A stretch of 40,732 nt of DNA from a virus. This document shows positions 1-40,732 of this stretch, one piece after another. The DNA lies in the IMG/VR virus record IMGVR_UViG_3300034947_000017, positions 1 to 40,732 of that record; one strand, written 5' to 3'. A program made the position numbers and the translations under genes. Position 1 is the stretch's first letter; every line of letters starts with the position of its first letter. The notes beneath the pieces were generated by a model, which made no database searches, was not told the DNA's origin, and saw only the letters and a list, made by a program, of their open reading frames with translations.

Positions 1-141
1 CGTCGCGCCAAACCCGCTCCTCATCCCGTAGTGCGCGCGCGTCGGCGGCGTAGTCGTCGGACAGGATCGCCGCACGCTGCCGCTGGCGGATCTCTACGAG
101 GCGGGCGTAGAGCTCGTCCAGGGTGGGCTTGTCGGTGTCGC
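1..141. repeat. Left copy of the 141-bp terminal direct repeat
   Basis: Identical base for base to the last 141 bases of the window. It lies inside a minus-strand coding region that continues from the right end, so the two ends are the same locus. The likeliest reading is a circular contig reported with its assembly overlap, giving a unique length of 40,591 bp. A true physical terminal repeat cannot be excluded from sequence alone. Confidence 0.95.
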
Positions 142-211
142 CCATCGCGGCACCGTCGTGTCGACCGGCCAGGCGCCGTGGGCCGGTCGTCGGATCAGGT
201 ACTGTGTTCAC
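1..211 (-). CDS. Small early protein spanning the circle junction (5' part)
   Basis: This is the N-terminal part of a 112-aa protein whose C-terminus is at 40464-40591 (also seen as 40464-40732). The start is GTG at 211-209, chosen because AAGGAG at 217-222 sits 5 nt upstream. An in-frame ATG at 145-143 is possible but lacks a good ribosome binding site. The protein is charged and helical (TLDELYARLVEIRQRQRAA near the second Met) with a hydrophobic stretch HPLLWLAVSVGV. No family is recognised. It is the first gene of the minus-strand early block, and its stop overlaps the next start as GTGA. It follows three strong hairpins, so expression may be controlled at termination. Confidence 0.8.
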   Translation of the reverse strand, partial: MNTVPDPTTGPRRLAGRHDGAAMGDTDKPTLDELYARLVEIRQRQRAAILSDDYAADARALRDEERVWRD

Positions 212-231
212 GAGATCTCCTTCTCACTCCG

Positions 232-254
232 GCCCCCGGCTCGTCCCCGGGGGC
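232..254. terminator. GC-rich hairpin 1 after xis
   Basis: An 8-bp perfect stem (232-239 with 247-254) and a 7-nt loop, without a clear U-tract. It is the closest of three hairpins to the start of the early gene at 211 and lies between that gene and xis. It could be a terminator, an attenuator or an RNA-processing site. Confidence 0.5.
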
Positions 255-269
255 TATCTCTTCGTCTGG

Positions 270-315
270 CCCGGTGCGGCCGCCGCTTGAGTGGGGGTCA
301 GACGGCCGCACCGGG
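270..315. terminator. GC-rich hairpin 2 after xis
   Basis: A perfect 13-bp inverted repeat (CCCGGTGCGGCCG at 270-282 with its complement at 303-315) and a 20-nt loop. It is the longest stem of the three hairpins between xis and the early operon. Confidence 0.55.
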
Positions 316-322
316 GGCTTGT

Positions 323-351
323 GGGGGCCCGGACCCCTTGACCGGGCCCCC
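323..351. terminator. GC-rich hairpin 3 after xis
   Basis: A perfect 10-bp stem (323-332 with 342-351) and a 9-nt loop, starting 46 bp after the xis stop codon. It is the most likely terminator of the xis transcript, since many actinobacterial terminators lack U-tracts. Confidence 0.55.
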
Positions 352-396
352 GGCCGGAGCGCTGCCTCACCCGGGGCGCGCTCACGGCAGCCGCAC

Positions 397-705
397 TCAG
401 GCGGCGGTGATGGCGGCTTTCGGGCCGGCGGGCGGCTTCGGGGTATGCGGGCCGGCCGGCGGGTGGGTCGCCACAGCGGCACGCGCGCGGGCCTCGTCCT
501 CACGTAGCTGGGCGATGAGGGCGTCGATCGCCTCGTGGGGCACCATGCGTCGCTTGCCGATCTTGACGCTCTCCAGGGCTCCGCTGGCGATCAGGGTCCA
601 GACATATCGCACGGTCACGCCGCCCAGGAGGGCGGCGACCTCAGGTACGCCGTAGACCCTCCGGGCCGGGATGCTCCCGTTCTCGGGACTATCGCTCCTA
701 TGCAT
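397..705 (-). CDS. xis: Excisionase-like helix-turn-helix protein
   Basis: A 102-aa protein with a MerR/excisionase-type winged HTH: YGVPEVAALLGGVTVRYVWTLI followed by the wing IGKRRMVPHEAIDALI, then a charged helix and an Ala/Pro tail. Proteins of this type bind attP and bias a tyrosine integrase towards excision. ATG 705 is preferred over the upstream GTG 732 because a TAACGT -10 element (718-713) lies 7 nt before it, which fits a leaderless mRNA. The gene is divergent from the repressor, and its start region overlaps palindromes that look like operators. The role as Xis is inferred from the fold plus the nearby integrase; a Cro-like regulator is the alternative. Confidence 0.8.
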   Translation of the reverse strand: MHRSDSPENGSIPARRVYGVPEVAALLGGVTVRYVWTLIASGALESVKIGKRRMVPHEAIDALIAQLREDEARARAAVATHPPAGPHTPKPPAGPKAAITAA

Positions 706-756
706 GGGACTGACGTTACCTCTCCCGTGCACGGGATACAGTCACCCGATCGGGTG
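697..756. promoter_or_regulatory. Candidate immunity operators at the xis promoter
   Basis: Three palindromes are packed between xis and the repressor: CCTATGCATGGG (697-708, one mismatch), CCCGTGCACGGG (724-735, perfect) and CACCCGATCGGGTG (743-756, perfect). The first two share the pattern CCC/CCT-RTGCAYGGG and are 27 bp apart. They cover the xis start and the xis -10 region. Binding by the adjacent repressor is inferred. Confidence 0.55.
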
Positions 757-848
757 ATTACTGATGTCAGCTGATCTACCTAGGCTGTACGGCATGCAGC
801 GTTATGCAGTCATGAGGGACGCACTCGATCGCACCCGGCGACGACGTT

Positions 849-878
849 CCCACGCACGGGATCCGCGCCGCCCATGGG
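849..878. promoter_or_regulatory. Candidate operators upstream of the repressor
   Basis: CCCACGCACGGG (849-860) resembles the operators at 697-735, and CCCATGGG (871-878) is a shorter palindrome of the same style. Both lie just upstream of a TACGCT -10 element (902-907) that precedes the repressor ATG at 914 by 6 nt. This suggests autoregulation of the repressor. Confidence 0.4.
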
Positions 879-913
879 ACAACAGACCCGCGAGCAGGAC
901 TTACGCTCGCCAG

Positions 914-1336
914 ATGGTCGTCAGTCCCGACGTGGCCCGCGCTCGTTTCGCGCGCGTGGTACGCCGCGCCCTGGACGACGCCCGCTCTCGCGGCCTCACC
1001 GACCGGGAGATCGCGAAGATGACAGGAGTCGGATCGAGCACCTTCCACCGATGGCGCAACGGCGAGGGAGCCGGTCTGCCCAAGGTCGAGCGGGTGATCG
1101 CCTTCTTCGAGGCCCTCGAAATCCCGGCACAAGCCGCACTCGCCGCCCTCGGGGTAGAGCGGCAACGCCCGGAGCCCGTCGACGCTGACGCGCTACCGCC
1201 GGCCGTGCAGCGCATCATGCGTAAGCTCCGCGATCCGCGCACCAGCGCCGCCGAGCGTCAGGCCATCTTGCACACCCTGACAGCGCTAGCCGGTCCGAAC
1301 AGCCACGCTGATCCCGAGCCCGACCTCAGGCAGTAG
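914..1336 (+). CDS. Phage repressor-like HTH protein
   Basis: A 140-aa protein with an XRE/Cro-like HTH near its N-terminus: LTDREIAKMTGVGSSTFHRW, followed by RVIAFFEALEIP, the usual fourth and fifth helices. The C-terminal part (PAVQRIMRKLRDPRTSAAER) is helical and could dimerise. Start ATG 914 is chosen because a TACGCT -10 lies 6 nt upstream (leaderless) and the operator-like sites then fall outside the gene. ATG 794 would add an Arg-rich extension of 40 residues. It is divergent from xis and 8 bp upstream of the integrase gene, the normal position for an integration-dependent immunity repressor. Confidence 0.75.
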   Translation: MVVSPDVARARFARVVRRALDDARSRGLTDREIAKMTGVGSSTFHRWRNGEGAGLPKVERVIAFFEALEIPAQAALAALGVERQRPEPVDADALPPAVQRIMRKLRDPRTSAAERQAILHTLTALAGPNSHADPEPDLRQ

Positions 1337-1344
1337 GGGCGAGG

Positions 1345-2607
1345 ATGTCGTCTCGACGAAGGCGACCCGCGGCGCGGCTGGGAGCAGACGGATTCTGGCA
1401 CGCCTGGGTCACCGTAGGCACCAAGACCAACGGAAGACCGGATCAGCGCCACGTCAAACGCAAGACGCAGCGCGAGGCGGAAGACGCAGCAGATGACCTA
1501 CTGGACCAGGTGCGCCGCGATGGCGCGGCGCCACGGTCTGGACGAAAGCCGAGCGTGCAGGAATGGTTCGAGACCTACCTGGACACGGTCGCGCCGCGCC
1601 GATGCAACCCCGGAACGGTGTACGACTACCGCAGCAAGCTCCGCAACTGGGTCTACCCCACGTGCGGAGCTAAACGCCTGGACCGGCTATCACCAGAGGA
1701 CCTGGATGCGATCTACCTACGGATGATCCAATCCGGCAAGGCGCCGAGCCATCAGCTCAAGGTCCATCGCATCCTGTCTCGCGGCCTGGAGGTCGCGCTC
1801 AGGCGAGGCCTCGTTGTCCGCAACGTCGCCAAGCTCATAGACGCTCCCAGCGTCGAGCCGGTCTCCGTCCAGGCGGTGGCGGGGGACGTGGCCAGGCGAA
1901 TCCTCGCCGTGGCGGGCAAGCGGCGCAACCCCGAGCGGTGGGCGGTTGGCTTCGCCCTCGGCTTGCGTCAGGGCGAGGCAATCGGGCTGAGATGGGATGA
2001 TGACGACGGGACACCGCTGGTTGATCTGGACGCTCAGATACTGCGTGTGTGGTACCAGTTGCGCCGCAGGATCTGGCGTCATGGCTGCTCAGGCTCCTGT
2101 GGCCGTAAGCGCGGCGCCGAGTGCCCGCAGCGCCATGGCGGCGGCCTGGTATACGTCAAGACCAAAGGTAAGAGCCGGCGTACTATCCCGATTCCGGAAC
2201 CGCTTGTGCCAGGCCTGCGCGCGCACCGGAAGCGGCAGGCAGCTGATCGGCTCGCCACCGGCATGTGGCCGGCCGGCAGCGCGGTGTGGACTACGGCGGA
2301 TGGGCGGCTGACAGATCCGCGCGACGACTACGACGAGTGGGTGTCGATCCTGCGTGAGGCTGGGGTGAGCCACGTCAAGCCCCACATCATGCGTCACACG
2401 GCGGCCACCATGTTGCTCCTACAGGGCGTTGATGTGCGGGTTGTCCAGCGGATCATGGGGCACCGCGACATCCGCACAACGGCCGGGTACACCGAGGGTG
2501 TGGATGTGCTGATGACCGAGGCGGTGGAGCGGGTGAGTGGCGCGCTTCTGGCTGGCCGCTCCAAGGTCAAGGGTGTACGAAAGGGTGTACTGCATGCCGC
2601 TGAATGA
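1345..2607 (+). CDS. int: Tyrosine-type site-specific integrase
   Basis: A 420-aa phage integrase. The N-terminal arm-binding region (about 15-60, basic) is followed by a core-binding SAM-like domain (about 70-165) and the catalytic domain (about 180-400). Visible catalytic residues are R208 (LGLRQGEA), a Lys in VKTKGKSRR (271-279), H347-x-x-R350 (PHIMRH), H373 (GHRD) and nucleophile Y382. An insertion at 245-265 contains C248, C252, C260 and H264, a possible metal site. The start is ATG 1345 after GGGGCGAGG. Its last codons lie inside the left arm-type repeat of attP (2567-2591), so gene and site have been kept together. Confidence 0.96.
   Translation: MSSRRRRPAARLGADGFWHAWVTVGTKTNGRPDQRHVKRKTQREAEDAADDLLDQVRRDGAAPRSGRKPSVQEWFETYLDTVAPRRCNPGTVYDYRSKLRNWVYPTCGAKRLDRLSPEDLDAIYLRMIQSGKAPSHQLKVHRILSRGLEVALRRGLVVRNVAKLIDAPSVEPVSVQAVAGDVARRILAVAGKRRNPERWAVGFALGLRQGEAIGLRWDDDDGTPLVDLDAQILRVWYQLRRRIWRHGCSGSCGRKRGAECPQRHGGGLVYVKTKGKSRRTIPIPEPLVPGLRAHRKRQAADRLATGMWPAGSAVWTTADGRLTDPRDDYDEWVSILREAGVSHVKPHIMRHTAATMLLLQGVDVRVVQRIMGHRDIRTTAGYTEGVDVLMTEAVERVSGALLAGRSKVKGVRKGVLHAAE
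2567..2591 (+). repeat. Left arm-type integrase site (P arm)
   Basis: A 25-bp element holding two tandem copies of the unit AAGGGTGTAC. It matches 2789-2813 at 24 of 25 positions, in the same orientation. It overlaps the 3' end of int and ends 79 bp before the attP core. Confidence 0.75.
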
Positions 2608-2670
2608 GCGTGCATGATGATGTGTACACTGCTCTGGCCAGCGTAGATCAGCTACAGTCAATCAGTCGCC

Positions 2671-2717
2671 ACGCACTCGTAATGCGTAGGTCCGGGGTTC
2701 GACTCCCCGAGGCGGCT
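2671..2717 (+). other. attP: attP core: 3' part of a tRNA-Thr(CGT) gene
   Basis: Reads as the 3' portion of a tRNA: anticodon stem ACGCA/TGCGT around loop CTCGTAA (anticodon CGT, Thr), variable loop AGGTC, T-arm CGGGG-TTCGACT-CCCCG, acceptor 3' strand AGGCGGC and discriminator T. No D-arm or 5' acceptor strand lies upstream, so it is not a complete tRNA. It lies just after int and between the two arm-type repeats. Integration here would restore the host tRNA-Thr 3' end. Confidence 0.9.
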
Positions 2718-2726
2718 CTCGATGGA

Positions 2727-2772
2727 TTCGGCCCCGTGGGCTGGAGATTGTCTCCCAGCCCACGGGGCCGAA
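2727..2772. terminator. Strong terminator beside attP
   Basis: An 18-bp perfect inverted repeat (2727-2744 with 2755-2772), extendable by GAGA/TCTC across a bulge. It starts 10 bp after the tRNA-like core. It can terminate int, and in the prophage it would lie directly behind the restored tRNA-Thr gene and could replace that gene's terminator. Confidence 0.8.
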
Positions 2773-2788
2773 CCGCTTCCGGTCATGA

Positions 2789-2813
2789 TCAAGGGTGTAC
2801 GAAAGGGCGTACT
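2789..2813 (+). repeat. Right arm-type integrase site (P' arm)
   Basis: A 25-bp near-copy (one mismatch) of 2567-2591, again with two tandem AAGGG[T/C]GTAC units. It starts 72 bp after the attP core, and its last base is the final base of the stop codon of the next minus-strand gene. Confidence 0.75.
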
Positions 2814-3022
2814 CATCTGTCGACCGACTCGGTCTTGGCCTCGATCCCAGCAAGATCGGACATCACGTCCGAGTACACCCTCCAATAGGCGTCTCGGCGA
2901 GAGACTTCGGTCTGCCGGTAGATGCCGACTGCCGCCAGCGTTGACGAAGCGATACCGAGTGCTGCGGCAGTCAGGGCGATCCCCCAGCAGGAACGCCGAT
3001 GTGTGAGCCTCCGGAGCCGCAT
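2813..3022 (-). CDS. Small single-pass membrane protein
   Basis: A 69-aa protein with a basic N-terminus (MRLRRLTHRRS), one hydrophobic segment at about 12-34 (WGIALTAAALGIASSTLAAVG) and a charged C-terminal tail. ATG 3022 is selected by GGAGGT placed 4 nt before it; ATG 3034 and ATG 3100 are weaker. No family is recognised. It lies beside attP and so would be at a prophage end, a common place for lysogenic-conversion genes. A superinfection or surface role is possible but not shown. Confidence 0.65.
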   Translation of the reverse strand: MRLRRLTHRRSCWGIALTAAALGIASSTLAAVGIYRQTEVSRRDAYWRVYSDVMSDLAGIEAKTESVDR

Positions 3023-3314
3023 GCGCACCTCCATGGTCGCGACTACTCCACTCCAGGGTGCAAGGTTCCGCCCGGTGTGATCGCCGTCGCCACTGTCCAT
3101 GTACCCGATAGCTCACATCGGGCATACGACGCATGGCGCTACCGTGCGATACGGAGTACGGTATGCCGCCCGCGACGCATGCGCACAGTGGACCTGACCG
3201 TTACCTGCCGTGATATATGAATTGCCAGGTCTGACTTTCATGTTTTGCGCCGGCCGCGCGAGTCTTGGCCGGACGGCTGAGTACGAAATCAGCCCATAGG
3301 TCGCCAGCGATACC
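3023..3314. other. Intergenic stretch, possible promoter
   Basis: About 290 bp without a convincing gene. It is less G+C-rich than its surroundings near 3210-3245 (GATATATGAATTG) and contains the inverted repeat TACCGT/ACGGTA around 3139-3164. It probably holds the promoter for the minus-strand membrane gene at 2813-3022. No RNA gene was seen. Confidence 0.35.
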
Positions 3315-3761
3315 TCAGTCGAGCTCCAGTTTCCCGACCGTCCAGCCACCGCCGGCGGGATTGGCATAGCAGGTGAAGGTACTGCGCAACATCGCGCCGA
3401 AGCTGTTCTGGCTGTCCACCGCGCCGGTCACGATCCAGCCGTTCGCGTTGCGGGTAACGGTCAGCGAAGAGTACTGGGCGGACGCGGGCGACTTCAGGCG
3501 CGCTTCGACGCCCGACCGGCATGCGGCCACCGCGCCAGGCGAGGGATCTGGCACGGTGGCAGGGGTGGTGTCGCTCGCGCCCCCCAAGGCGAGCACGGTG
3601 ACGAGTACGCCGATGGCGGCACCGACCACCGCACTGGCGACCGCCGTACCGGCGAGGATCGGCCAGTTGCGCCGCGGCGACGGCGGCGGCATGACGGCGG
3701 ACAGGGACATTGGGGTGGCATCAGCAGGCATGTCCGGACGGTAGTCCCCAGCGTCCACCAT
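3315..3761 (-). CDS. Membrane-anchored protein with small extracellular domain
   Basis: A 148-aa protein: a short cytoplasmic Pro-rich N-terminus, a transmembrane segment at about 34-60 (ILAGTAVASAVVGAAIGVLV), a Thr/Pro linker and an ectodomain at 75-148 with C81 and C131 likely disulfide-bonded. The ectodomain pattern (LKSPASAQYSSLTV, VTGAVDSQNSFGAMLRSTFTC) resembles small secreted domains common in actinophages and their hosts, function unknown. It begins 18 nt after the stop of the GntR-like gene and is probably cotranscribed with it. Start ATG 3761 lacks a clear ribosome binding site. It is a plausible lysogeny-expressed surface or superinfection gene. Confidence 0.75.
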   Translation of the reverse strand: MVDAGDYRPDMPADATPMSLSAVMPPPSPRRNWPILAGTAVASAVVGAAIGVLVTVLALGGASDTTPATVPDPSPGAVAACRSGVEARLKSPASAQYSSLTVTRNANGWIVTGAVDSQNSFGAMLRSTFTCYANPAGGGWTVGKLELD

Positions 3762-3779
3762 GTGCAGTCGGATGATCGG

Positions 3780-4010
3780 TCAGCGGCCGGGCGGCGACTC
3801 CGCCACGAACAACCCCCGCCCCTGCGCGCCCACAACCCACCCGACCGCCTTGAGCCGGTCCATGGCCCGTTGCATGGTCGATACCGAGACGCCGTACAGC
3901 TCGGCCAGCTCCGGGTAGGTGGGCAGCTGGGTACCCGGCGGGTACTCGCCCGCTCGGATGCGGTCGGCGAGGTCGTCTGCGATCTGCGGAGCGGTCATGG
4001 GGATGGGCAT
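3780..4010 (-). CDS. GntR-type winged helix regulator (DNA-binding domain only)
   Basis: A 76-aa protein that is just the GntR winged HTH: APQIADDLADRIRAGEYPPG, LPTYPELAELYGVSVSTMQR, then the wing WVVGAQGRGLFVA. It lacks the C-terminal effector domain of host GntR proteins, as in plasmid KorSA-like and phage versions. Start ATG 4010 has GGGAG about 10 nt upstream; ATG 4067 would add an unlikely extension. It faces the plus-strand genes at 4213-4490 across a region with CCACATAGTGG (4072-4082), a candidate operator. Confidence 0.85.
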   Translation of the reverse strand: MPIPMTAPQIADDLADRIRAGEYPPGTQLPTYPELAELYGVSVSTMQRAMDRLKAVGWVVGAQGRGLFVAESPPGR

Positions 4011-4071
4011 GATGGCGGCACTACTCCCTGCGTGGTCCGCCAATCTCACCACCTCCGCGCGGATCATGCCA

Positions 4072-4098
4072 CCACATAGTGGACTCTGTGCATAGTGT
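4072..4098. promoter_or_regulatory. Candidate operator and -10 for the 4.1-4.5 kb genes
   Basis: CCACATAGTGG (4072-4082) is an interrupted palindrome, and the related GCATAGTGTGG follows at 4090-4100, so the CATAGTG core recurs with a 17-bp period. TAGTGT (4093-4098) matches the -10 used at 4777-4782. It probably controls the GntR gene and the divergent plus-strand genes. Confidence 0.4.
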
Positions 4099-4212
4099 GG
4101 CCTATGCTCCGATTGTGGCGCCGCCCTGCGTGGTACCGGTGGCGGCCCACCACCCCCGCGCGGGCGGGCTCCAGGTCCCGCCCGCGCACCATCACTCCCT
4201 GGAGGTGGCGGT

Positions 4213-4395
4213 ATGCGGCTCTGGCCACGGCAGGGCTCCGCCTCGGAGCCGGCCGAGGGCACTGCGACCACGCCGACCCAGCGCCGGGCCGCTCAGCGAG
4301 CCGTCGACGAGGCGGCCGGAGCGGTGCTCGACGGCGAGCCGGGAGCCCAGGCCCGCTACCAGGCGGCGATCCGCGCGCGGGACGCACTCCGGTGA
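4213..4395 (+). CDS. Small helical protein, unknown function
   Basis: A 60-aa protein, MRLWPRQGS at the start, then two amphipathic helices (QRRAAQRAVDEAAGAVLDG and AQARYQAAIRARDAL). The start is supported by GGAGGTGG 5-8 nt upstream. No family is recognised. Its stop overlaps the GTG start of the next gene (GTGA at 4392-4395), indicating translational coupling. A second frame is open from ATG 4104 to 4490, but its Arg-rich middle looks like a shadow. Confidence 0.55.
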   Translation: MRLWPRQGSASEPAEGTATTPTQRRAAQRAVDEAAGAVLDGEPGAQARYQAAIRARDALR

Positions 4396-4490
4396 GCGCG
4401 CTGTGGGCGGTCAGGCGGTGCCTGGACGGCTGGTGGGGGCTGATCGTCGCCACCCTGGCGGCGCTGCTGGCGCTGGTGCTGTTGGGGTAG
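4392..4490 (+). CDS. 32-aa membrane peptide
   Basis: GTG 4392 overlaps the previous stop. The peptide is a short basic start (MSALWAVRRC) followed by one hydrophobic helix (LIVATLAALLALVLLG) running to the C-terminus. Such peptides can act at the membrane (holin-like, toxin-like or lysogenic modulators), but nothing here fixes the role. The overlap with the upstream gene is the main support. Confidence 0.45.
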   Translation: MSALWAVRRCLDGWWGLIVATLAALLALVLLG

Positions 4491-4518
4491 CCCGGAGTCG
4501 CGGGCGGCCATGGCGACG

Positions 4519-4731
4519 TCAGCGCATCGGCACACCTAGGTGGCGGTAGACAGTCTTGCGCTGCATGTTGGCGGCTGCCGCGATGGCGGCGATGGGGATG
4601 CCGGAGCTGTCGGCGGCGGCGATGGTCTCGTCGGTCTCGGTGTCCAGCTCGGCACGGCGCTTGGCCAGCGCGGATAGGCGGCCGAGGATCTTCCGCTGAT
4701 CAGGGTCCGGGCTGAACGGTGGGCGGGCCAT
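4519..4731 (-). CDS. Small HTH protein
   Basis: A 70-aa protein: an N-terminal helix (DQRKILGRLSALAKRRAELD), then a resolvase/sigma-like HTH (GIPIAAIAAAANMQRKTVYRHL) at the C-terminus. ATG 4731 is preceded at 6 nt by TACCGT (-10, 4743-4738) with TTGAGT (-35, 4766-4761) at 17-bp spacing, a textbook leaderless promoter. It is divergent from the HTH gene at 4819 around a 26-bp palindrome. It is probably one of the lysogeny or maintenance regulators. Confidence 0.75.
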   Translation of the reverse strand: MARPPFSPDPDQRKILGRLSALAKRRAELDTETDETIAAADSSGIPIAAIAAAANMQRKTVYRHLGVPMR

Positions 4732-4737
4732 GCGGAC

Positions 4738-4766
4738 ACGGTAACTGTTCCTGTTGACACACTCAA
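4738..4766 (-). promoter_or_regulatory. Leaderless promoter of the 4519-4731 gene
   Basis: Minus strand: -35 TTGAGT (4766-4761), 17-bp spacer, -10 TACCGT (4743-4738), then 6 nt to ATG 4731. Its -35 lies immediately beside the -35 of the opposing promoter. Confidence 0.7.
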
Positions 4767-4782
4767 CCCGTGGCGTTAGTGT
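4754..4782 (+). promoter_or_regulatory. Sigma-70-type promoter for the 4819 gene
   Basis: Consensus -35 TTGACA (4754-4759), 17-bp spacer and -10 TAGTGT (4777-4782). The -10 is buried in a 26-bp perfect palindrome, so a bound regulator would block it. Confidence 0.8.
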
Positions 4783-4800
4783 GTACATGTACACACTAAC
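4775..4800. promoter_or_regulatory. Perfect 26-bp palindromic operator
   Basis: The half site GTTAGTGTGTACA is followed directly by its exact reverse complement (13+13, no spacer). It covers the -10 of the plus-strand promoter and ends 18 bp before ATG 4819. It is probably bound by one of the two flanking HTH proteins. Confidence 0.8.
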
Positions 4801-4818
4801 GGACCGAGGGAGACCGTG

Positions 4819-5229
4819 ATGATCGCCAAGAACGCGCTCGCCGGGTACACCGCCCAGCAGCTCACCGCCCACACCGGATGCTCCCTCACCACCGCCCGCC
4901 GCTGGATCGCCGGCACCCAACGCCCCGGCCGCCGGTACGCCGCGATCCTCGCCCAGCTGGCCAAGCCTGCCGCGCCGGCCCTGACCGGCCGGATCCGGGC
5001 CGCGGTCGCCAACCTGGCCGGCCCGGGCGAGTGGGTGTCGCTGACCCGCCTGCGGCCCCTCCTCGGCGACACGCCCCGCGCCGACGTCGACGCCGCGCTA
5101 CGGGAGCTGGGCCGGGCCCCGAACGCCAACCTGGTGCCGGAGAACAACCAGAAGTCGCTGAGCGCGGCCGACCGGGCCGCGGCCCTGCACCGGGGCGGCC
5201 AGGACGTGCACCTGATCGCGATGTGGTGA
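4819..5229 (+). CDS. HTH regulator with C-terminal winged-helix-like region
   Basis: A 136-aa protein. The N-terminal HTH (YTAQQLTAHTGCSLTTARRW, then RPGRRYAAILAQL) resembles Cro/CI-type domains. The second half (GEWVSLTRLRPLLGDTPRADVDAALREL, then NQKSLSAADR) reads like a winged helix. ATG 4819 is preferred to GTG 4816 because GAGGGAG sits 6 nt upstream. The promoter is TTGACA-N17-TAGTGT with a palindromic operator over the -10. A stem-loop at 5238-5259 closes the unit. The target is unknown; autoregulation through the palindrome is likely. Confidence 0.75.
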   Translation: MIAKNALAGYTAQQLTAHTGCSLTTARRWIAGTQRPGRRYAAILAQLAKPAAPALTGRIRAAVANLAGPGEWVSLTRLRPLLGDTPRADVDAALRELGRAPNANLVPENNQKSLSAADRAAALHRGGQDVHLIAMW

Positions 5230-5237
5230 CCGGAGCG

Positions 5238-5259
5238 CCCCGGGCCTACGGGCCCGGGG
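5238..5259. terminator. Hairpin after the 4819-5229 gene
   Basis: A 9-bp perfect GC stem (5238-5246 with 5251-5259) with a TACG loop, 8 bp after the stop codon. Confidence 0.7.
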
Positions 5260-5269
5260 AACCTCCAGA

Positions 5270-5315
5270 AACCTTAAGGTTCCACTTGACACCGTCCACG
5301 CAAGACCTTAAGCTT
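5270..5315 (+). promoter_or_regulatory. phd promoter and operator
   Basis: -35 TTGACA (5286-5291), 17-bp spacer, -10 TAAGCT (5309-5314), then 7 nt to ATG 5322, so the mRNA is probably leaderless. AACCTTAAGGTT (5270-5281, perfect palindrome) lies before the -35, and the half-copy GACCTTAAGC overlaps the -10; the CCTTAAG cores are 34 bp apart. This matches antitoxin autoregulation. Confidence 0.75.
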
Positions 5316-5321
5316 TATGAC

Positions 5322-5678
5322 ATGAACAGCGAGAACGTCGGGATCGAGGAAGCCCGCAAGCGGCTCGGCGACTACGTTACCGCCGCCCAGCAGGGCGCCA
5401 TCATCACCATCACCCGCAACGGCAAGCCAGCAGCCACCATCACCGCATACGAGGAGACCGCCGTGAACGCCACCATCGCCATCATCGACAAGCTCAACGC
5501 CTACGAGGCCGGCGAGGGCACCAACATCTGGCAGGACATCATCCTCGACCTGGACGAATACGACGCCGCCGCCACGGAGGAGCTCGACCCCAGCGGCGCC
5601 AGCGACCGATTCGCGCTGGCCGACGGGACCATCATCAGGTGGGACGGGTCCTCCGACGAGTGGTACGAGCAGGCATGA
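5322..5678 (+). CDS. Phd/YefM-family antitoxin-like protein
   Basis: A 118-aa protein. Residues 1-45 fit the Phd/YefM DNA-binding fold (VGIEEARKRLGDYVTAAQQG, then ITRNGKPAATITAYEE). The C-terminal part (about 50-118) is acidic (IWQDIILDLDEYDAAA, DGSSDEWYEQA), as expected of the toxin-binding segment of an antitoxin. The family normally pairs with a Doc, YoeB or VapC toxin, but the next gene, overlapping by ATGA, encodes a DNA-binding protein instead. It may neutralise a host toxin, act as an orphan regulator, or belong to an unfamiliar pair. Confidence 0.85.
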   Translation: MNSENVGIEEARKRLGDYVTAAQQGAIITITRNGKPAATITAYEETAVNATIAIIDKLNAYEAGEGTNIWQDIILDLDEYDAAATEELDPSGASDRFALADGTIIRWDGSSDEWYEQA

Positions 5679-6226
5679 CGGACAGGCTGTACAGGGACGA
5701 CGTGGCCAGGCTGATCGGAATCAAGCGGACCAGCCTTGGCCGCGTGCCCCTGCCGGAGCCTGACGGACACATTGCGCACGGCAGTCGCACGCGCCCGTGG
5801 TGGTGGGAGTCCACCATCATCAAATGGATCGCGTCTAGGCCAGGTAGAGGATGGCGGCGGGGTCGCCTGGACTATCTGGATGGGCCCGACAAGAGCGTCC
5901 GAGTGGTCGCCGAAATGACCGGCCTGAGTACCTGGCGGGTCCGCGACATATGTCGCAAGCTCGGAATCCCGGTGCGCAATGTCGGGCGGACGTGGATGAT
6001 AAGCCCGGACGGTGTTGACAGGATCGCCCAGTACGGAGAGCTCGCGCACGAGGACGGCAGGAGCCAGCACGGGGTGCGACGCAGCCAGGAGCGGGAGCGC
6101 GCGATTGAGCATGCCATCGATTTGTACGCGCAGGGATACTCTCTGCGTCGCGCCGGCGCCGAGGTGGGTGTCAGCGGCCAGGCCGTGTTGAATTGGCTCC
6201 GCGAGCGCGGGAAGCCGACACGCTGA
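5675..6226 (+). CDS. Multi-domain DNA-binding protein coupled to phd
   Basis: A 183-aa protein with three HTH-like modules: residues 4-60 (YRDDVARLIGIKRTSLGRV, then RPWWWESTIIKWI), which resembles excisionase/AlpA-type domains; about 72-115 (RVVAEMTGLSTWRVRDICRK, then the wing RTWMISPDGVDRI); and about 142-180 (IDLYAQGYSLRRAGAEVGVS, then AVLNWLRERG), a homeodomain-like HTH. Its ATG overlaps the phd stop (ATGA), so the two are cotranslated. No nuclease, kinase or Fic-type active site is visible, so it is not an obvious toxin. A perfect bidirectional terminator follows. Confidence 0.8.
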   Translation: MTDRLYRDDVARLIGIKRTSLGRVPLPEPDGHIAHGSRTRPWWWESTIIKWIASRPGRGWRRGRLDYLDGPDKSVRVVAEMTGLSTWRVRDICRKLGIPVRNVGRTWMISPDGVDRIAQYGELAHEDGRSQHGVRRSQERERAIEHAIDLYAQGYSLRRAGAEVGVSGQAVLNWLRERGKPTR

Positions 6227-6242
6227 CTGGTCCGGACACGCG

Positions 6243-6282
6243 AAAGCCGCCCCGCACCCAACGTTGGGTGCGGGGCGGCTTT
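6243..6282. terminator. Perfect 20+20 bidirectional terminator
   Basis: A perfect 40-bp palindrome whose arms begin AAAGCCGCCCCGC and end GCGGGGCGGCTTT, giving A and T tracts on both sides. It separates the plus-strand phd operon (stop 6226) from the end of the minus-strand late operon and serves both. Confidence 0.95.
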
Positions 6283-6428
6283 GCTGTGCGTCAACCCACC
6301 CGGTCGCCCGGGGAACCGCGCACGCAACTTCCGAGGCTGCGCGACCATCCTAACGAGGGTGCGGCGCCAGCCTGGAGCCCGGCATCCAACGCGGGGCCGG
6401 TGGTGGTTGGAAGTTGGGCGTCAGGGTC

Positions 6429-6506
6429 CTACTGGCGTTGCCGCGGCCCCCACGGGCCGGTCGGGCGCGGGCGCGGGTCAGGCCACGGGTGCGGCCACAG
6501 GCTCAC
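6429..6506 (-). CDS. 25-aa Pro/Trp-rich tail-end ORF, doubtful
   Basis: GTG 6506 overlaps the preceding stop as GTGA. The peptide is rich in Pro, Arg and Trp (MSLWPHPWPDPRPRPTG). Only the coupled start supports it; it may be untranslated 3' sequence of the late operon. Confidence 0.2.
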   Translation of the reverse strand: MSLWPHPWPDPRPRPTGPWGPRQRQ

Positions 6507-6613
6507 CGGTCGTCCCCCTCGGCCTCGCGGCGGCGCCGCTCCTCCTGCGCCTGCTTCTCGCGCTGGATCTGTTGCGCATCGCGGTGGGGTCGCAGCTGCT
6601 CCTCAGTCGGCAC
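6503..6613 (-). CDS. 36-aa charged coiled-coil peptide
   Basis: GTG 6613 starts just behind the holin-like gene (overlap of 3 bases). The peptide is strongly charged (QREKQAQEERRRREAEGDD) and would form one helix. It could be a small lysis accessory or structural remnant; no family is recognised, and the evidence is position and composition only. Confidence 0.35.
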   Translation of the reverse strand: MPTEEQLRPHRDAQQIQREKQAQEERRRREAEGDDR

Positions 6614-6619
6614 GACATG

Positions 6620-6856
6620 TCACCGCGGGGACGCCGCGAGCCACGGCAGGTACCGGCGTAGCCACGCCTCCACGCCCGGGATCGCCAGGACGCGGGTCAC
6701 CGCGCCGACCACGGCGAGCAGGGCGGCTACGGCCGGGACCGCCGCCACACCAGCCACCTCGGCGATCGCTGGCAGCAAGGGCAGCAGGGCTAGCACGGCG
6801 GCCGCCACGGTGCGGACAGTGGCCCGCCACGGGTGCTGGGTCTGGGTAGTAGGCAT
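6620..6856 (-). CDS. Two-segment membrane protein, candidate holin
   Basis: A 78-aa protein with hydrophobic segments at about 13-32 (TVRTVAAAVLALLPLLPAIA) and 33-55 (VAGVAAVPAVAALLAVVGAV), and a C-terminus with WLRRYLPWLAASPR. ATG 6856 follows GGAGG at 6 nt. It lies next to another membrane protein and the endolysin, the usual lysis cassette, so a holin role (timed membrane permeabilisation) is likely. Which of the two membrane proteins is the holin cannot be decided from sequence. Confidence 0.7.
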   Translation of the reverse strand: MPTTQTQHPWRATVRTVAAAVLALLPLLPAIAEVAGVAAVPAVAALLAVVGAVTRVLAIPGVEAWLRRYLPWLAASPR

Positions 6857-6858
6857 GA

Positions 6859-7188
6859 TCAACCTCCGTGCTTGGTGCGCGGGCCCATCTCGTGCGCCCG
6901 CGGGTCCGCCAGGTGCGTCTCGACGAGCCGCCCGACGCGGTCGACCCGGTCGCGCAGACTGCTCCCGCTGTTGGGCTGTAGCTGCGCCTCGATCGCCGAG
7001 ACGCGGGCCATCAGGCCGGGCTGGGCGGGATAACCTGGGCGCTCGGGCTCGCCAAGCAGGTCGTCAGCCAGGCGCCCGGTCTTGCGCACGATCCGCCCGG
7101 TCCAGACGATCGCCTTGACTGCGCCGGCACCAGCCGCGGTGATCGCCACAACTCCGGCAGCCGCCCTGGCCATGATGTCGGCGTCCAT
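6859..7188 (-). CDS. Membrane protein with C-terminal coiled coil (lysis cassette)
   Basis: A 109-aa protein: a hydrophobic helix at about 5-30 (ARAAAGVVAITAAGAGAVKAIVW), a basic stretch, then a helical C-terminus (LMARVSAIEAQLQ, SSLRDRVDRVGRLVETHL). One N-terminal TM helix followed by a SLRDRV-type coil resembles the DUF2746-like actinophage proteins found beside endolysins. It is probably a holin or a holin regulator. It sits between the endolysin and the second membrane protein, 1-3 nt from each. Confidence 0.7.
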   Translation of the reverse strand: MDADIMARAAAGVVAITAAGAGAVKAIVWTGRIVRKTGRLADDLLGEPERPGYPAQPGLMARVSAIEAQLQPNSGSSLRDRVDRVGRLVETHLADPRAHEMGPRTKHGG

Positions 7189-7189
7189 G

Positions 7190-8035
7190 TCAGCCGGCCT
7201 GCGAGTCGGTGCTGATCGTGCCGGTCAGGTACACCTGGCGCGGCGCGTCCAGAGCGGCCGCGATCGCCGCAGCCACCTCGGGCCGGGCCAGGGCGGCCGC
7301 GAGCGTGTCGACGTCGACGACCGGGGCTGGCTGCTGGCCGTCCAGTCGCGCCAGTACCTCGCGTACGAGCCCGACCAGCATCGTCACCTGTGATCTGACC
7401 GCGACCAGGCGCACGTGGTTTGCCGCAACGACCGGGCCGAGGCGACCCGACAGCGGGCCGGTGTACACGGTGCCGTCCTCGTCCGCCACGGGCGCGCGGT
7501 CCGGGGTCCAGTGCTGCTCAGGCTGGGTCACGGTGGCGCCCACGACGGCGCTGGCGATCTCGTCTGCTGTCGGCATGGTGTGCTCCGATCTGATCTTGGC
7601 GGCAAGTGCCGCAGTGGAGGTAGCCGTGCCGACGATCTCCCAGTGCATCTCGTCGGGGCGGCCGGCGTAGTCCCCGCCCCAGCGGACCACGCCGCCGCAG
7701 TAGGCCAGGATCGCGCGGATCGCCGCTACCTGGGCAGCGGTGAACGTGCCGCGGGCGCCCATCGGATGCGCTGCCGCGTTCAGGTCGATGGCGGTGGCCG
7801 AAGCGTGGTTGGACAGTGTTGCCGAGCCGGAGATCTCTCGGTAGTAATAGCCCCAGCACTCGCCAGCACGCAGGGGCTCCACGGTGCGGTGATACTGCTC
7901 GGCCACCCACATCAGCACTGTGGCAACGTCGCCGGACCTCACGCCCTGGGGGAAACTCACGCCAGCTACGGTCGGCGAGATGACGCCCAACGCGCTCTTG
8001 TCGGGGCTGGCCCACCAGTTGTTCTGCGACAGCAT
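7190..8035 (-). CDS. M15-family endolysin (peptidoglycan peptidase)
   Basis: A 281-aa protein. Residues about 1-150 are an M15 peptidase domain: S-N-H77-ASATAI-D84 and E129-M-H131-W supply the zinc ligands H77, D84, H131 and the acidic catalytic residue. The enzyme would cut peptide cross-links of peptidoglycan at lysis. The C-terminal part (155-281, TADEIASAVVGA, then a helical VRLVAVRSQVTMLVGLVREVL) is not a recognised wall-binding domain. ATG 8035 is chosen because GGAGGAG lies 5 nt upstream; it overlaps the previous stop as TGATG. Two membrane proteins follow. Confidence 0.92.
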   Translation of the reverse strand: MLSQNNWWASPDKSALGVISPTVAGVSFPQGVRSGDVATVLMWVAEQYHRTVEPLRAGECWGYYYREISGSATLSNHASATAIDLNAAAHPMGARGTFTAAQVAAIRAILAYCGGVVRWGGDYAGRPDEMHWEIVGTATSTAALAAKIRSEHTMPTADEIASAVVGATVTQPEQHWTPDRAPVADEDGTVYTGPLSGRLGPVVAANHVRLVAVRSQVTMLVGLVREVLARLDGQQPAPVVDVDTLAAALARPEVAAAIAAALDAPRQVYLTGTISTDSQAG

Positions 8036-8562
8036 CAGTTGCTCCTCCACTCCACGGCCATCAGCGAGTAGAGGTCGCCTGATCCGACGTTGGTGTCCAG
8101 GTTCCCGCCCGACTCTTGGTATGCCTGGAGTTCGACATAGTCGCCGACCGCGAGGTAGACGAGCATGGTCTTGGCTGGCACCGCGACTGAGCCCGTCGAC
8201 GTGGCGGCGAGCATGATGGCTGACCCGCTCACCAGAGATCCGTTTGCCGCCCAGCGTCCGCCCCGTCGCCCGGTCGAGTTGCCCGTAAATCCCACACCAC
8301 CGCTCACCCGATACCAGCCCGTGTACACGGCCGTGTATCTGCTGGTGTTCGATGACGTGGAGTGGCCGCCGGCGCTATCGACGTCCTCGGCGTCGAAGGT
8401 GACGGCCGTCCACGTGCCCGTGGTGAGCGTCTGTGCCGCTGTCTGGCGGAACTGCCCTATGGGTGGGGCGAGCAAAAAGTCGAGCGGGTCCCTGACGCCA
8501 GAGTTGAACGCGCTGGTCGCCAGGATTCCGCCATCTAGCGTCATCGGCGTAGGAGCGGTCAC
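8035..8562 (-). CDS. Jelly-roll-like minor tail protein
   Basis: A 175-aa protein. Its second half has the aromatic/Gly pattern of a C1q/TNF-like or head-fibre beta sandwich (SRYTAVYTGWYRVSGGVGF, then VYLAVGDYVELQAYQESGG). Such domains form trimeric knobs in phage receptor-binding proteins. It is the last gene of the tail block, directly upstream of the endolysin, where receptor-binding proteins often sit. The start is GTG 8562 after AAGGAGGG. Host binding is inferred from fold and position. Confidence 0.75.
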   Translation of the reverse strand: MTAPTPMTLDGGILATSAFNSGVRDPLDFLLAPPIGQFRQTAAQTLTTGTWTAVTFDAEDVDSAGGHSTSSNTSRYTAVYTGWYRVSGGVGFTGNSTGRRGGRWAANGSLVSGSAIMLAATSTGSVAVPAKTMLVYLAVGDYVELQAYQESGGNLDTNVGSGDLYSLMAVEWRSN

Positions 8563-8571
8563 CTGCCCTCC

Positions 8572-9243
8572 TTAGAACGGCACGGCATCGGATCCGTCCA
8601 CGGCGGATACCCCGACACGGAACCAGGGACCGGCCACGCCGGGCGTCGACCCGACCACCGGTGAGGTGATCCACTCGACGGTATGTTCGTGGTCGTCGAT
8701 CATGTGCCTCCGGCCCTCGATGATCTGCTCGGTCGCCCCGGACGGCCAGGTCGACGGCGCGCCAGTGACGGTGATCCGCTGCCACTCGCCAACGCCGAGG
8801 ATGCGCCACTGCTCCACGGTGGTGCGACTACCGAGGCGAAGCCGCACCACCATCCGCTGGCGGGGCGCATCACCGGGATTGGCCAGGTAGGACATGACCC
8901 ACGTGGTAATCGCAGTCGGGTCTGCGTCGCATGCGGTTTCCAGGGTCACGCGCAGGGTCCGGTCGCCCCAGCGCTGCCGTGACGCCTGGTCGTAGCGGCT
9001 CGCCGACGAGGTCGGGCCAGAGATCTCCGCGGTCGTGTACGGCAGCTCCGACCGCCAGCTCAGCCCAGACAGCCACAGATACGGGATCTCGATCGGCGCG
9101 GGTGCGCCGCGGCCGGCGAAGTACCAGTCGGCAGCGATCTGCGCACTCGACGTGCCGCCGGTGTGGTCCGGCAGGCGGAACAGGTCGCCCCAGGCGGCCA
9201 TGGCCGGCGTGGGCGGAACCAGGCCGCGGCCGTCGCTGCCCAC
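8572..9243 (-). CDS. Minor tail protein
   Basis: A 223-aa protein rich in Trp, Thr and aromatic residues with a beta-sheet pattern (IEIPYLWLSGLSWRSELPYT; RMVVRLRLGSRTTVEQWRI). It lies between two other minor tail genes downstream of the tape measure gene. No specific family is recognised. The GTG start at 9243 lacks a strong ribosome binding site; ATG 9201 is an alternative. A baseplate or fibre component is the best guess from position. Confidence 0.7.
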   Translation of the reverse strand: MGSDGRGLVPPTPAMAAWGDLFRLPDHTGGTSSAQIAADWYFAGRGAPAPIEIPYLWLSGLSWRSELPYTTAEISGPTSSASRYDQASRQRWGDRTLRVTLETACDADPTAITTWVMSYLANPGDAPRQRMVVRLRLGSRTTVEQWRILGVGEWQRITVTGAPSTWPSGATEQIIEGRRHMIDDHEHTVEWITSPVVGSTPGVAGPWFRVGVSAVDGSDAVPF

Positions 9244-9246
9244 GAC

Positions 9247-10050
9247 TCAGCCCTGCGCGTAGGACAGCATGCCCGAGGCTGCCCCGCCGGAGGTGCCCGT
9301 CAGGTCGTACAGCAAGGTCATGCAGCTGGAGTCCCACACGCGCTTGATGGCGCCCGGTGCCATGCTGGCAGCCCGCGAGTCCGCGGTCAGCGGCACGTAC
9401 GCGATCGGCCGGTACATGAGCAGGTGCACGGTGCCGCTGACGAGGCTGGTGCCCAGCGTGATCGACTCCACCGTCCGTACGCCGACGTCGCCAGCGGCGA
9501 GGTTGAACAGGCTCACATGTCCCGCGACCGCGGTGGCCGGGAAGCTTGTCACGGTTGCAGTGCGACCGCTGGTGCCTACGCTGTTGGTGTAGCTGGCGGC
9601 CATATTCGTGATGGCGCTGCCGTTGCCGGTAGCACTGGACACCAGGATGCCGAGGTAGATCCCGTCCCCGTTGGCGCTGGCGGAGCGGTCGCGGGACGGC
9701 AGGCCCGGGTGGGTGATGCTCTGGGCCGTGGTGGTGGTGGCGACGATCGAGCCGTTCCACCAGAGCAGGTCCACCAGCCAGACGCCGCCGACCGCGCCAC
9801 CGACCTGGGCGGTCATGTCCGCCAGCTCAACGTACTGGCCGGACACCGCCGACGGCGTGGGGATCGCGCCAGACAGGCTGGTTAGGGCGGTGCCGTTGAG
9901 TCCGGTCGGAGCGGACGCGGCGCCGGGCAGGCCGGCGGTGAATACCGGACACCAGACCTCGCCGGCGGCCTCCCCGGTGAAGCTGGTCTTGCTCCAGGTC
10001 ACCGGCCGCTGTGCGCCAGCGATAAGCCCGTCCACGGTAGAGATAGCCAC
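9247..10050 (-). CDS. Minor tail / decoration-like protein
   Basis: A 267-aa protein starting MAISTVDGLIAGAQRPVTWSK, a beginning typical of actinophage structural proteins, followed by long Ser/Thr/Ala/Gly-rich beta stretches (WLVDLLWWNGSIVATTTT; GHVSLFNLAAGDVGVRTVES). GTG 10050 is selected by TAGGAG 5 nt upstream, which overlaps the stop of the previous gene. The role in the tail tip or fibre is inferred from its place between the baseplate protein and other minor tail genes. Confidence 0.75.
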   Translation of the reverse strand: MAISTVDGLIAGAQRPVTWSKTSFTGEAAGEVWCPVFTAGLPGAASAPTGLNGTALTSLSGAIPTPSAVSGQYVELADMTAQVGGAVGGVWLVDLLWWNGSIVATTTTAQSITHPGLPSRDRSASANGDGIYLGILVSSATGNGSAITNMAASYTNSVGTSGRTATVTSFPATAVAGHVSLFNLAAGDVGVRTVESITLGTSLVSGTVHLLMYRPIAYVPLTADSRAASMAPGAIKRVWDSSCMTLLYDLTGTSGGAASGMLSYAQG

Positions 10051-10058
10051 TGACACTC

Positions 10059-11534
10059 CTACACGTCGTACCGGCCACGCCGGTCGGCGAACACAATGTC
10101 CTCGCCGTCGATCCACAGACGGCCCTGCTCGACCTCCTCGGCCGCCCGCAGCGCGGTCAGCGGGTCGATCCCGGCCAAAGAGGCCTTGGACATGCGGGCC
10201 ACACCGTCATCCACACGACCCAGCCGCGTTGAGGCGATGCCGGTGTACCCGAGCAGTGCGCGCACCCGCTCGCCAGTGGATTGGCCAGCCAGGCCGTAGA
10301 GGCCCGCCTCACGCTGATCCAAAAAGTCGTCATGGGTGAACGACGACTCGTCGCCCATGTAGATCTGGGCGTACGCGGCCGTGCCGGAGTACGGCCCGAT
10401 CGACTGCACCCCGCCGCGCAGGTACTGCGGGTAGGACCAGCCGGACCCCGTGTTCGTGTCGGTGTAGGTTTCGGTGCCGATCCACATGCGCATCTCGGTC
10501 GGCGTCAGCTGGAGCCCCACGAGTACCCGCCGCGCTCCGATGCTGTAGTCCGCGCTGGCGACGGTGGCGTGATACGAGCTGCCTGGCACGTCAATAGCCG
10601 CGGCGTACCACAGGCCCGCGTTCGCGTCGAGAGCGCCCTGGCGCCCCAGGGTGATGACCGTCGCCTCCGTGTAGCTGGCATTGTCCAGCTGGAGAGCCCA
10701 AACCAGCTGGAGATCATCGTAACTGTCCATATCCAGCCACGTGACCAAGGTCAGGCACTGGCCGCTAGATAGCGACGGTGCCGAGGCCGTGTCTGTGGGC
10801 CACCAGGCGATGAGCTGGTGGGCCCGGGCCATGTACTGGTACCCGCCGTACGCTGCAGTCGCCGGGGTGAGTCGCACCCCGGCGAGGTCGTCGCCAGGGG
10901 CCACCACACCATCAGCCGGGGTGTAGGTCGGCTGAGAGGTCGCGGACGGCCCGAGCGTGGATGTCGTGACGCTCGGCGACAGCGGCTGTCGGCCATACTG
11001 CGACACATCTCGCCACGGTGCCGCGCTGTCGCCGAGCGGGTAACAGGCGACCAGCGCACCGCGGTCGGAGCCGAGGATGTGCGCACCGAGTGTGGATATC
11101 CAGGCGCCGGCGGACTGTACCCAGCCGAGCAAGTCCACGATCGAGACGGTAACGGTCACATCAGAGTCGGACTCCTCGCCCACCACCTGGGTGGTCGTGG
11201 TCGAGGTGGGCATCTGCACGTATCCATCGATGAGCGTCCAGGACTTGGCGCCGACAGTCTCGCGTACCCGGATCCGGCACCCTGGCCCCCACCACGGGTA
11301 GTACGGACTCGCCGCGTTGCCGACGGTGAACCTGCCGTCACGGTCCTCCAGTGCCAGGACGCCACGGCCCGGCTCCACGTACGGAAGGTCGGTCTGCCGC
11401 CCACCGGACAGGTCCAGCGGGCTACTGCCCGGACGCACCCACGTGGTGATGTCCTCCCACACCGGGTCCGCGCTCGGAGTGGCCAGGCTGATCTGCGCAC
11501 GCAGCGTGGACCCCCACAAGGTGCCCGATTCCAC
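10059..11534 (-). CDS. Baseplate/minor tail protein with inserted LamG-like domain
   Basis: A 491-aa protein. The N-terminal part (VWEDITTWV, GVLALEDRDGRFTVGN, PGCRIRVRE) has the pattern of actinophage tail-tip proteins. The middle (about 165-410: ALVACYPLGDSAAP, ATAAYGGYQYMAR, QCLTLVTWLDMD, MRMWIGTETYTD, AQIYMGDESSFTHDDF) is concanavalin A/LamG-like, often carbohydrate-binding. The C-terminus returns to a tail-type domain (DPLTALRAAEEVEQGRLW). It follows the tape measure gene by 10 bp. Likely a tail tip protein with a surface-binding insertion. Confidence 0.85.
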   Translation of the reverse strand: MESGTLWGSTLRAQISLATPSADPVWEDITTWVRPGSSPLDLSGGRQTDLPYVEPGRGVLALEDRDGRFTVGNAASPYYPWWGPGCRIRVRETVGAKSWTLIDGYVQMPTSTTTTQVVGEESDSDVTVTVSIVDLLGWVQSAGAWISTLGAHILGSDRGALVACYPLGDSAAPWRDVSQYGRQPLSPSVTTSTLGPSATSQPTYTPADGVVAPGDDLAGVRLTPATAAYGGYQYMARAHQLIAWWPTDTASAPSLSSGQCLTLVTWLDMDSYDDLQLVWALQLDNASYTEATVITLGRQGALDANAGLWYAAAIDVPGSSYHATVASADYSIGARRVLVGLQLTPTEMRMWIGTETYTDTNTGSGWSYPQYLRGGVQSIGPYSGTAAYAQIYMGDESSFTHDDFLDQREAGLYGLAGQSTGERVRALLGYTGIASTRLGRVDDGVARMSKASLAGIDPLTALRAAEEVEQGRLWIDGEDIVFADRRGRYDV

Positions 11535-11544
11535 ACCAGCCTCC

Positions 11545-14238
11545 CTATGGGTACGCCTGGCGCACGGTGGCCGCCGGCACGCCGCGGTCCAGGGTCGCCT
11601 TGACCAGGGCGCGCCGGGTGGCCTCGCCAGTGGTCGGATCCAGCAGGGTGACCGGGACGGTCACGGTCAGCGCACCGCCCCCACTGCCCCCCCGGTATGG
11701 CTGCGCTGCCGCCGGCATCACCTGGGCCCCGTACCAGCCGGCGGCATGGGACAGGACTGACAGCGAGCGTGACCGGTCGCCGCGGCGCGGCACGAACGCC
11801 TCGCCGCCCGTGTCCGGCTCCGCGAAGGCATACAACGGCTGGCCGCCGCTGTAGACGCCGGCTGTGCTGAGCAGCCCATCCCTGGCATGCTCGACGACGC
11901 CACCCCAGCGCATGCCACCGAAAGCGCGCTGCATGCGCTGGAAAACACTGCTGACCTGGTTTGTGATGTTGGTGGCGATCTGTGCGGTGATGCGTATCGT
12001 CTTCGAGCTCGGCATCGAAGCGATCGACTCCACCAGCTTGTCGACCTCGTCTCGCGTGTATCCGGCCTGCCGCAGCGTCTTGCGGAGCTGGTCGATGTAG
12101 TGGTCGTAGGACGCCCTGGCCTCGTCAACGCTGCCCGTCTGATCCAGCGTCGCCGAGGCGGCACCAGCGGCGGCCTCGGCCAGGCGGTCAACCTGCTCTG
12201 CGGCACGTCGACCCTTCTCGGTGTGGATGTCCAGCGAGCCGTTGGATTGCTTCAGGGCGTCACCGAGATCGTCAACGGCCGCCTCGGCCTCACGCTGCGC
12301 CTGGCGCAGGCCCAGCGTCTTGCCGTTGAGCTGGTCGAACACGTCCTTGAGGCTCTTGCCCTTGTCGATGGCGTCCTGGAGGCTGCCGGCCAGCAGGTCC
12401 GTTTCCCTGGCGGCGTCGGCGGTGGCCTGCGCTTCGTGGTCGGCGCCCTTGGCTGCCTGGTCCAACGCGGTCGCGTACAGCGGCAGCGCTTTGGTCAGTT
12501 CGTCGACGCTCACGCCGTTGCGTTCGCCCACCTCGGCGAGACGGCCGAAGGCCGCCTTGGCTTCATCCATGCGTCCCGACTGGACGAGCTGGGCCAGGGC
12601 CTGGTCCATCGCCGCCATCGCCTCGTTGGCGTGCTGGAGCGACTCGTCCATGACCCCGCCGAGTCCGCTGATTCCTTCTGCGAACCCGGCGATGCCCTTG
12701 CCGGTGTCGGCCCACCATCCTGTGTCCGCGATCCGGATGAAGTAGTCCAGGTGCTCTGCCTGGTCGCCGAGAATGCGGGACGCTTCACCGGCCGCCTTGC
12801 CGGTGCGCCCGTACTCGGCCAGGGCATCGGAGAGCGCCTCAACCTGCGGGGTCGTGTCTATGGCGAGCGCCGCACTGGCCAGCTGTACAGCCGTCATGGC
12901 CGCGGCAACCCGGCCCATGGCCAGGCCGACCCGGGACAGGCCCGAGGCTGCGCGGGCGCCGGCCGGGCCGGCGTCTCGCAGGGCGCCCAGAGCGTCTCGG
13001 ATACCGCCGCGCATCTTGAGCCAGCCGGCAGCGGCGAGCAGCGCCGCACCGGTCAATCCGCCGATGACGACGGCCGCCGACTGCACCGGGCCGGGCAGCT
13101 GAGACACGGACGAGACCATGTGGTCGAGGATCTGCACCAGCTCGCGCAGCCCGCCGTTGACACCAGATCCCGACTCGATCGTCAGGGTCTCCAGGGCGCT
13201 CCGCAGCCGCTCGACGTCACCGGCCAGATTGTTCGTTTTCTCCGCGGCCGCGCGTTGGGCGGCACCGGAGTCGTCGACCGCCTGGATGTACTCGCGGATC
13301 CCGTCTGAGCCCAGGCCGTACAGGACGGTCGCGGCCCTCGTCGCGTCCGAGCCGAAGATCGTGGCGAGGGTTGACTGGCGTTGCTCCTGGGTCAGTCCGC
13401 CAAGACGGGTTTGGAGTTGCCCCGCCAGTATCTCTATGCCGACGAATTTGCCCTGCGCGTCATAGACCTTGAGGCCCAACTCCTGCATGAGGCTGGCGGC
13501 CTCGTCGGTGGGGTTGGCCAGCATCTGGAGCATTGTCTTGAGGCTCGTGCCAGCGTCAGATCCGATCAGCGCGTGATCGGCGAACGCCGACAGCGTGCCT
13601 ACCGTATCCTCCAGGGACAGGCCGGCGGTGTGGGCCGCCAGGCCGCCCATGCGGAGCGCCTCACCGACCTCATGCACGTTGGTCGCGCTCTTGTTGGCGC
13701 TGGCCGCGAGCACATCAGCGATGTGCGCCACGTCGCCGCCGCGCAGCTCGAAGATGTTCATGGACTTGGCGGCAACGTCGGCGGCCTCAGCCAGGCCAAG
13801 CTGTCCGGCAGCTGCCAGCGACAGTGACCCGCTCAACGCACCGCCGAGGATGTCGGCAGTGCTCAGCCCGGCCTTGGCGAGCTCCGCCTCAGCCTTGGCC
13901 GATTCGTCCGCTGAGTAGGCCGTGGCCTTGCCGGCGTCGAGGGCGGCCTGGCGCAGTCGGCCCAACTGGTCGGCGGTCGCGCCGGAGACGGCGGATACCT
14001 CCGACATCTGCCGGTCGAACTCCATGCTGGCCTTCACAGCCCACCCGGCCAGGCCGAGCAGGGCCGCGCCGGCACCGGCCGCAGCCAGCTCGATGTCGTG
14101 GAGTTTCTGCGGTGAGCGCTGGCCGAGTTTTTCCAGCTCTCCGCCCAGGTCGCGCGTGGCCGCCGCAGCGCCGCCCAGACCACGCACGTAGCCGGCCACC
14201 TCGGCCATCAGTCGCACGGACACGGTGCGAGTGGCCAC
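11545..14238 (-). CDS. Tail tape measure protein
   Basis: An 897-aa protein. Residues about 70-370 match the TP901-type tape measure core (FDRQMSEVSAVSGATADQLG, then ALDAGKATAYSADESAKAEAEL, TVGTLSAFADHALIGSDAG, TLATIFGSDATRAATVLYG). Hydrophobic segments follow (about 385-410 and 440-460), then long helices. At the usual 0.15 nm per residue, the tail would be about 135 nm. Start GTG 14238 follows GAGGAGGG. It is the longest gene in the window and directly follows the two tail chaperone frames, the conserved siphovirus order. Confidence 0.97.
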   Translation of the reverse strand: MATRTVSVRLMAEVAGYVRGLGGAAAATRDLGGELEKLGQRSPQKLHDIELAAAGAGAALLGLAGWAVKASMEFDRQMSEVSAVSGATADQLGRLRQAALDAGKATAYSADESAKAEAELAKAGLSTADILGGALSGSLSLAAAGQLGLAEAADVAAKSMNIFELRGGDVAHIADVLAASANKSATNVHEVGEALRMGGLAAHTAGLSLEDTVGTLSAFADHALIGSDAGTSLKTMLQMLANPTDEAASLMQELGLKVYDAQGKFVGIEILAGQLQTRLGGLTQEQRQSTLATIFGSDATRAATVLYGLGSDGIREYIQAVDDSGAAQRAAAEKTNNLAGDVERLRSALETLTIESGSGVNGGLRELVQILDHMVSSVSQLPGPVQSAAVVIGGLTGAALLAAAGWLKMRGGIRDALGALRDAGPAGARAASGLSRVGLAMGRVAAAMTAVQLASAALAIDTTPQVEALSDALAEYGRTGKAAGEASRILGDQAEHLDYFIRIADTGWWADTGKGIAGFAEGISGLGGVMDESLQHANEAMAAMDQALAQLVQSGRMDEAKAAFGRLAEVGERNGVSVDELTKALPLYATALDQAAKGADHEAQATADAARETDLLAGSLQDAIDKGKSLKDVFDQLNGKTLGLRQAQREAEAAVDDLGDALKQSNGSLDIHTEKGRRAAEQVDRLAEAAAGAASATLDQTGSVDEARASYDHYIDQLRKTLRQAGYTRDEVDKLVESIASMPSSKTIRITAQIATNITNQVSSVFQRMQRAFGGMRWGGVVEHARDGLLSTAGVYSGGQPLYAFAEPDTGGEAFVPRRGDRSRSLSVLSHAAGWYGAQVMPAAAQPYRGGSGGGALTVTVPVTLLDPTTGEATRRALVKATLDRGVPAATVRQAYP

Positions 14239-14248
14239 TATGCCCTCC

Positions 14249-14686
14249 TCACCGGTGGAGCCTGGTCGCGATCACCACGCCGCGCTGGCCCTCTTTGGCC
14301 ACGTCCTCCGCCACGGCCTGGGCCACCCTGCCCGGCTGGCAGCGGTGCTGCTCCACCACCCACTTGCCGGCCGTATCCGGGTCGCGACACAGGTCCATGG
14401 GGTGACCGCAGATCTGGCACGTCTCGGCCTGCTCGGCCAGCAGCGCCAGGACTAGCGCCCGGTCCAGCTCGGTCCACGCACTCGGCCTGGTAGTGGTCGA
14501 CCGGACCAGGCGTCCGGCGTCGTCGTACTCGTAGGCGGTCGTCTCGACCTGCCCGGCTCCGAGCCATGCCGAGTGCGGCTCGCCGAGCTGAACCGCCGCC
14601 TCTACTTCGGCGCGGTAGGCGCTATCAGAGCGGAGGCGGCGGCGGAGAAAGGGATGCTCACCGAGTGTCCGTTGATCGCCCAGCAC
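14249..14686 (-). CDS. Tail assembly chaperone, T-part (-1 frame)
   Basis: This frame overlaps the end of the chaperone gene at 14602-15123 and has no good start of its own (GTG 14686 at best). It is probably translated as a fusion: ribosomes slip -1 at CCCTTTC (14653-14647) and continue from CTC at 14647 to give about 291 aa (159 from the first frame, 132 from this one). The C-terminus has a possible metal site (CQICGHPMDLC, EQHRC). The G/G-T arrangement upstream of the tape measure is conserved from lambda onward. Confidence 0.85.
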   Translation of the reverse strand: MLGDQRTLGEHPFLRRRLRSDSAYRAEVEAAVQLGEPHSAWLGAGQVETTAYEYDDAGRLVRSTTTRPSAWTELDRALVLALLAEQAETCQICGHPMDLCRDPDTAGKWVVEQHRCQPGRVAQAVAEDVAKEGQRGVVIATRLHR

Positions 14687-15123
14687 GCCTCGGACAGGTC
14701 ATCCCACTGCTTGCCGGACAGGACCTGCACCAACTGGTCGACCTGCTCGGGCGTCATCGCCGGGTCCGTCACGCTCGCCGATACGAGCTCGGTCACCCAC
14801 CGGTAGTACCGATCGGCCCAGGCGTCCTCCGCTTCTGCCTTGCCCCGCACCGGGCGAGCGGCGTAGAACCGCTGCCACTCCCGCGGCGGCATCGCACGCA
14901 CGCGGAACGGAACGCTAGCCGCCCGCATCCGCTGGCGCAGGTCGTCCATCCGCTCGGCCAGGGCCAGGCGCGGCGAACGCTCACCGAGGCTGGCGGTGGT
15001 GGCCGGCACGTCAGCGAGCTGGCGCTCCAACTCACGCCACTGAGCGGTGAGATGCCCGGCCAGACACAGGTGCACCACATCCTCGGGCGGTGCCGCCTGC
15101 GCCACGACCTCGGCGAAGTCCAT
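14602..15123 (-). CDS. Tail assembly chaperone, G-part
   Basis: A 173-aa mostly helical protein (VVHLCLAGHLTAQWRELERQL; EAEDAWADRYYRWVTELVSA; PEQVDQLVQVLSGKQWDDLS). It starts at ATG 15123, overlapping the tail tube stop as TGATG. It would coat the tape measure during tail assembly. Its last 84 bases overlap the -1 frame, and a canonical slippery heptamer lies 42 nt before its stop. The identification rests on gene order and the frameshift site rather than on sequence motifs. Confidence 0.85.
   Translation of the reverse strand: MDFAEVVAQAAPPEDVVHLCLAGHLTAQWRELERQLADVPATTASLGERSPRLALAERMDDLRQRMRAASVPFRVRAMPPREWQRFYAARPVRGKAEAEDAWADRYYRWVTELVSASVTDPAMTPEQVDQLVQVLSGKQWDDLSEACWAINGHSVSIPFSAAASALIAPTAPK
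14647..14653 (-). other. Programmed -1 frameshift site CCCTTTC
   Basis: On the minus strand the zero frame reads C-CCT-TTC, a perfect X-XXY-YYZ heptamer. Slipping back one base gives CCC-TTT and enters the open T-frame, which runs to 14249. A GC-rich run (CCGCCGCCGCCTCCGC) follows and could form the stimulatory structure. Confidence 0.85.
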
Positions 15124-15596
15124 CAGGCGACCACGGCGCGGGTCTCGGCGTCGCCGCTGACGAACATGGGCGATTCGAAATCCCAGTTCCCGTCCGGCGC
15201 CGGCTTTGTCTCCACCGGCTCGCCGGTGTTGACCGGGTAGACCTCCACCTTGTCGCTGGTGGCCCAGGCGGTGGTGGCGTCCACGCCGCGGCGCACGACC
15301 AGAAAGCCGTCGGTGTTGTACGGAAGCAGATTCCACGGCACGTCGGTACCGCTCGCATGATGGAACATGACCTTGATCGCGAACGACTTCCGGCCCGACT
15401 TGTACGTGTTCTGGCGGCTGCCCAGGTTCGACGTGTCGCGCTGGCCGGTGGTTGGTGCGATGTCCAGCCCGTCGGGCGTGATGTAGCCCTCCAAGGCGGT
15501 GCCGGCATTGAGCTCCGTAGTGGTCGGGGCCGTAGTGGTCGTGATCGCGCTGCAAAACGTCACCCGGACGTTTCCATCGATAGGCACGACAGCCAT
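15123..15596 (-). CDS. Major tail (tube) protein
   Basis: A 157-aa protein with the beta-rich pattern of siphovirus tube proteins: MAVVPIDGNVRVTFCSAI, ELNAGTALEGYITPDGLDI, then YKSGRKSFAIKVMFHHA and GFLVVRRGVDATTAW. It would polymerise as hexameric rings around the tape measure. It lies immediately upstream of the chaperone genes, the expected place. The start is ATG 15596. Confidence 0.88.
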   Translation of the reverse strand: MAVVPIDGNVRVTFCSAITTTTAPTTTELNAGTALEGYITPDGLDIAPTTGQRDTSNLGSRQNTYKSGRKSFAIKVMFHHASGTDVPWNLLPYNTDGFLVVRRGVDATTAWATSDKVEVYPVNTGEPVETKPAPDGNWDFESPMFVSGDAETRAVVA

Positions 15597-15599
15597 CTG

Positions 15600-15833
15600 T
15601 TAGCTCGCTTTCTTGGTCGATATCGACGCCTTGGCGGGCGCCGGCGCCTCGACTGGCGCCTGGGCCGCGGCTGGCTGCTGCTGGGCCGGGTAATCGGCCA
15701 AGTTAAACAGGGCCGGCGCGCTGCGCCAGTCGCTGACGCGCGTCCAGCCGCGCGCCTCGTGGTGGCTGAGCGCCGACTCAGGGCAGGTACCCGCGGCGCT
15801 GACGTCTGGGTGTCGGATCACGCAGTACCGCAT
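15600..15833 (-). CDS. Small protein before the tail tube gene
   Basis: A 77-aa protein, MRYCVIRHPDVSAAGTCPE at the start, ARGWTRVSDWRSA in the middle and a disordered Ala/Pro/Lys tail. The segment HHEARGWTRVS followed by a Pro/Ala tail resembles short actinophage virion-associated proteins found beside tail or head genes. No function is known. It starts 1 nt after the previous stop (TGATATG). Confidence 0.65.
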   Translation of the reverse strand: MRYCVIRHPDVSAAGTCPESALSHHEARGWTRVSDWRSAPALFNLADYPAQQQPAAAQAPVEAPAPAKASISTKKAS

Positions 15834-15834
15834 A

Positions 15835-16170
15835 TCAGATCCGGTACAGCTCGTAGGTGATGGTCGTGGTGGCCGAGTAGGACACCGTGGCCACGCCGGT
15901 GCTGGCGTTGATCGCCGCACGCGCAATGAAGATCATCTTCGTGACTCCGGCGCCAACGGCGACCGCGACCGCCGTCCCGGCGTTGCCCATCGGCGTCGTA
16001 CCAGGGTCGGACACGGTCACGTCGACGCTGGCACCGCTACCGTTGATGACCCGCAGGATCACGCCAGTGGTCCCGAACTGGGCCTCAGCGATCGTGTCGC
16101 TGCTGGCCACCGACCCGGCCGAGGCTGTCACCCCGGCGGCGACGACGGTCGTACTCGTGATGGCAGCCAT
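15835..16170 (-). CDS. Small beta-rich structural protein
   Basis: A 111-aa protein of Ala, Thr, Ser, Val and Gly in beta patterns (GVILRVINGSGASVDVTVSD, VTKMIFIARAAINASTGVAT, VSYSATTTITYELYRI). Such proteins decorate capsids or tails in actinophages. ATG 16170 follows AGGAAGGGG. It lies between the tail terminator and the tail tube genes, so a tail-neck or decoration role is possible. Confidence 0.7.
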   Translation of the reverse strand: MAAITSTTVVAAGVTASAGSVASSDTIAEAQFGTTGVILRVINGSGASVDVTVSDPGTTPMGNAGTAVAVAVGAGVTKMIFIARAAINASTGVATVSYSATTTITYELYRI

Positions 16171-16248
16171 GCGCCACCCCTTCCTGAGATAGTCATGTCC
16201 CCACTAAGGACGGATGTGGCGGTTGCCATGGCCGGCTACCGTGCCGAC

Positions 16249-16365
16249 ATGAACGGAGTCATACAGCCCTGGCACCTGGTGGTCCTCGGAGTCTGCTGCC
16301 TGTCCGTCGCCGCCGTCGTCGTCGGCGCCGTGCTGCTCACCCTGCGGTTGTCCCGGCGGCGCTAG
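16249..16365 (+). CDS. 38-aa membrane peptide on the opposite strand (moron candidate)
   Basis: The only plus-strand reading frame I accept in the late block. MNGVIQPWHLVVLGVCC is followed by a continuous hydrophobic helix and the basic end RLSRRR, so one transmembrane segment with the C-terminus inside. ATG 16249 is preceded at 6 nt by TACCGT (16237-16242), the -10 seen before another leaderless phage gene; the -35 is poor. ATG 16228 is an in-frame alternative. Position, strand and own promoter fit a lysogeny-expressed cargo gene. The last 4 bases overlap the end of the opposing tail terminator gene. Confidence 0.6.
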   Translation: MNGVIQPWHLVVLGVCCLSVAAVVVGAVLLTLRLSRRR

Positions 16366-16787
16366 GCCGGATAGGTCGTGCAGCGATACACCACAGCCTG
16401 GTCATGCAGTTGCGGCCCAGTCGTCTCGTCGCGTGATGTCGGCGGCGAGCCGGCCTCCTGGCGGATCGGTCCGCACACGCGTCCGGTGATAGTCGGCACG
16501 ACGTCCAGCAGCAGGGACCGCACCCGGCCTGCCACCGCGGTAGCGGCGTACAGGCCATCGCCCACGCAGTGGCAGTACCAGCGCACCGTCCACGCCGTCG
16601 ACGACCCCGCCAGTGCGTTGCCTGGCGCGTCGGCCGGCCGCTCGATCGACGCGTACACCACCACGTACGGCGGCGACGGGTCCGTGGGCGTGTAGCCCTG
16701 CGCGTCCGGATACACCGTCAGGGCGGCGTCCGCGCGTAACAGGTCTAGGGCGGCGTCCAGGTGTAGGCGGTCCAGCTCGTCAGCCAC
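16362..16787 (-). CDS. Tail terminator-like protein
   Basis: A 141-aa protein: an N-terminal helix (DELDRLHLDAALDLLRADA), then beta strands (LTVYPDAQGYTPTDPSPPYVVVYA, TAWTVRWYCHCVGD) and a helix (AATAVAGRVRSLLLDVVP). This is the pattern of gpU/HK97 gp10-neighbour tail terminators, which cap the tail tube. It starts at GTG 16787, overlapping the previous gene by 8 bases. The identification relies on order (connector, gp10-like, this gene, tube) and on the fold pattern. Confidence 0.78.
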   Translation of the reverse strand: MADELDRLHLDAALDLLRADAALTVYPDAQGYTPTDPSPPYVVVYASIERPADAPGNALAGSSTAWTVRWYCHCVGDGLYAATAVAGRVRSLLLDVVPTITGRVCGPIRQEAGSPPTSRDETTGPQLHDQAVVYRCTTYPA

Positions 16788-17175
16788 GACCGGCCGCCAG
16801 CCTTTCGCCCAGGTCGGCCAGCGCGCGCTCGTAGCGCGACGTCTCGGCCTCCAGCGCCGGCAGGCCACCGGGCAGCGGCGCCGACGTGGCCGTACCGAAC
16901 TCGATCAGGTTTCCGAGCGGGCCCTGTGGCCGATCCTTGTCCGGACCGATCTCGGCCTCAACGCCGGTACCGCGTTCCATCCGGATGTCGTAGCTGATCG
17001 CCCTGGGCAGCAGCGGGATATGTGGGTGACCGGACCAGCGGCGCCGCCAGTCGGTCTTGATGTTGAGCGCGCCCTTGGCGACGACTCCGCGCACCTCGTC
17101 GACGGCCGCGCTCTGGGCCCTGTCGAGACTGGCGATCAGCTCACGCAACCCCTGCGTGCGTATCTGCGCCGACAT
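16780..17175 (-). CDS. HK97 gp10-like tail completion protein
   Basis: A 131-aa protein: an N-terminal amphipathic helix (LRELIASLDRAQSAAVDEVRGVV), the basic LNIKTDWRRRW, then YDIRMERGTGVEAEIGPDKD and the family-typical PLGNLIEFGT. Members join the connector to the tail. ATG 17175 has GGAGG upstream and lies inside the end of the preceding gene (35-base overlap). Confidence 0.85.
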   Translation of the reverse strand: MSAQIRTQGLRELIASLDRAQSAAVDEVRGVVAKGALNIKTDWRRRWSGHPHIPLLPRAISYDIRMERGTGVEAEIGPDKDRPQGPLGNLIEFGTATSAPLPGGLPALEAETSRYERALADLGERLAAGRG

Positions 17176-17404
17176 CGCTCACCGCCTCCGGTGGCACGTC
17201 GTAGCTGAGGCAGACCTGGTGCACGGCCGGCTCCAGGTCATGCCAGAACTGGCGCCCGTCAGGGTCGACAGCCGCCAGGGTCGCGGTGACGCTGGCCGGG
17301 GTGATGTCCAGCCGCCTCAGCCGGTCAACCTCGAAGCCGAGCGCCTTCAGTGCATGAATGAGTGCGGCCCGATCGACCTGCTCCGGCACGCCATGAATGA
17401 TCAC
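17141..17404 (-). CDS. Small head-tail region protein
   Basis: An 87-aa protein (MIIHGVPEQVDRAALIHALK, then LDITPASVTATLAAVDPDG). It overlaps its neighbours on both sides (ATGA with the head closure gene, 35 bases with the gp10-like gene). No family is recognised. It is placed among the head-tail joining genes, so a neck-associated role is possible. Confidence 0.65.
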   Translation of the reverse strand: MIIHGVPEQVDRAALIHALKALGFEVDRLRRLDITPASVTATLAAVDPDGRQFWHDLEPAVHQVCLSYDVPPEAVSDVGADTHAGVA

Positions 17405-17796
17405 GTTGTCTCCTCGATCCCGAGACGTCGCGCGGTCGCCAGCGACTTGGCTGCCTCATCACGCACCAGGTAGACGCGCCCTACCAGGTCGGCGTCGTTG
17501 ACGCTGGCAGTGATGGTCACCTCATCGCCCCGGCGCACGTCGGCGGAGGTGGACACCGGCAGGTGTAGCTCCTGGCGCATCAGCATCACCGACGTCTCGC
17601 CTGCATCCGTGCGCGCACCCTGCGTCCTGGCCTGCTGTACCCGGCATACGCCGCTGTACACGCTCGTCCACACCGGTGTGACCTGCCCGGTCAGCGGGTC
17701 CGTGGTCTGCCCGGTGCGGCGCCGGATCGTGCACGTGTCGGCCATGAGCGCCTCGGCCGCGCGTCGGCCGCGGGCCAGCGCGGAAGTCACGGTCAT
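17401..17796 (-). CDS. Head closure / connector protein (DUF6093-like)
   Basis: A 131-aa protein with ALMADTCTIRRRTG, TDPLTGQVTPVWTSVYSGVCRVQ, then LHLPVSTSADVRRGDEVTITA and DADLVGRVYLVRDE, the pattern of the actinophage DUF6093/head closure family. It would seal the portal-adaptor stack after DNA packaging. ATG 17796 follows AGGAGG at 4 nt. Confidence 0.85.
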   Translation of the reverse strand: MTVTSALARGRRAAEALMADTCTIRRRTGQTTDPLTGQVTPVWTSVYSGVCRVQQARTQGARTDAGETSVMLMRQELHLPVSTSADVRRGDEVTITASVNDADLVGRVYLVRDEAAKSLATARRLGIEETT

Positions 17797-17804
17797 GACG
17801 CCTC

Positions 17805-18614
17805 CTACGGTCTGGAAACGATGCCGGTGAACGGGCGCTCCACCAGGCCGGTGTAGGGACGGCTCACCGTGCCCCGCGCCGCCATCGCACCAGTGGTCGC
17901 CAGCGCGCCAATGGCTGCGCCATACACGTGCACCGCACCCGCCACGGTGGCAGTCGTTGTGGCGGTGGCCGCAACCGCACCACGCTTGGCGACACGGCCC
18001 GCCACGGTGGCAGTCGTCGTTGCGGCACCGACACCAGCAGCCCTGACGTTCACCACGCCAGCGACAGTCGCTGGAGTCGACGCCGCCCCGACCGCAGTTC
18101 CGTACACCACCAGGCTGGTCGTGAAGTGCGGGTCGACGAAATAGCAGGCTCCGTTGGGGTTGCCGGTCGGGAAGGTCGGCGTCGCCCCGCTGTTGAAGGT
18201 GCCGTTGATCACGAAATCAGGCGCGACGTTGTGCTGAAACCCCGTCAGGTGCGACCCGTTGGATAGCGGGGCCGCGGAGAAGAACGAGCCTGTGTACGGA
18301 TACCAGTCCGCCGTCCAGACCGCGATCGTGTAGGCCAGGTTCGCAGTGATCGCCACCGGTGAGGCGAACTCGGCGGTGTTCCAAGCCGACGCCGTGATGG
18401 CCCCGAGGTCGGCGCTTGCCAGGAGCGCCCCGTCCGAGTAGCGGTAGAGGTGTCCCGTCACCGTGCCACTCGGCGCAGTCGATGGCGCATACCACCGCAG
18501 GCCAGTGACGTATCCGTTGGCATCGGAGGCGAAAACCGTGCCGAGCGTCAAGCCCGGCGCACCGTCGCTGAACGAACCGGCCGGCGTCTCCGTGCTGAAC
18601 AGGTATTCGGCCAC
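17805..18614 (-). CDS. DUF4082-like decoration protein with Ala/Thr/Val repeats
   Basis: A 269-aa protein. Residues 1-165 resemble the DUF4082 fold (LFSTETPAG, LGTVFASDANGYVTGLRWYAP, SGTVTGHLYRYSDGALLASAD, AYTIAVWTADWYPYTG, AGAT-like end CYFVDPHF). Residues 170-250 are imperfect repeats around TTATVAG/TPATVAG, alternating with V-x-V-x-G-A-A units, likely a fibrous beta stalk. The end repeats RPYTGLVERPFTGIVSRP. It sits among head genes, so a capsid or neck fibre that binds the cell surface is likely. Confidence 0.75.
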   Translation of the reverse strand: MAEYLFSTETPAGSFSDGAPGLTLGTVFASDANGYVTGLRWYAPSTAPSGTVTGHLYRYSDGALLASADLGAITASAWNTAEFASPVAITANLAYTIAVWTADWYPYTGSFFSAAPLSNGSHLTGFQHNVAPDFVINGTFNSGATPTFPTGNPNGACYFVDPHFTTSLVVYGTAVGAASTPATVAGVVNVRAAGVGAATTTATVAGRVAKRGAVAATATTTATVAGAVHVYGAAIGALATTGAMAARGTVSRPYTGLVERPFTGIVSRP

Positions 18615-18622
18615 GGCTGACC

Positions 18623-19000
18623 TCAGTCGGCAGTGAGGTCGAGATCCCCAGCCACGACCGTGAAATCGTCACCGGCATTTACTACTTTGGATGCGGTCAG
18701 GGAGCCGTGCCACCACCGCACCGGAGTGCCGGCACTGTCCCACAGTGCCCACGCCACCACAGTGCACGAGGGCATCGTCGAGAACGTGATGTCCGCGCTG
18801 TTGCTGGTCGCGCCGCTCGCGGCGGCCGCGAGCGTGACACTCTGACGGGCGTAGCTCCCGCCGGTCACCTCGGTACCGTCGGCGGCGTCCGTACCGGCGG
18901 CCGTGTACAGCGCAAGTTTGAGCGGTGTGGTGGGTGCGGTCGTGGCATTACCGGTGAGCCAGTCCAGCACCCGGTTCTCGGCCGTATCGGTCAGCGCCAT
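18623..19000 (-). CDS. Phage fibre-like structural protein (gp80-like)
   Basis: A 125-aa protein: MALTDTAENRVLDWLTG, PLKLALYTAAGTDAADGTE, VTGGSYARQSVTLAA, then ADITFSTMPSCTVVAWALWD and the C-terminal DDFTVVAGDLDLT. This pattern recurs in actinophage and mycobacteriophage structural proteins often annotated gp80-like or tail fibre. It lies between the head connector and the DUF4082-like gene, so decoration of head or neck is equally possible. Confidence 0.78.
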   Translation of the reverse strand: MALTDTAENRVLDWLTGNATTAPTTPLKLALYTAAGTDAADGTEVTGGSYARQSVTLAAAASGATSNSADITFSTMPSCTVVAWALWDSAGTPVRWWHGSLTASKVVNAGDDFTVVAGDLDLTAD

Positions 19001-19008
19001 GGGTTCCC

Positions 19009-19590
19009 CTATCCGAGTCTGACCAGGCCGGCGCGCCGGCCGTACTGGCGCCTGATGGCGGCCCGCAGGCCACTACTCGCCTCCATCGCGGTCGACAGCG
19101 CCGAGTACGCCTCGGCGTAGTCGTCGATCTGCACCCGCGTGAGCCCCTCGGGGTTGCCGTAGACGCTGCGCAGCAGGCTCAGCACCGACGAGCGGGCCAG
19201 CTGGAGATTCTGTGACCCCGTCGCGTACCCGTGGTCGTGGACGATCACGACCTCGGACGGCTGGCCGTAGTACGTCTGCCAGCCGTCCGTTCGCCACAAC
19301 CTGCTGCCGAAGAGTTTGTACTCGTCGGCATCGGTTCCGGCCACCAGCGCCGTGCCGTCCAGCGTCACCGAGGTAACCGACGTGACCGGCCGCTGCGGCA
19401 GGTCGAGCCATTGGTCCGTCGTGCCGATCAGCGTCGCCGTGTCGCCGGAGACAGCGACCAGCCGCTGGCCGCCCGCGGCCTCCTGCACTACCGCCGTCGC
19501 GCACTCGACCAACATCGTCGCCTTGTACAGGTCGAGATCGGACTCCAGCAGCGAGGCGAGATCGGCCGTGTCGGCCAACTGGTCAGCCAT
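19009..19590 (-). CDS. Head-tail connector (HK97 gp6-like adaptor)
   Basis: A 193-aa protein. The N-terminal helices (DTADLASLLESDLDLYKATMLVECA) and the following beta part (RPVTSVTSVTLDGTALV, DEYKLFGSRLWR, VVIVHDHGYATG), then helices (QIDDYAEAYSALS) and the C-terminal RQYGRRAGLVRLG match head-tail adaptor proteins. It binds under the portal ring. The start is ATG 19590. Confidence 0.85.
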   Translation of the reverse strand: MADQLADTADLASLLESDLDLYKATMLVECATAVVQEAAGGQRLVAVSGDTATLIGTTDQWLDLPQRPVTSVTSVTLDGTALVAGTDADEYKLFGSRLWRTDGWQTYYGQPSEVVIVHDHGYATGSQNLQLARSSVLSLLRSVYGNPEGLTRVQIDDYAEAYSALSTAMEASSGLRAAIRRQYGRRAGLVRLG

Positions 19591-19597
19591 CGGTCGC

Positions 19598-20185
19598 CTA
19601 CGTGAGCACGACGTACGGCACGAACTGCTTCGCCGCCGGCGAGGTGATCGTCGAGGGCGCCGTGGTGGTCAGGCTCGACCCGCTGGACTGCGACAAGTTG
19701 CGCTCCCCGGTCACGATCGCCGGGGCCCCAACGCAGCCGAGCAGAGTCGGCGGAGTGGTCGCGGTGACCATGATCCCCACCCAGTGCACGCCCGTGGTGG
19801 TGACCGTGTACGCGGTCGACAGCGCGAGCGTCTTGGTCGTGTTGGCCGCCCACGCGGTGGTCGTCTGGTCGGCGGTCTGGTACAGCAGCGCCGGCGTGGA
19901 CGAGGTGTCGTAGAGCGCGAACCACCAGGCGGTGGGCGTGCCAGCGGCGGTCGCGCCAGACCGGAACGAGACGTTGGTGATGGTGTCCCCGGCGACCAGG
20001 TAGATCGGCATCGAGGTCATCACGCCGGTGGCGAGCGCGACCTGGCCGGTGTCACCGGCCGAGTCGTACAGGCCGGTGCGCGGCAGGTTGCGCCGGAAGA
20101 ACGTGTCTGGGCTGGACGGGTCGGACAGGTTGACGTGCCCGAGCGCGTCGCGCGTGCTGCGGGTGTAGAGGCCCAGCTGGCTCAC
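19598..20185 (-). CDS. Beta-rich head-associated protein
   Basis: A 195-aa protein. Its pattern (YLVAGDTITNVSFRSGATAAG, AWWFALYDTSSTPALL, HWVGIMVTATTPPTLLG) resembles carbohydrate-binding or fibre beta sandwiches, and the N-terminus holds a short positively charged stretch. It starts at GTG 20185, overlapping the previous stop. Lying between capsid and connector genes, it may be a head fibre or decoration. No family is assigned. Confidence 0.7.
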   Translation of the reverse strand: MSQLGLYTRSTRDALGHVNLSDPSSPDTFFRRNLPRTGLYDSAGDTGQVALATGVMTSMPIYLVAGDTITNVSFRSGATAAGTPTAWWFALYDTSSTPALLYQTADQTTTAWAANTTKTLALSTAYTVTTTGVHWVGIMVTATTPPTLLGCVGAPAIVTGERNLSQSSGSSLTTTAPSTITSPAAKQFVPYVVLT

Positions 20186-20538
20186 TGGTCGCCCTCCTTC
20201 GTGATCAGGTACCGCTCAGCGAGCTGGTCCCGGGTGTAGGTGTCCGCCTCTTCGGCGCTCATTCCCTGCTCGACGGCGTAAGCGCGCCACGCCTCCGTCG
20301 ACGCCGACTTCCTCGGCGGTACGGACGCCTGGTCATCGCTCACCCCGGCCGGTGCGGCGGCGTCGAGTCGTTCGACGTCGTAGCCCTGGGCGCGGAAGTA
20401 CGCCAACGTCCTGGTCGAGGGATGCTGCCGGTCGACGCCGTCGGGCACCTCTATGGTGGCCACGCCGGCGGTGAAGGTGGTACCCACGGACACACCGGTG
20501 TACCCGGTGACAGGCGCGGAGACTCGGTATTTCGCCAC
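20182..20538 (-). CDS. Head-region protein with Rho-N-like C-terminus
   Basis: A 118-aa protein. An N-terminal beta part (YRVSAPVTGYTGVSVGTTFTAG) is joined by a Pro/Ser linker to a small helical C-terminus (TEAWRAYAVEQGMSAEEADT, YTRDQLAERYL) resembling Rho-N/SAP-like modules found in actinophage head proteins. It directly follows the major capsid gene. Possible decoration or DNA-contacting head protein. Confidence 0.72.
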   Translation of the reverse strand: MAKYRVSAPVTGYTGVSVGTTFTAGVATIEVPDGVDRQHPSTRTLAYFRAQGYDVERLDAAAPAGVSDDQASVPPRKSASTEAWRAYAVEQGMSAEEADTYTRDQLAERYLITKEGDQ

Positions 20539-20548
20539 GTCACACCCC

Positions 20549-21553
20549 TCAGACCACGTCGATGGCGCGTAGCACGCCGGCCGAAAGAGTGTTCTTGAGG
20601 ACGACCGTGATTGGCCCCATCTCGATCTCGCCGTTCTTGACCGCCCCGCTGGTCGAGAAATCGGGCATGATCGAGGTAACCAACGGCGCTCCGGCTACCG
20701 ATGCGGCGTGCAGGGAATCAATCCCGAAGGTGACCGCGTACAGATCGGTGCTCGACGAGGATACCGGGATGATCGGCGCGGAGCCGTCCGCGCGGTCGCC
20801 GATGTCCAGTAGCGCCCAGTCGCCGTAGTACTCGACGCGCCGCCCGAGGTCGTCCTTGCGCTCTTGGAGCAGGCCGGCCCACCTCAACAGTGCCCGGAAC
20901 CGGGTGATGCTCTTGGTGTTGCCGAGGATGGCCTTCACTCCCGGCGGCAACGCTCCCGGTGTCCCGATATCGCCACCACCGGTCTGCGATGGCACGATCA
21001 GCGACAGCCAGGAATCCACCTCATCGAGGCGGGCCATGGCCAGCGCCTGGGTGATGACGGTGGCCGCAGTCCAGTCCGACACGGTCGCGGTGACCTCAGT
21101 CGTGGTGCCGGTCAGCGCCTTGGAGAGACCGTCGAAGCCGTTCGCGTCCACAGCGGTATCACCGAGGACCAATTCCTGCATGAATCGGACCTTGATCGAC
21201 GTGATCAACTGCTGCATCTGGAAGGTGACCTCGTTGGTCGCCGAGGCGCCAAGGCGCGCCAGCACGCGGTCCACCGAGAAAGCACCGCCGAGGGGCTTCA
21301 GCGTGGCCGTGTACTGGGCGCGGGTCGCCTGGCCCGGGGTGTACTCGCTGTTGAGCGCCCGGAACGCGGCCGGCGCGGCGGCGGTCAGCCGGGTGTAGCC
21401 GTAGACCAGCGACCCGCCCCCGGTGCCTGGAGTCACGGTGTCGTCGAAGACGATCTGATCGAGTAGCCACGAGTAGCGGCGTAGGTTGTCGATGACGGCG
21501 TAGTCCACATCCGTTGCGGTGTTGACCTGCGCCTGAGCGAGGGTGATCGGCAC
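20549..21553 (-). CDS. Major capsid protein
   Basis: A 334-aa protein with features of actinophage HK97-fold capsids: MPITLAQAQVNTATDVDYAV, the loop YTRLTAAAPAAFRALNSEY, the spine-helix region SATNEVTFQMQQLITSIKVRF and the end MGPITVVLKNTLSAGVLRAIDVV. It follows a Glu/Lys/Ala-rich scaffold gene and precedes connector genes. GTG 21553 has AGGAG 5 nt upstream. No separate protease is visible, so maturation may not need cleavage. Confidence 0.9.
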   Translation of the reverse strand: MPITLAQAQVNTATDVDYAVIDNLRRYSWLLDQIVFDDTVTPGTGGGSLVYGYTRLTAAAPAAFRALNSEYTPGQATRAQYTATLKPLGGAFSVDRVLARLGASATNEVTFQMQQLITSIKVRFMQELVLGDTAVDANGFDGLSKALTGTTTEVTATVSDWTAATVITQALAMARLDEVDSWLSLIVPSQTGGGDIGTPGALPPGVKAILGNTKSITRFRALLRWAGLLQERKDDLGRRVEYYGDWALLDIGDRADGSAPIIPVSSSSTDLYAVTFGIDSLHAASVAGAPLVTSIMPDFSTSGAVKNGEIEMGPITVVLKNTLSAGVLRAIDVV

Positions 21554-21577
21554 GATGGCTCCTACGTAGTGGCCAGA

Positions 21578-22090
21578 TCACGCCCGAGGCTTGAGTGCGC
21601 CCGCGATGGCCTGGCCGAGTGATGTTGGTCTGGTAGTGGTGGGCGTTTTCGCGCCCTGCGACGGGTCCGGCCTCGGTGCCGCCGGCTTGGCCGGTTCCTT
21701 CGCCGCAAAGGTGGCGAGCAGGTCATCGGCGTCGGCTTCAAGCTCCTCGCGGGTGGCTCCGACAAGCCGTGCCGATTGCTTAGGCGTCAGGCCCTTATCG
21801 GCGCCGACCTCCAGGCGCAGTGCGCGCAGCTCAGCCGCGTCCGCACGGGCCTCGGCGGTCGCACGCTTCTCCGCCTCGCTCTTGTCCGCGTCGGCTTTCT
21901 CCTGTTCCGCCTTGCGATACTTCGCTAGCTCGGCCTCAGCAGCCTTGCGACCAGCTCGTTCGGCTGCGAGTGCCCTTTTGCCGGGGTCGCCGAGATTTTC
22001 CTGCTGGTCTTCGCCTGCCGGCTTGACCTCAGGCTCGCCCTGGGCCTGCGGCTCGGTGGCCTGTTCCGTTGTTGGTTGTGGCTGGGTCAT
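21578..22090 (-). CDS. Scaffold protein
   Basis: A 170-aa protein, very rich in Ala, Glu, Lys and Gln. A disordered acidic N-terminus is followed by a long coiled coil (about 38-95: AEAELAKYRKAEQEKADADK, then EAEKRATAEARADAAEL), then LTPKQSARLVGATREELEADA and a disordered C-terminus. This is the classic siphovirus scaffold layout, and the major capsid gene comes next. ATG 22090 follows AGAGGT. Confidence 0.9.
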   Translation of the reverse strand: MTQPQPTTEQATEPQAQGEPEVKPAGEDQQENLGDPGKRALAAERAGRKAAEAELAKYRKAEQEKADADKSEAEKRATAEARADAAELRALRLEVGADKGLTPKQSARLVGATREELEADADDLLATFAAKEPAKPAAPRPDPSQGAKTPTTTRPTSLGQAIAGALKPRA

Positions 22091-22136
22091 CGCGACCTCT
22101 CGGATTGGTTACCCGGCCTCGCGCCAGGCATGGCGA

Positions 22137-22163
22137 AGGCCCGCACCATCGCGGTACGGGCCT
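22137..22163 (-). terminator. Hairpin upstream of the scaffold gene
   Basis: An 11-bp stem with one mismatch (22137-22147 with 22153-22163) and a 5-nt loop, no U-tract. It lies in the 90-bp gap between the small gene ending at 22181 and the scaffold start. It may set the amount or the 5' end of the scaffold-capsid mRNA. Confidence 0.5.
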
Positions 22164-22180
22164 GAGGTGAAGCGGTGCTA

Positions 22181-22408
22181 CTAAGTGATGGCCATGACCT
22201 GGCCGTTGGACCAGCCATCGCGGCTGACCAGATCCACAATCTCCGACTCGGTGCGCCCGAAGCGCCGCGCGAGCATCTTGATGGTCTCCTCGGCGAGCAT
22301 GCTCGTGTACGTCACGCGGTCGCCGTCACGCAGTGCGGCCCCGAGGTCGGCGCCCGGCTTGCCGTCCGGGTCGACGGCGGCGAACGCAATCACGATTCGG
22401 TCAGCCAA
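22181..22408 (-). CDS. Small protein between MuF and scaffold genes
   Basis: A 75-aa protein: MADRIVIAFAAVDPDGKPGADL, then MLAEETIKMLARRFGRTESEIVDLVSRDG, with an HTH-like helical end. TTG 22408 overlaps the MuF-kinase stop by 8 bases; GTG 22393 is an alternative start. No family is recognised. Its coupling to the MuF-kinase gene leaves open a functional link, such as an accessory or immunity partner. Confidence 0.6.
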   Translation of the reverse strand: MADRIVIAFAAVDPDGKPGADLGAALRDGDRVTYTSMLAEETIKMLARRFGRTESEIVDLVSRDGWSNGQVMAIT

Positions 22409-24272
22409 TGAGGTCCACCGTCCCCTTGGCGTGAGGCGCCAGCTGGTCCACCATCGACAGGCTGTAGTCCAACCACCGCCCTTGCCCGATCAACTCGAAG
22501 TCCTCGCGCAGAGCCTTCAGTCGGGCGCGCAGCCGAGTGATATCCGCAGGCGTCAGCGGGTTGTCGGTCCACTTCCGGTCACGCGAATAGTGCCCGGCTG
22601 GCCGGTTCGCCTGGTCCTGGATGACGGGGCCGGTCTCGCCAAGGTTGTGCCGCCCCCACGACCAGCCGTGGTCGATGCCAGTAAGCCGGTCGCCGCTGAC
22701 CATCATGTTGCCCGAGTTCCGGTCGGCGTTCGCGGTCAGGTGGTCCAACAATCCGATCAGCTGTCCGTCACGGCCCTGAACCAATGCGGCCGCCTTGTCG
22801 GCCGGCAAGTCACCGATGACCTGGCCCGGGAGCCACTCCATCCACACCTGGTCCTCCGACTGCCGGTAGACCCGCACCACTGGTGCGCCGATCGTACGCC
22901 CCACTAGCGAGGACATCTGCTCGGCCGTCGCCTGGTCACGGATAGACTCGGCGACCTCGTCTGGGTCGCCCCAGTCCATCCCACGCTTGGCCACCAAGCG
23001 CGTGCCGTCGGGCAGCTCAACGAGCTCCGTCGTGGCGGACACGCCTCCGCTCAGTTTGCTGCGGGTGGCGTCCGACCCAACCCGACGCACTGCGGCGCTC
23101 AGGTCATCGAGGCCGGCGAGGTCGCGGTGGTATGGCGCCGCCTCGGTTGGTATGGCCGGTGCCGCCGGTTTCGCGGGCGCTGGTGGCTCGGGTCGAGCTG
23201 GCAGCGCGACGGGAGCGGTAGGCCTCACGGTCGGCGCCGGCGCCGGCGCGATTGGTGCGACACGCGGAGCGGGCGCTTCCCGGGCCGACGCCCGTTTGGG
23301 CACGGTGGGGGTGGTCAGGTATCCGTGCTCGCGCAGTAGCGCGATCGCCTCCTCGCGGTCGGCGGCCTGCCGGTAGATCTCCTCTGGCATCAGCCGCGGC
23401 GGGACCTTGCTGCCCTTCTTCCGGCGGACCAACTTGCCCGTCTCCGGGTCGATCCTGTACCCGCCATACAGGCCACGGCGCGTGATTCCGGAGCGGGTGA
23501 GCTGGCGGCCGCCAGCGGTGTACATGCCGCTGCGGGCGTTGACCACCTGGCCGATGTTGGCGCCGTCGCGAATCGCCCGGGCGCCAGCGCGGCCAAACAC
23601 CTGGTCCTGCTCGACGGTGGATAGGCTGCTGAAGTAGGTCTTCGGGCTGGTGAGCAGGTCCCCAGCCACGAGGAGGTGGCTGGGGACGTGAACGCAGTCG
23701 CAGCGAGGGTGTCGGGCGAACCCGGCGGACCACCGATACCGGCGGCCAGCCAGAACCACGCACCTCGCGCAGCTGGGCGGACTCAGCATCCGCACGTACC
23801 CGGTGGCCGCCGGACGGGCGGTCAATGCCACGCCGTCCGCCACCCGGCCCGCGTCCGCGACCTGCGTGCCGACGATCATGCGCAACGCGGCCAGCCCAGA
23901 TGCCATCGCCCGGCCCCGGTCGACGCCAGCCGACAGCGCCGAGAGCGCCGTCAGCGCCGGCTGGACCAGCAGCGACGCCAGATCCCGGCCATCTGACGCC
24001 AGGCCGGCCAAGGCCTGCGGCGCCACCGCGCCCACCTCGGTCGGGTCGATGTCCTGCGCGAGTAGGGCTGCCATGGCGTAGTCGTCCGCAGTGGCCGCGG
24101 CCTGGTACTGCGCGCGGGTGACCACGGCCTCCAGCGTCGGCACCAGCGCCAGCCAGGACCTGGCGACGTCGGTCGGGTCGACCTGCCTCCAGTAGCGCTC
24201 GGCCGCCAGTTCGGTTGCCTTCGCTAGGTCAACGCGGGCTTGATAGTGCGCCTGCGCCTCGGCCAGCGTCAT
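22401..24272 (-). CDS. MuF-type head protein fused to a kinase-like domain
   Basis: A 623-aa protein. Residues 1-260 are a MuF-like minor head domain with C168-x2-C171 and C191-x-C193 (SPPSCARCVV, RHPRCDCVHVP). Residues 325-380 are a Pro/Ala linker. Residues 385-623 look like a kinase fold: DGTRLVAKR (K429), hinge VWMEWLPG (478-483), the catalytic loop L-T-A-N-A-D517-R-N-S-G-N522, and ID534HG in the place of the metal-binding Asp. This Asp-x4-Asn spacing resembles PI3/4-kinase and HipA-type kinases. MuF proteins in other phages carry toxin domains that can enter the host with the DNA. ATG 24272 overlaps the portal stop. Confidence 0.88.
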   Translation of the reverse strand: MTLAEAQAHYQARVDLAKATELAAERYWRQVDPTDVARSWLALVPTLEAVVTRAQYQAAATADDYAMAALLAQDIDPTEVGAVAPQALAGLASDGRDLASLLVQPALTALSALSAGVDRGRAMASGLAALRMIVGTQVADAGRVADGVALTARPAATGYVRMLSPPSCARCVVLAGRRYRWSAGFARHPRCDCVHVPSHLLVAGDLLTSPKTYFSSLSTVEQDQVFGRAGARAIRDGANIGQVVNARSGMYTAGGRQLTRSGITRRGLYGGYRIDPETGKLVRRKKGSKVPPRLMPEEIYRQAADREEAIALLREHGYLTTPTVPKRASAREAPAPRVAPIAPAPAPTVRPTAPVALPARPEPPAPAKPAAPAIPTEAAPYHRDLAGLDDLSAAVRRVGSDATRSKLSGGVSATTELVELPDGTRLVAKRGMDWGDPDEVAESIRDQATAEQMSSLVGRTIGAPVVRVYRQSEDQVWMEWLPGQVIGDLPADKAAALVQGRDGQLIGLLDHLTANADRNSGNMMVSGDRLTGIDHGWSWGRHNLGETGPVIQDQANRPAGHYSRDRKWTDNPLTPADITRLRARLKALREDFELIGQGRWLDYSLSMVDQLAPHAKGTVDLIG

Positions 24273-25651
24273 GTCGCAGCGGGCGCACCAGTGGCGGCCG
24301 TGCCGCGCGCGATGGCCGCCAGCGGATCCATCTGCGCCGCCTTGACGTCCTCAGACTCCATGTTGTCGATCTGCGCTGGCGTGTAGCCCAGGTCCTCGCG
24401 CACCTGGCGCCTGGGAAGGATGCCGGCGGTGTACAGCTTGGTCGCGGCGTCGGCCGCCGCAGCCCGGGTTGGGGTGGAAGCGTCGCGCCACACCGTCTCC
24501 AGGCGACGCAGCCGCGGATCCCACTCGCCCGACTGGATCCGCCGGATCAGCCGCATCACCCGCTCGTACGCGCCACCGAAGGCGACCTGCTTGCGCTCGG
24601 CACGCTTGACCAGCCTGGCCTCGGACGACCGAATAGCCTCGGCTGAGGCTGGATTGTCGGTCGGCTGGCCGAGAATGTGGGGCGGTAGGCCAGCCATCGA
24701 GGCCACCAGCTCGGCGAGAAGCTTGATCGTCTCGTGGAAGTTAGCCAGCGACGATGCGGCGAACTCGAACGGCTTGACCGCAGACCCCTCGACCGGTACA
24801 GCCAACAAGCGACCCATGATGACCTGCAACGCGGTCATCTTGTTGCCGTCCTGGTCCTCGAAGTCCCCGGGGCCGACACCGAACAGCGCCCTCAAGGGGA
24901 TCGCGTGGAACTCGGCGGCCACCATCATGTCTGTGGCGATCTTGTTAGCCGCATCGGCCAGGGGGATCACAGGCGCTAGCTCGGACCGACCATAGCGGTC
25001 AGCCGTCCTGGCCCTGTTGATAAGCGGCACGATCGGAACGGCGCCAAGCTCGTGCTCGTCGCGTCCGGTCTCCTTCCAGGCGATCGGGCTGATACCCGGA
25101 CTCTCGTACCAGATGGTCTTGTCCGGTAGGTACAGCGTTGCGTAGGAAACGGTCTCGCGCGCCGTGCTCACCGGATCCACGGTCCGCTTGAGTGCCGCCT
25201 TCGGCTGACGGGTGCGGGTGTCGACATACGCGTACACCTCAAGCGGCGACTCCACTGTCACCAGCGGCGTGTCAGCGTCAGTCTCGTTACTGCCTACGGC
25301 GAGGAAGGAACGACGCATGACCAGGGCGTCGACGCGGCCTGTCTGCGACTCCTCGTCAAGGTCATTGTCCTGCCAGACCCGCCATAGGTCCTTATCGTCC
25401 GCATCTTTGTCCGAAAGTCGGAAGCCCTCAACGTCGAGACGTTCCTCGATGGAGTCCACCACGAGCTGCGGCCAGTACAGAATCACGGGCCAGATCCGGT
25501 CGGCCACGAGGCGCTGAATATCCGCCTGCATGTAGGTCAGCGGCTGCTGCCCCTCGTAGTACTTGTCGTACTGGCGGAGTGTGACCAGCTCCCGGTCGTG
25601 AAGCATGGCGAGATAGGTGAGCCATTCCTGCTCCGTCGCCGGTAGCGGCAT
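24269..25651 (-). CDS. Portal protein
   Basis: A 460-aa SPP1-gp6-type portal: the clip/wing part (YYEGQQPLTYMQADIQRLV; WPQLVVDSIEERLDVEGFRL), VPIVPLINRARTADRYGRSEL, the stem helix region (ADAANKIATDMMVAAEFHAI) and the crown-side SMAGLPPHILGQPTDNPASAEAIRSSE all match actinophage portals. It forms the dodecameric DNA gate. ATG 25651 follows GGGGGTG. It lies in the usual place between TerL and MuF. Confidence 0.95.
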   Translation of the reverse strand: MPLPATEQEWLTYLAMLHDRELVTLRQYDKYYEGQQPLTYMQADIQRLVADRIWPVILYWPQLVVDSIEERLDVEGFRLSDKDADDKDLWRVWQDNDLDEESQTGRVDALVMRRSFLAVGSNETDADTPLVTVESPLEVYAYVDTRTRQPKAALKRTVDPVSTARETVSYATLYLPDKTIWYESPGISPIAWKETGRDEHELGAVPIVPLINRARTADRYGRSELAPVIPLADAANKIATDMMVAAEFHAIPLRALFGVGPGDFEDQDGNKMTALQVIMGRLLAVPVEGSAVKPFEFAASSLANFHETIKLLAELVASMAGLPPHILGQPTDNPASAEAIRSSEARLVKRAERKQVAFGGAYERVMRLIRRIQSGEWDPRLRRLETVWRDASTPTRAAAADAATKLYTAGILPRRQVREDLGYTPAQIDNMESEDVKAAQMDPLAAIARGTAATGAPAAT

Positions 25652-25661
25652 GAGTCACCCC

Positions 25662-27263
25662 CTATCGCATCACGATCGCTCGTCGCCGGGGCTTGGGTGG
25701 CCAGAGCTTGGCCTCGATGGCATCCGCCCGTGCCTCATACGCCAGGGCCGCGCCGACCACAGAGTCAATCTTCCTGGGTGACCGGTCAGCCTCCTTGCGC
25801 ACCAGGCGGTGCGCGCCCTTGCGTCGCTCGTAGGCGTTGCCGAAGTGCTCGATCACCCGGGGGTCGCCTGAGTGCCACAGCGTGCCGGCCATCAGGTCAA
25901 CATAGAGCCGATCCAGGGCGGCGGCCATCTGCACGTCTCGGCGGGTTTCCCAGGACAGCACCCGCTCGGTGCCGTGCGCCTCAGACATCGCGTCGATGTC
26001 GCTGCGCCACTCGTGCGGATCCGCATACATCCGGATCACGTCGTAGCGCTCGAACGCCTCAGCAACCGCAGCGAGGACATCGGCGCGCGGAACCTGCCAC
26101 AGCAGGCCGGCGCGGCCGCGGGGCCGCTCCCAGATCCCCACCGGGAACACGAACCCGTCGCTCATCCGGCAGCCGATGAGCACCGTCGAGTCGTCGTTGA
26201 GGCTGCCGTCAAACCCCAGGGCGATCGCCGTTCCCGGCTCCACCACCTCGCGGCGCACCTGCCGGCGCACCACGTCGAGGTCGATCCAGCCGTCCGACGC
26301 GGGGATGCCGCGGTTGAGGTAGTAGCGCGCGGCCTGGGCGTCGTCCTCGCAGATCCGCGGGTCACGCATGTCCCGGTATTTGCGGCCCAGGTCGTGCCAT
26401 TCGGCTGCCGGGCCGTATACGTCGCGCAGCTGGGCGACGGTGTAGTCCTTGTCCCGCAGGGTCTCCGAGGTGACCGGGCCGGACGCCTCGCGATGATCGA
26501 CGTGGACCGTTTCGGCGAGTTCGCCCAGGCGCCACGCGGTCAGCGTCTCCTCGGCCACGGACTGCTCGCCCAGGCGGTACATCGTGGTCGTCTGCATCAG
26601 CCACGGCTGCGCCAGCTTGCGCTTGCCGAGGTTCCGCGACACCGTCGCGTACATCGCCTTGAGTTCGCGCAGCACGTACAGGTGGGTCTCGTCCGCGCAG
26701 ACCCAGGTCTCTTTCCCGCCATCCTTGCTGGCGCTACCGGCGGTACAGGCCCGGATCTCACCGCCATGGGGCAGGTAGATCGCCGTGGCGGACTGGTACT
26801 GGCGCACGCCCGAGGTGCCGCCATAGATCTCCGGATGTACGTCGGGACCCCACTCGGCCGCGACGAACGCGATGTTCTCGAACGTGTTCCCGGCCTGCGA
26901 CTCTTCGGTCGCCAAGCACTTGAGTAGCGGGCCACGGACTGCCCGGCCCACCGGTTGCCCGGCCGCATCCCAGCCGTCGAATCGGACCACATCGCTGTAT
27001 GCCTCGGCAGTGCCGATCCAGCCAGCGAGCTCGCTCTTAGCCCGGCCCTTCGGCCGGCTGAGCACCGACTCGTCGTAAACCCGCCGACCCGTAGCCGGGT
27101 CGATGCGGTACACCTCGATCAGGTAGGCGAGCCACTCGTCGTCCAGCTCGATCGGCTCGCCCTGGACATCGCCGGGCCCATGGCAGCAGTAGGCGGTGAT
27201 CCAGTCGGCGACGCCATAGCCGAGTGAGCAGACGTGCCCCTCGAACAGGGGCCCGGCCCACAT
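25662..27263 (-). CDS. terL: Terminase large subunit
   Basis: A 533-aa protein. The ATPase has a deviant Walker A SRPKGRAKS (69-77) and Walker B VCADE (D191, E192). The RNase H-like nuclease has D352 (GFDGSLNDDS), D415 (YADPHEW) and D500 (KIDSVVGAALAYE). The N-terminal GPGDVQGEPIELDDEW is typical of one actinophage TerL group. It cuts and pumps DNA into the prohead. ATG 27263 starts just behind the TerS stop. Confidence 0.97.
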   Translation of the reverse strand: MWAGPLFEGHVCSLGYGVADWITAYCCHGPGDVQGEPIELDDEWLAYLIEVYRIDPATGRRVYDESVLSRPKGRAKSELAGWIGTAEAYSDVVRFDGWDAAGQPVGRAVRGPLLKCLATEESQAGNTFENIAFVAAEWGPDVHPEIYGGTSGVRQYQSATAIYLPHGGEIRACTAGSASKDGGKETWVCADETHLYVLRELKAMYATVSRNLGKRKLAQPWLMQTTTMYRLGEQSVAEETLTAWRLGELAETVHVDHREASGPVTSETLRDKDYTVAQLRDVYGPAAEWHDLGRKYRDMRDPRICEDDAQAARYYLNRGIPASDGWIDLDVVRRQVRREVVEPGTAIALGFDGSLNDDSTVLIGCRMSDGFVFPVGIWERPRGRAGLLWQVPRADVLAAVAEAFERYDVIRMYADPHEWRSDIDAMSEAHGTERVLSWETRRDVQMAAALDRLYVDLMAGTLWHSGDPRVIEHFGNAYERRKGAHRLVRKEADRSPRKIDSVVGAALAYEARADAIEAKLWPPKPRRRAIVMR

Positions 27264-27264
27264 C

Positions 27265-27705
27265 TCAGCCCCCGCGCGCCGCCCGGGCGCGGTCGAGAGC
27301 GGTCACAGTCGCTGGCACAGCCTTCTTCGCTGCGGTGGCACGGCCCGATGGGGCATATGCACCACGCGCGCCGCCACGCTGCTGGGGGCGCTGACCCGAC
27401 TCATCCGGCAGGCGCAATGTGGCAATGAGCTGCTTGAGGACGTTCGCCTGCTGACGGGCCTCGCTCATCGCGTCATCGATGACGAGATTGACCGTGTCGC
27501 CATCCGGGCTTGCTGGTCGCAGCCACGCCCACGCCTCCTCGTCGCCGATCAGCAGTGCGTTGAGCCGGTCGAGCCGGTCGGCGATCCGGCACGCCTCCTC
27601 GACTAACACCTTCTCGGCCGGCGAGAAGGTGTGCTCCTTGTGCAGCTCGCGCCACAGCCGGGTCCCCTTGACGCCGAGCCCCTGGGGGACACGGAGAGTA
27701 GCCAC
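27265..27705 (-). CDS. terS: Terminase small subunit
   Basis: A 146-aa protein: GLGVKGTRLWRELHKEHTF, SPAEKVLVEEACRIADRLDRL, then SEARQQANVLKQLIATLRLP and a disordered C-terminus. This is the pattern of actinophage P27-like/TerS proteins that recognise the packaging site. GTG 27705 is preferred; an in-frame TTG 27717 would add four residues. The upstream 135 bp is the most likely place for the packaging signal. Confidence 0.88.
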   Translation of the reverse strand: MATLRVPQGLGVKGTRLWRELHKEHTFSPAEKVLVEEACRIADRLDRLNALLIGDEEAWAWLRPASPDGDTVNLVIDDAMSEARQQANVLKQLIATLRLPDESGQRPQQRGGARGAYAPSGRATAAKKAVPATVTALDRARAARGG

Positions 27706-27839
27706 CGCCGCCCCCAATCAGAACTTTTTAGCCTCGCGAACTGCGAGGCACCTCCCCGGCGGTCCCCCATATTCGGACATAGGGGGCATACCCCCACCCC
27801 TTTACGGAGTCGATCAACCACGTCCATAACTCACAGTAG
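27706..27839. other. Intergenic region before terS, candidate cos/packaging site
   Basis: A 134-bp gap in a packed genome. It contains the stem CCTCGC/GCGAGG (about 27733-27749) flanked by a T-tract, and a second inverted repeat CCCCCATAT/ATAGGGGG (about 27765-27787) followed by a C-rich run. Packaging sites of cos phages often lie here, beside an HNH gene and terS. No cut site can be pinpointed. Confidence 0.35.
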
Positions 27840-28238
27840 TCACCACGCGTGCCAACCGCCGGGCGAAGTCGCTGCGGTCCTACGTCGGTGGCAGCCGGCG
27901 CACTTGCCGACGAGGTACGTCAGCGCGTCCGGGTCGCGCACACCACGCTGAATGAGGTCGCGCCTCTCGTGCGGATCGTGGTCAGCGTCGGTGCTGGCCC
28001 GGTAACACTCGCCGGGCTTGTGCGCGTTGCGGCCAGTGCAGTACTGCCCGTCACAGCGGCAGATCGGGTCCCGGCGCAGGCAGGCGTCTCGACGCGCATC
28101 CCATCGCCGTCCGCCGTATCCACGCTGTCGCGCGGTCCCGCGGTGGCGGTCCGCCTCGCGACGGTGCGCGGCGCAGCGTCCCGACTGGACGAGCTGCGGG
28201 CATCCTGGCTGCGAGCAGACCTTGAGCGCCCGGGGCAT
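27840..28238 (-). CDS. HNH endonuclease
   Basis: A 132-aa protein. Zinc cysteines at the N-terminus (KVCSQPGCP, RCAAH) and centre (ICRCDGQYC) precede an HNH-type core with D86-H87 (TDADHDPHERRDLI) and C113-x2-C116-H117 (KCAGCHRRRTA). The usual central Asn is not clearly present (LTYLVGKC). HNH proteins beside terS-terL are needed for DNA cutting in HK97-like cos phages. ATG 28238 starts 3 nt after the preceding stop. Confidence 0.88.
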   Translation of the reverse strand: MPRALKVCSQPGCPQLVQSGRCAAHRREADRHRGTARQRGYGGRRWDARRDACLRRDPICRCDGQYCTGRNAHKPGECYRASTDADHDPHERRDLIQRGVRDPDALTYLVGKCAGCHRRRTAATSPGGWHAW

Positions 28239-28240
28239 TG

Positions 28241-28450
28241 TCAGGCCACGTCTGGCTCGTGGGCGAACAGGTCTGGGTGGCTGCGTACGTGCGACTGGAC
28301 GGCCTGCTCGATCGCTCGACGTAGGCCGTCGACGGCCCAGTCGTGGTATCCGAGCCTGCTGGCTTCGGCCGCGGCACGCCAGCCTGGGTGCCACTGGTCG
28401 ATGTCGAGCGTGGTGACTGAGATGGTGATGGTGTTCGCTTCGCCGGCCAT
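28241..28450 (-). CDS. Small protein, first gene of the late block
   Basis: A 69-aa protein: MAGEANTITISVTTLDIDQW, HPGWRAAAEASRLGYHDWAVDGLRRAIEQ and a His-rich end. No family is recognised. It is the first gene after a promoter-like TTGACA-N18-TTGAAT (28520-28491) and is followed by the HNH gene 2 bp later, so it probably opens the packaging operon. Confidence 0.6.
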   Translation of the reverse strand: MAGEANTITISVTTLDIDQWHPGWRAAAEASRLGYHDWAVDGLRRAIEQAVQSHVRSHPDLFAHEPDVA

Positions 28451-28490
28451 CCGTACCAACCTCGCGCGCGCAGTACACCTATGATGATCC

Positions 28491-28520
28491 ATTCAACGCG
28501 CACCCACCACGCCGTGTCAA
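28491..28520 (-). promoter_or_regulatory. Candidate late/packaging promoter
   Basis: Minus strand: consensus -35 TTGACA (28520-28515), 18-bp spacer and -10 TTGAAT (28496-28491, four of six matches). It sits at the end of the upstream gene and 40 bp before the ATG at 28450. Confidence 0.55.
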
Positions 28521-28678
28521 GCGGCCCTGGTCAGGGCGTCGAGCGCCCACAGCGTCACGGTGGACCGACCGTCCCGCACGCGCCCGAGCGGCCGGACCCC
28601 GTGTCGGCGTGCCCAGCGGGCCAGTGACCCGCGTGGCACGCCGACCAGGTACGCGGCCTGCGTGCTGGTCACGGTCAT
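28517..28678 (-). CDS. 53-aa HTH protein
   Basis: A minimal DNA-binding protein: STQAAYLVGVPRGSLARWARRHGV is a MerR/excisionase-like HTH, then RVRDGRSTVTLWALDAL is the wing and last helix. ATG 28678 overlaps the preceding stop (ATGA). Its gene ends exactly at the promoter-like sequence for the late block, so it could regulate late expression; this is inference. Confidence 0.7.
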   Translation of the reverse strand: MTVTSTQAAYLVGVPRGSLARWARRHGVRPLGRVRDGRSTVTLWALDALTRAA

Positions 28679-29358
28679 GCTGCCATCGTAGCGATCTCCT
28701 CCTGCTGCGCCCGTAGCCGTAGCCAGCCACCGCCCCGCCGCGCCCAGCAGTGTCCGCAGCCATGGCATCGGATGAGGTCGATGTCGAGCTCGTCCATAGC
28801 CAACCTGCCACCGCACGTCCCGCCGTCGTCCGGCCGTGGGCAGGCGCCGAGCCCGACACCGGGCCGGGTCGCCCCCTCGACGACCCGACGCAGCTCGCCC
28901 AGGTGCCGGCGCACCTCGTCCGCCATCTCGTCGACGGCCGGATGGTGATCGCACGCCCAGTCGAGCCTGGCCCGCAGCCAGTCCACGAGCCGTGCCACGG
29001 TGGGCGCGGGCAGGCGCTCGCCCTGGAGCCGGGTGTCGCGCCAGTCAGTGGCCCACTGGTCGACCAGGACCGCGGTGGGCAGTGCGCCCGTCTGGTCCCC
29101 GTTGGTGTCGGCCACAGCCGCGGACCCGGGCCCGAGCAGGCTCAGCGCGTCTACCCGCACCGGCAAGGGTGGTGTGCGGGTGCCGGATACGTGCTGGCCG
29201 GTGCTGGCGCCGGGGATGAGCGCGGCGGGCAGCATGGCGTAGGTGCCGGCGAGTAGGGCGAGGTCCCGGTCGAGCCGCGTCCGGCACCACTCGCACACCT
29301 GCGGACGCTCGGCGTAGATCGGCTCGCGGCGGTAGACGACGCACAGGGTGCAGATCAC
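28675..29358 (-). CDS. Protein with N- and C-terminal zinc-ribbon motifs
   Basis: A 227-aa protein. The N-terminus has C3, C6, C22, C25 (CTLC, CEWC), and the C-terminus has GACPRPDDGGTCGG and RCHGCGH, a second ribbon. The middle (TVARLVDWLRARLDWACDHH; AVDEMADEVRRHLGELRRVV) is helical. It resembles abundant small zinc proteins of actinophages with no known role. Start GTG 29358, coupled by GTGA. Confidence 0.75.
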   Translation of the reverse strand: MICTLCVVYRREPIYAERPQVCEWCRTRLDRDLALLAGTYAMLPAALIPGASTGQHVSGTRTPPLPVRVDALSLLGPGSAAVADTNGDQTGALPTAVLVDQWATDWRDTRLQGERLPAPTVARLVDWLRARLDWACDHHPAVDEMADEVRRHLGELRRVVEGATRPGVGLGACPRPDDGGTCGGRLAMDELDIDLIRCHGCGHCWARRGGGWLRLRAQQEEIATMAA

Positions 29359-29660
29359 GACGCCTCCCTCGACGTCATGGCGGCGAGCATCCCCACCACC
29401 TGCCGGCGGTCGATGTCGCCCCGCTCCAGGCCGGCCACGATGCCGCCGACGAGCCTGTTGAGGGCGGCCGGCGAGACGGGCGGCAGTGCTGGCGGTGCTG
29501 GCGTTGGGTCCGGGGCACCTTGCCGATGCTGGCGGTAGATCCGCTGGTGCCGATGTAGAGTGCCCGCCCGCCTGACCCGGTCGTAGCAGGGCGCACAGAG
29601 CCGGCGGGCCCGGGTGGGAGTGGCGCCGCAGCTGGTGCAGACGGCTGGCGCCTCACCCAC
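29355..29660 (-). CDS. Zinc-ribbon protein
   Basis: A 101-aa protein with one N-terminal ribbon (VCTSCGATPTRARRLCAPCYD, four Cys), a basic segment (RAGTLHRHQRIYRQHRQ), a Pro-rich linker and a helical C-terminus (LNRLVGGIVAGLERGDIDRRQ). GTG 29660 overlaps the previous gene by 8 bases and has AAGGAG 7 nt upstream. Confidence 0.7.
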   Translation of the reverse strand: MGEAPAVCTSCGATPTRARRLCAPCYDRVRRAGTLHRHQRIYRQHRQGAPDPTPAPPALPPVSPAALNRLVGGIVAGLERGDIDRRQVVGMLAAMTSREAS

Positions 29661-29895
29661 GGTCGGTCTCCTTCTCCGGTGTCCAATCCCTGCATCCACA
29701 CCGCGTCTGCCTGCCGAGTCGACGTGCCCCGCACGGAGCCCGCCCTGTGGTCTCCTGGGCGACGTGGACGAGCCGGGGGTGCCCACAGGTACACCGGACG
29801 GCGTCTCGGGCCACAGGGGCGATCTGGGCGGCGCGCATGGGGTCTCTGGGCCGACGGTGGGCGGGTGGTCCCGGCGGAGTCCAGCGGCGGGCCAT
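29653..29895 (-). CDS. Small zinc-binding protein
   Basis: An 80-aa protein: a basic N-terminus, then VRCTCGHPRLVHV, the start of a metal site completed by APCGARR and TRCGCRDW. This CTCGHP pattern is frequent in actinophage early genes. It starts TGATG-overlapped with the preceding gene. Function unknown. Confidence 0.72.
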   Translation of the reverse strand: MARRWTPPGPPAHRRPRDPMRAAQIAPVARDAVRCTCGHPRLVHVAQETTGRAPCGARRLGRQTRCGCRDWTPEKETDRG

Positions 29896-30800
29896 CACGC
29901 CACCGTCCGCGACATGTCGCAGCGGTGCTCGGCGGCGACGTCGAGCATCCGACCGAGACCCGTGCCACCGTCTACGCAGAGGAGCGGAGCCTCGCAGTGA
30001 GCACAGGTCAGCCACGGGTAGCCGTCGTCGGTGTTGACGTAGGCAGCTGGCCTGCGAGTCGACGTTCCGGCCACCCGCAGGAGCGCCTCGGCGGCCGCGG
30101 TCACCGCGCTGGCGACGTAGTCGCGGTGGAGCTGGAGGCAGTCCGGGCACCTGGTCCCGGTCTCACCCTCGGCCATGCGCCAGCCCGCGAGGTTGCCCGG
30201 GAGGCCGGGCCGACCGCATCCGGCGCAGTAGATGGTGCTGGCGGCCTTGGGCCGGTCGATCGCGAGCTGGGCGAGGTCGGTGATGCCGGTCGGGTCGTGG
30301 CACTCGCACAGGCACCTGTCCGCCTCAGCACGGCGCATGCCGTGCTGACCCCTGCCGCACGGCTCCGCGCGGCCGAGCTCCTGGGCCTGGCGGTGAGCCT
30401 CGACGAGCCGACCGGCCAGGATCTCTGCTCGCCGCTGGAGCCGCTGGGCGGTGGTAAGTCCGGCGTACGGGCCGGTCGGGTGTCGCTGGTCGCCCCACTT
30501 GGCGATCTGCTTGGCTCGTTCGCTGGAGATCGCTTCGAGCACGGCCCCGGTAGCGCACCTCGAACATGGCTCGCCGGCGCGCTCTATGGCGCGGTTTGCC
30601 GCCGCCGCACCGTGCTCTGGGCAATCCCTGCACGTCACGCATGGTGCGTCGCCGGGCTTCGCGTCCACGTAGTAGTCGCAGTTGCAGCCGTAGCACCAGC
30701 GCAGCGGATCGCCGTGGGCATGGGCGACGTGCTCTTTCGCCTGGCCGCAGTAGGTGTGTGGGATGCAGCCGCAGGGCAGCGTTTCCAGGATCTTGGCCAT
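29895..30800 (-). CDS. Multi-zinc-ribbon protein
   Basis: A 301-aa protein with many Cys pairs: LPCGCIPHTYC, WCYGCNCD, CVTCRDCPEHG, CSRCATG, CLCECHD, YCAGCGRPG, RCPDCLQ, TCAHCEAP, so five or more metal sites are likely. Near residue 95 is SSERAKQIAKWGDQRHP, an ER-x-KQ-x-KWG-x-Q motif seen in phage proteins sometimes linked to nucleotide pyrophosphatases; whether it is catalytic here is unclear. ATG 30800 follows AAGGAGG. Confidence 0.78.
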   Translation of the reverse strand: MAKILETLPCGCIPHTYCGQAKEHVAHAHGDPLRWCYGCNCDYYVDAKPGDAPCVTCRDCPEHGAAAANRAIERAGEPCSRCATGAVLEAISSERAKQIAKWGDQRHPTGPYAGLTTAQRLQRRAEILAGRLVEAHRQAQELGRAEPCGRGQHGMRRAEADRCLCECHDPTGITDLAQLAIDRPKAASTIYCAGCGRPGLPGNLAGWRMAEGETGTRCPDCLQLHRDYVASAVTAAAEALLRVAGTSTRRPAAYVNTDDGYPWLTCAHCEAPLLCVDGGTGLGRMLDVAAEHRCDMSRTVA

Positions 30801-30813
30801 CGATCAGTCCTCC

Positions 30814-31740
30814 TTAGGTGGCGTGTTGGCGTAGGTGGGTGGCGCAGATGTCGCCAGTGGCCGGATCGACCGCGAGAACGATCTGGCCGTTGGCGTGGCA
30901 GGCGACGCAGAAGCCGAGACCCTTTCCTCGACCATTCGGCGACGGGGCGGGCTCGGCTGACGCCGGCCGCCGGTCTTCGCGCGCGCGGTCGTAACTTGCG
31001 GTCTCTGGTTGAGGTGGTGGTTGGTCTTGTTGGTCGGAGGTTGAGTTTTTAGATTCAGTCCCCGGCGCCTCTGGCGCCGGGGGTCGCAGGGGGTCTGGGG
31101 GCAGCGTGCCCCCAGGGGTGGTTCCTTGGGTGGTTGTAGTGGGTGGTTCCTCTGGGTGGTTCGGGGGGCACTGCGTCCCGGACATCCGGGATTCTGCGTC
31201 CCGGACGCCGGTACTTTGCGTCCCGGACATCCGGGATTCTGCGTCCCGGACACCGCTATCGCCATCGTTATCCACAGGGCTTACGGGTTGGTTATCCACA
31301 GCCCCATGTCCGGGACGGAGAATCCCGGACACATCGGCTGACTTCTTTCGTTGACGCCGTTCGCGGCGCCGCTGCGACTCCACTTCGCGCACCCGATCGG
31401 CATCGGCAACCATCGCGGTCCACTCGTCCTCTGGACGCTCCCTCTCCATCGCGAGCGTCCACCGGACCACGCCGTCACGGGTGGTCCCATCCCGAGAGAT
31501 CAGCTTCGCCTCTTCCAGGCGCCCCATGGCGCGCTGGATCGTGCGCTCATCGAGCCCGGTGGCGTACCGAATGCGCAGCACCGACGGCCTGGACTCCTTG
31601 CCCGCAGGATCGGCGTGCTCGGCCAAGACGACGAGCACCATGCGAGCGGTAGAATCGCGGCCCTCCTTGACCGCGCCCTCTTTGGCCGTGCGGAGCATCG
31701 GCGCCTGGTAGAGCGCCCATGAGACGGCCTGGTAGCTCAC
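30814..31740 (-). CDS. Replication-initiator-like protein carrying the origin
   Basis: A 308-aa protein. Residues 10-100 are a winged HTH (ARMVLVVLAEHADPAG, SVLRIRYATGLDERTIQRAM, LEEAKLISRDG) as in phage replisome organisers. A charged coil follows, then a disordered region with a 13-residue repeat (GVRDAESRMSGTQ at 163-175 and 178-190) encoded by iterons, and a C-terminal zinc motif C278-x2-C281 with C299-x2-H302. GTG 31740 follows GAGGAAGG. Two DnaA boxes lie inside the gene, as in lambda O, which suggests that the protein initiates at its own coding sequence. Confidence 0.78.
   Translation of the reverse strand: MSYQAVSWALYQAPMLRTAKEGAVKEGRDSTARMVLVVLAEHADPAGKESRPSVLRIRYATGLDERTIQRAMGRLEEAKLISRDGTTRDGVVRWTLAMERERPEDEWTAMVADADRVREVESQRRRERRQRKKSADVSGILRPGHGAVDNQPVSPVDNDGDSGVRDAESRMSGTQSTGVRDAESRMSGTQCPPNHPEEPPTTTTQGTTPGGTLPPDPLRPPAPEAPGTESKNSTSDQQDQPPPQPETASYDRAREDRRPASAEPAPSPNGRGKGLGFCVACHANGQIVLAVDPATGDICATHLRQHAT
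31172..31251 (+). repeat. Iterons in the replication gene
   Basis: Four direct copies of TGCGTCCCGGAC at 31172, 31195, 31217 and 31240 (steps 23, 22, 23 bp, about two helical turns). A 35-bp block is repeated exactly with a 45-bp period. Related GTCCGGGAC (inverted, 31308-31316) and TCCCGGAC (31323-31330) lie beyond the DnaA boxes. Confidence 0.8.
31268..31300 (+). other. ori: Two DnaA boxes, probable replication origin
   Basis: TTATCCACA at 31268-31276 and again at 31292-31300, both perfect matches to the classical box and in the same orientation, 24 bp apart. They lie between the iteron block and two further half-iterons. The T-rich stretch at 31041-31058 is a possible unwinding element. 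Confidence 0.75.
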
Positions 31741-31774
31741 GCGATGCCTTCCTCGTTGCCCTATTGGTTACGCC

Positions 31775-31847
31775 ACATTGGTGTGGCCACTTGCAGGTTA
31801 CATAGGCTTGCGGACCGTCCGCAAACATTGCGTGGCCACACCGATGT
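31775..31847. promoter_or_regulatory. Operator-like inverted repeats between divergent genes
   Basis: ACATTGGTGTGGCCAC (31775-31790) pairs with GTGGCCACACCGATGT (31832-31847) with one mismatch; both contain the palindrome GTGGCCAC. Between them is TTGCGGA-CCG-TCCGCAA (31808-31824). A TATGTA -10 for the minus-strand replication gene lies at 31804-31799. It probably controls both divergent genes, the regulator likely being the HTH protein at 31864. Confidence 0.65.
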
Positions 31848-31863
31848 CTGTCACACTCGACCT

Positions 31864-32076
31864 ATGACCGCCGATTCCGTCGCCATAGCTGCGCGTGCCT
31901 ACCGCCGCGCCGAGGCGGCACTGGAGCGTCGGCGCCGCGAACTGGCTGACGCCATCGGCCACGCCGCGCTCGTCGAGGGTCGTCGACAGTCCGAACTGGT
32001 CGCCGTGACCGGCTATACCCGCGAGCACGTCCGCCGGATCACCCGCGAGTACGCCGAGCGAACCGATCACAGCTGA
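31864..32076 (+). CDS. Small HTH regulator divergent from the replication gene
   Basis: A 70-aa protein: a basic coiled N-terminus (YRRAEAALERRRRELADAI), then an HTH (GRRQSELVAVTGYTREHVRRI). ATG 31864 has no ribosome binding site, so it may be leaderless. It lies alone on the plus strand between two minus-strand blocks, faces the replication gene across inverted repeats, and ends at a bidirectional terminator. Likely a repressor of replication and late genes. Confidence 0.72.
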   Translation: MTADSVAIAARAYRRAEAALERRRRELADAIGHAALVEGRRQSELVAVTGYTREHVRRITREYAERTDHS

Positions 32077-32094
32077 CACCTCCTGATGAGTCGG

Positions 32095-32121
32095 GCCCGG
32101 CCCCAACTTGCGGGACCGGGC
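32095..32121. terminator. Bidirectional terminator between convergent genes
   Basis: A 10-bp stem with one mismatch (32095-32104 with 32112-32121) and a 7-nt loop. It ends both the plus-strand HTH gene (stop 32076) and the minus-strand early block (stop 32127). Confidence 0.7.
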
Positions 32122-32126
32122 GGTGG

Positions 32127-32507
32127 TCATGTGGTCTGGTACTGGGCCACGCGCTCCTGGACGACCCACGCGGGCAGGCCGAGGCGAGTGGCGATCTCCT
32201 GCACGGACAGGCCACGCCGGTAGAGCCGCTCCAGTGCCTCGACCCGCTCCTGTGCGGTCAGCCCAGCCGCCGGCCACCCGGCGCAGGCGAGATCGACGCG
32301 GGTCTCGTCGAAACGGTGCTCTGGCGCCTCGGCGGCCAGGCGCGCTCGTGCGCGCGCCCTGCGTCGATATTTGCGGTCGGCCTGGCGCACCATGCCCAGC
32401 GCGTCCGCACACCGGCACCCGTGCCGGGCGTAGGCCCATGCCGTCGCGTGGGCGAGCGCGGGACAGCCTGGCCTGACCCCGTAGACGATGCTCGCCGGCC
32501 CGGTCAT
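32127..32507 (-). CDS. HTH protein, paralogue 1 of a pair
   Basis: A 126-aa protein: an N-terminal module IVYGVRPGCPALAHATAWAYAR-like with HGCRC, a basic linker (YRRRARARARLAAEA) and a C-terminal HTH (LSVQEIATRLGLPAWVVQERV). It shares its N-terminal pattern and layout with the protein at 33084-33491. The Cys-rich start (RPGCP, GCRC) may bind metal. It is the last gene of the early block. ATG 32507 overlaps the previous stop as ATGA. Confidence 0.78.
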   Translation of the reverse strand: MTGPASIVYGVRPGCPALAHATAWAYARHGCRCADALGMVRQADRKYRRRARARARLAAEAPEHRFDETRVDLACAGWPAAGLTAQERVEALERLYRRGLSVQEIATRLGLPAWVVQERVAQYQTT

Positions 32508-32638
32508 CGGACACCGCTAGGTTTGACCGGCCGTAGCGCGTAGCACTGGCGACAGCCGCGGTGGCGTGGCCGGTTGGTCACAATCCACCAGCCGCAGCCG
32601 ATCGCCGGTCGGTAGGCGGGGTTGGTCGTGGCGGTCAT
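32504..32638 (-). CDS. 44-aa Cys-containing protein
   Basis: MTATTNPAYRPAIGCGWWIV, then RGCRQCYALRP: three Cys and aromatic residues, possibly one metal site. Coupled by ATGA overlaps to both neighbours, which is the main support. Function unknown. Confidence 0.6.
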   Translation of the reverse strand: MTATTNPAYRPAIGCGWWIVTNRPRHRGCRQCYALRPVKPSGVR

Positions 32639-33084
32639 CGGTCCACTCCCGCCGCGTCGCGAATGGCGCTGCCAGCGAGGTCCATCAGTGCGCTCATGTC
32701 GTCGTAGAACCACACCTGTTCGCCCTCGATCGACGCGTCCCACAGCGCCCTGGCTTGCTCGGCATCGCGATTCACGACAGCCGCGATCAGCCGTACGGCC
32801 CACAACTCATGGCGCGCTTCGGGCACCGACTCTGGTACCGCCTGCTTGCCGTTGTAGACGAAGCGCACGGCGATCATGCCGCCCTCGGATGGGCTGCCCA
32901 CACCCTTGGCGCTGGCGGCCGCACTGGCGATGCCGCGGCAGAAGAGCCACAGCCCGTGCCCTCCGTAGCGCAGGCCGACTTCATAGAGGATGCTGGCAGT
33001 GTCGTGGCTGTCCCTGTTGGCCGCTGCCGTCAGCGCCTTCCACACCTTGCCCTCGAGCCACTTCTCGTCGATGTTGCCGAGCAT
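32635..33084 (-). CDS. Unknown early protein
   Basis: A 149-aa protein: MLGNIDEKWLEGKVWKALTA, SILYEVGLRYGGHGLWLFCRG, then MIAVRFVYNGKQAVPESVPE, ELWAVRLIAAVVNRDAEQARALWD. Mixed alpha/beta, no recognised motifs. It lies between the two HTH paralogues, with TGATG and ATGA overlaps. Confidence 0.7.
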   Translation of the reverse strand: MLGNIDEKWLEGKVWKALTAAANRDSHDTASILYEVGLRYGGHGLWLFCRGIASAAASAKGVGSPSEGGMIAVRFVYNGKQAVPESVPEARHELWAVRLIAAVVNRDAEQARALWDASIEGEQVWFYDDMSALMDLAGSAIRDAAGVDR

Positions 33085-33491
33085 CAGTCCTCCTCCGCCT
33101 CGTACCGCCGTGCCCGCGCCCGGTAGCGCTGCACGGTCCGTACGCACAGGCCGAGACGCGCTGCCGTAGCGCGTCCGGACAGTCCGGCGTCCCGTAGTCG
33201 CGCCACTGCCAGCGTGCGTTCCGTCTGCGATAGGGACCGGAGTAGGTCTCGGCTGGCCGGACCAAGACATGCCAGGTCGACGGCGATCTCGTCGACGTCG
33301 ACCCCTCGGCGTGGCGGCACGCCCAGGCCAGTGCGTGGATGACGAGCTCGCCACTGTCGCTGGTGGCGTAGGTACTCCTCGCGCGCTCCTGCGCACCTGC
33401 ACCCGTACCGGTGGTAGGCGCGTTCCGTGCCGTGTGCGGTGCCCGGACAGCCAGGCCGGCGACCGTAGACGATGCGCACCGTGCCGGTCAC
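33084..33491 (-). CDS. HTH protein, paralogue 2 of a pair
   Basis: A 135-aa protein. The N-terminus MTGTVRIVYGRRPGCPGTAH, then YGCRCAGAREEY, matches paralogue 1; the C-terminus holds an HTH (GLSGRATAARLGLCVRTVQRY). Both proteins have an ERxxAxxRLxxxGLS-like stretch before the HTH. GTG 33491 overlaps the previous stop as GTGA. The pair probably arose by duplication around the 149-aa gene. Confidence 0.78.
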   Translation of the reverse strand: MTGTVRIVYGRRPGCPGTAHGTERAYHRYGCRCAGAREEYLRHQRQWRARHPRTGLGVPPRRGVDVDEIAVDLACLGPASRDLLRSLSQTERTLAVARLRDAGLSGRATAARLGLCVRTVQRYRARARRYEAEED

Positions 33492-33697
33492 CCATCCACC
33501 TCCGGGTCGTACCGGGCCCGGGCCGCGTCCTGCGCGGCGGCCATCGCATCAGCGAGAGCGGCCCGGTGCTCCCGGTATGCGGCGATCGCCTCCTCGTCAT
33601 GCGCGCCGTTGCTCTCGATCAGGTGACACCAGGTGCAGGTGCCCAGCGCGTCCGGGTCGTCCAGGTAGACGTGTGGGCTGATCACGCGGCGACTCAC
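33488..33697 (-). CDS. Small CxxCH protein
   Basis: A 69-aa protein: MSRRVISPHVYLDDPDALGT, then C21-T-W-C24-H25 (half a zinc site or a zinc knuckle) and a helical Ala-rich end (EEAIAAYREHRAALADAMAA). GTG 33697 overlaps the methyltransferase stop as GTGA. Similar short proteins with CTWCHL are common in actinophage early regions; role unknown. Confidence 0.68.
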   Translation of the reverse strand: MSRRVISPHVYLDDPDALGTCTWCHLIESNGAHDEEAIAAYREHRAALADAMAAAQDAARARYDPEVDG

Positions 33698-34428
33698 GAC
33701 GCACCGCCCAGCGACATGGCCGACGCCATGATCAGTCGGCCGATGTGCTCGGCGACCTGCGGGACGACGGCGTTGCCTAGGGCCCTCACGCGGTCCACCC
33801 GACCGGGTAGCCCATGAGCCACTCGACCCAGTCGGGGTTCGACGGCCCACCGATCGACTCTGGCAGGCTCAGCCCGCACCCCCGCCGGTCTCGGTACGTC
33901 GCCGAGTGCGGGCTGAGCCCGCCGCGCGTGGCATCCTTGGCCAGCGGCGTGGGCCACACCGAACAATCGGCGTCGTGGGTGTGGGGCACCCACTGCACAA
34001 GCGGAGGCCCACCCCACTCTGTGCCGGTATCCAAGTCGCACAAGGTCGGCGTGGACGACGTCGAGTCCTCGGGCGAGCAGACCGGGCACGTTCTCCCAGA
34101 GCACCCACCCGGGTCGGACCGCGGCGATGACCTGCTCCATAGCTGGCCAGAGCCATCGGTCGTCATCCTGCGCCAGGCGCTTGCCCGCCTGGCTGACCGG
34201 TTGGCAGGGGAAGCCTCCGGCGATGACGTGAACAGCTGGTCTTGGCTCGCCTGCCCACCAGTCGGCGGCTGTACGGACGTCGTCATGGCGGGGTACCTCC
34301 GGCCAGTGTCGGGCGAGTACGGACCGGCAGAACTGATCGATCTCGACCTGGCCGACGACCCGCATTCCGGCGCGCTCCAGGCCGAGGTCGAGGCCGCCGA
34401 TGCCGGCGAACAGCGAGAGGACGTTCAC
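33694..34428 (-). CDS. DNA cytosine-5 methyltransferase
   Basis: A 244-aa protein, short for the family. Motif I is LFAGIGGLDLG (7-17), motif IV GGFPCQP with nucleophile C75, motif VI ENV (112-114), motif VIII RRRLF (152-156) and motif X RVRALGNAVVPQ (213-224). The target-recognition part between VIII and X is only about 50 residues. Over the same DNA a +1-shifted frame (motif part 33786-33956) reads SVWPTPLAKD and NPDWVEWLMGYPVGW, which are also C-terminal motifs of phage methyltransferases. Likely protects phage DNA from host restriction. GTG 34428, coupled by GTGA. Confidence 0.88.
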   Translation of the reverse strand: MNVLSLFAGIGGLDLGLERAGMRVVGQVEIDQFCRSVLARHWPEVPRHDDVRTAADWWAGEPRPAVHVIAGGFPCQPVSQAGKRLAQDDDRWLWPAMEQVIAAVRPGWVLWENVPGLLARGLDVVHADLVRLGYRHRVGWASACAVGAPHPRRRLFGVAHAAGQGCHARRAQPALGDVPRPAGVRAEPARVDRWAVEPRLGRVAHGLPGRVDRVRALGNAVVPQVAEHIGRLIMASAMSLGGAS

Positions 34429-34643
34429 GACGCACCGTCCAGGGCGGCCAGGCCGGCCTCGGTCAGCGAGTACTGGGTGAGCGCCAGCTCCTCCTCGGCG
34501 GTGCCCAGCGCCACCGTGGCCTCCTCCAGTCGCGCGTGCGCCTGGTCCAGCTCGGCCCGCACTGCCACCAACTGGGCGCAGCACTCGCATACTCCGGGGT
34601 GCCCGGGGGCCGGCACGTGGCCAGCCCCCGTCGTCCCGGTCAT
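34425..34643 (-). CDS. Small coiled-coil protein
   Basis: A 72-aa protein: a Gly/Pro N-terminus with VCECC, then a long helix (LVAVRAELDQAHARLEEATV, LGTAEEELALTQYSL). The Cys cluster C19, C21, C22 could bind metal. ATG 34643 and its stop are both coupled to neighbours (ATGA, GTGA). No family is recognised. Confidence 0.65.
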   Translation of the reverse strand: MTGTTGAGHVPAPGHPGVCECCAQLVAVRAELDQAHARLEEATVALGTAEEELALTQYSLTEAGLAALDGAS

Positions 34644-35008
34644 CGCCGACCGCCACTGCGCCTGAGCTCGCGCCGCTCGTCCTCCGTCGTGCCGCCCCAG
34701 ATGCCGTAGTCCGTGGTGACCCCGCCGGCCAGCGCGTACTCCAGGCACTGGCGGCGTAGCGGGCAGCTGGCGCACACCTGCTTGGCCGCGGCCGCCTGGA
34801 GAACGCTGGGGCCCTCGTGCCCGGCGGGGAAGAACAGCTCTGGGTCCTGCTCGCGGCACGCCACGCGCGGGTCGGCGAGCCAGTCGCCGTCACCGGCCTC
34901 GCGGCTCGGCCGCGGTGCGTACGGGTCCCGCAGCAACGGGGCGGTGGTCCCGTATCGTCCCGGGCCGACGGCACCGTGCACGCCGCGGGTAGCGCTAGGC
35001 CGGCTCAT
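34640..35008 (-). CDS. whiB: WhiB-family transcription factor
   Basis: A 122-aa protein with the four iron-sulfur cysteines C51, C79, C82 and C88 (ACREQDPELFFP; QVCASCPLRRQCLEYAL) and the family turn GIWGG (102-106) followed by basic ERRELRRSGGRR. WhiB proteins bind a 4Fe-4S cluster and the main sigma factor. Phage copies such as that of TM4 can repress host whiB2 and affect division or superinfection. ATG 35008 overlaps the helicase stop (ATGA). Confidence 0.95.
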   Translation of the reverse strand: MSRPSATRGVHGAVGPGRYGTTAPLLRDPYAPRPSREAGDGDWLADPRVACREQDPELFFPAGHEGPSVLQAAAAKQVCASCPLRRQCLEYALAGGVTTDYGIWGGTTEDERRELRRSGGRR

Positions 35009-36735
35009 CGCACACCCCCAGTGACCTCACGGGCGGCCCGCGCGGCGGCGACCGCGGCCAGGTACTGTCCGGCATGCAGGTCGAGCCACGCCCGGCGGTC
35101 CGCCACGGGCCCGGCCGGCAGGACGCACCGGGCCGACCACACCGCGGCCTCGGTCCGGCCACAGGTGCAGTCGTGGCCACCGCAGCGCCAGCAGTGCGGC
35201 GTGGGGATGTCGTCGGCCGGGATGGCGGGCGGGGCCGCCCGCCGCGGAGCGATCTCCACCACCTCGGCCGGGGGTGGAGCGGGTGGCTCCACCCCCGGCT
35301 CCGCGGGCGACGCATAGTCGTCGATCCACGCGAGGCTGCCCCGGTCGAGCACCTCGCGCGCCCTGGTGGTCGCGACGTAGGCGAGCATGAGCTCGCCGCG
35401 GTCGAGATCGACTGGACCGTCGTCGCGCGGCTTCGGCGCGCTAAAGTCGCGGGCGATGCGCACCCAGGGCCATTCGCGGCCCTTGGCCTTGTGCGCCGTC
35501 GACACCACCACGTCCGCGTGACGCTCGTCGACGAGGGAGTCGACGAGGCGGAGCAGCCCGGTCGGGGTGTGGTCGTCGACGAGACGCACCATCGCACGCA
35601 GATCCGACCCGTCCTCCTCCTCCTCGACGTACGCTTTGACCTGGCCCCATGTCGCGAACGCCAGGAGGTCGGGGTGGTCCGTGGGTGCGCCGCATTGGAG
35701 CTGGCCGGCCGCGATGGCGAAACGCCGGATTTCGGCGCCACCACCGACGAGCGCCACGCCGCGATTGGCCCTCATGGCGTCGACGACCTCGGTCATGGCG
35801 CCCGCGTTGGTGCGGCACAGCACCGCGTCCGGGTACTCGACCGGCCCGATGCGCGAGTCGATCGCGTCGTAGCCGCTCAGACGTAGCGGCGCGTCCAGTA
35901 GGCCGAGCCAACGGTTCGCCTCAGCGGCGACGCCAGCGCCGAACCGCCAGCTCTGACTGAGCTGGTACCGGTCCCCTGGTGCGACGCGCATGTAGTCGGT
36001 CGCACCGCGCCATCCGTAGATGGCCTGCGCGCTGTCGCCGACGACGATGCGCTGCCCGCGCTGGGCGGCGACCAGGGCTGCCACGCACCCGTTGGCGTCC
36101 TGCGCCTCGTCCAGGAGCACGTAGTCGGCGGGCAGCTGCGGATTGGTCAACGTCCAGGCCTTGAGGTAGTAGTCGTGCTGGTAGCGGAGCTGGCCGCCAG
36201 CCCTCGACAGGTCTTCGCTCCAGGCTCGCTGCGCGATCGGCGCGAGGTGACGGGCCAGCTCGGCCTGACCGGCCCGGTCGATACCGGGGACGATCGGCAC
36301 GTGCATGGGTCCGATTGCCGCGTCGCCGGTATAGCACCAGCGGCCCACCGTGGACATGACCAGCCGAGCAAGCTGCTGCGGCGAGAGCATGACCTCGCCG
36401 ACCTTGACTGGGCCGTTGATGCCGAGGATCTGCGCGGTGCGTTGGGCTGGCACCCGCGGCCCGCCCAGCCGGTGGGCGAACTGACGGCCGATCGCACCGA
36501 AGGCGAGCGCGTGTGCGGTCTTGCAAGTGACGGTCCGCGGGAAGTCCCGAGCGGCGTCGGTGGCAATCGCCCGGTTGTAGGCGATGTACACACCTCGGCA
36601 GCGAGCATCTTCAGCGGCGAGCATCTTCAGCGTGGAGGTCTTGCCGGTTCCGGCACCGGCCTCGATGACGAGGTCGGCACCGGTCTTCGCGGCCGCCACG
36701 ATGGCCGCCTGCTCGGCAGTGGGCCTGTGGTTCAT
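35005..36735 (-). CDS. UvrD/Rep-type superfamily 1 helicase with C-terminal zinc ribbon
   Basis: A 576-aa protein. Walker A AGAGTGKT (26-33), Walker B LLDEAQD (D209, E210), motif III VGDSAQAIYGWRGA (233-245), QSWRFG (261-266), STAHKAKGREW (412-422) and LAYVATTRARE (451-461) are all present. A linker leads to CWRCGGHDCTCG (C515, C518, C523, C525). It would unwind DNA during replication or recombination next to the Sak4-like ATPase. ATG 36735. Confidence 0.95.
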   Translation of the reverse strand: MNHRPTAEQAAIVAAAKTGADLVIEAGAGTGKTSTLKMLAAEDARCRGVYIAYNRAIATDAARDFPRTVTCKTAHALAFGAIGRQFAHRLGGPRVPAQRTAQILGINGPVKVGEVMLSPQQLARLVMSTVGRWCYTGDAAIGPMHVPIVPGIDRAGQAELARHLAPIAQRAWSEDLSRAGGQLRYQHDYYLKAWTLTNPQLPADYVLLDEAQDANGCVAALVAAQRGQRIVVGDSAQAIYGWRGATDYMRVAPGDRYQLSQSWRFGAGVAAEANRWLGLLDAPLRLSGYDAIDSRIGPVEYPDAVLCRTNAGAMTEVVDAMRANRGVALVGGGAEIRRFAIAAGQLQCGAPTDHPDLLAFATWGQVKAYVEEEEDGSDLRAMVRLVDDHTPTGLLRLVDSLVDERHADVVVSTAHKAKGREWPWVRIARDFSAPKPRDDGPVDLDRGELMLAYVATTRAREVLDRGSLAWIDDYASPAEPGVEPPAPPPAEVVEIAPRRAAPPAIPADDIPTPHCWRCGGHDCTCGRTEAAVWSARCVLPAGPVADRRAWLDLHAGQYLAAVAAARAAREVTGGVR

Positions 36736-36836
36736 GATGCCACCGCCCGTGGTGCCACGTCGGCCGCGCGGCCCTTCGCTGCCGCCGCCAGGCCCTCCAG
36801 CCGGAGGACTTCCCGGACGCGTTCGATGCGGTTCAT
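36732..36836 (-). CDS. 34-aa peptide between Sak4 and helicase
   Basis: MNRIERVREVLRLEGLAAAAKGR, one amphipathic helix and an Ala-rich end. ATGA overlaps on both sides suggest that it is translated. Function unknown; it may simply maintain translational coupling. Confidence 0.5.
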   Translation of the reverse strand: MNRIERVREVLRLEGLAAAAKGRAADVAPRAVAS

Positions 36837-38194
36837 GAGGCCATCTCCAGTTCTGCCCGCTCGCCCTGCGGGGCCGGCGGCTCGGCGTAGATTTCGGTGC
36901 GCCTCTGCCGTTCTTGCCACTCGATGACCTGCTGCGCTTCCGCGAACGTCAGCGCGGATGACGTGTCAACATCGCGTCCGACGACCATGGAGATCTGGGT
37001 GAGACGAGCCTCACGGTTTTCCGTGCCGCCGAGTCCGAGGTCGCGCCAGAGGGCGTGCATCCGGCGGTGCTGGGCCTGGTTGACCATCGGGATTGGTCCG
37101 TTGCCGGCGCCGGTCGGCTCTGGGGCGGGCGTGGCCGGGTCCAATTCAACCTTGCGGCGCTTGACGTGCCCAGCGAGCTGCTTGGCCTCCGCCTGACTGA
37201 CCTCACCGGCTGTCGCTGCCGCCTCAAGCGCCTCCCACGTGCCACGCAGCGCGGCCTCGTCGGCCGCGTCGACGATCGCCGCGAACAGCTCTCGCGCACG
37301 CGGCGATGGCTGTGGTCGGGCCGGTGGTGCCGATGTCGGCCGTGCCTCGTCGACGAGGTCCTCGTCGGTCACCCGCGGTGGTGCGAGGTCCCGCACCTGC
37401 GCGCCAGGCCCGCCACACCGCAACGTGTCGAAGACGATCCCCTCGATCGTCCAATCCTTCGCCAGCTCGGTCGGATCGTCGTAGCCGGGCCGTAGCCCGA
37501 CGAACGCCGACCGAACGCCGACCACGATGCCCGGCTTGGTTCGGTCGAGGCGGATCCAGCATGACGAGTCGTAGCCGAGGTTTTTGTGCCCCTCGACTCG
37601 GTAGTCCCGCTGGCGCTCGATCGGCTTGCCAGCGTCGTCGAGGGCGGCGACCTCCTTGCCGCGGGCGGTCATCAGCACGATGCCCGGGAACGTCATGAGC
37701 GCGGTCATCAATCTCCGGTGGCGCGAGTTCGCCTCGTTCCAGATGTCCATCGAGATGGTCGGCTCGACGTCGTCCGCCAGCTGCGGCTTGTTGTGTCTGC
37801 GCGCCTTGTCGTTGTGCCGCTGGCGTGCCTTGGCGCTCGCCCAGTCCTTGTGGAGGTCCCACTCTGCGGTCATCGAGTCGATGGTGAGGACTACGGGTCG
37901 CTGGCCAGCCTCGGCGGCGCGGCGGGCTTCGTCGCGAATCGCGAGGACTGCGCCGTAGATTTGACTCCAGGTCCCGTCATGTTCGACGACGAGATAATCC
38001 GCACCGGGGATGGCGCCGTACTCGTCCGCGGCCCCCTCCGCAAGGTCGATCCAGTACATCTGGCCGATCCGAGGGCTGGCGGAGAACTGGGCGCAGGCCC
38101 AGCTCTTACCGGACTTCTCGCCGCCCTCGATCAGGATCAGCGGCCACGGCACGCGGCCGGTCGGCGGGCGGGTCTTCAGTGTATATGCGGCCAT
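36833..38194 (-). CDS. Sak4-like RecA-fold ATPase
   Basis: A 453-aa protein. P-loop EGGEKSGKS (23-31), Walker B VVLTIDS (D106) and the conserved NSRHRRLMTALMTFPGIVLMTARGKE region fit phage Sak4/AAA ATPases, which promote single-strand annealing with an SSB. The C-terminal part (about 365-430: QAQHRRMHALWRDLGLGG, LTQISMVVGRDV, LTFAEAQQVIEW) is a separate domain also found in other actinophage replication proteins. No SSB is seen here. ATG 38194. Confidence 0.85.
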   Translation of the reverse strand: MAAYTLKTRPPTGRVPWPLILIEGGEKSGKSWACAQFSASPRIGQMYWIDLAEGAADEYGAIPGADYLVVEHDGTWSQIYGAVLAIRDEARRAAEAGQRPVVLTIDSMTAEWDLHKDWASAKARQRHNDKARRHNKPQLADDVEPTISMDIWNEANSRHRRLMTALMTFPGIVLMTARGKEVAALDDAGKPIERQRDYRVEGHKNLGYDSSCWIRLDRTKPGIVVGVRSAFVGLRPGYDDPTELAKDWTIEGIVFDTLRCGGPGAQVRDLAPPRVTDEDLVDEARPTSAPPARPQPSPRARELFAAIVDAADEAALRGTWEALEAAATAGEVSQAEAKQLAGHVKRRKVELDPATPAPEPTGAGNGPIPMVNQAQHRRMHALWRDLGLGGTENREARLTQISMVVGRDVDTSSALTFAEAQQVIEWQERQRRTEIYAEPPAPQGERAELEMAS

Positions 38195-38196
38195 GA

Positions 38197-38604
38197 TCAG
38201 CTCTCCTTGGCTGCGATGGCGTGGCCGGCGGACGTCACGGGCCGCAGTAGCGGCGATGCGGTGACGGGGCGGATGACGCTGCTACCGGCCATGCCAAACG
38301 CCGAGGACTCGACGTCGGGCACCTCGTCGACGGCCGGGAACCGGGGCAGCGGCATAGTCGGGTCACCACCGACGTACAGCCTGCGGATCCACCGTCGGGT
38401 CTCCAGCGTCCAGCACGCCCAGATGTCGTCCGGGTCTTCGACGCTGGCGTTTGCGGCGACGGTCCAGGCGCCGCGCATGTCGTTGGCCTGCATACGCGAC
38501 GTCAGGAGCTCGATCTCGCCCCGCGCGTCGTCCATGGCGCGCTCCAGGTCGACCCGTGCGCGCCGGAGCGCGGCCCAGGGCCAGAGCAGGTCACCGATCC
38601 GCAT
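38197..38604 (-). CDS. Unknown early protein
   Basis: A 135-aa protein. The N-terminal coil (ALRRARVDLERAMDDARGEIELLTSRMQ) is followed by AWTVAANASVEDPDDIWACW, ETRRWIRRLYVGG and a disordered C-terminus. No family is recognised. ATG 38604 lies inside the end of the previous gene (14-base overlap), and the stop is 2 nt before the Sak4 start. Confidence 0.68.
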   Translation of the reverse strand: MRIGDLLWPWAALRRARVDLERAMDDARGEIELLTSRMQANDMRGAWTVAANASVEDPDDIWACWTLETRRWIRRLYVGGDPTMPLPRFPAVDEVPDVESSAFGMAGSSVIRPVTASPLLRPVTSAGHAIAAKES

Positions 38605-39172
38605 CGGAGGTCACCCCCGTTTCGCGGGCAACGGCCAGCAGGTCCTCGTCACTGCCGTGCGCGTAGCGCGACAGTGCGCGGCGGGCGGCGAACACCTCGC
38701 TGGCGGTGGGCGGCTCGACCTCCCGCCAGCCGGGCGCGAGGGCGCGCTGACCGGTCGGATCGGTGGGCCAGGGGTCGGTGGAGTCGAGGACGGTCCACGC
38801 CTGGGTGCTCAGCACGTACCAGCGGTGGACCTGGGCCGCACTGCCCGGCACGTCATGCAGGGCGTGGCTGTGCCCCTGGCCGAGCGTCGGCCGGTAGGTG
38901 TCGCCCGGGTCGCTGGAGTGCTGCTCCAGGCACCGGTGCCGGCCGGGCCGCGGATCGGCGTAGGCGGCGGCGAGGTCGGTGGGCGTCTGGCGCTGCGGCC
39001 ACGGCGCGGGCGCGGGCTCGGGCTGCTCGGCCGCCGGCCGCACCGGCTCGAACACCACCGGCTCGTCGTCGACGGGCCCCAGCCGGCGGCCGCCGAACGC
39101 GATGCGGATGACGCCGACGCTGAGGAGCACGGCTCCACCAGCCCCGACTCCCAGCATGATCACTGTCAGCAT
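38591..39172 (-). CDS. Membrane-anchored early protein
   Basis: A 193-aa protein: an N-terminal TM helix (MLTVIMLGVGAGGAVLLSVGVI), a basic stop-transfer GGRR, a Pro-rich linker (about 45-65), then a soluble domain with HSHALHDVPGSAAQVHRWYVL, STQAWTVLDS and a helical end (SEVFAARRALSRYAHGSDED). No family is recognised. ATG 39172 follows GAGGGA. With the next small TM protein it may modify the infected cell's membrane. Confidence 0.7.
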   Translation of the reverse strand: MLTVIMLGVGAGGAVLLSVGVIRIAFGGRRLGPVDDEPVVFEPVRPAAEQPEPAPAPWPQRQTPTDLAAAYADPRPGRHRCLEQHSSDPGDTYRPTLGQGHSHALHDVPGSAAQVHRWYVLSTQAWTVLDSTDPWPTDPTGQRALAPGWREVEPPTASEVFAARRALSRYAHGSDEDLLAVARETGVTSDADR

Positions 39173-39315
39173 GGTCCCTCCCACCAGTCGTGGTCCGCGG
39201 CCCGGTCGGCGCGGCGGCACTGGGCGCGCCAGGTGATGAGCTCGATGACGCGGATCAGGCCGAACGCGGCCAGCAGCAGCAGGAACGCGAACGCCCACCA
39301 CGGCATGGTGATCAC
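39166..39315 (-). CDS. 49-aa single-pass membrane protein
   Basis: One TM helix (PWWAFAFLLLLAAFGLIRVIELI) and a charged C-terminus (RAQCRRADRAADHDWWEGPC). GTG 39315 is chosen because it overlaps the previous stop (GTGA) and has GGAGG 6 nt upstream; ATG 39306 is the alternative. No function is known. Confidence 0.62.
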   Translation of the reverse strand: MITMPWWAFAFLLLLAAFGLIRVIELITWRAQCRRADRAADHDWWEGPC

Positions 39316-39518
39316 CGTCCACCTCCGGTCTGCTGGGCCCGGATGGTGACGGCGGGCAGGCTCAATCCCGGGCTGGGCGCCCAGGTCTGGGCGAGGTACT
39401 CCGCGCATCCGCCGAGCGAGTGGCACGGGGTCTCCCCGCAAGCTGGGCAGGTGTCCGCCTCGGCCCGCGGGGCCCGTGGCGCTGGCTGCCCGCTCACGAC
39501 GTGCTCGGCGGCGGTCAC
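39312..39518 (-). CDS. Small zinc-binding protein
   Basis: A 68-aa protein with C24, C27, C32 and C38 (TCPACGETPCHSLGGCAEYL) forming a likely zinc site and a disordered C-terminus. GTG 39518 follows AGGAGG at 6 nt. Typical of actinophage early regions; function unknown. Confidence 0.7.
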   Translation of the reverse strand: MTAAEHVVSGQPAPRAPRAEADTCPACGETPCHSLGGCAEYLAQTWAPSPGLSLPAVTIRAQQTGGGR

Positions 39519-39571
39519 TGGGCACCTCCTCGGTGGCGGGACCAGAAGTGGGATCGGGACGAGGCGCTCAC
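39515..39571 (-). CDS. 18-aa linker ORF
   Basis: GTG 39571 overlaps the preceding stop, and its own TGA overlaps the next start (both GTGA). The peptide is MSASSRSHFWSRHRGGAQ. It contains the next gene's ribosome binding site. It may act as a coupling or leader peptide rather than a functional protein. Confidence 0.35.
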   Translation of the reverse strand: MSASSRSHFWSRHRGGAQ

Positions 39572-40467
39572 TGGTCCACCTCCGTGTACAGGCGCTGCCA
39601 CCGGGCGTAGGTGCCGGTGCCGTCGCACTCGACGCAGGGGTCCGGGCTCTCGCCGGTGGCCACGGCCTCGACCACGTCGCACCCGTCGCACAGCCACAGC
39701 TGGCCGGCGTCGGTGACGGCCAGCGCGTACTCGGGCCTGGCCGTGCCGGTCAGGCGCACGATCTCGGCCGCCAGCGGCATGTGCGGGTCTGTGACCGCGT
39801 CCTCGGGCCACGCGGCGTACCAGGCCGCCAGGACGTACTCCAGGACCTCGGCCCGCTCGTCGTCGTCGCCAGCGACGCTCCAAGATCGCCGCGCGTTGCG
39901 CAAGGTGACCTCGATGGCACCTGTCGCCACCCGCTCGGCCAGGTACAGCTCCACGGCCTCGCACACCTGGACGTCACTGAGCGGGTGCTGGCTACGTTGT
40001 CGGGCCAGCACCCGCTCAGCCTGGTGCGCGTTGAGCTGTAGGTCCAAGCTGTGGAGACGCTCCACGGCCCGCAGGACCTCCAGCGATGGCCACTCGTGCC
40101 CGTCCTGCGCAGCGTCGATGGCCGCCTCGCGCTGGGCCTCCTCCAGCGCCCGACTGGGCAGCCCGGCGGCGACGCGCTCGGCGTCGCCGGTGGCTGCCCG
40201 TAGGGCCACCTCGATGACGTCGGTCGGCTGCCGGCCGTCGAGGTACAGCGCCACGGCCTCGTGCACCTGGTCGTCGGTGAGATCACCGCGACCTGACCAC
40301 ATGCCCAGGAGCCGCTCGGCCTGGTAGCTGTCGATGTCCAGATCCCAGGACCGCAGCGCCTCCACGGCCCGCATGACTGCCTGGTGCTCGGCATGGCGCT
40401 GCCTGCCGATCTCCTCGTGGATGGCCGCCTGGACATCCGGGCTGTCGTACGCGCCTGAGCCGCTCAC
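39568..40467 (-). CDS. Protein with 100-residue internal duplication and zinc ribbon
   Basis: A 299-aa protein. Residues 31-90 and 131-190 are homologous (first copy RAVEALRSWDLDIDSYQAER, EAVALYLDGR; second RAVERLHSLDLQLNAHQAER, EAVELYLAER), exactly 100 residues apart. The C-terminus has C260-x2-C263 and C278-x2-C281 (LCDGCD, CVECDGTG), a ribbon with a DnaJ-like CxxCxGxG turn. No family is recognised. GTG 40467 overlaps the stop of the junction gene as GTGA. Confidence 0.78.
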   Translation of the reverse strand: MSGSGAYDSPDVQAAIHEEIGRQRHAEHQAVMRAVEALRSWDLDIDSYQAERLLGMWSGRGDLTDDQVHEAVALYLDGRQPTDVIEVALRAATGDAERVAAGLPSRALEEAQREAAIDAAQDGHEWPSLEVLRAVERLHSLDLQLNAHQAERVLARQRSQHPLSDVQVCEAVELYLAERVATGAIEVTLRNARRSWSVAGDDDERAEVLEYVLAAWYAAWPEDAVTDPHMPLAAEIVRLTGTARPEYALAVTDAGQLWLCDGCDVVEAVATGESPDPCVECDGTGTYARWQRLYTEVDQ

Positions 40468-40732
40468 GACGCACCACCGGACTGGCGCGCGCAGGACTCG
40501 GCCCGAACAGCCTTGACCTCGGTCGAGCTCACGCCGACCGATACCGCGAGCCACAGCAGCGGGTGCACTGTGGGGTCTAGCGCGTCGATCGCGTCGCGCC
40601 AAACCCGCTCCTCATCCCGTAGTGCGCGCGCGTCGGCGGCGTAGTCGTCGGACAGGATCGCCGCACGCTGCCGCTGGCGGATCTCTACGAGGCGGGCGTA
40701 GAGCTCGTCCAGGGTGGGCTTGTCGGTGTCGC
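40464..40732 (-). CDS. Junction-spanning small early protein (3' part)
   Basis: C-terminal part of the protein that starts at 211 on the left end. The window end cuts it; on the circle the 112-aa reading frame is uninterrupted. This part reads ILSDDYAADARALRDEERVW, RDAIDALDPTVHPLLWLAVS and the end ESCARQSGGAS. The duplicated ends therefore fall inside one intact gene, which supports a circular molecule. Confidence 0.85.
   Translation of the reverse strand, partial: DTDKPTLDELYARLVEIRQRQRAAILSDDYAADARALRDEERVWRDAIDALDPTVHPLLWLAVSVGVSSTEVKAVRAESCARQSGGAS
40592..40732. repeat. Right copy of the 141-bp terminal direct repeat
   Basis: Exact copy of positions 1-141. See the left copy. Confidence 0.95.

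Follow-up and report, generated by a model that had tools for sequence, protein, structure and literature searches.

Described two-chain and overlapping methyltransferases

Ordinary C5-methyltransferases of one chain have a small domain for DNA recognition, which is made up of the variable region and motif IX. For M.EcoHK31I, Lee, Kam and Shaw are said to have found in 1995 that an alternative reading frame within the large-subunit gene encodes the small subunit (176 aa), and activity reportedly requires the two together. Motifs I-VIII and X of this enzyme lie on the large chain and only motif IX on the small chain, and its predicted target-recognition domain was placed in the large subunit (PMC3404938). 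M.AquI (CYCGRG) also consists of two chains forming one C5 enzyme, with motifs IX and X on the small subunit. Among phages, the methylase genes of ShiLan-type mycobacteriophages hide an out-of-frame HNH endonuclease ORF (PMC11855218).

The window analysed here is a virus record of 40.7 kb, in which the locus is read on the minus strand (Table 1). By motif layout it can be likened to M.EcoHK31I (YGGCCR), as it has the same motif split with motif IX on a separate, smaller ORF. The nested alternative-frame small gene reported for that enzyme also has its match in the window, in a +1 ORF with an ATG at 34286 and GGAGGT 8 nt upstream. However, the recognition domain of M.EcoHK31I is predicted in the large subunit whereas selection indicates that the variable region here is read in the nested frame, and M.EcoHK31I is part of a restriction-modification system whereas no restriction gene was found among the eight neighbouring ORFs checked in the window. 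The locus differs from M.AquI in that motif X is on the large chain and the small gene is nested inside the large one; the motif split of M.AquI is shared instead by 13 relatives described below. With the ShiLan-type genes it shares a hidden ORF in a phage methylase gene, which there is an inserted mobile endonuclease and here would be a part of the enzyme.

We consider it probable, at roughly 0.85, that the segment codes for a DNA (cytosine-5) methyltransferase of two polypeptides, with the alpha chain as the catalytic large domain and the beta chain as the recognition small domain. Translation of alpha from the GTG at 34428 would supply motifs I-VIII, as the large domain for catalysis and AdoMet binding, and the helix of motif X that closes it. 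Ribosomes would start beta separately at its own Shine-Dalgarno sequence and ATG (34286), inside alpha and shifted by one base from its frame, and stop at 33786, and beta would bring the variable region and motif IX, which together would make up the small DNA-recognising domain. The two chains would assemble to one active enzyme after the manner of M.EcoHK31I. Both proteins would accordingly have to be produced and bind each other, with the target sequence presumably set by beta, and the likely role of the enzyme would be marking phage DNA against host restriction.

Table 1. Features of the candidate two-frame methyltransferase locus (positions in the window).
Feature	Position	Strand	Remarks
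Putative alpha subunit gene (frame A)	33694..34428	-	244 aa, GTG start, C5-methyltransferase large domain
Alpha motif I (FAGIGG)	34393..34410	-	
Shine-Dalgarno GGAGGT	34295..34300	-	8 nt upstream of beta ATG
Putative beta subunit gene (frame B, +1)	33786..34286	-	166 aa, ATG start, wholly within alpha
Alpha motif IV, catalytic Cys (GGFPCQ)	34201..34218	-	PCQ invariant in 42-45 relatives
Alpha motif VI (ENVPG)	34081..34095	-	
Alpha motif VIII (RRRLF)	33961..33975	-	
Beta WPTPLAKD, conserved WPTPxAxD element	33933..33956	-	variable (target-recognition-like) region
Alpha tail RWAVEPRLGRVAHGLPGRVDRV	33787..33852	-	shares its bases with beta motif IX; 4-fold sites almost frozen
Beta motif IX (NPDWVEWLMGYPVGWT)	33792..33839	-	near-invariant in 74-77 relatives
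Alpha motif X (RALGNAVVPQ)	33757..33786	-	helices with pLDDT >90

The large chain

Frame A spans 34428 to 33694 as one open reading frame and carries motifs I-VIII and X without motif IX. Its translation matched PF00145 (9e-35) over residues 1-164 only and phrog_363 in PHROGs (1e-73), and its profile aligned with HhaI residues 12-178 (motifs I-VIII), with no match between there and motif X; RALGNAVVPQ gave a weak alignment with HhaI 297-319, which is motif X. Alpha thus has what defines the C5-cytosine methyltransferases of PF00145, namely motifs I-VIII with the catalytic PCQ, as well as motif X at the C-terminus, and the motif IX and small domain of the one-chain form are absent from its chain. 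The AlphaFold model had high confidence at residues 1-163 and in the helices of motif X, and showed disorder at residues 164-208, where the small domain is expected. When this model was compared by Foldseek with HhaI and HaeIII (327 and 324 aa), 166 columns were aligned at 1.6-1.8 A, covering the large domain only. The original prediction had taken motifs I to X to be complete in this one frame, which does not hold given the missing motif IX and the stretch of predicted disorder in its place.

The nested second frame

In frame B, the peptide SVWPTPLAKD begins near 33962, with its W111 at 33956, and NPDWVEWLMGYPVGW begins at 33839. Its product matched phrog_1008 in PHROGs (2.9e-20), no match was obtained in Pfam or NCBIfam, and its sequence profile found no match among solved structures. 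Both phrog_363 and phrog_1008 are named just 'DNA methyltransferase', and their relation as two frames of one segment is not stated there. The TGA stop of frame B (33788-33786) overlaps a GTG codon that is Val214 of frame A, as had been predicted; the second frame does not 're-enter' the first at this point, since frame A continues uninterrupted through the stop. AlphaFold modelling of beta alone from a 74-row alignment gave a poor fold (pLDDT 62), which was not taken into the fold search and which would be compatible with a chain that has an obligate partner.

The resemblance of frame B to relatives could come from alpha being complete as one chain, with frame B as a passive shadow of its codons or a frozen relic. 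A frame-B profile was built without the nearest relatives of the window, and 500 synonymous shuffles of frame A were scored on it. The shuffles had a mean of 54 bits and a maximum of 82, and the real frame B scored 141 bits, which 0/500 shuffles reached. Part of the resemblance is thus shadow, because shuffled alpha sequences still score about 54 bits, and most of it is not. The N-terminus of beta (TSSPEASPA, over motif IV) had no clear extra constraint and looks like shadow only, as the passive reading would have it. The same reading is opposed by the distance of the real score from all shuffles, by alpha synonymous sites that are frozen over motif IX, and by the disordered gap that alpha has instead of motif IX, and we regard it as extremely improbable. 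The original claim that methyltransferase motifs occur in two frames is therefore upheld, with both translations present where predicted and the 141 bits of frame B well above the shuffle maximum.

We also compared the beta motif with the canonical motif IX (LTPREcarLmGFP-dw). In an unprompted comparison of profiles by HHalign, the C-terminus of the split-form relatives aligned with it at P = 0.018, above 20/20 column shuffles, so that by sequence the WVEWLMG motif has only statistically weak homology to it. Composite alpha+beta+alpha proteins gained only 4-5 bits of Pfam score over shuffled inserts and their Pfam match was not extended through motif IX, and the profile of the split-form C-terminus had no credible match among solved structures. 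The position of the motif can be read from 13 relatives, in which frame A does not go beyond motif VIII and a single frame-B ORF has this motif and then motif X. Because motif X follows in the same ORF in these relatives, the beta motif occupies the place of motif IX. The two frames would be complementary halves of one enzyme rather than two versions of the same C-terminus, which goes beyond the original prediction.

Besides, several WPTPxAxD repeats were present in the beta of L059, L071, L015, L057 and other loci, reminiscent of multiple target-recognition units. In frame B of L083:2418-4071, no stop separates the beta ORF from a different methyltransferase-like sequence downstream (VRHGDALKLLQ...ITSPPYW), which may reflect a fusion or two neighbouring genes in the same frame.

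Selection on the two frames

Codon-level selection on both frames was determined in relatives from the changes at 4-fold sites in 76 disjoint pairs; the loci are partly non-independent, and the disjoint-pair design handles this for the selection result only. Changes at alpha 4-fold sites amounted to 0.47 over motifs I-III, 0.44 over IV and 0.26 over V-VII, fell to 0.09 in the overlap with motif IX and were 0.48 at motif X. Compared with motifs I-III, the rate in the motif IX overlap was lower in 67 pairs and higher in 7. When the same bases were read as frame-B codons, positions 1-2 of motif IX were mostly frozen and 4-fold third positions changed at 0.46. The codon-level comparison proposed for the relatives supports a reading in both frames, with frozen 4-fold sites of alpha over motif IX and free third positions of frame B.

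Over the variable region (VIII to IX), the 4-fold rate was 0.53 in frame B versus 0.31 in frame A, and alignment in frame B gave a third-position excess. On account of this excess and the higher 4-fold rate, the variable, recognition-like region would be mainly a frame-B protein. Stop codons are also depleted in frame B over motifs IV-VIII, with 5 seen versus 273 expected, and 196/201 loci were free of them versus 46 expected, while the controls, the +2 frame and the segment past motif X, were at expectation.

The alpha peptide EPxLGRVAxGVP was considered as a conserved motif of alpha in its own right and this was only partly upheld, as it is mostly frame B that freezes its codons. The T of the codon for alpha Trp194, a 4-fold site in beta, is frozen too, and hence alpha adds some constraint of its own on this peptide.

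Probable translation of the nested gene

Internal frame-B starts were counted in 201 loci against the numbers expected from synonymous shuffles. A start preceded by a Shine-Dalgarno sequence of at least 4 nt was found in 108/201 loci versus 27 expected, and 46 of the 201 loci had one of 6 nt or more, versus 4 expected. This excess of starts with their own ribosome-binding sequence points to initiation of beta that would be independent rather than by frameshifting.

A +1 ribosomal frameshift joining frame B to frame A, with one chain carrying motifs I-VIII, the variable region and motif IX as its product, would agree with the observations that exactly the missing segment comes from frame B and that frame-B constraint is strongest past motif V. 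Yet the Shine-Dalgarno-preceded starts of frame B lie far over expectation, frame B is open upstream through motif IV, which a late shift does not need, and the shifted product would stop short of motif X. The locus also departs from a programmed-frameshift gene, in which the second frame has no start of its own, in the enrichment of such starts and in a frame B that is open upstream of the variable region. We consider frameshifting highly unlikely and separate translation of beta the preferred reading.

Distribution among relatives

Scanning with frame B gave 328 matches in viral contigs and 339 in bacterial and archaeal genomes, the latter from Actinomycetota, Bacillota, Pseudomonadota, Bacteroidota, Nitrospirota, Spirochaetota and others. 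Among 245 loci with the motif IX signature, 212 have motifs I-VIII and X in frame A and motif IX in +1, 13 have the split form (I-VIII in A; IX and X in +1) and 10 are cut by contig ends; motifs I-VIII, IX and X together in one frame were found in 0/245. Since these loci had been obtained through frame B, a blind sample of 80 loci was chosen by motifs I-VIII alone. By a strict motif IX pattern, the motif lay in +1 in 63/80, in +2 in 2/80 and in frame A in 0/80, and a further 13/80 had a degenerate motif IX in +1 when judged by eye, which brings the +1 total to 76/80; 2/80 run up to the edge of their contig. Dcm and two restriction-modification enzymes whose motif IX is in frame were free of any long +1 ORF across the C-terminal half. 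Homologues with only one of the two frames conserved were looked for as well, and the outcome did not refute the double reading.

The distance from motif IX in frame B to motif X in frame A is exactly 65 nt in 173/200 loci, and 159-222 nt separate the two motifs in the split form, where they share one frame. This fixed spacing speaks against a second frame created by sequencing or assembly indels, as does the identical arrangement in finished genomes and hundreds of independent contigs. Local frame changes do occur in a few relatives (L062, L073, L074, L088, L298, L338), as such errors would produce, and we give the indel explanation next to no probability. Of the options that had been raised for the segment, namely a swap of frames, reading in both and indels, reading in both agrees with our results, and indels or sequencing errors are excluded because the same arrangement recurs in hundreds of unrelated loci.

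The possibility that beta is a separate protein with an unrelated function, such as a regulator or a DNA mimic, that overlaps a methyltransferase by chance would fit its want of a Pfam or NCBIfam match and of a solved relative by sequence. However, nearly every beta found overlaps a C5-methyltransferase with this same +1 offset, the beta ORF itself extends into motif X in 13 relatives, and the motif that beta resembles is exactly the one that alpha is without. An unrelated function accordingly has very little probability beside that of a recognition subunit.

As for the wider group, we tentatively suggest, with somewhat less than even confidence, that a very large phage and prophage group of C5-methyltransferases consists of heterodimers with the large domain in frame 0 and the entire recognition domain in +1, in which the WPTPxAxD repeats of beta could be exchangeable recognition units by which specificity is varied or multiplied without any change in alpha. 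A nested two-frame C5-methyltransferase is already known in kind from M.EcoHK31I; the spread of the nested form through phages and the assignment of the variable region to beta look under-recognised. No published description of the phage version was found in the open-licence literature searched. In Paenibacillus larvae phages, pairs such as ARCTICFREEZE_56/_57 have both overlapping frames annotated as DNA cytosine methyltransferase, that is as two methyltransferases, unlike the two-subunit reading proposed here, and in the genome-analysis paper on these phages (PMC6070908) an explanation of the overlap was not found. Most of the records looked at outside P. larvae phages show only one frame, and usually present it as an intact one-chain methyltransferase. 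If the two-subunit reading is true, many of the phage methyltransferases cloned or annotated so far would lack activity unless their hidden partner chain was supplied. Loci of this type would be an old and widespread example, and an unusually clear one, of the same bases serving two functional proteins, and such a locus offers hundreds of natural examples for the study of overlapping-gene maintenance and for split-methyltransferase design.

Variants of the arrangement were also observed. The split form, like M.AquI, was noted in L084, L013, L035, L039, L043, L057, L061 and L063 and further in L064, L065, L067, L076, L115, L152 and L333. An origin of the split relatives by duplication of the overlap was considered and rejected, as no motif IX relic was found under the second tail. 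The frame of alpha shifts part-way in L088 (mycobacteriophage Llama gp74/gp75), L073, L074, L062, L298 and L338, where alpha is divided between two ORFs or continues in frame into beta; these shifts represent either natural breakage or sequencing errors. Very divergent C5-methyltransferase genes on cyanobacterial (L258, L260, L264) and enterobacterial (L265, L266, L267) plasmids also have a long ORF in the +1 frame whose last peptide resembles motif IX (for example LNPDLSRWLMGLPDAW), by which the nested arrangement reaches past the family of the window.

Neighbouring genes

Downstream of alpha, the window encodes two paralogous small helix-turn-helix proteins (MTG..IVYG.RPGCP...) on the minus strand at 32127-32507 and 33084-33491, with matches to HTH_38 and HTH_23. 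Close upstream, also on the minus strand, is a WhiB-family transcription factor (34640-35008; PF02467, 4e-22), a family membership pointing to a probable actinobacterial host. The GTG start of alpha overlaps the stop of an upstream ORF of 144 aa (GTGA, 34425-34428), suggesting that the two may be translationally coupled.
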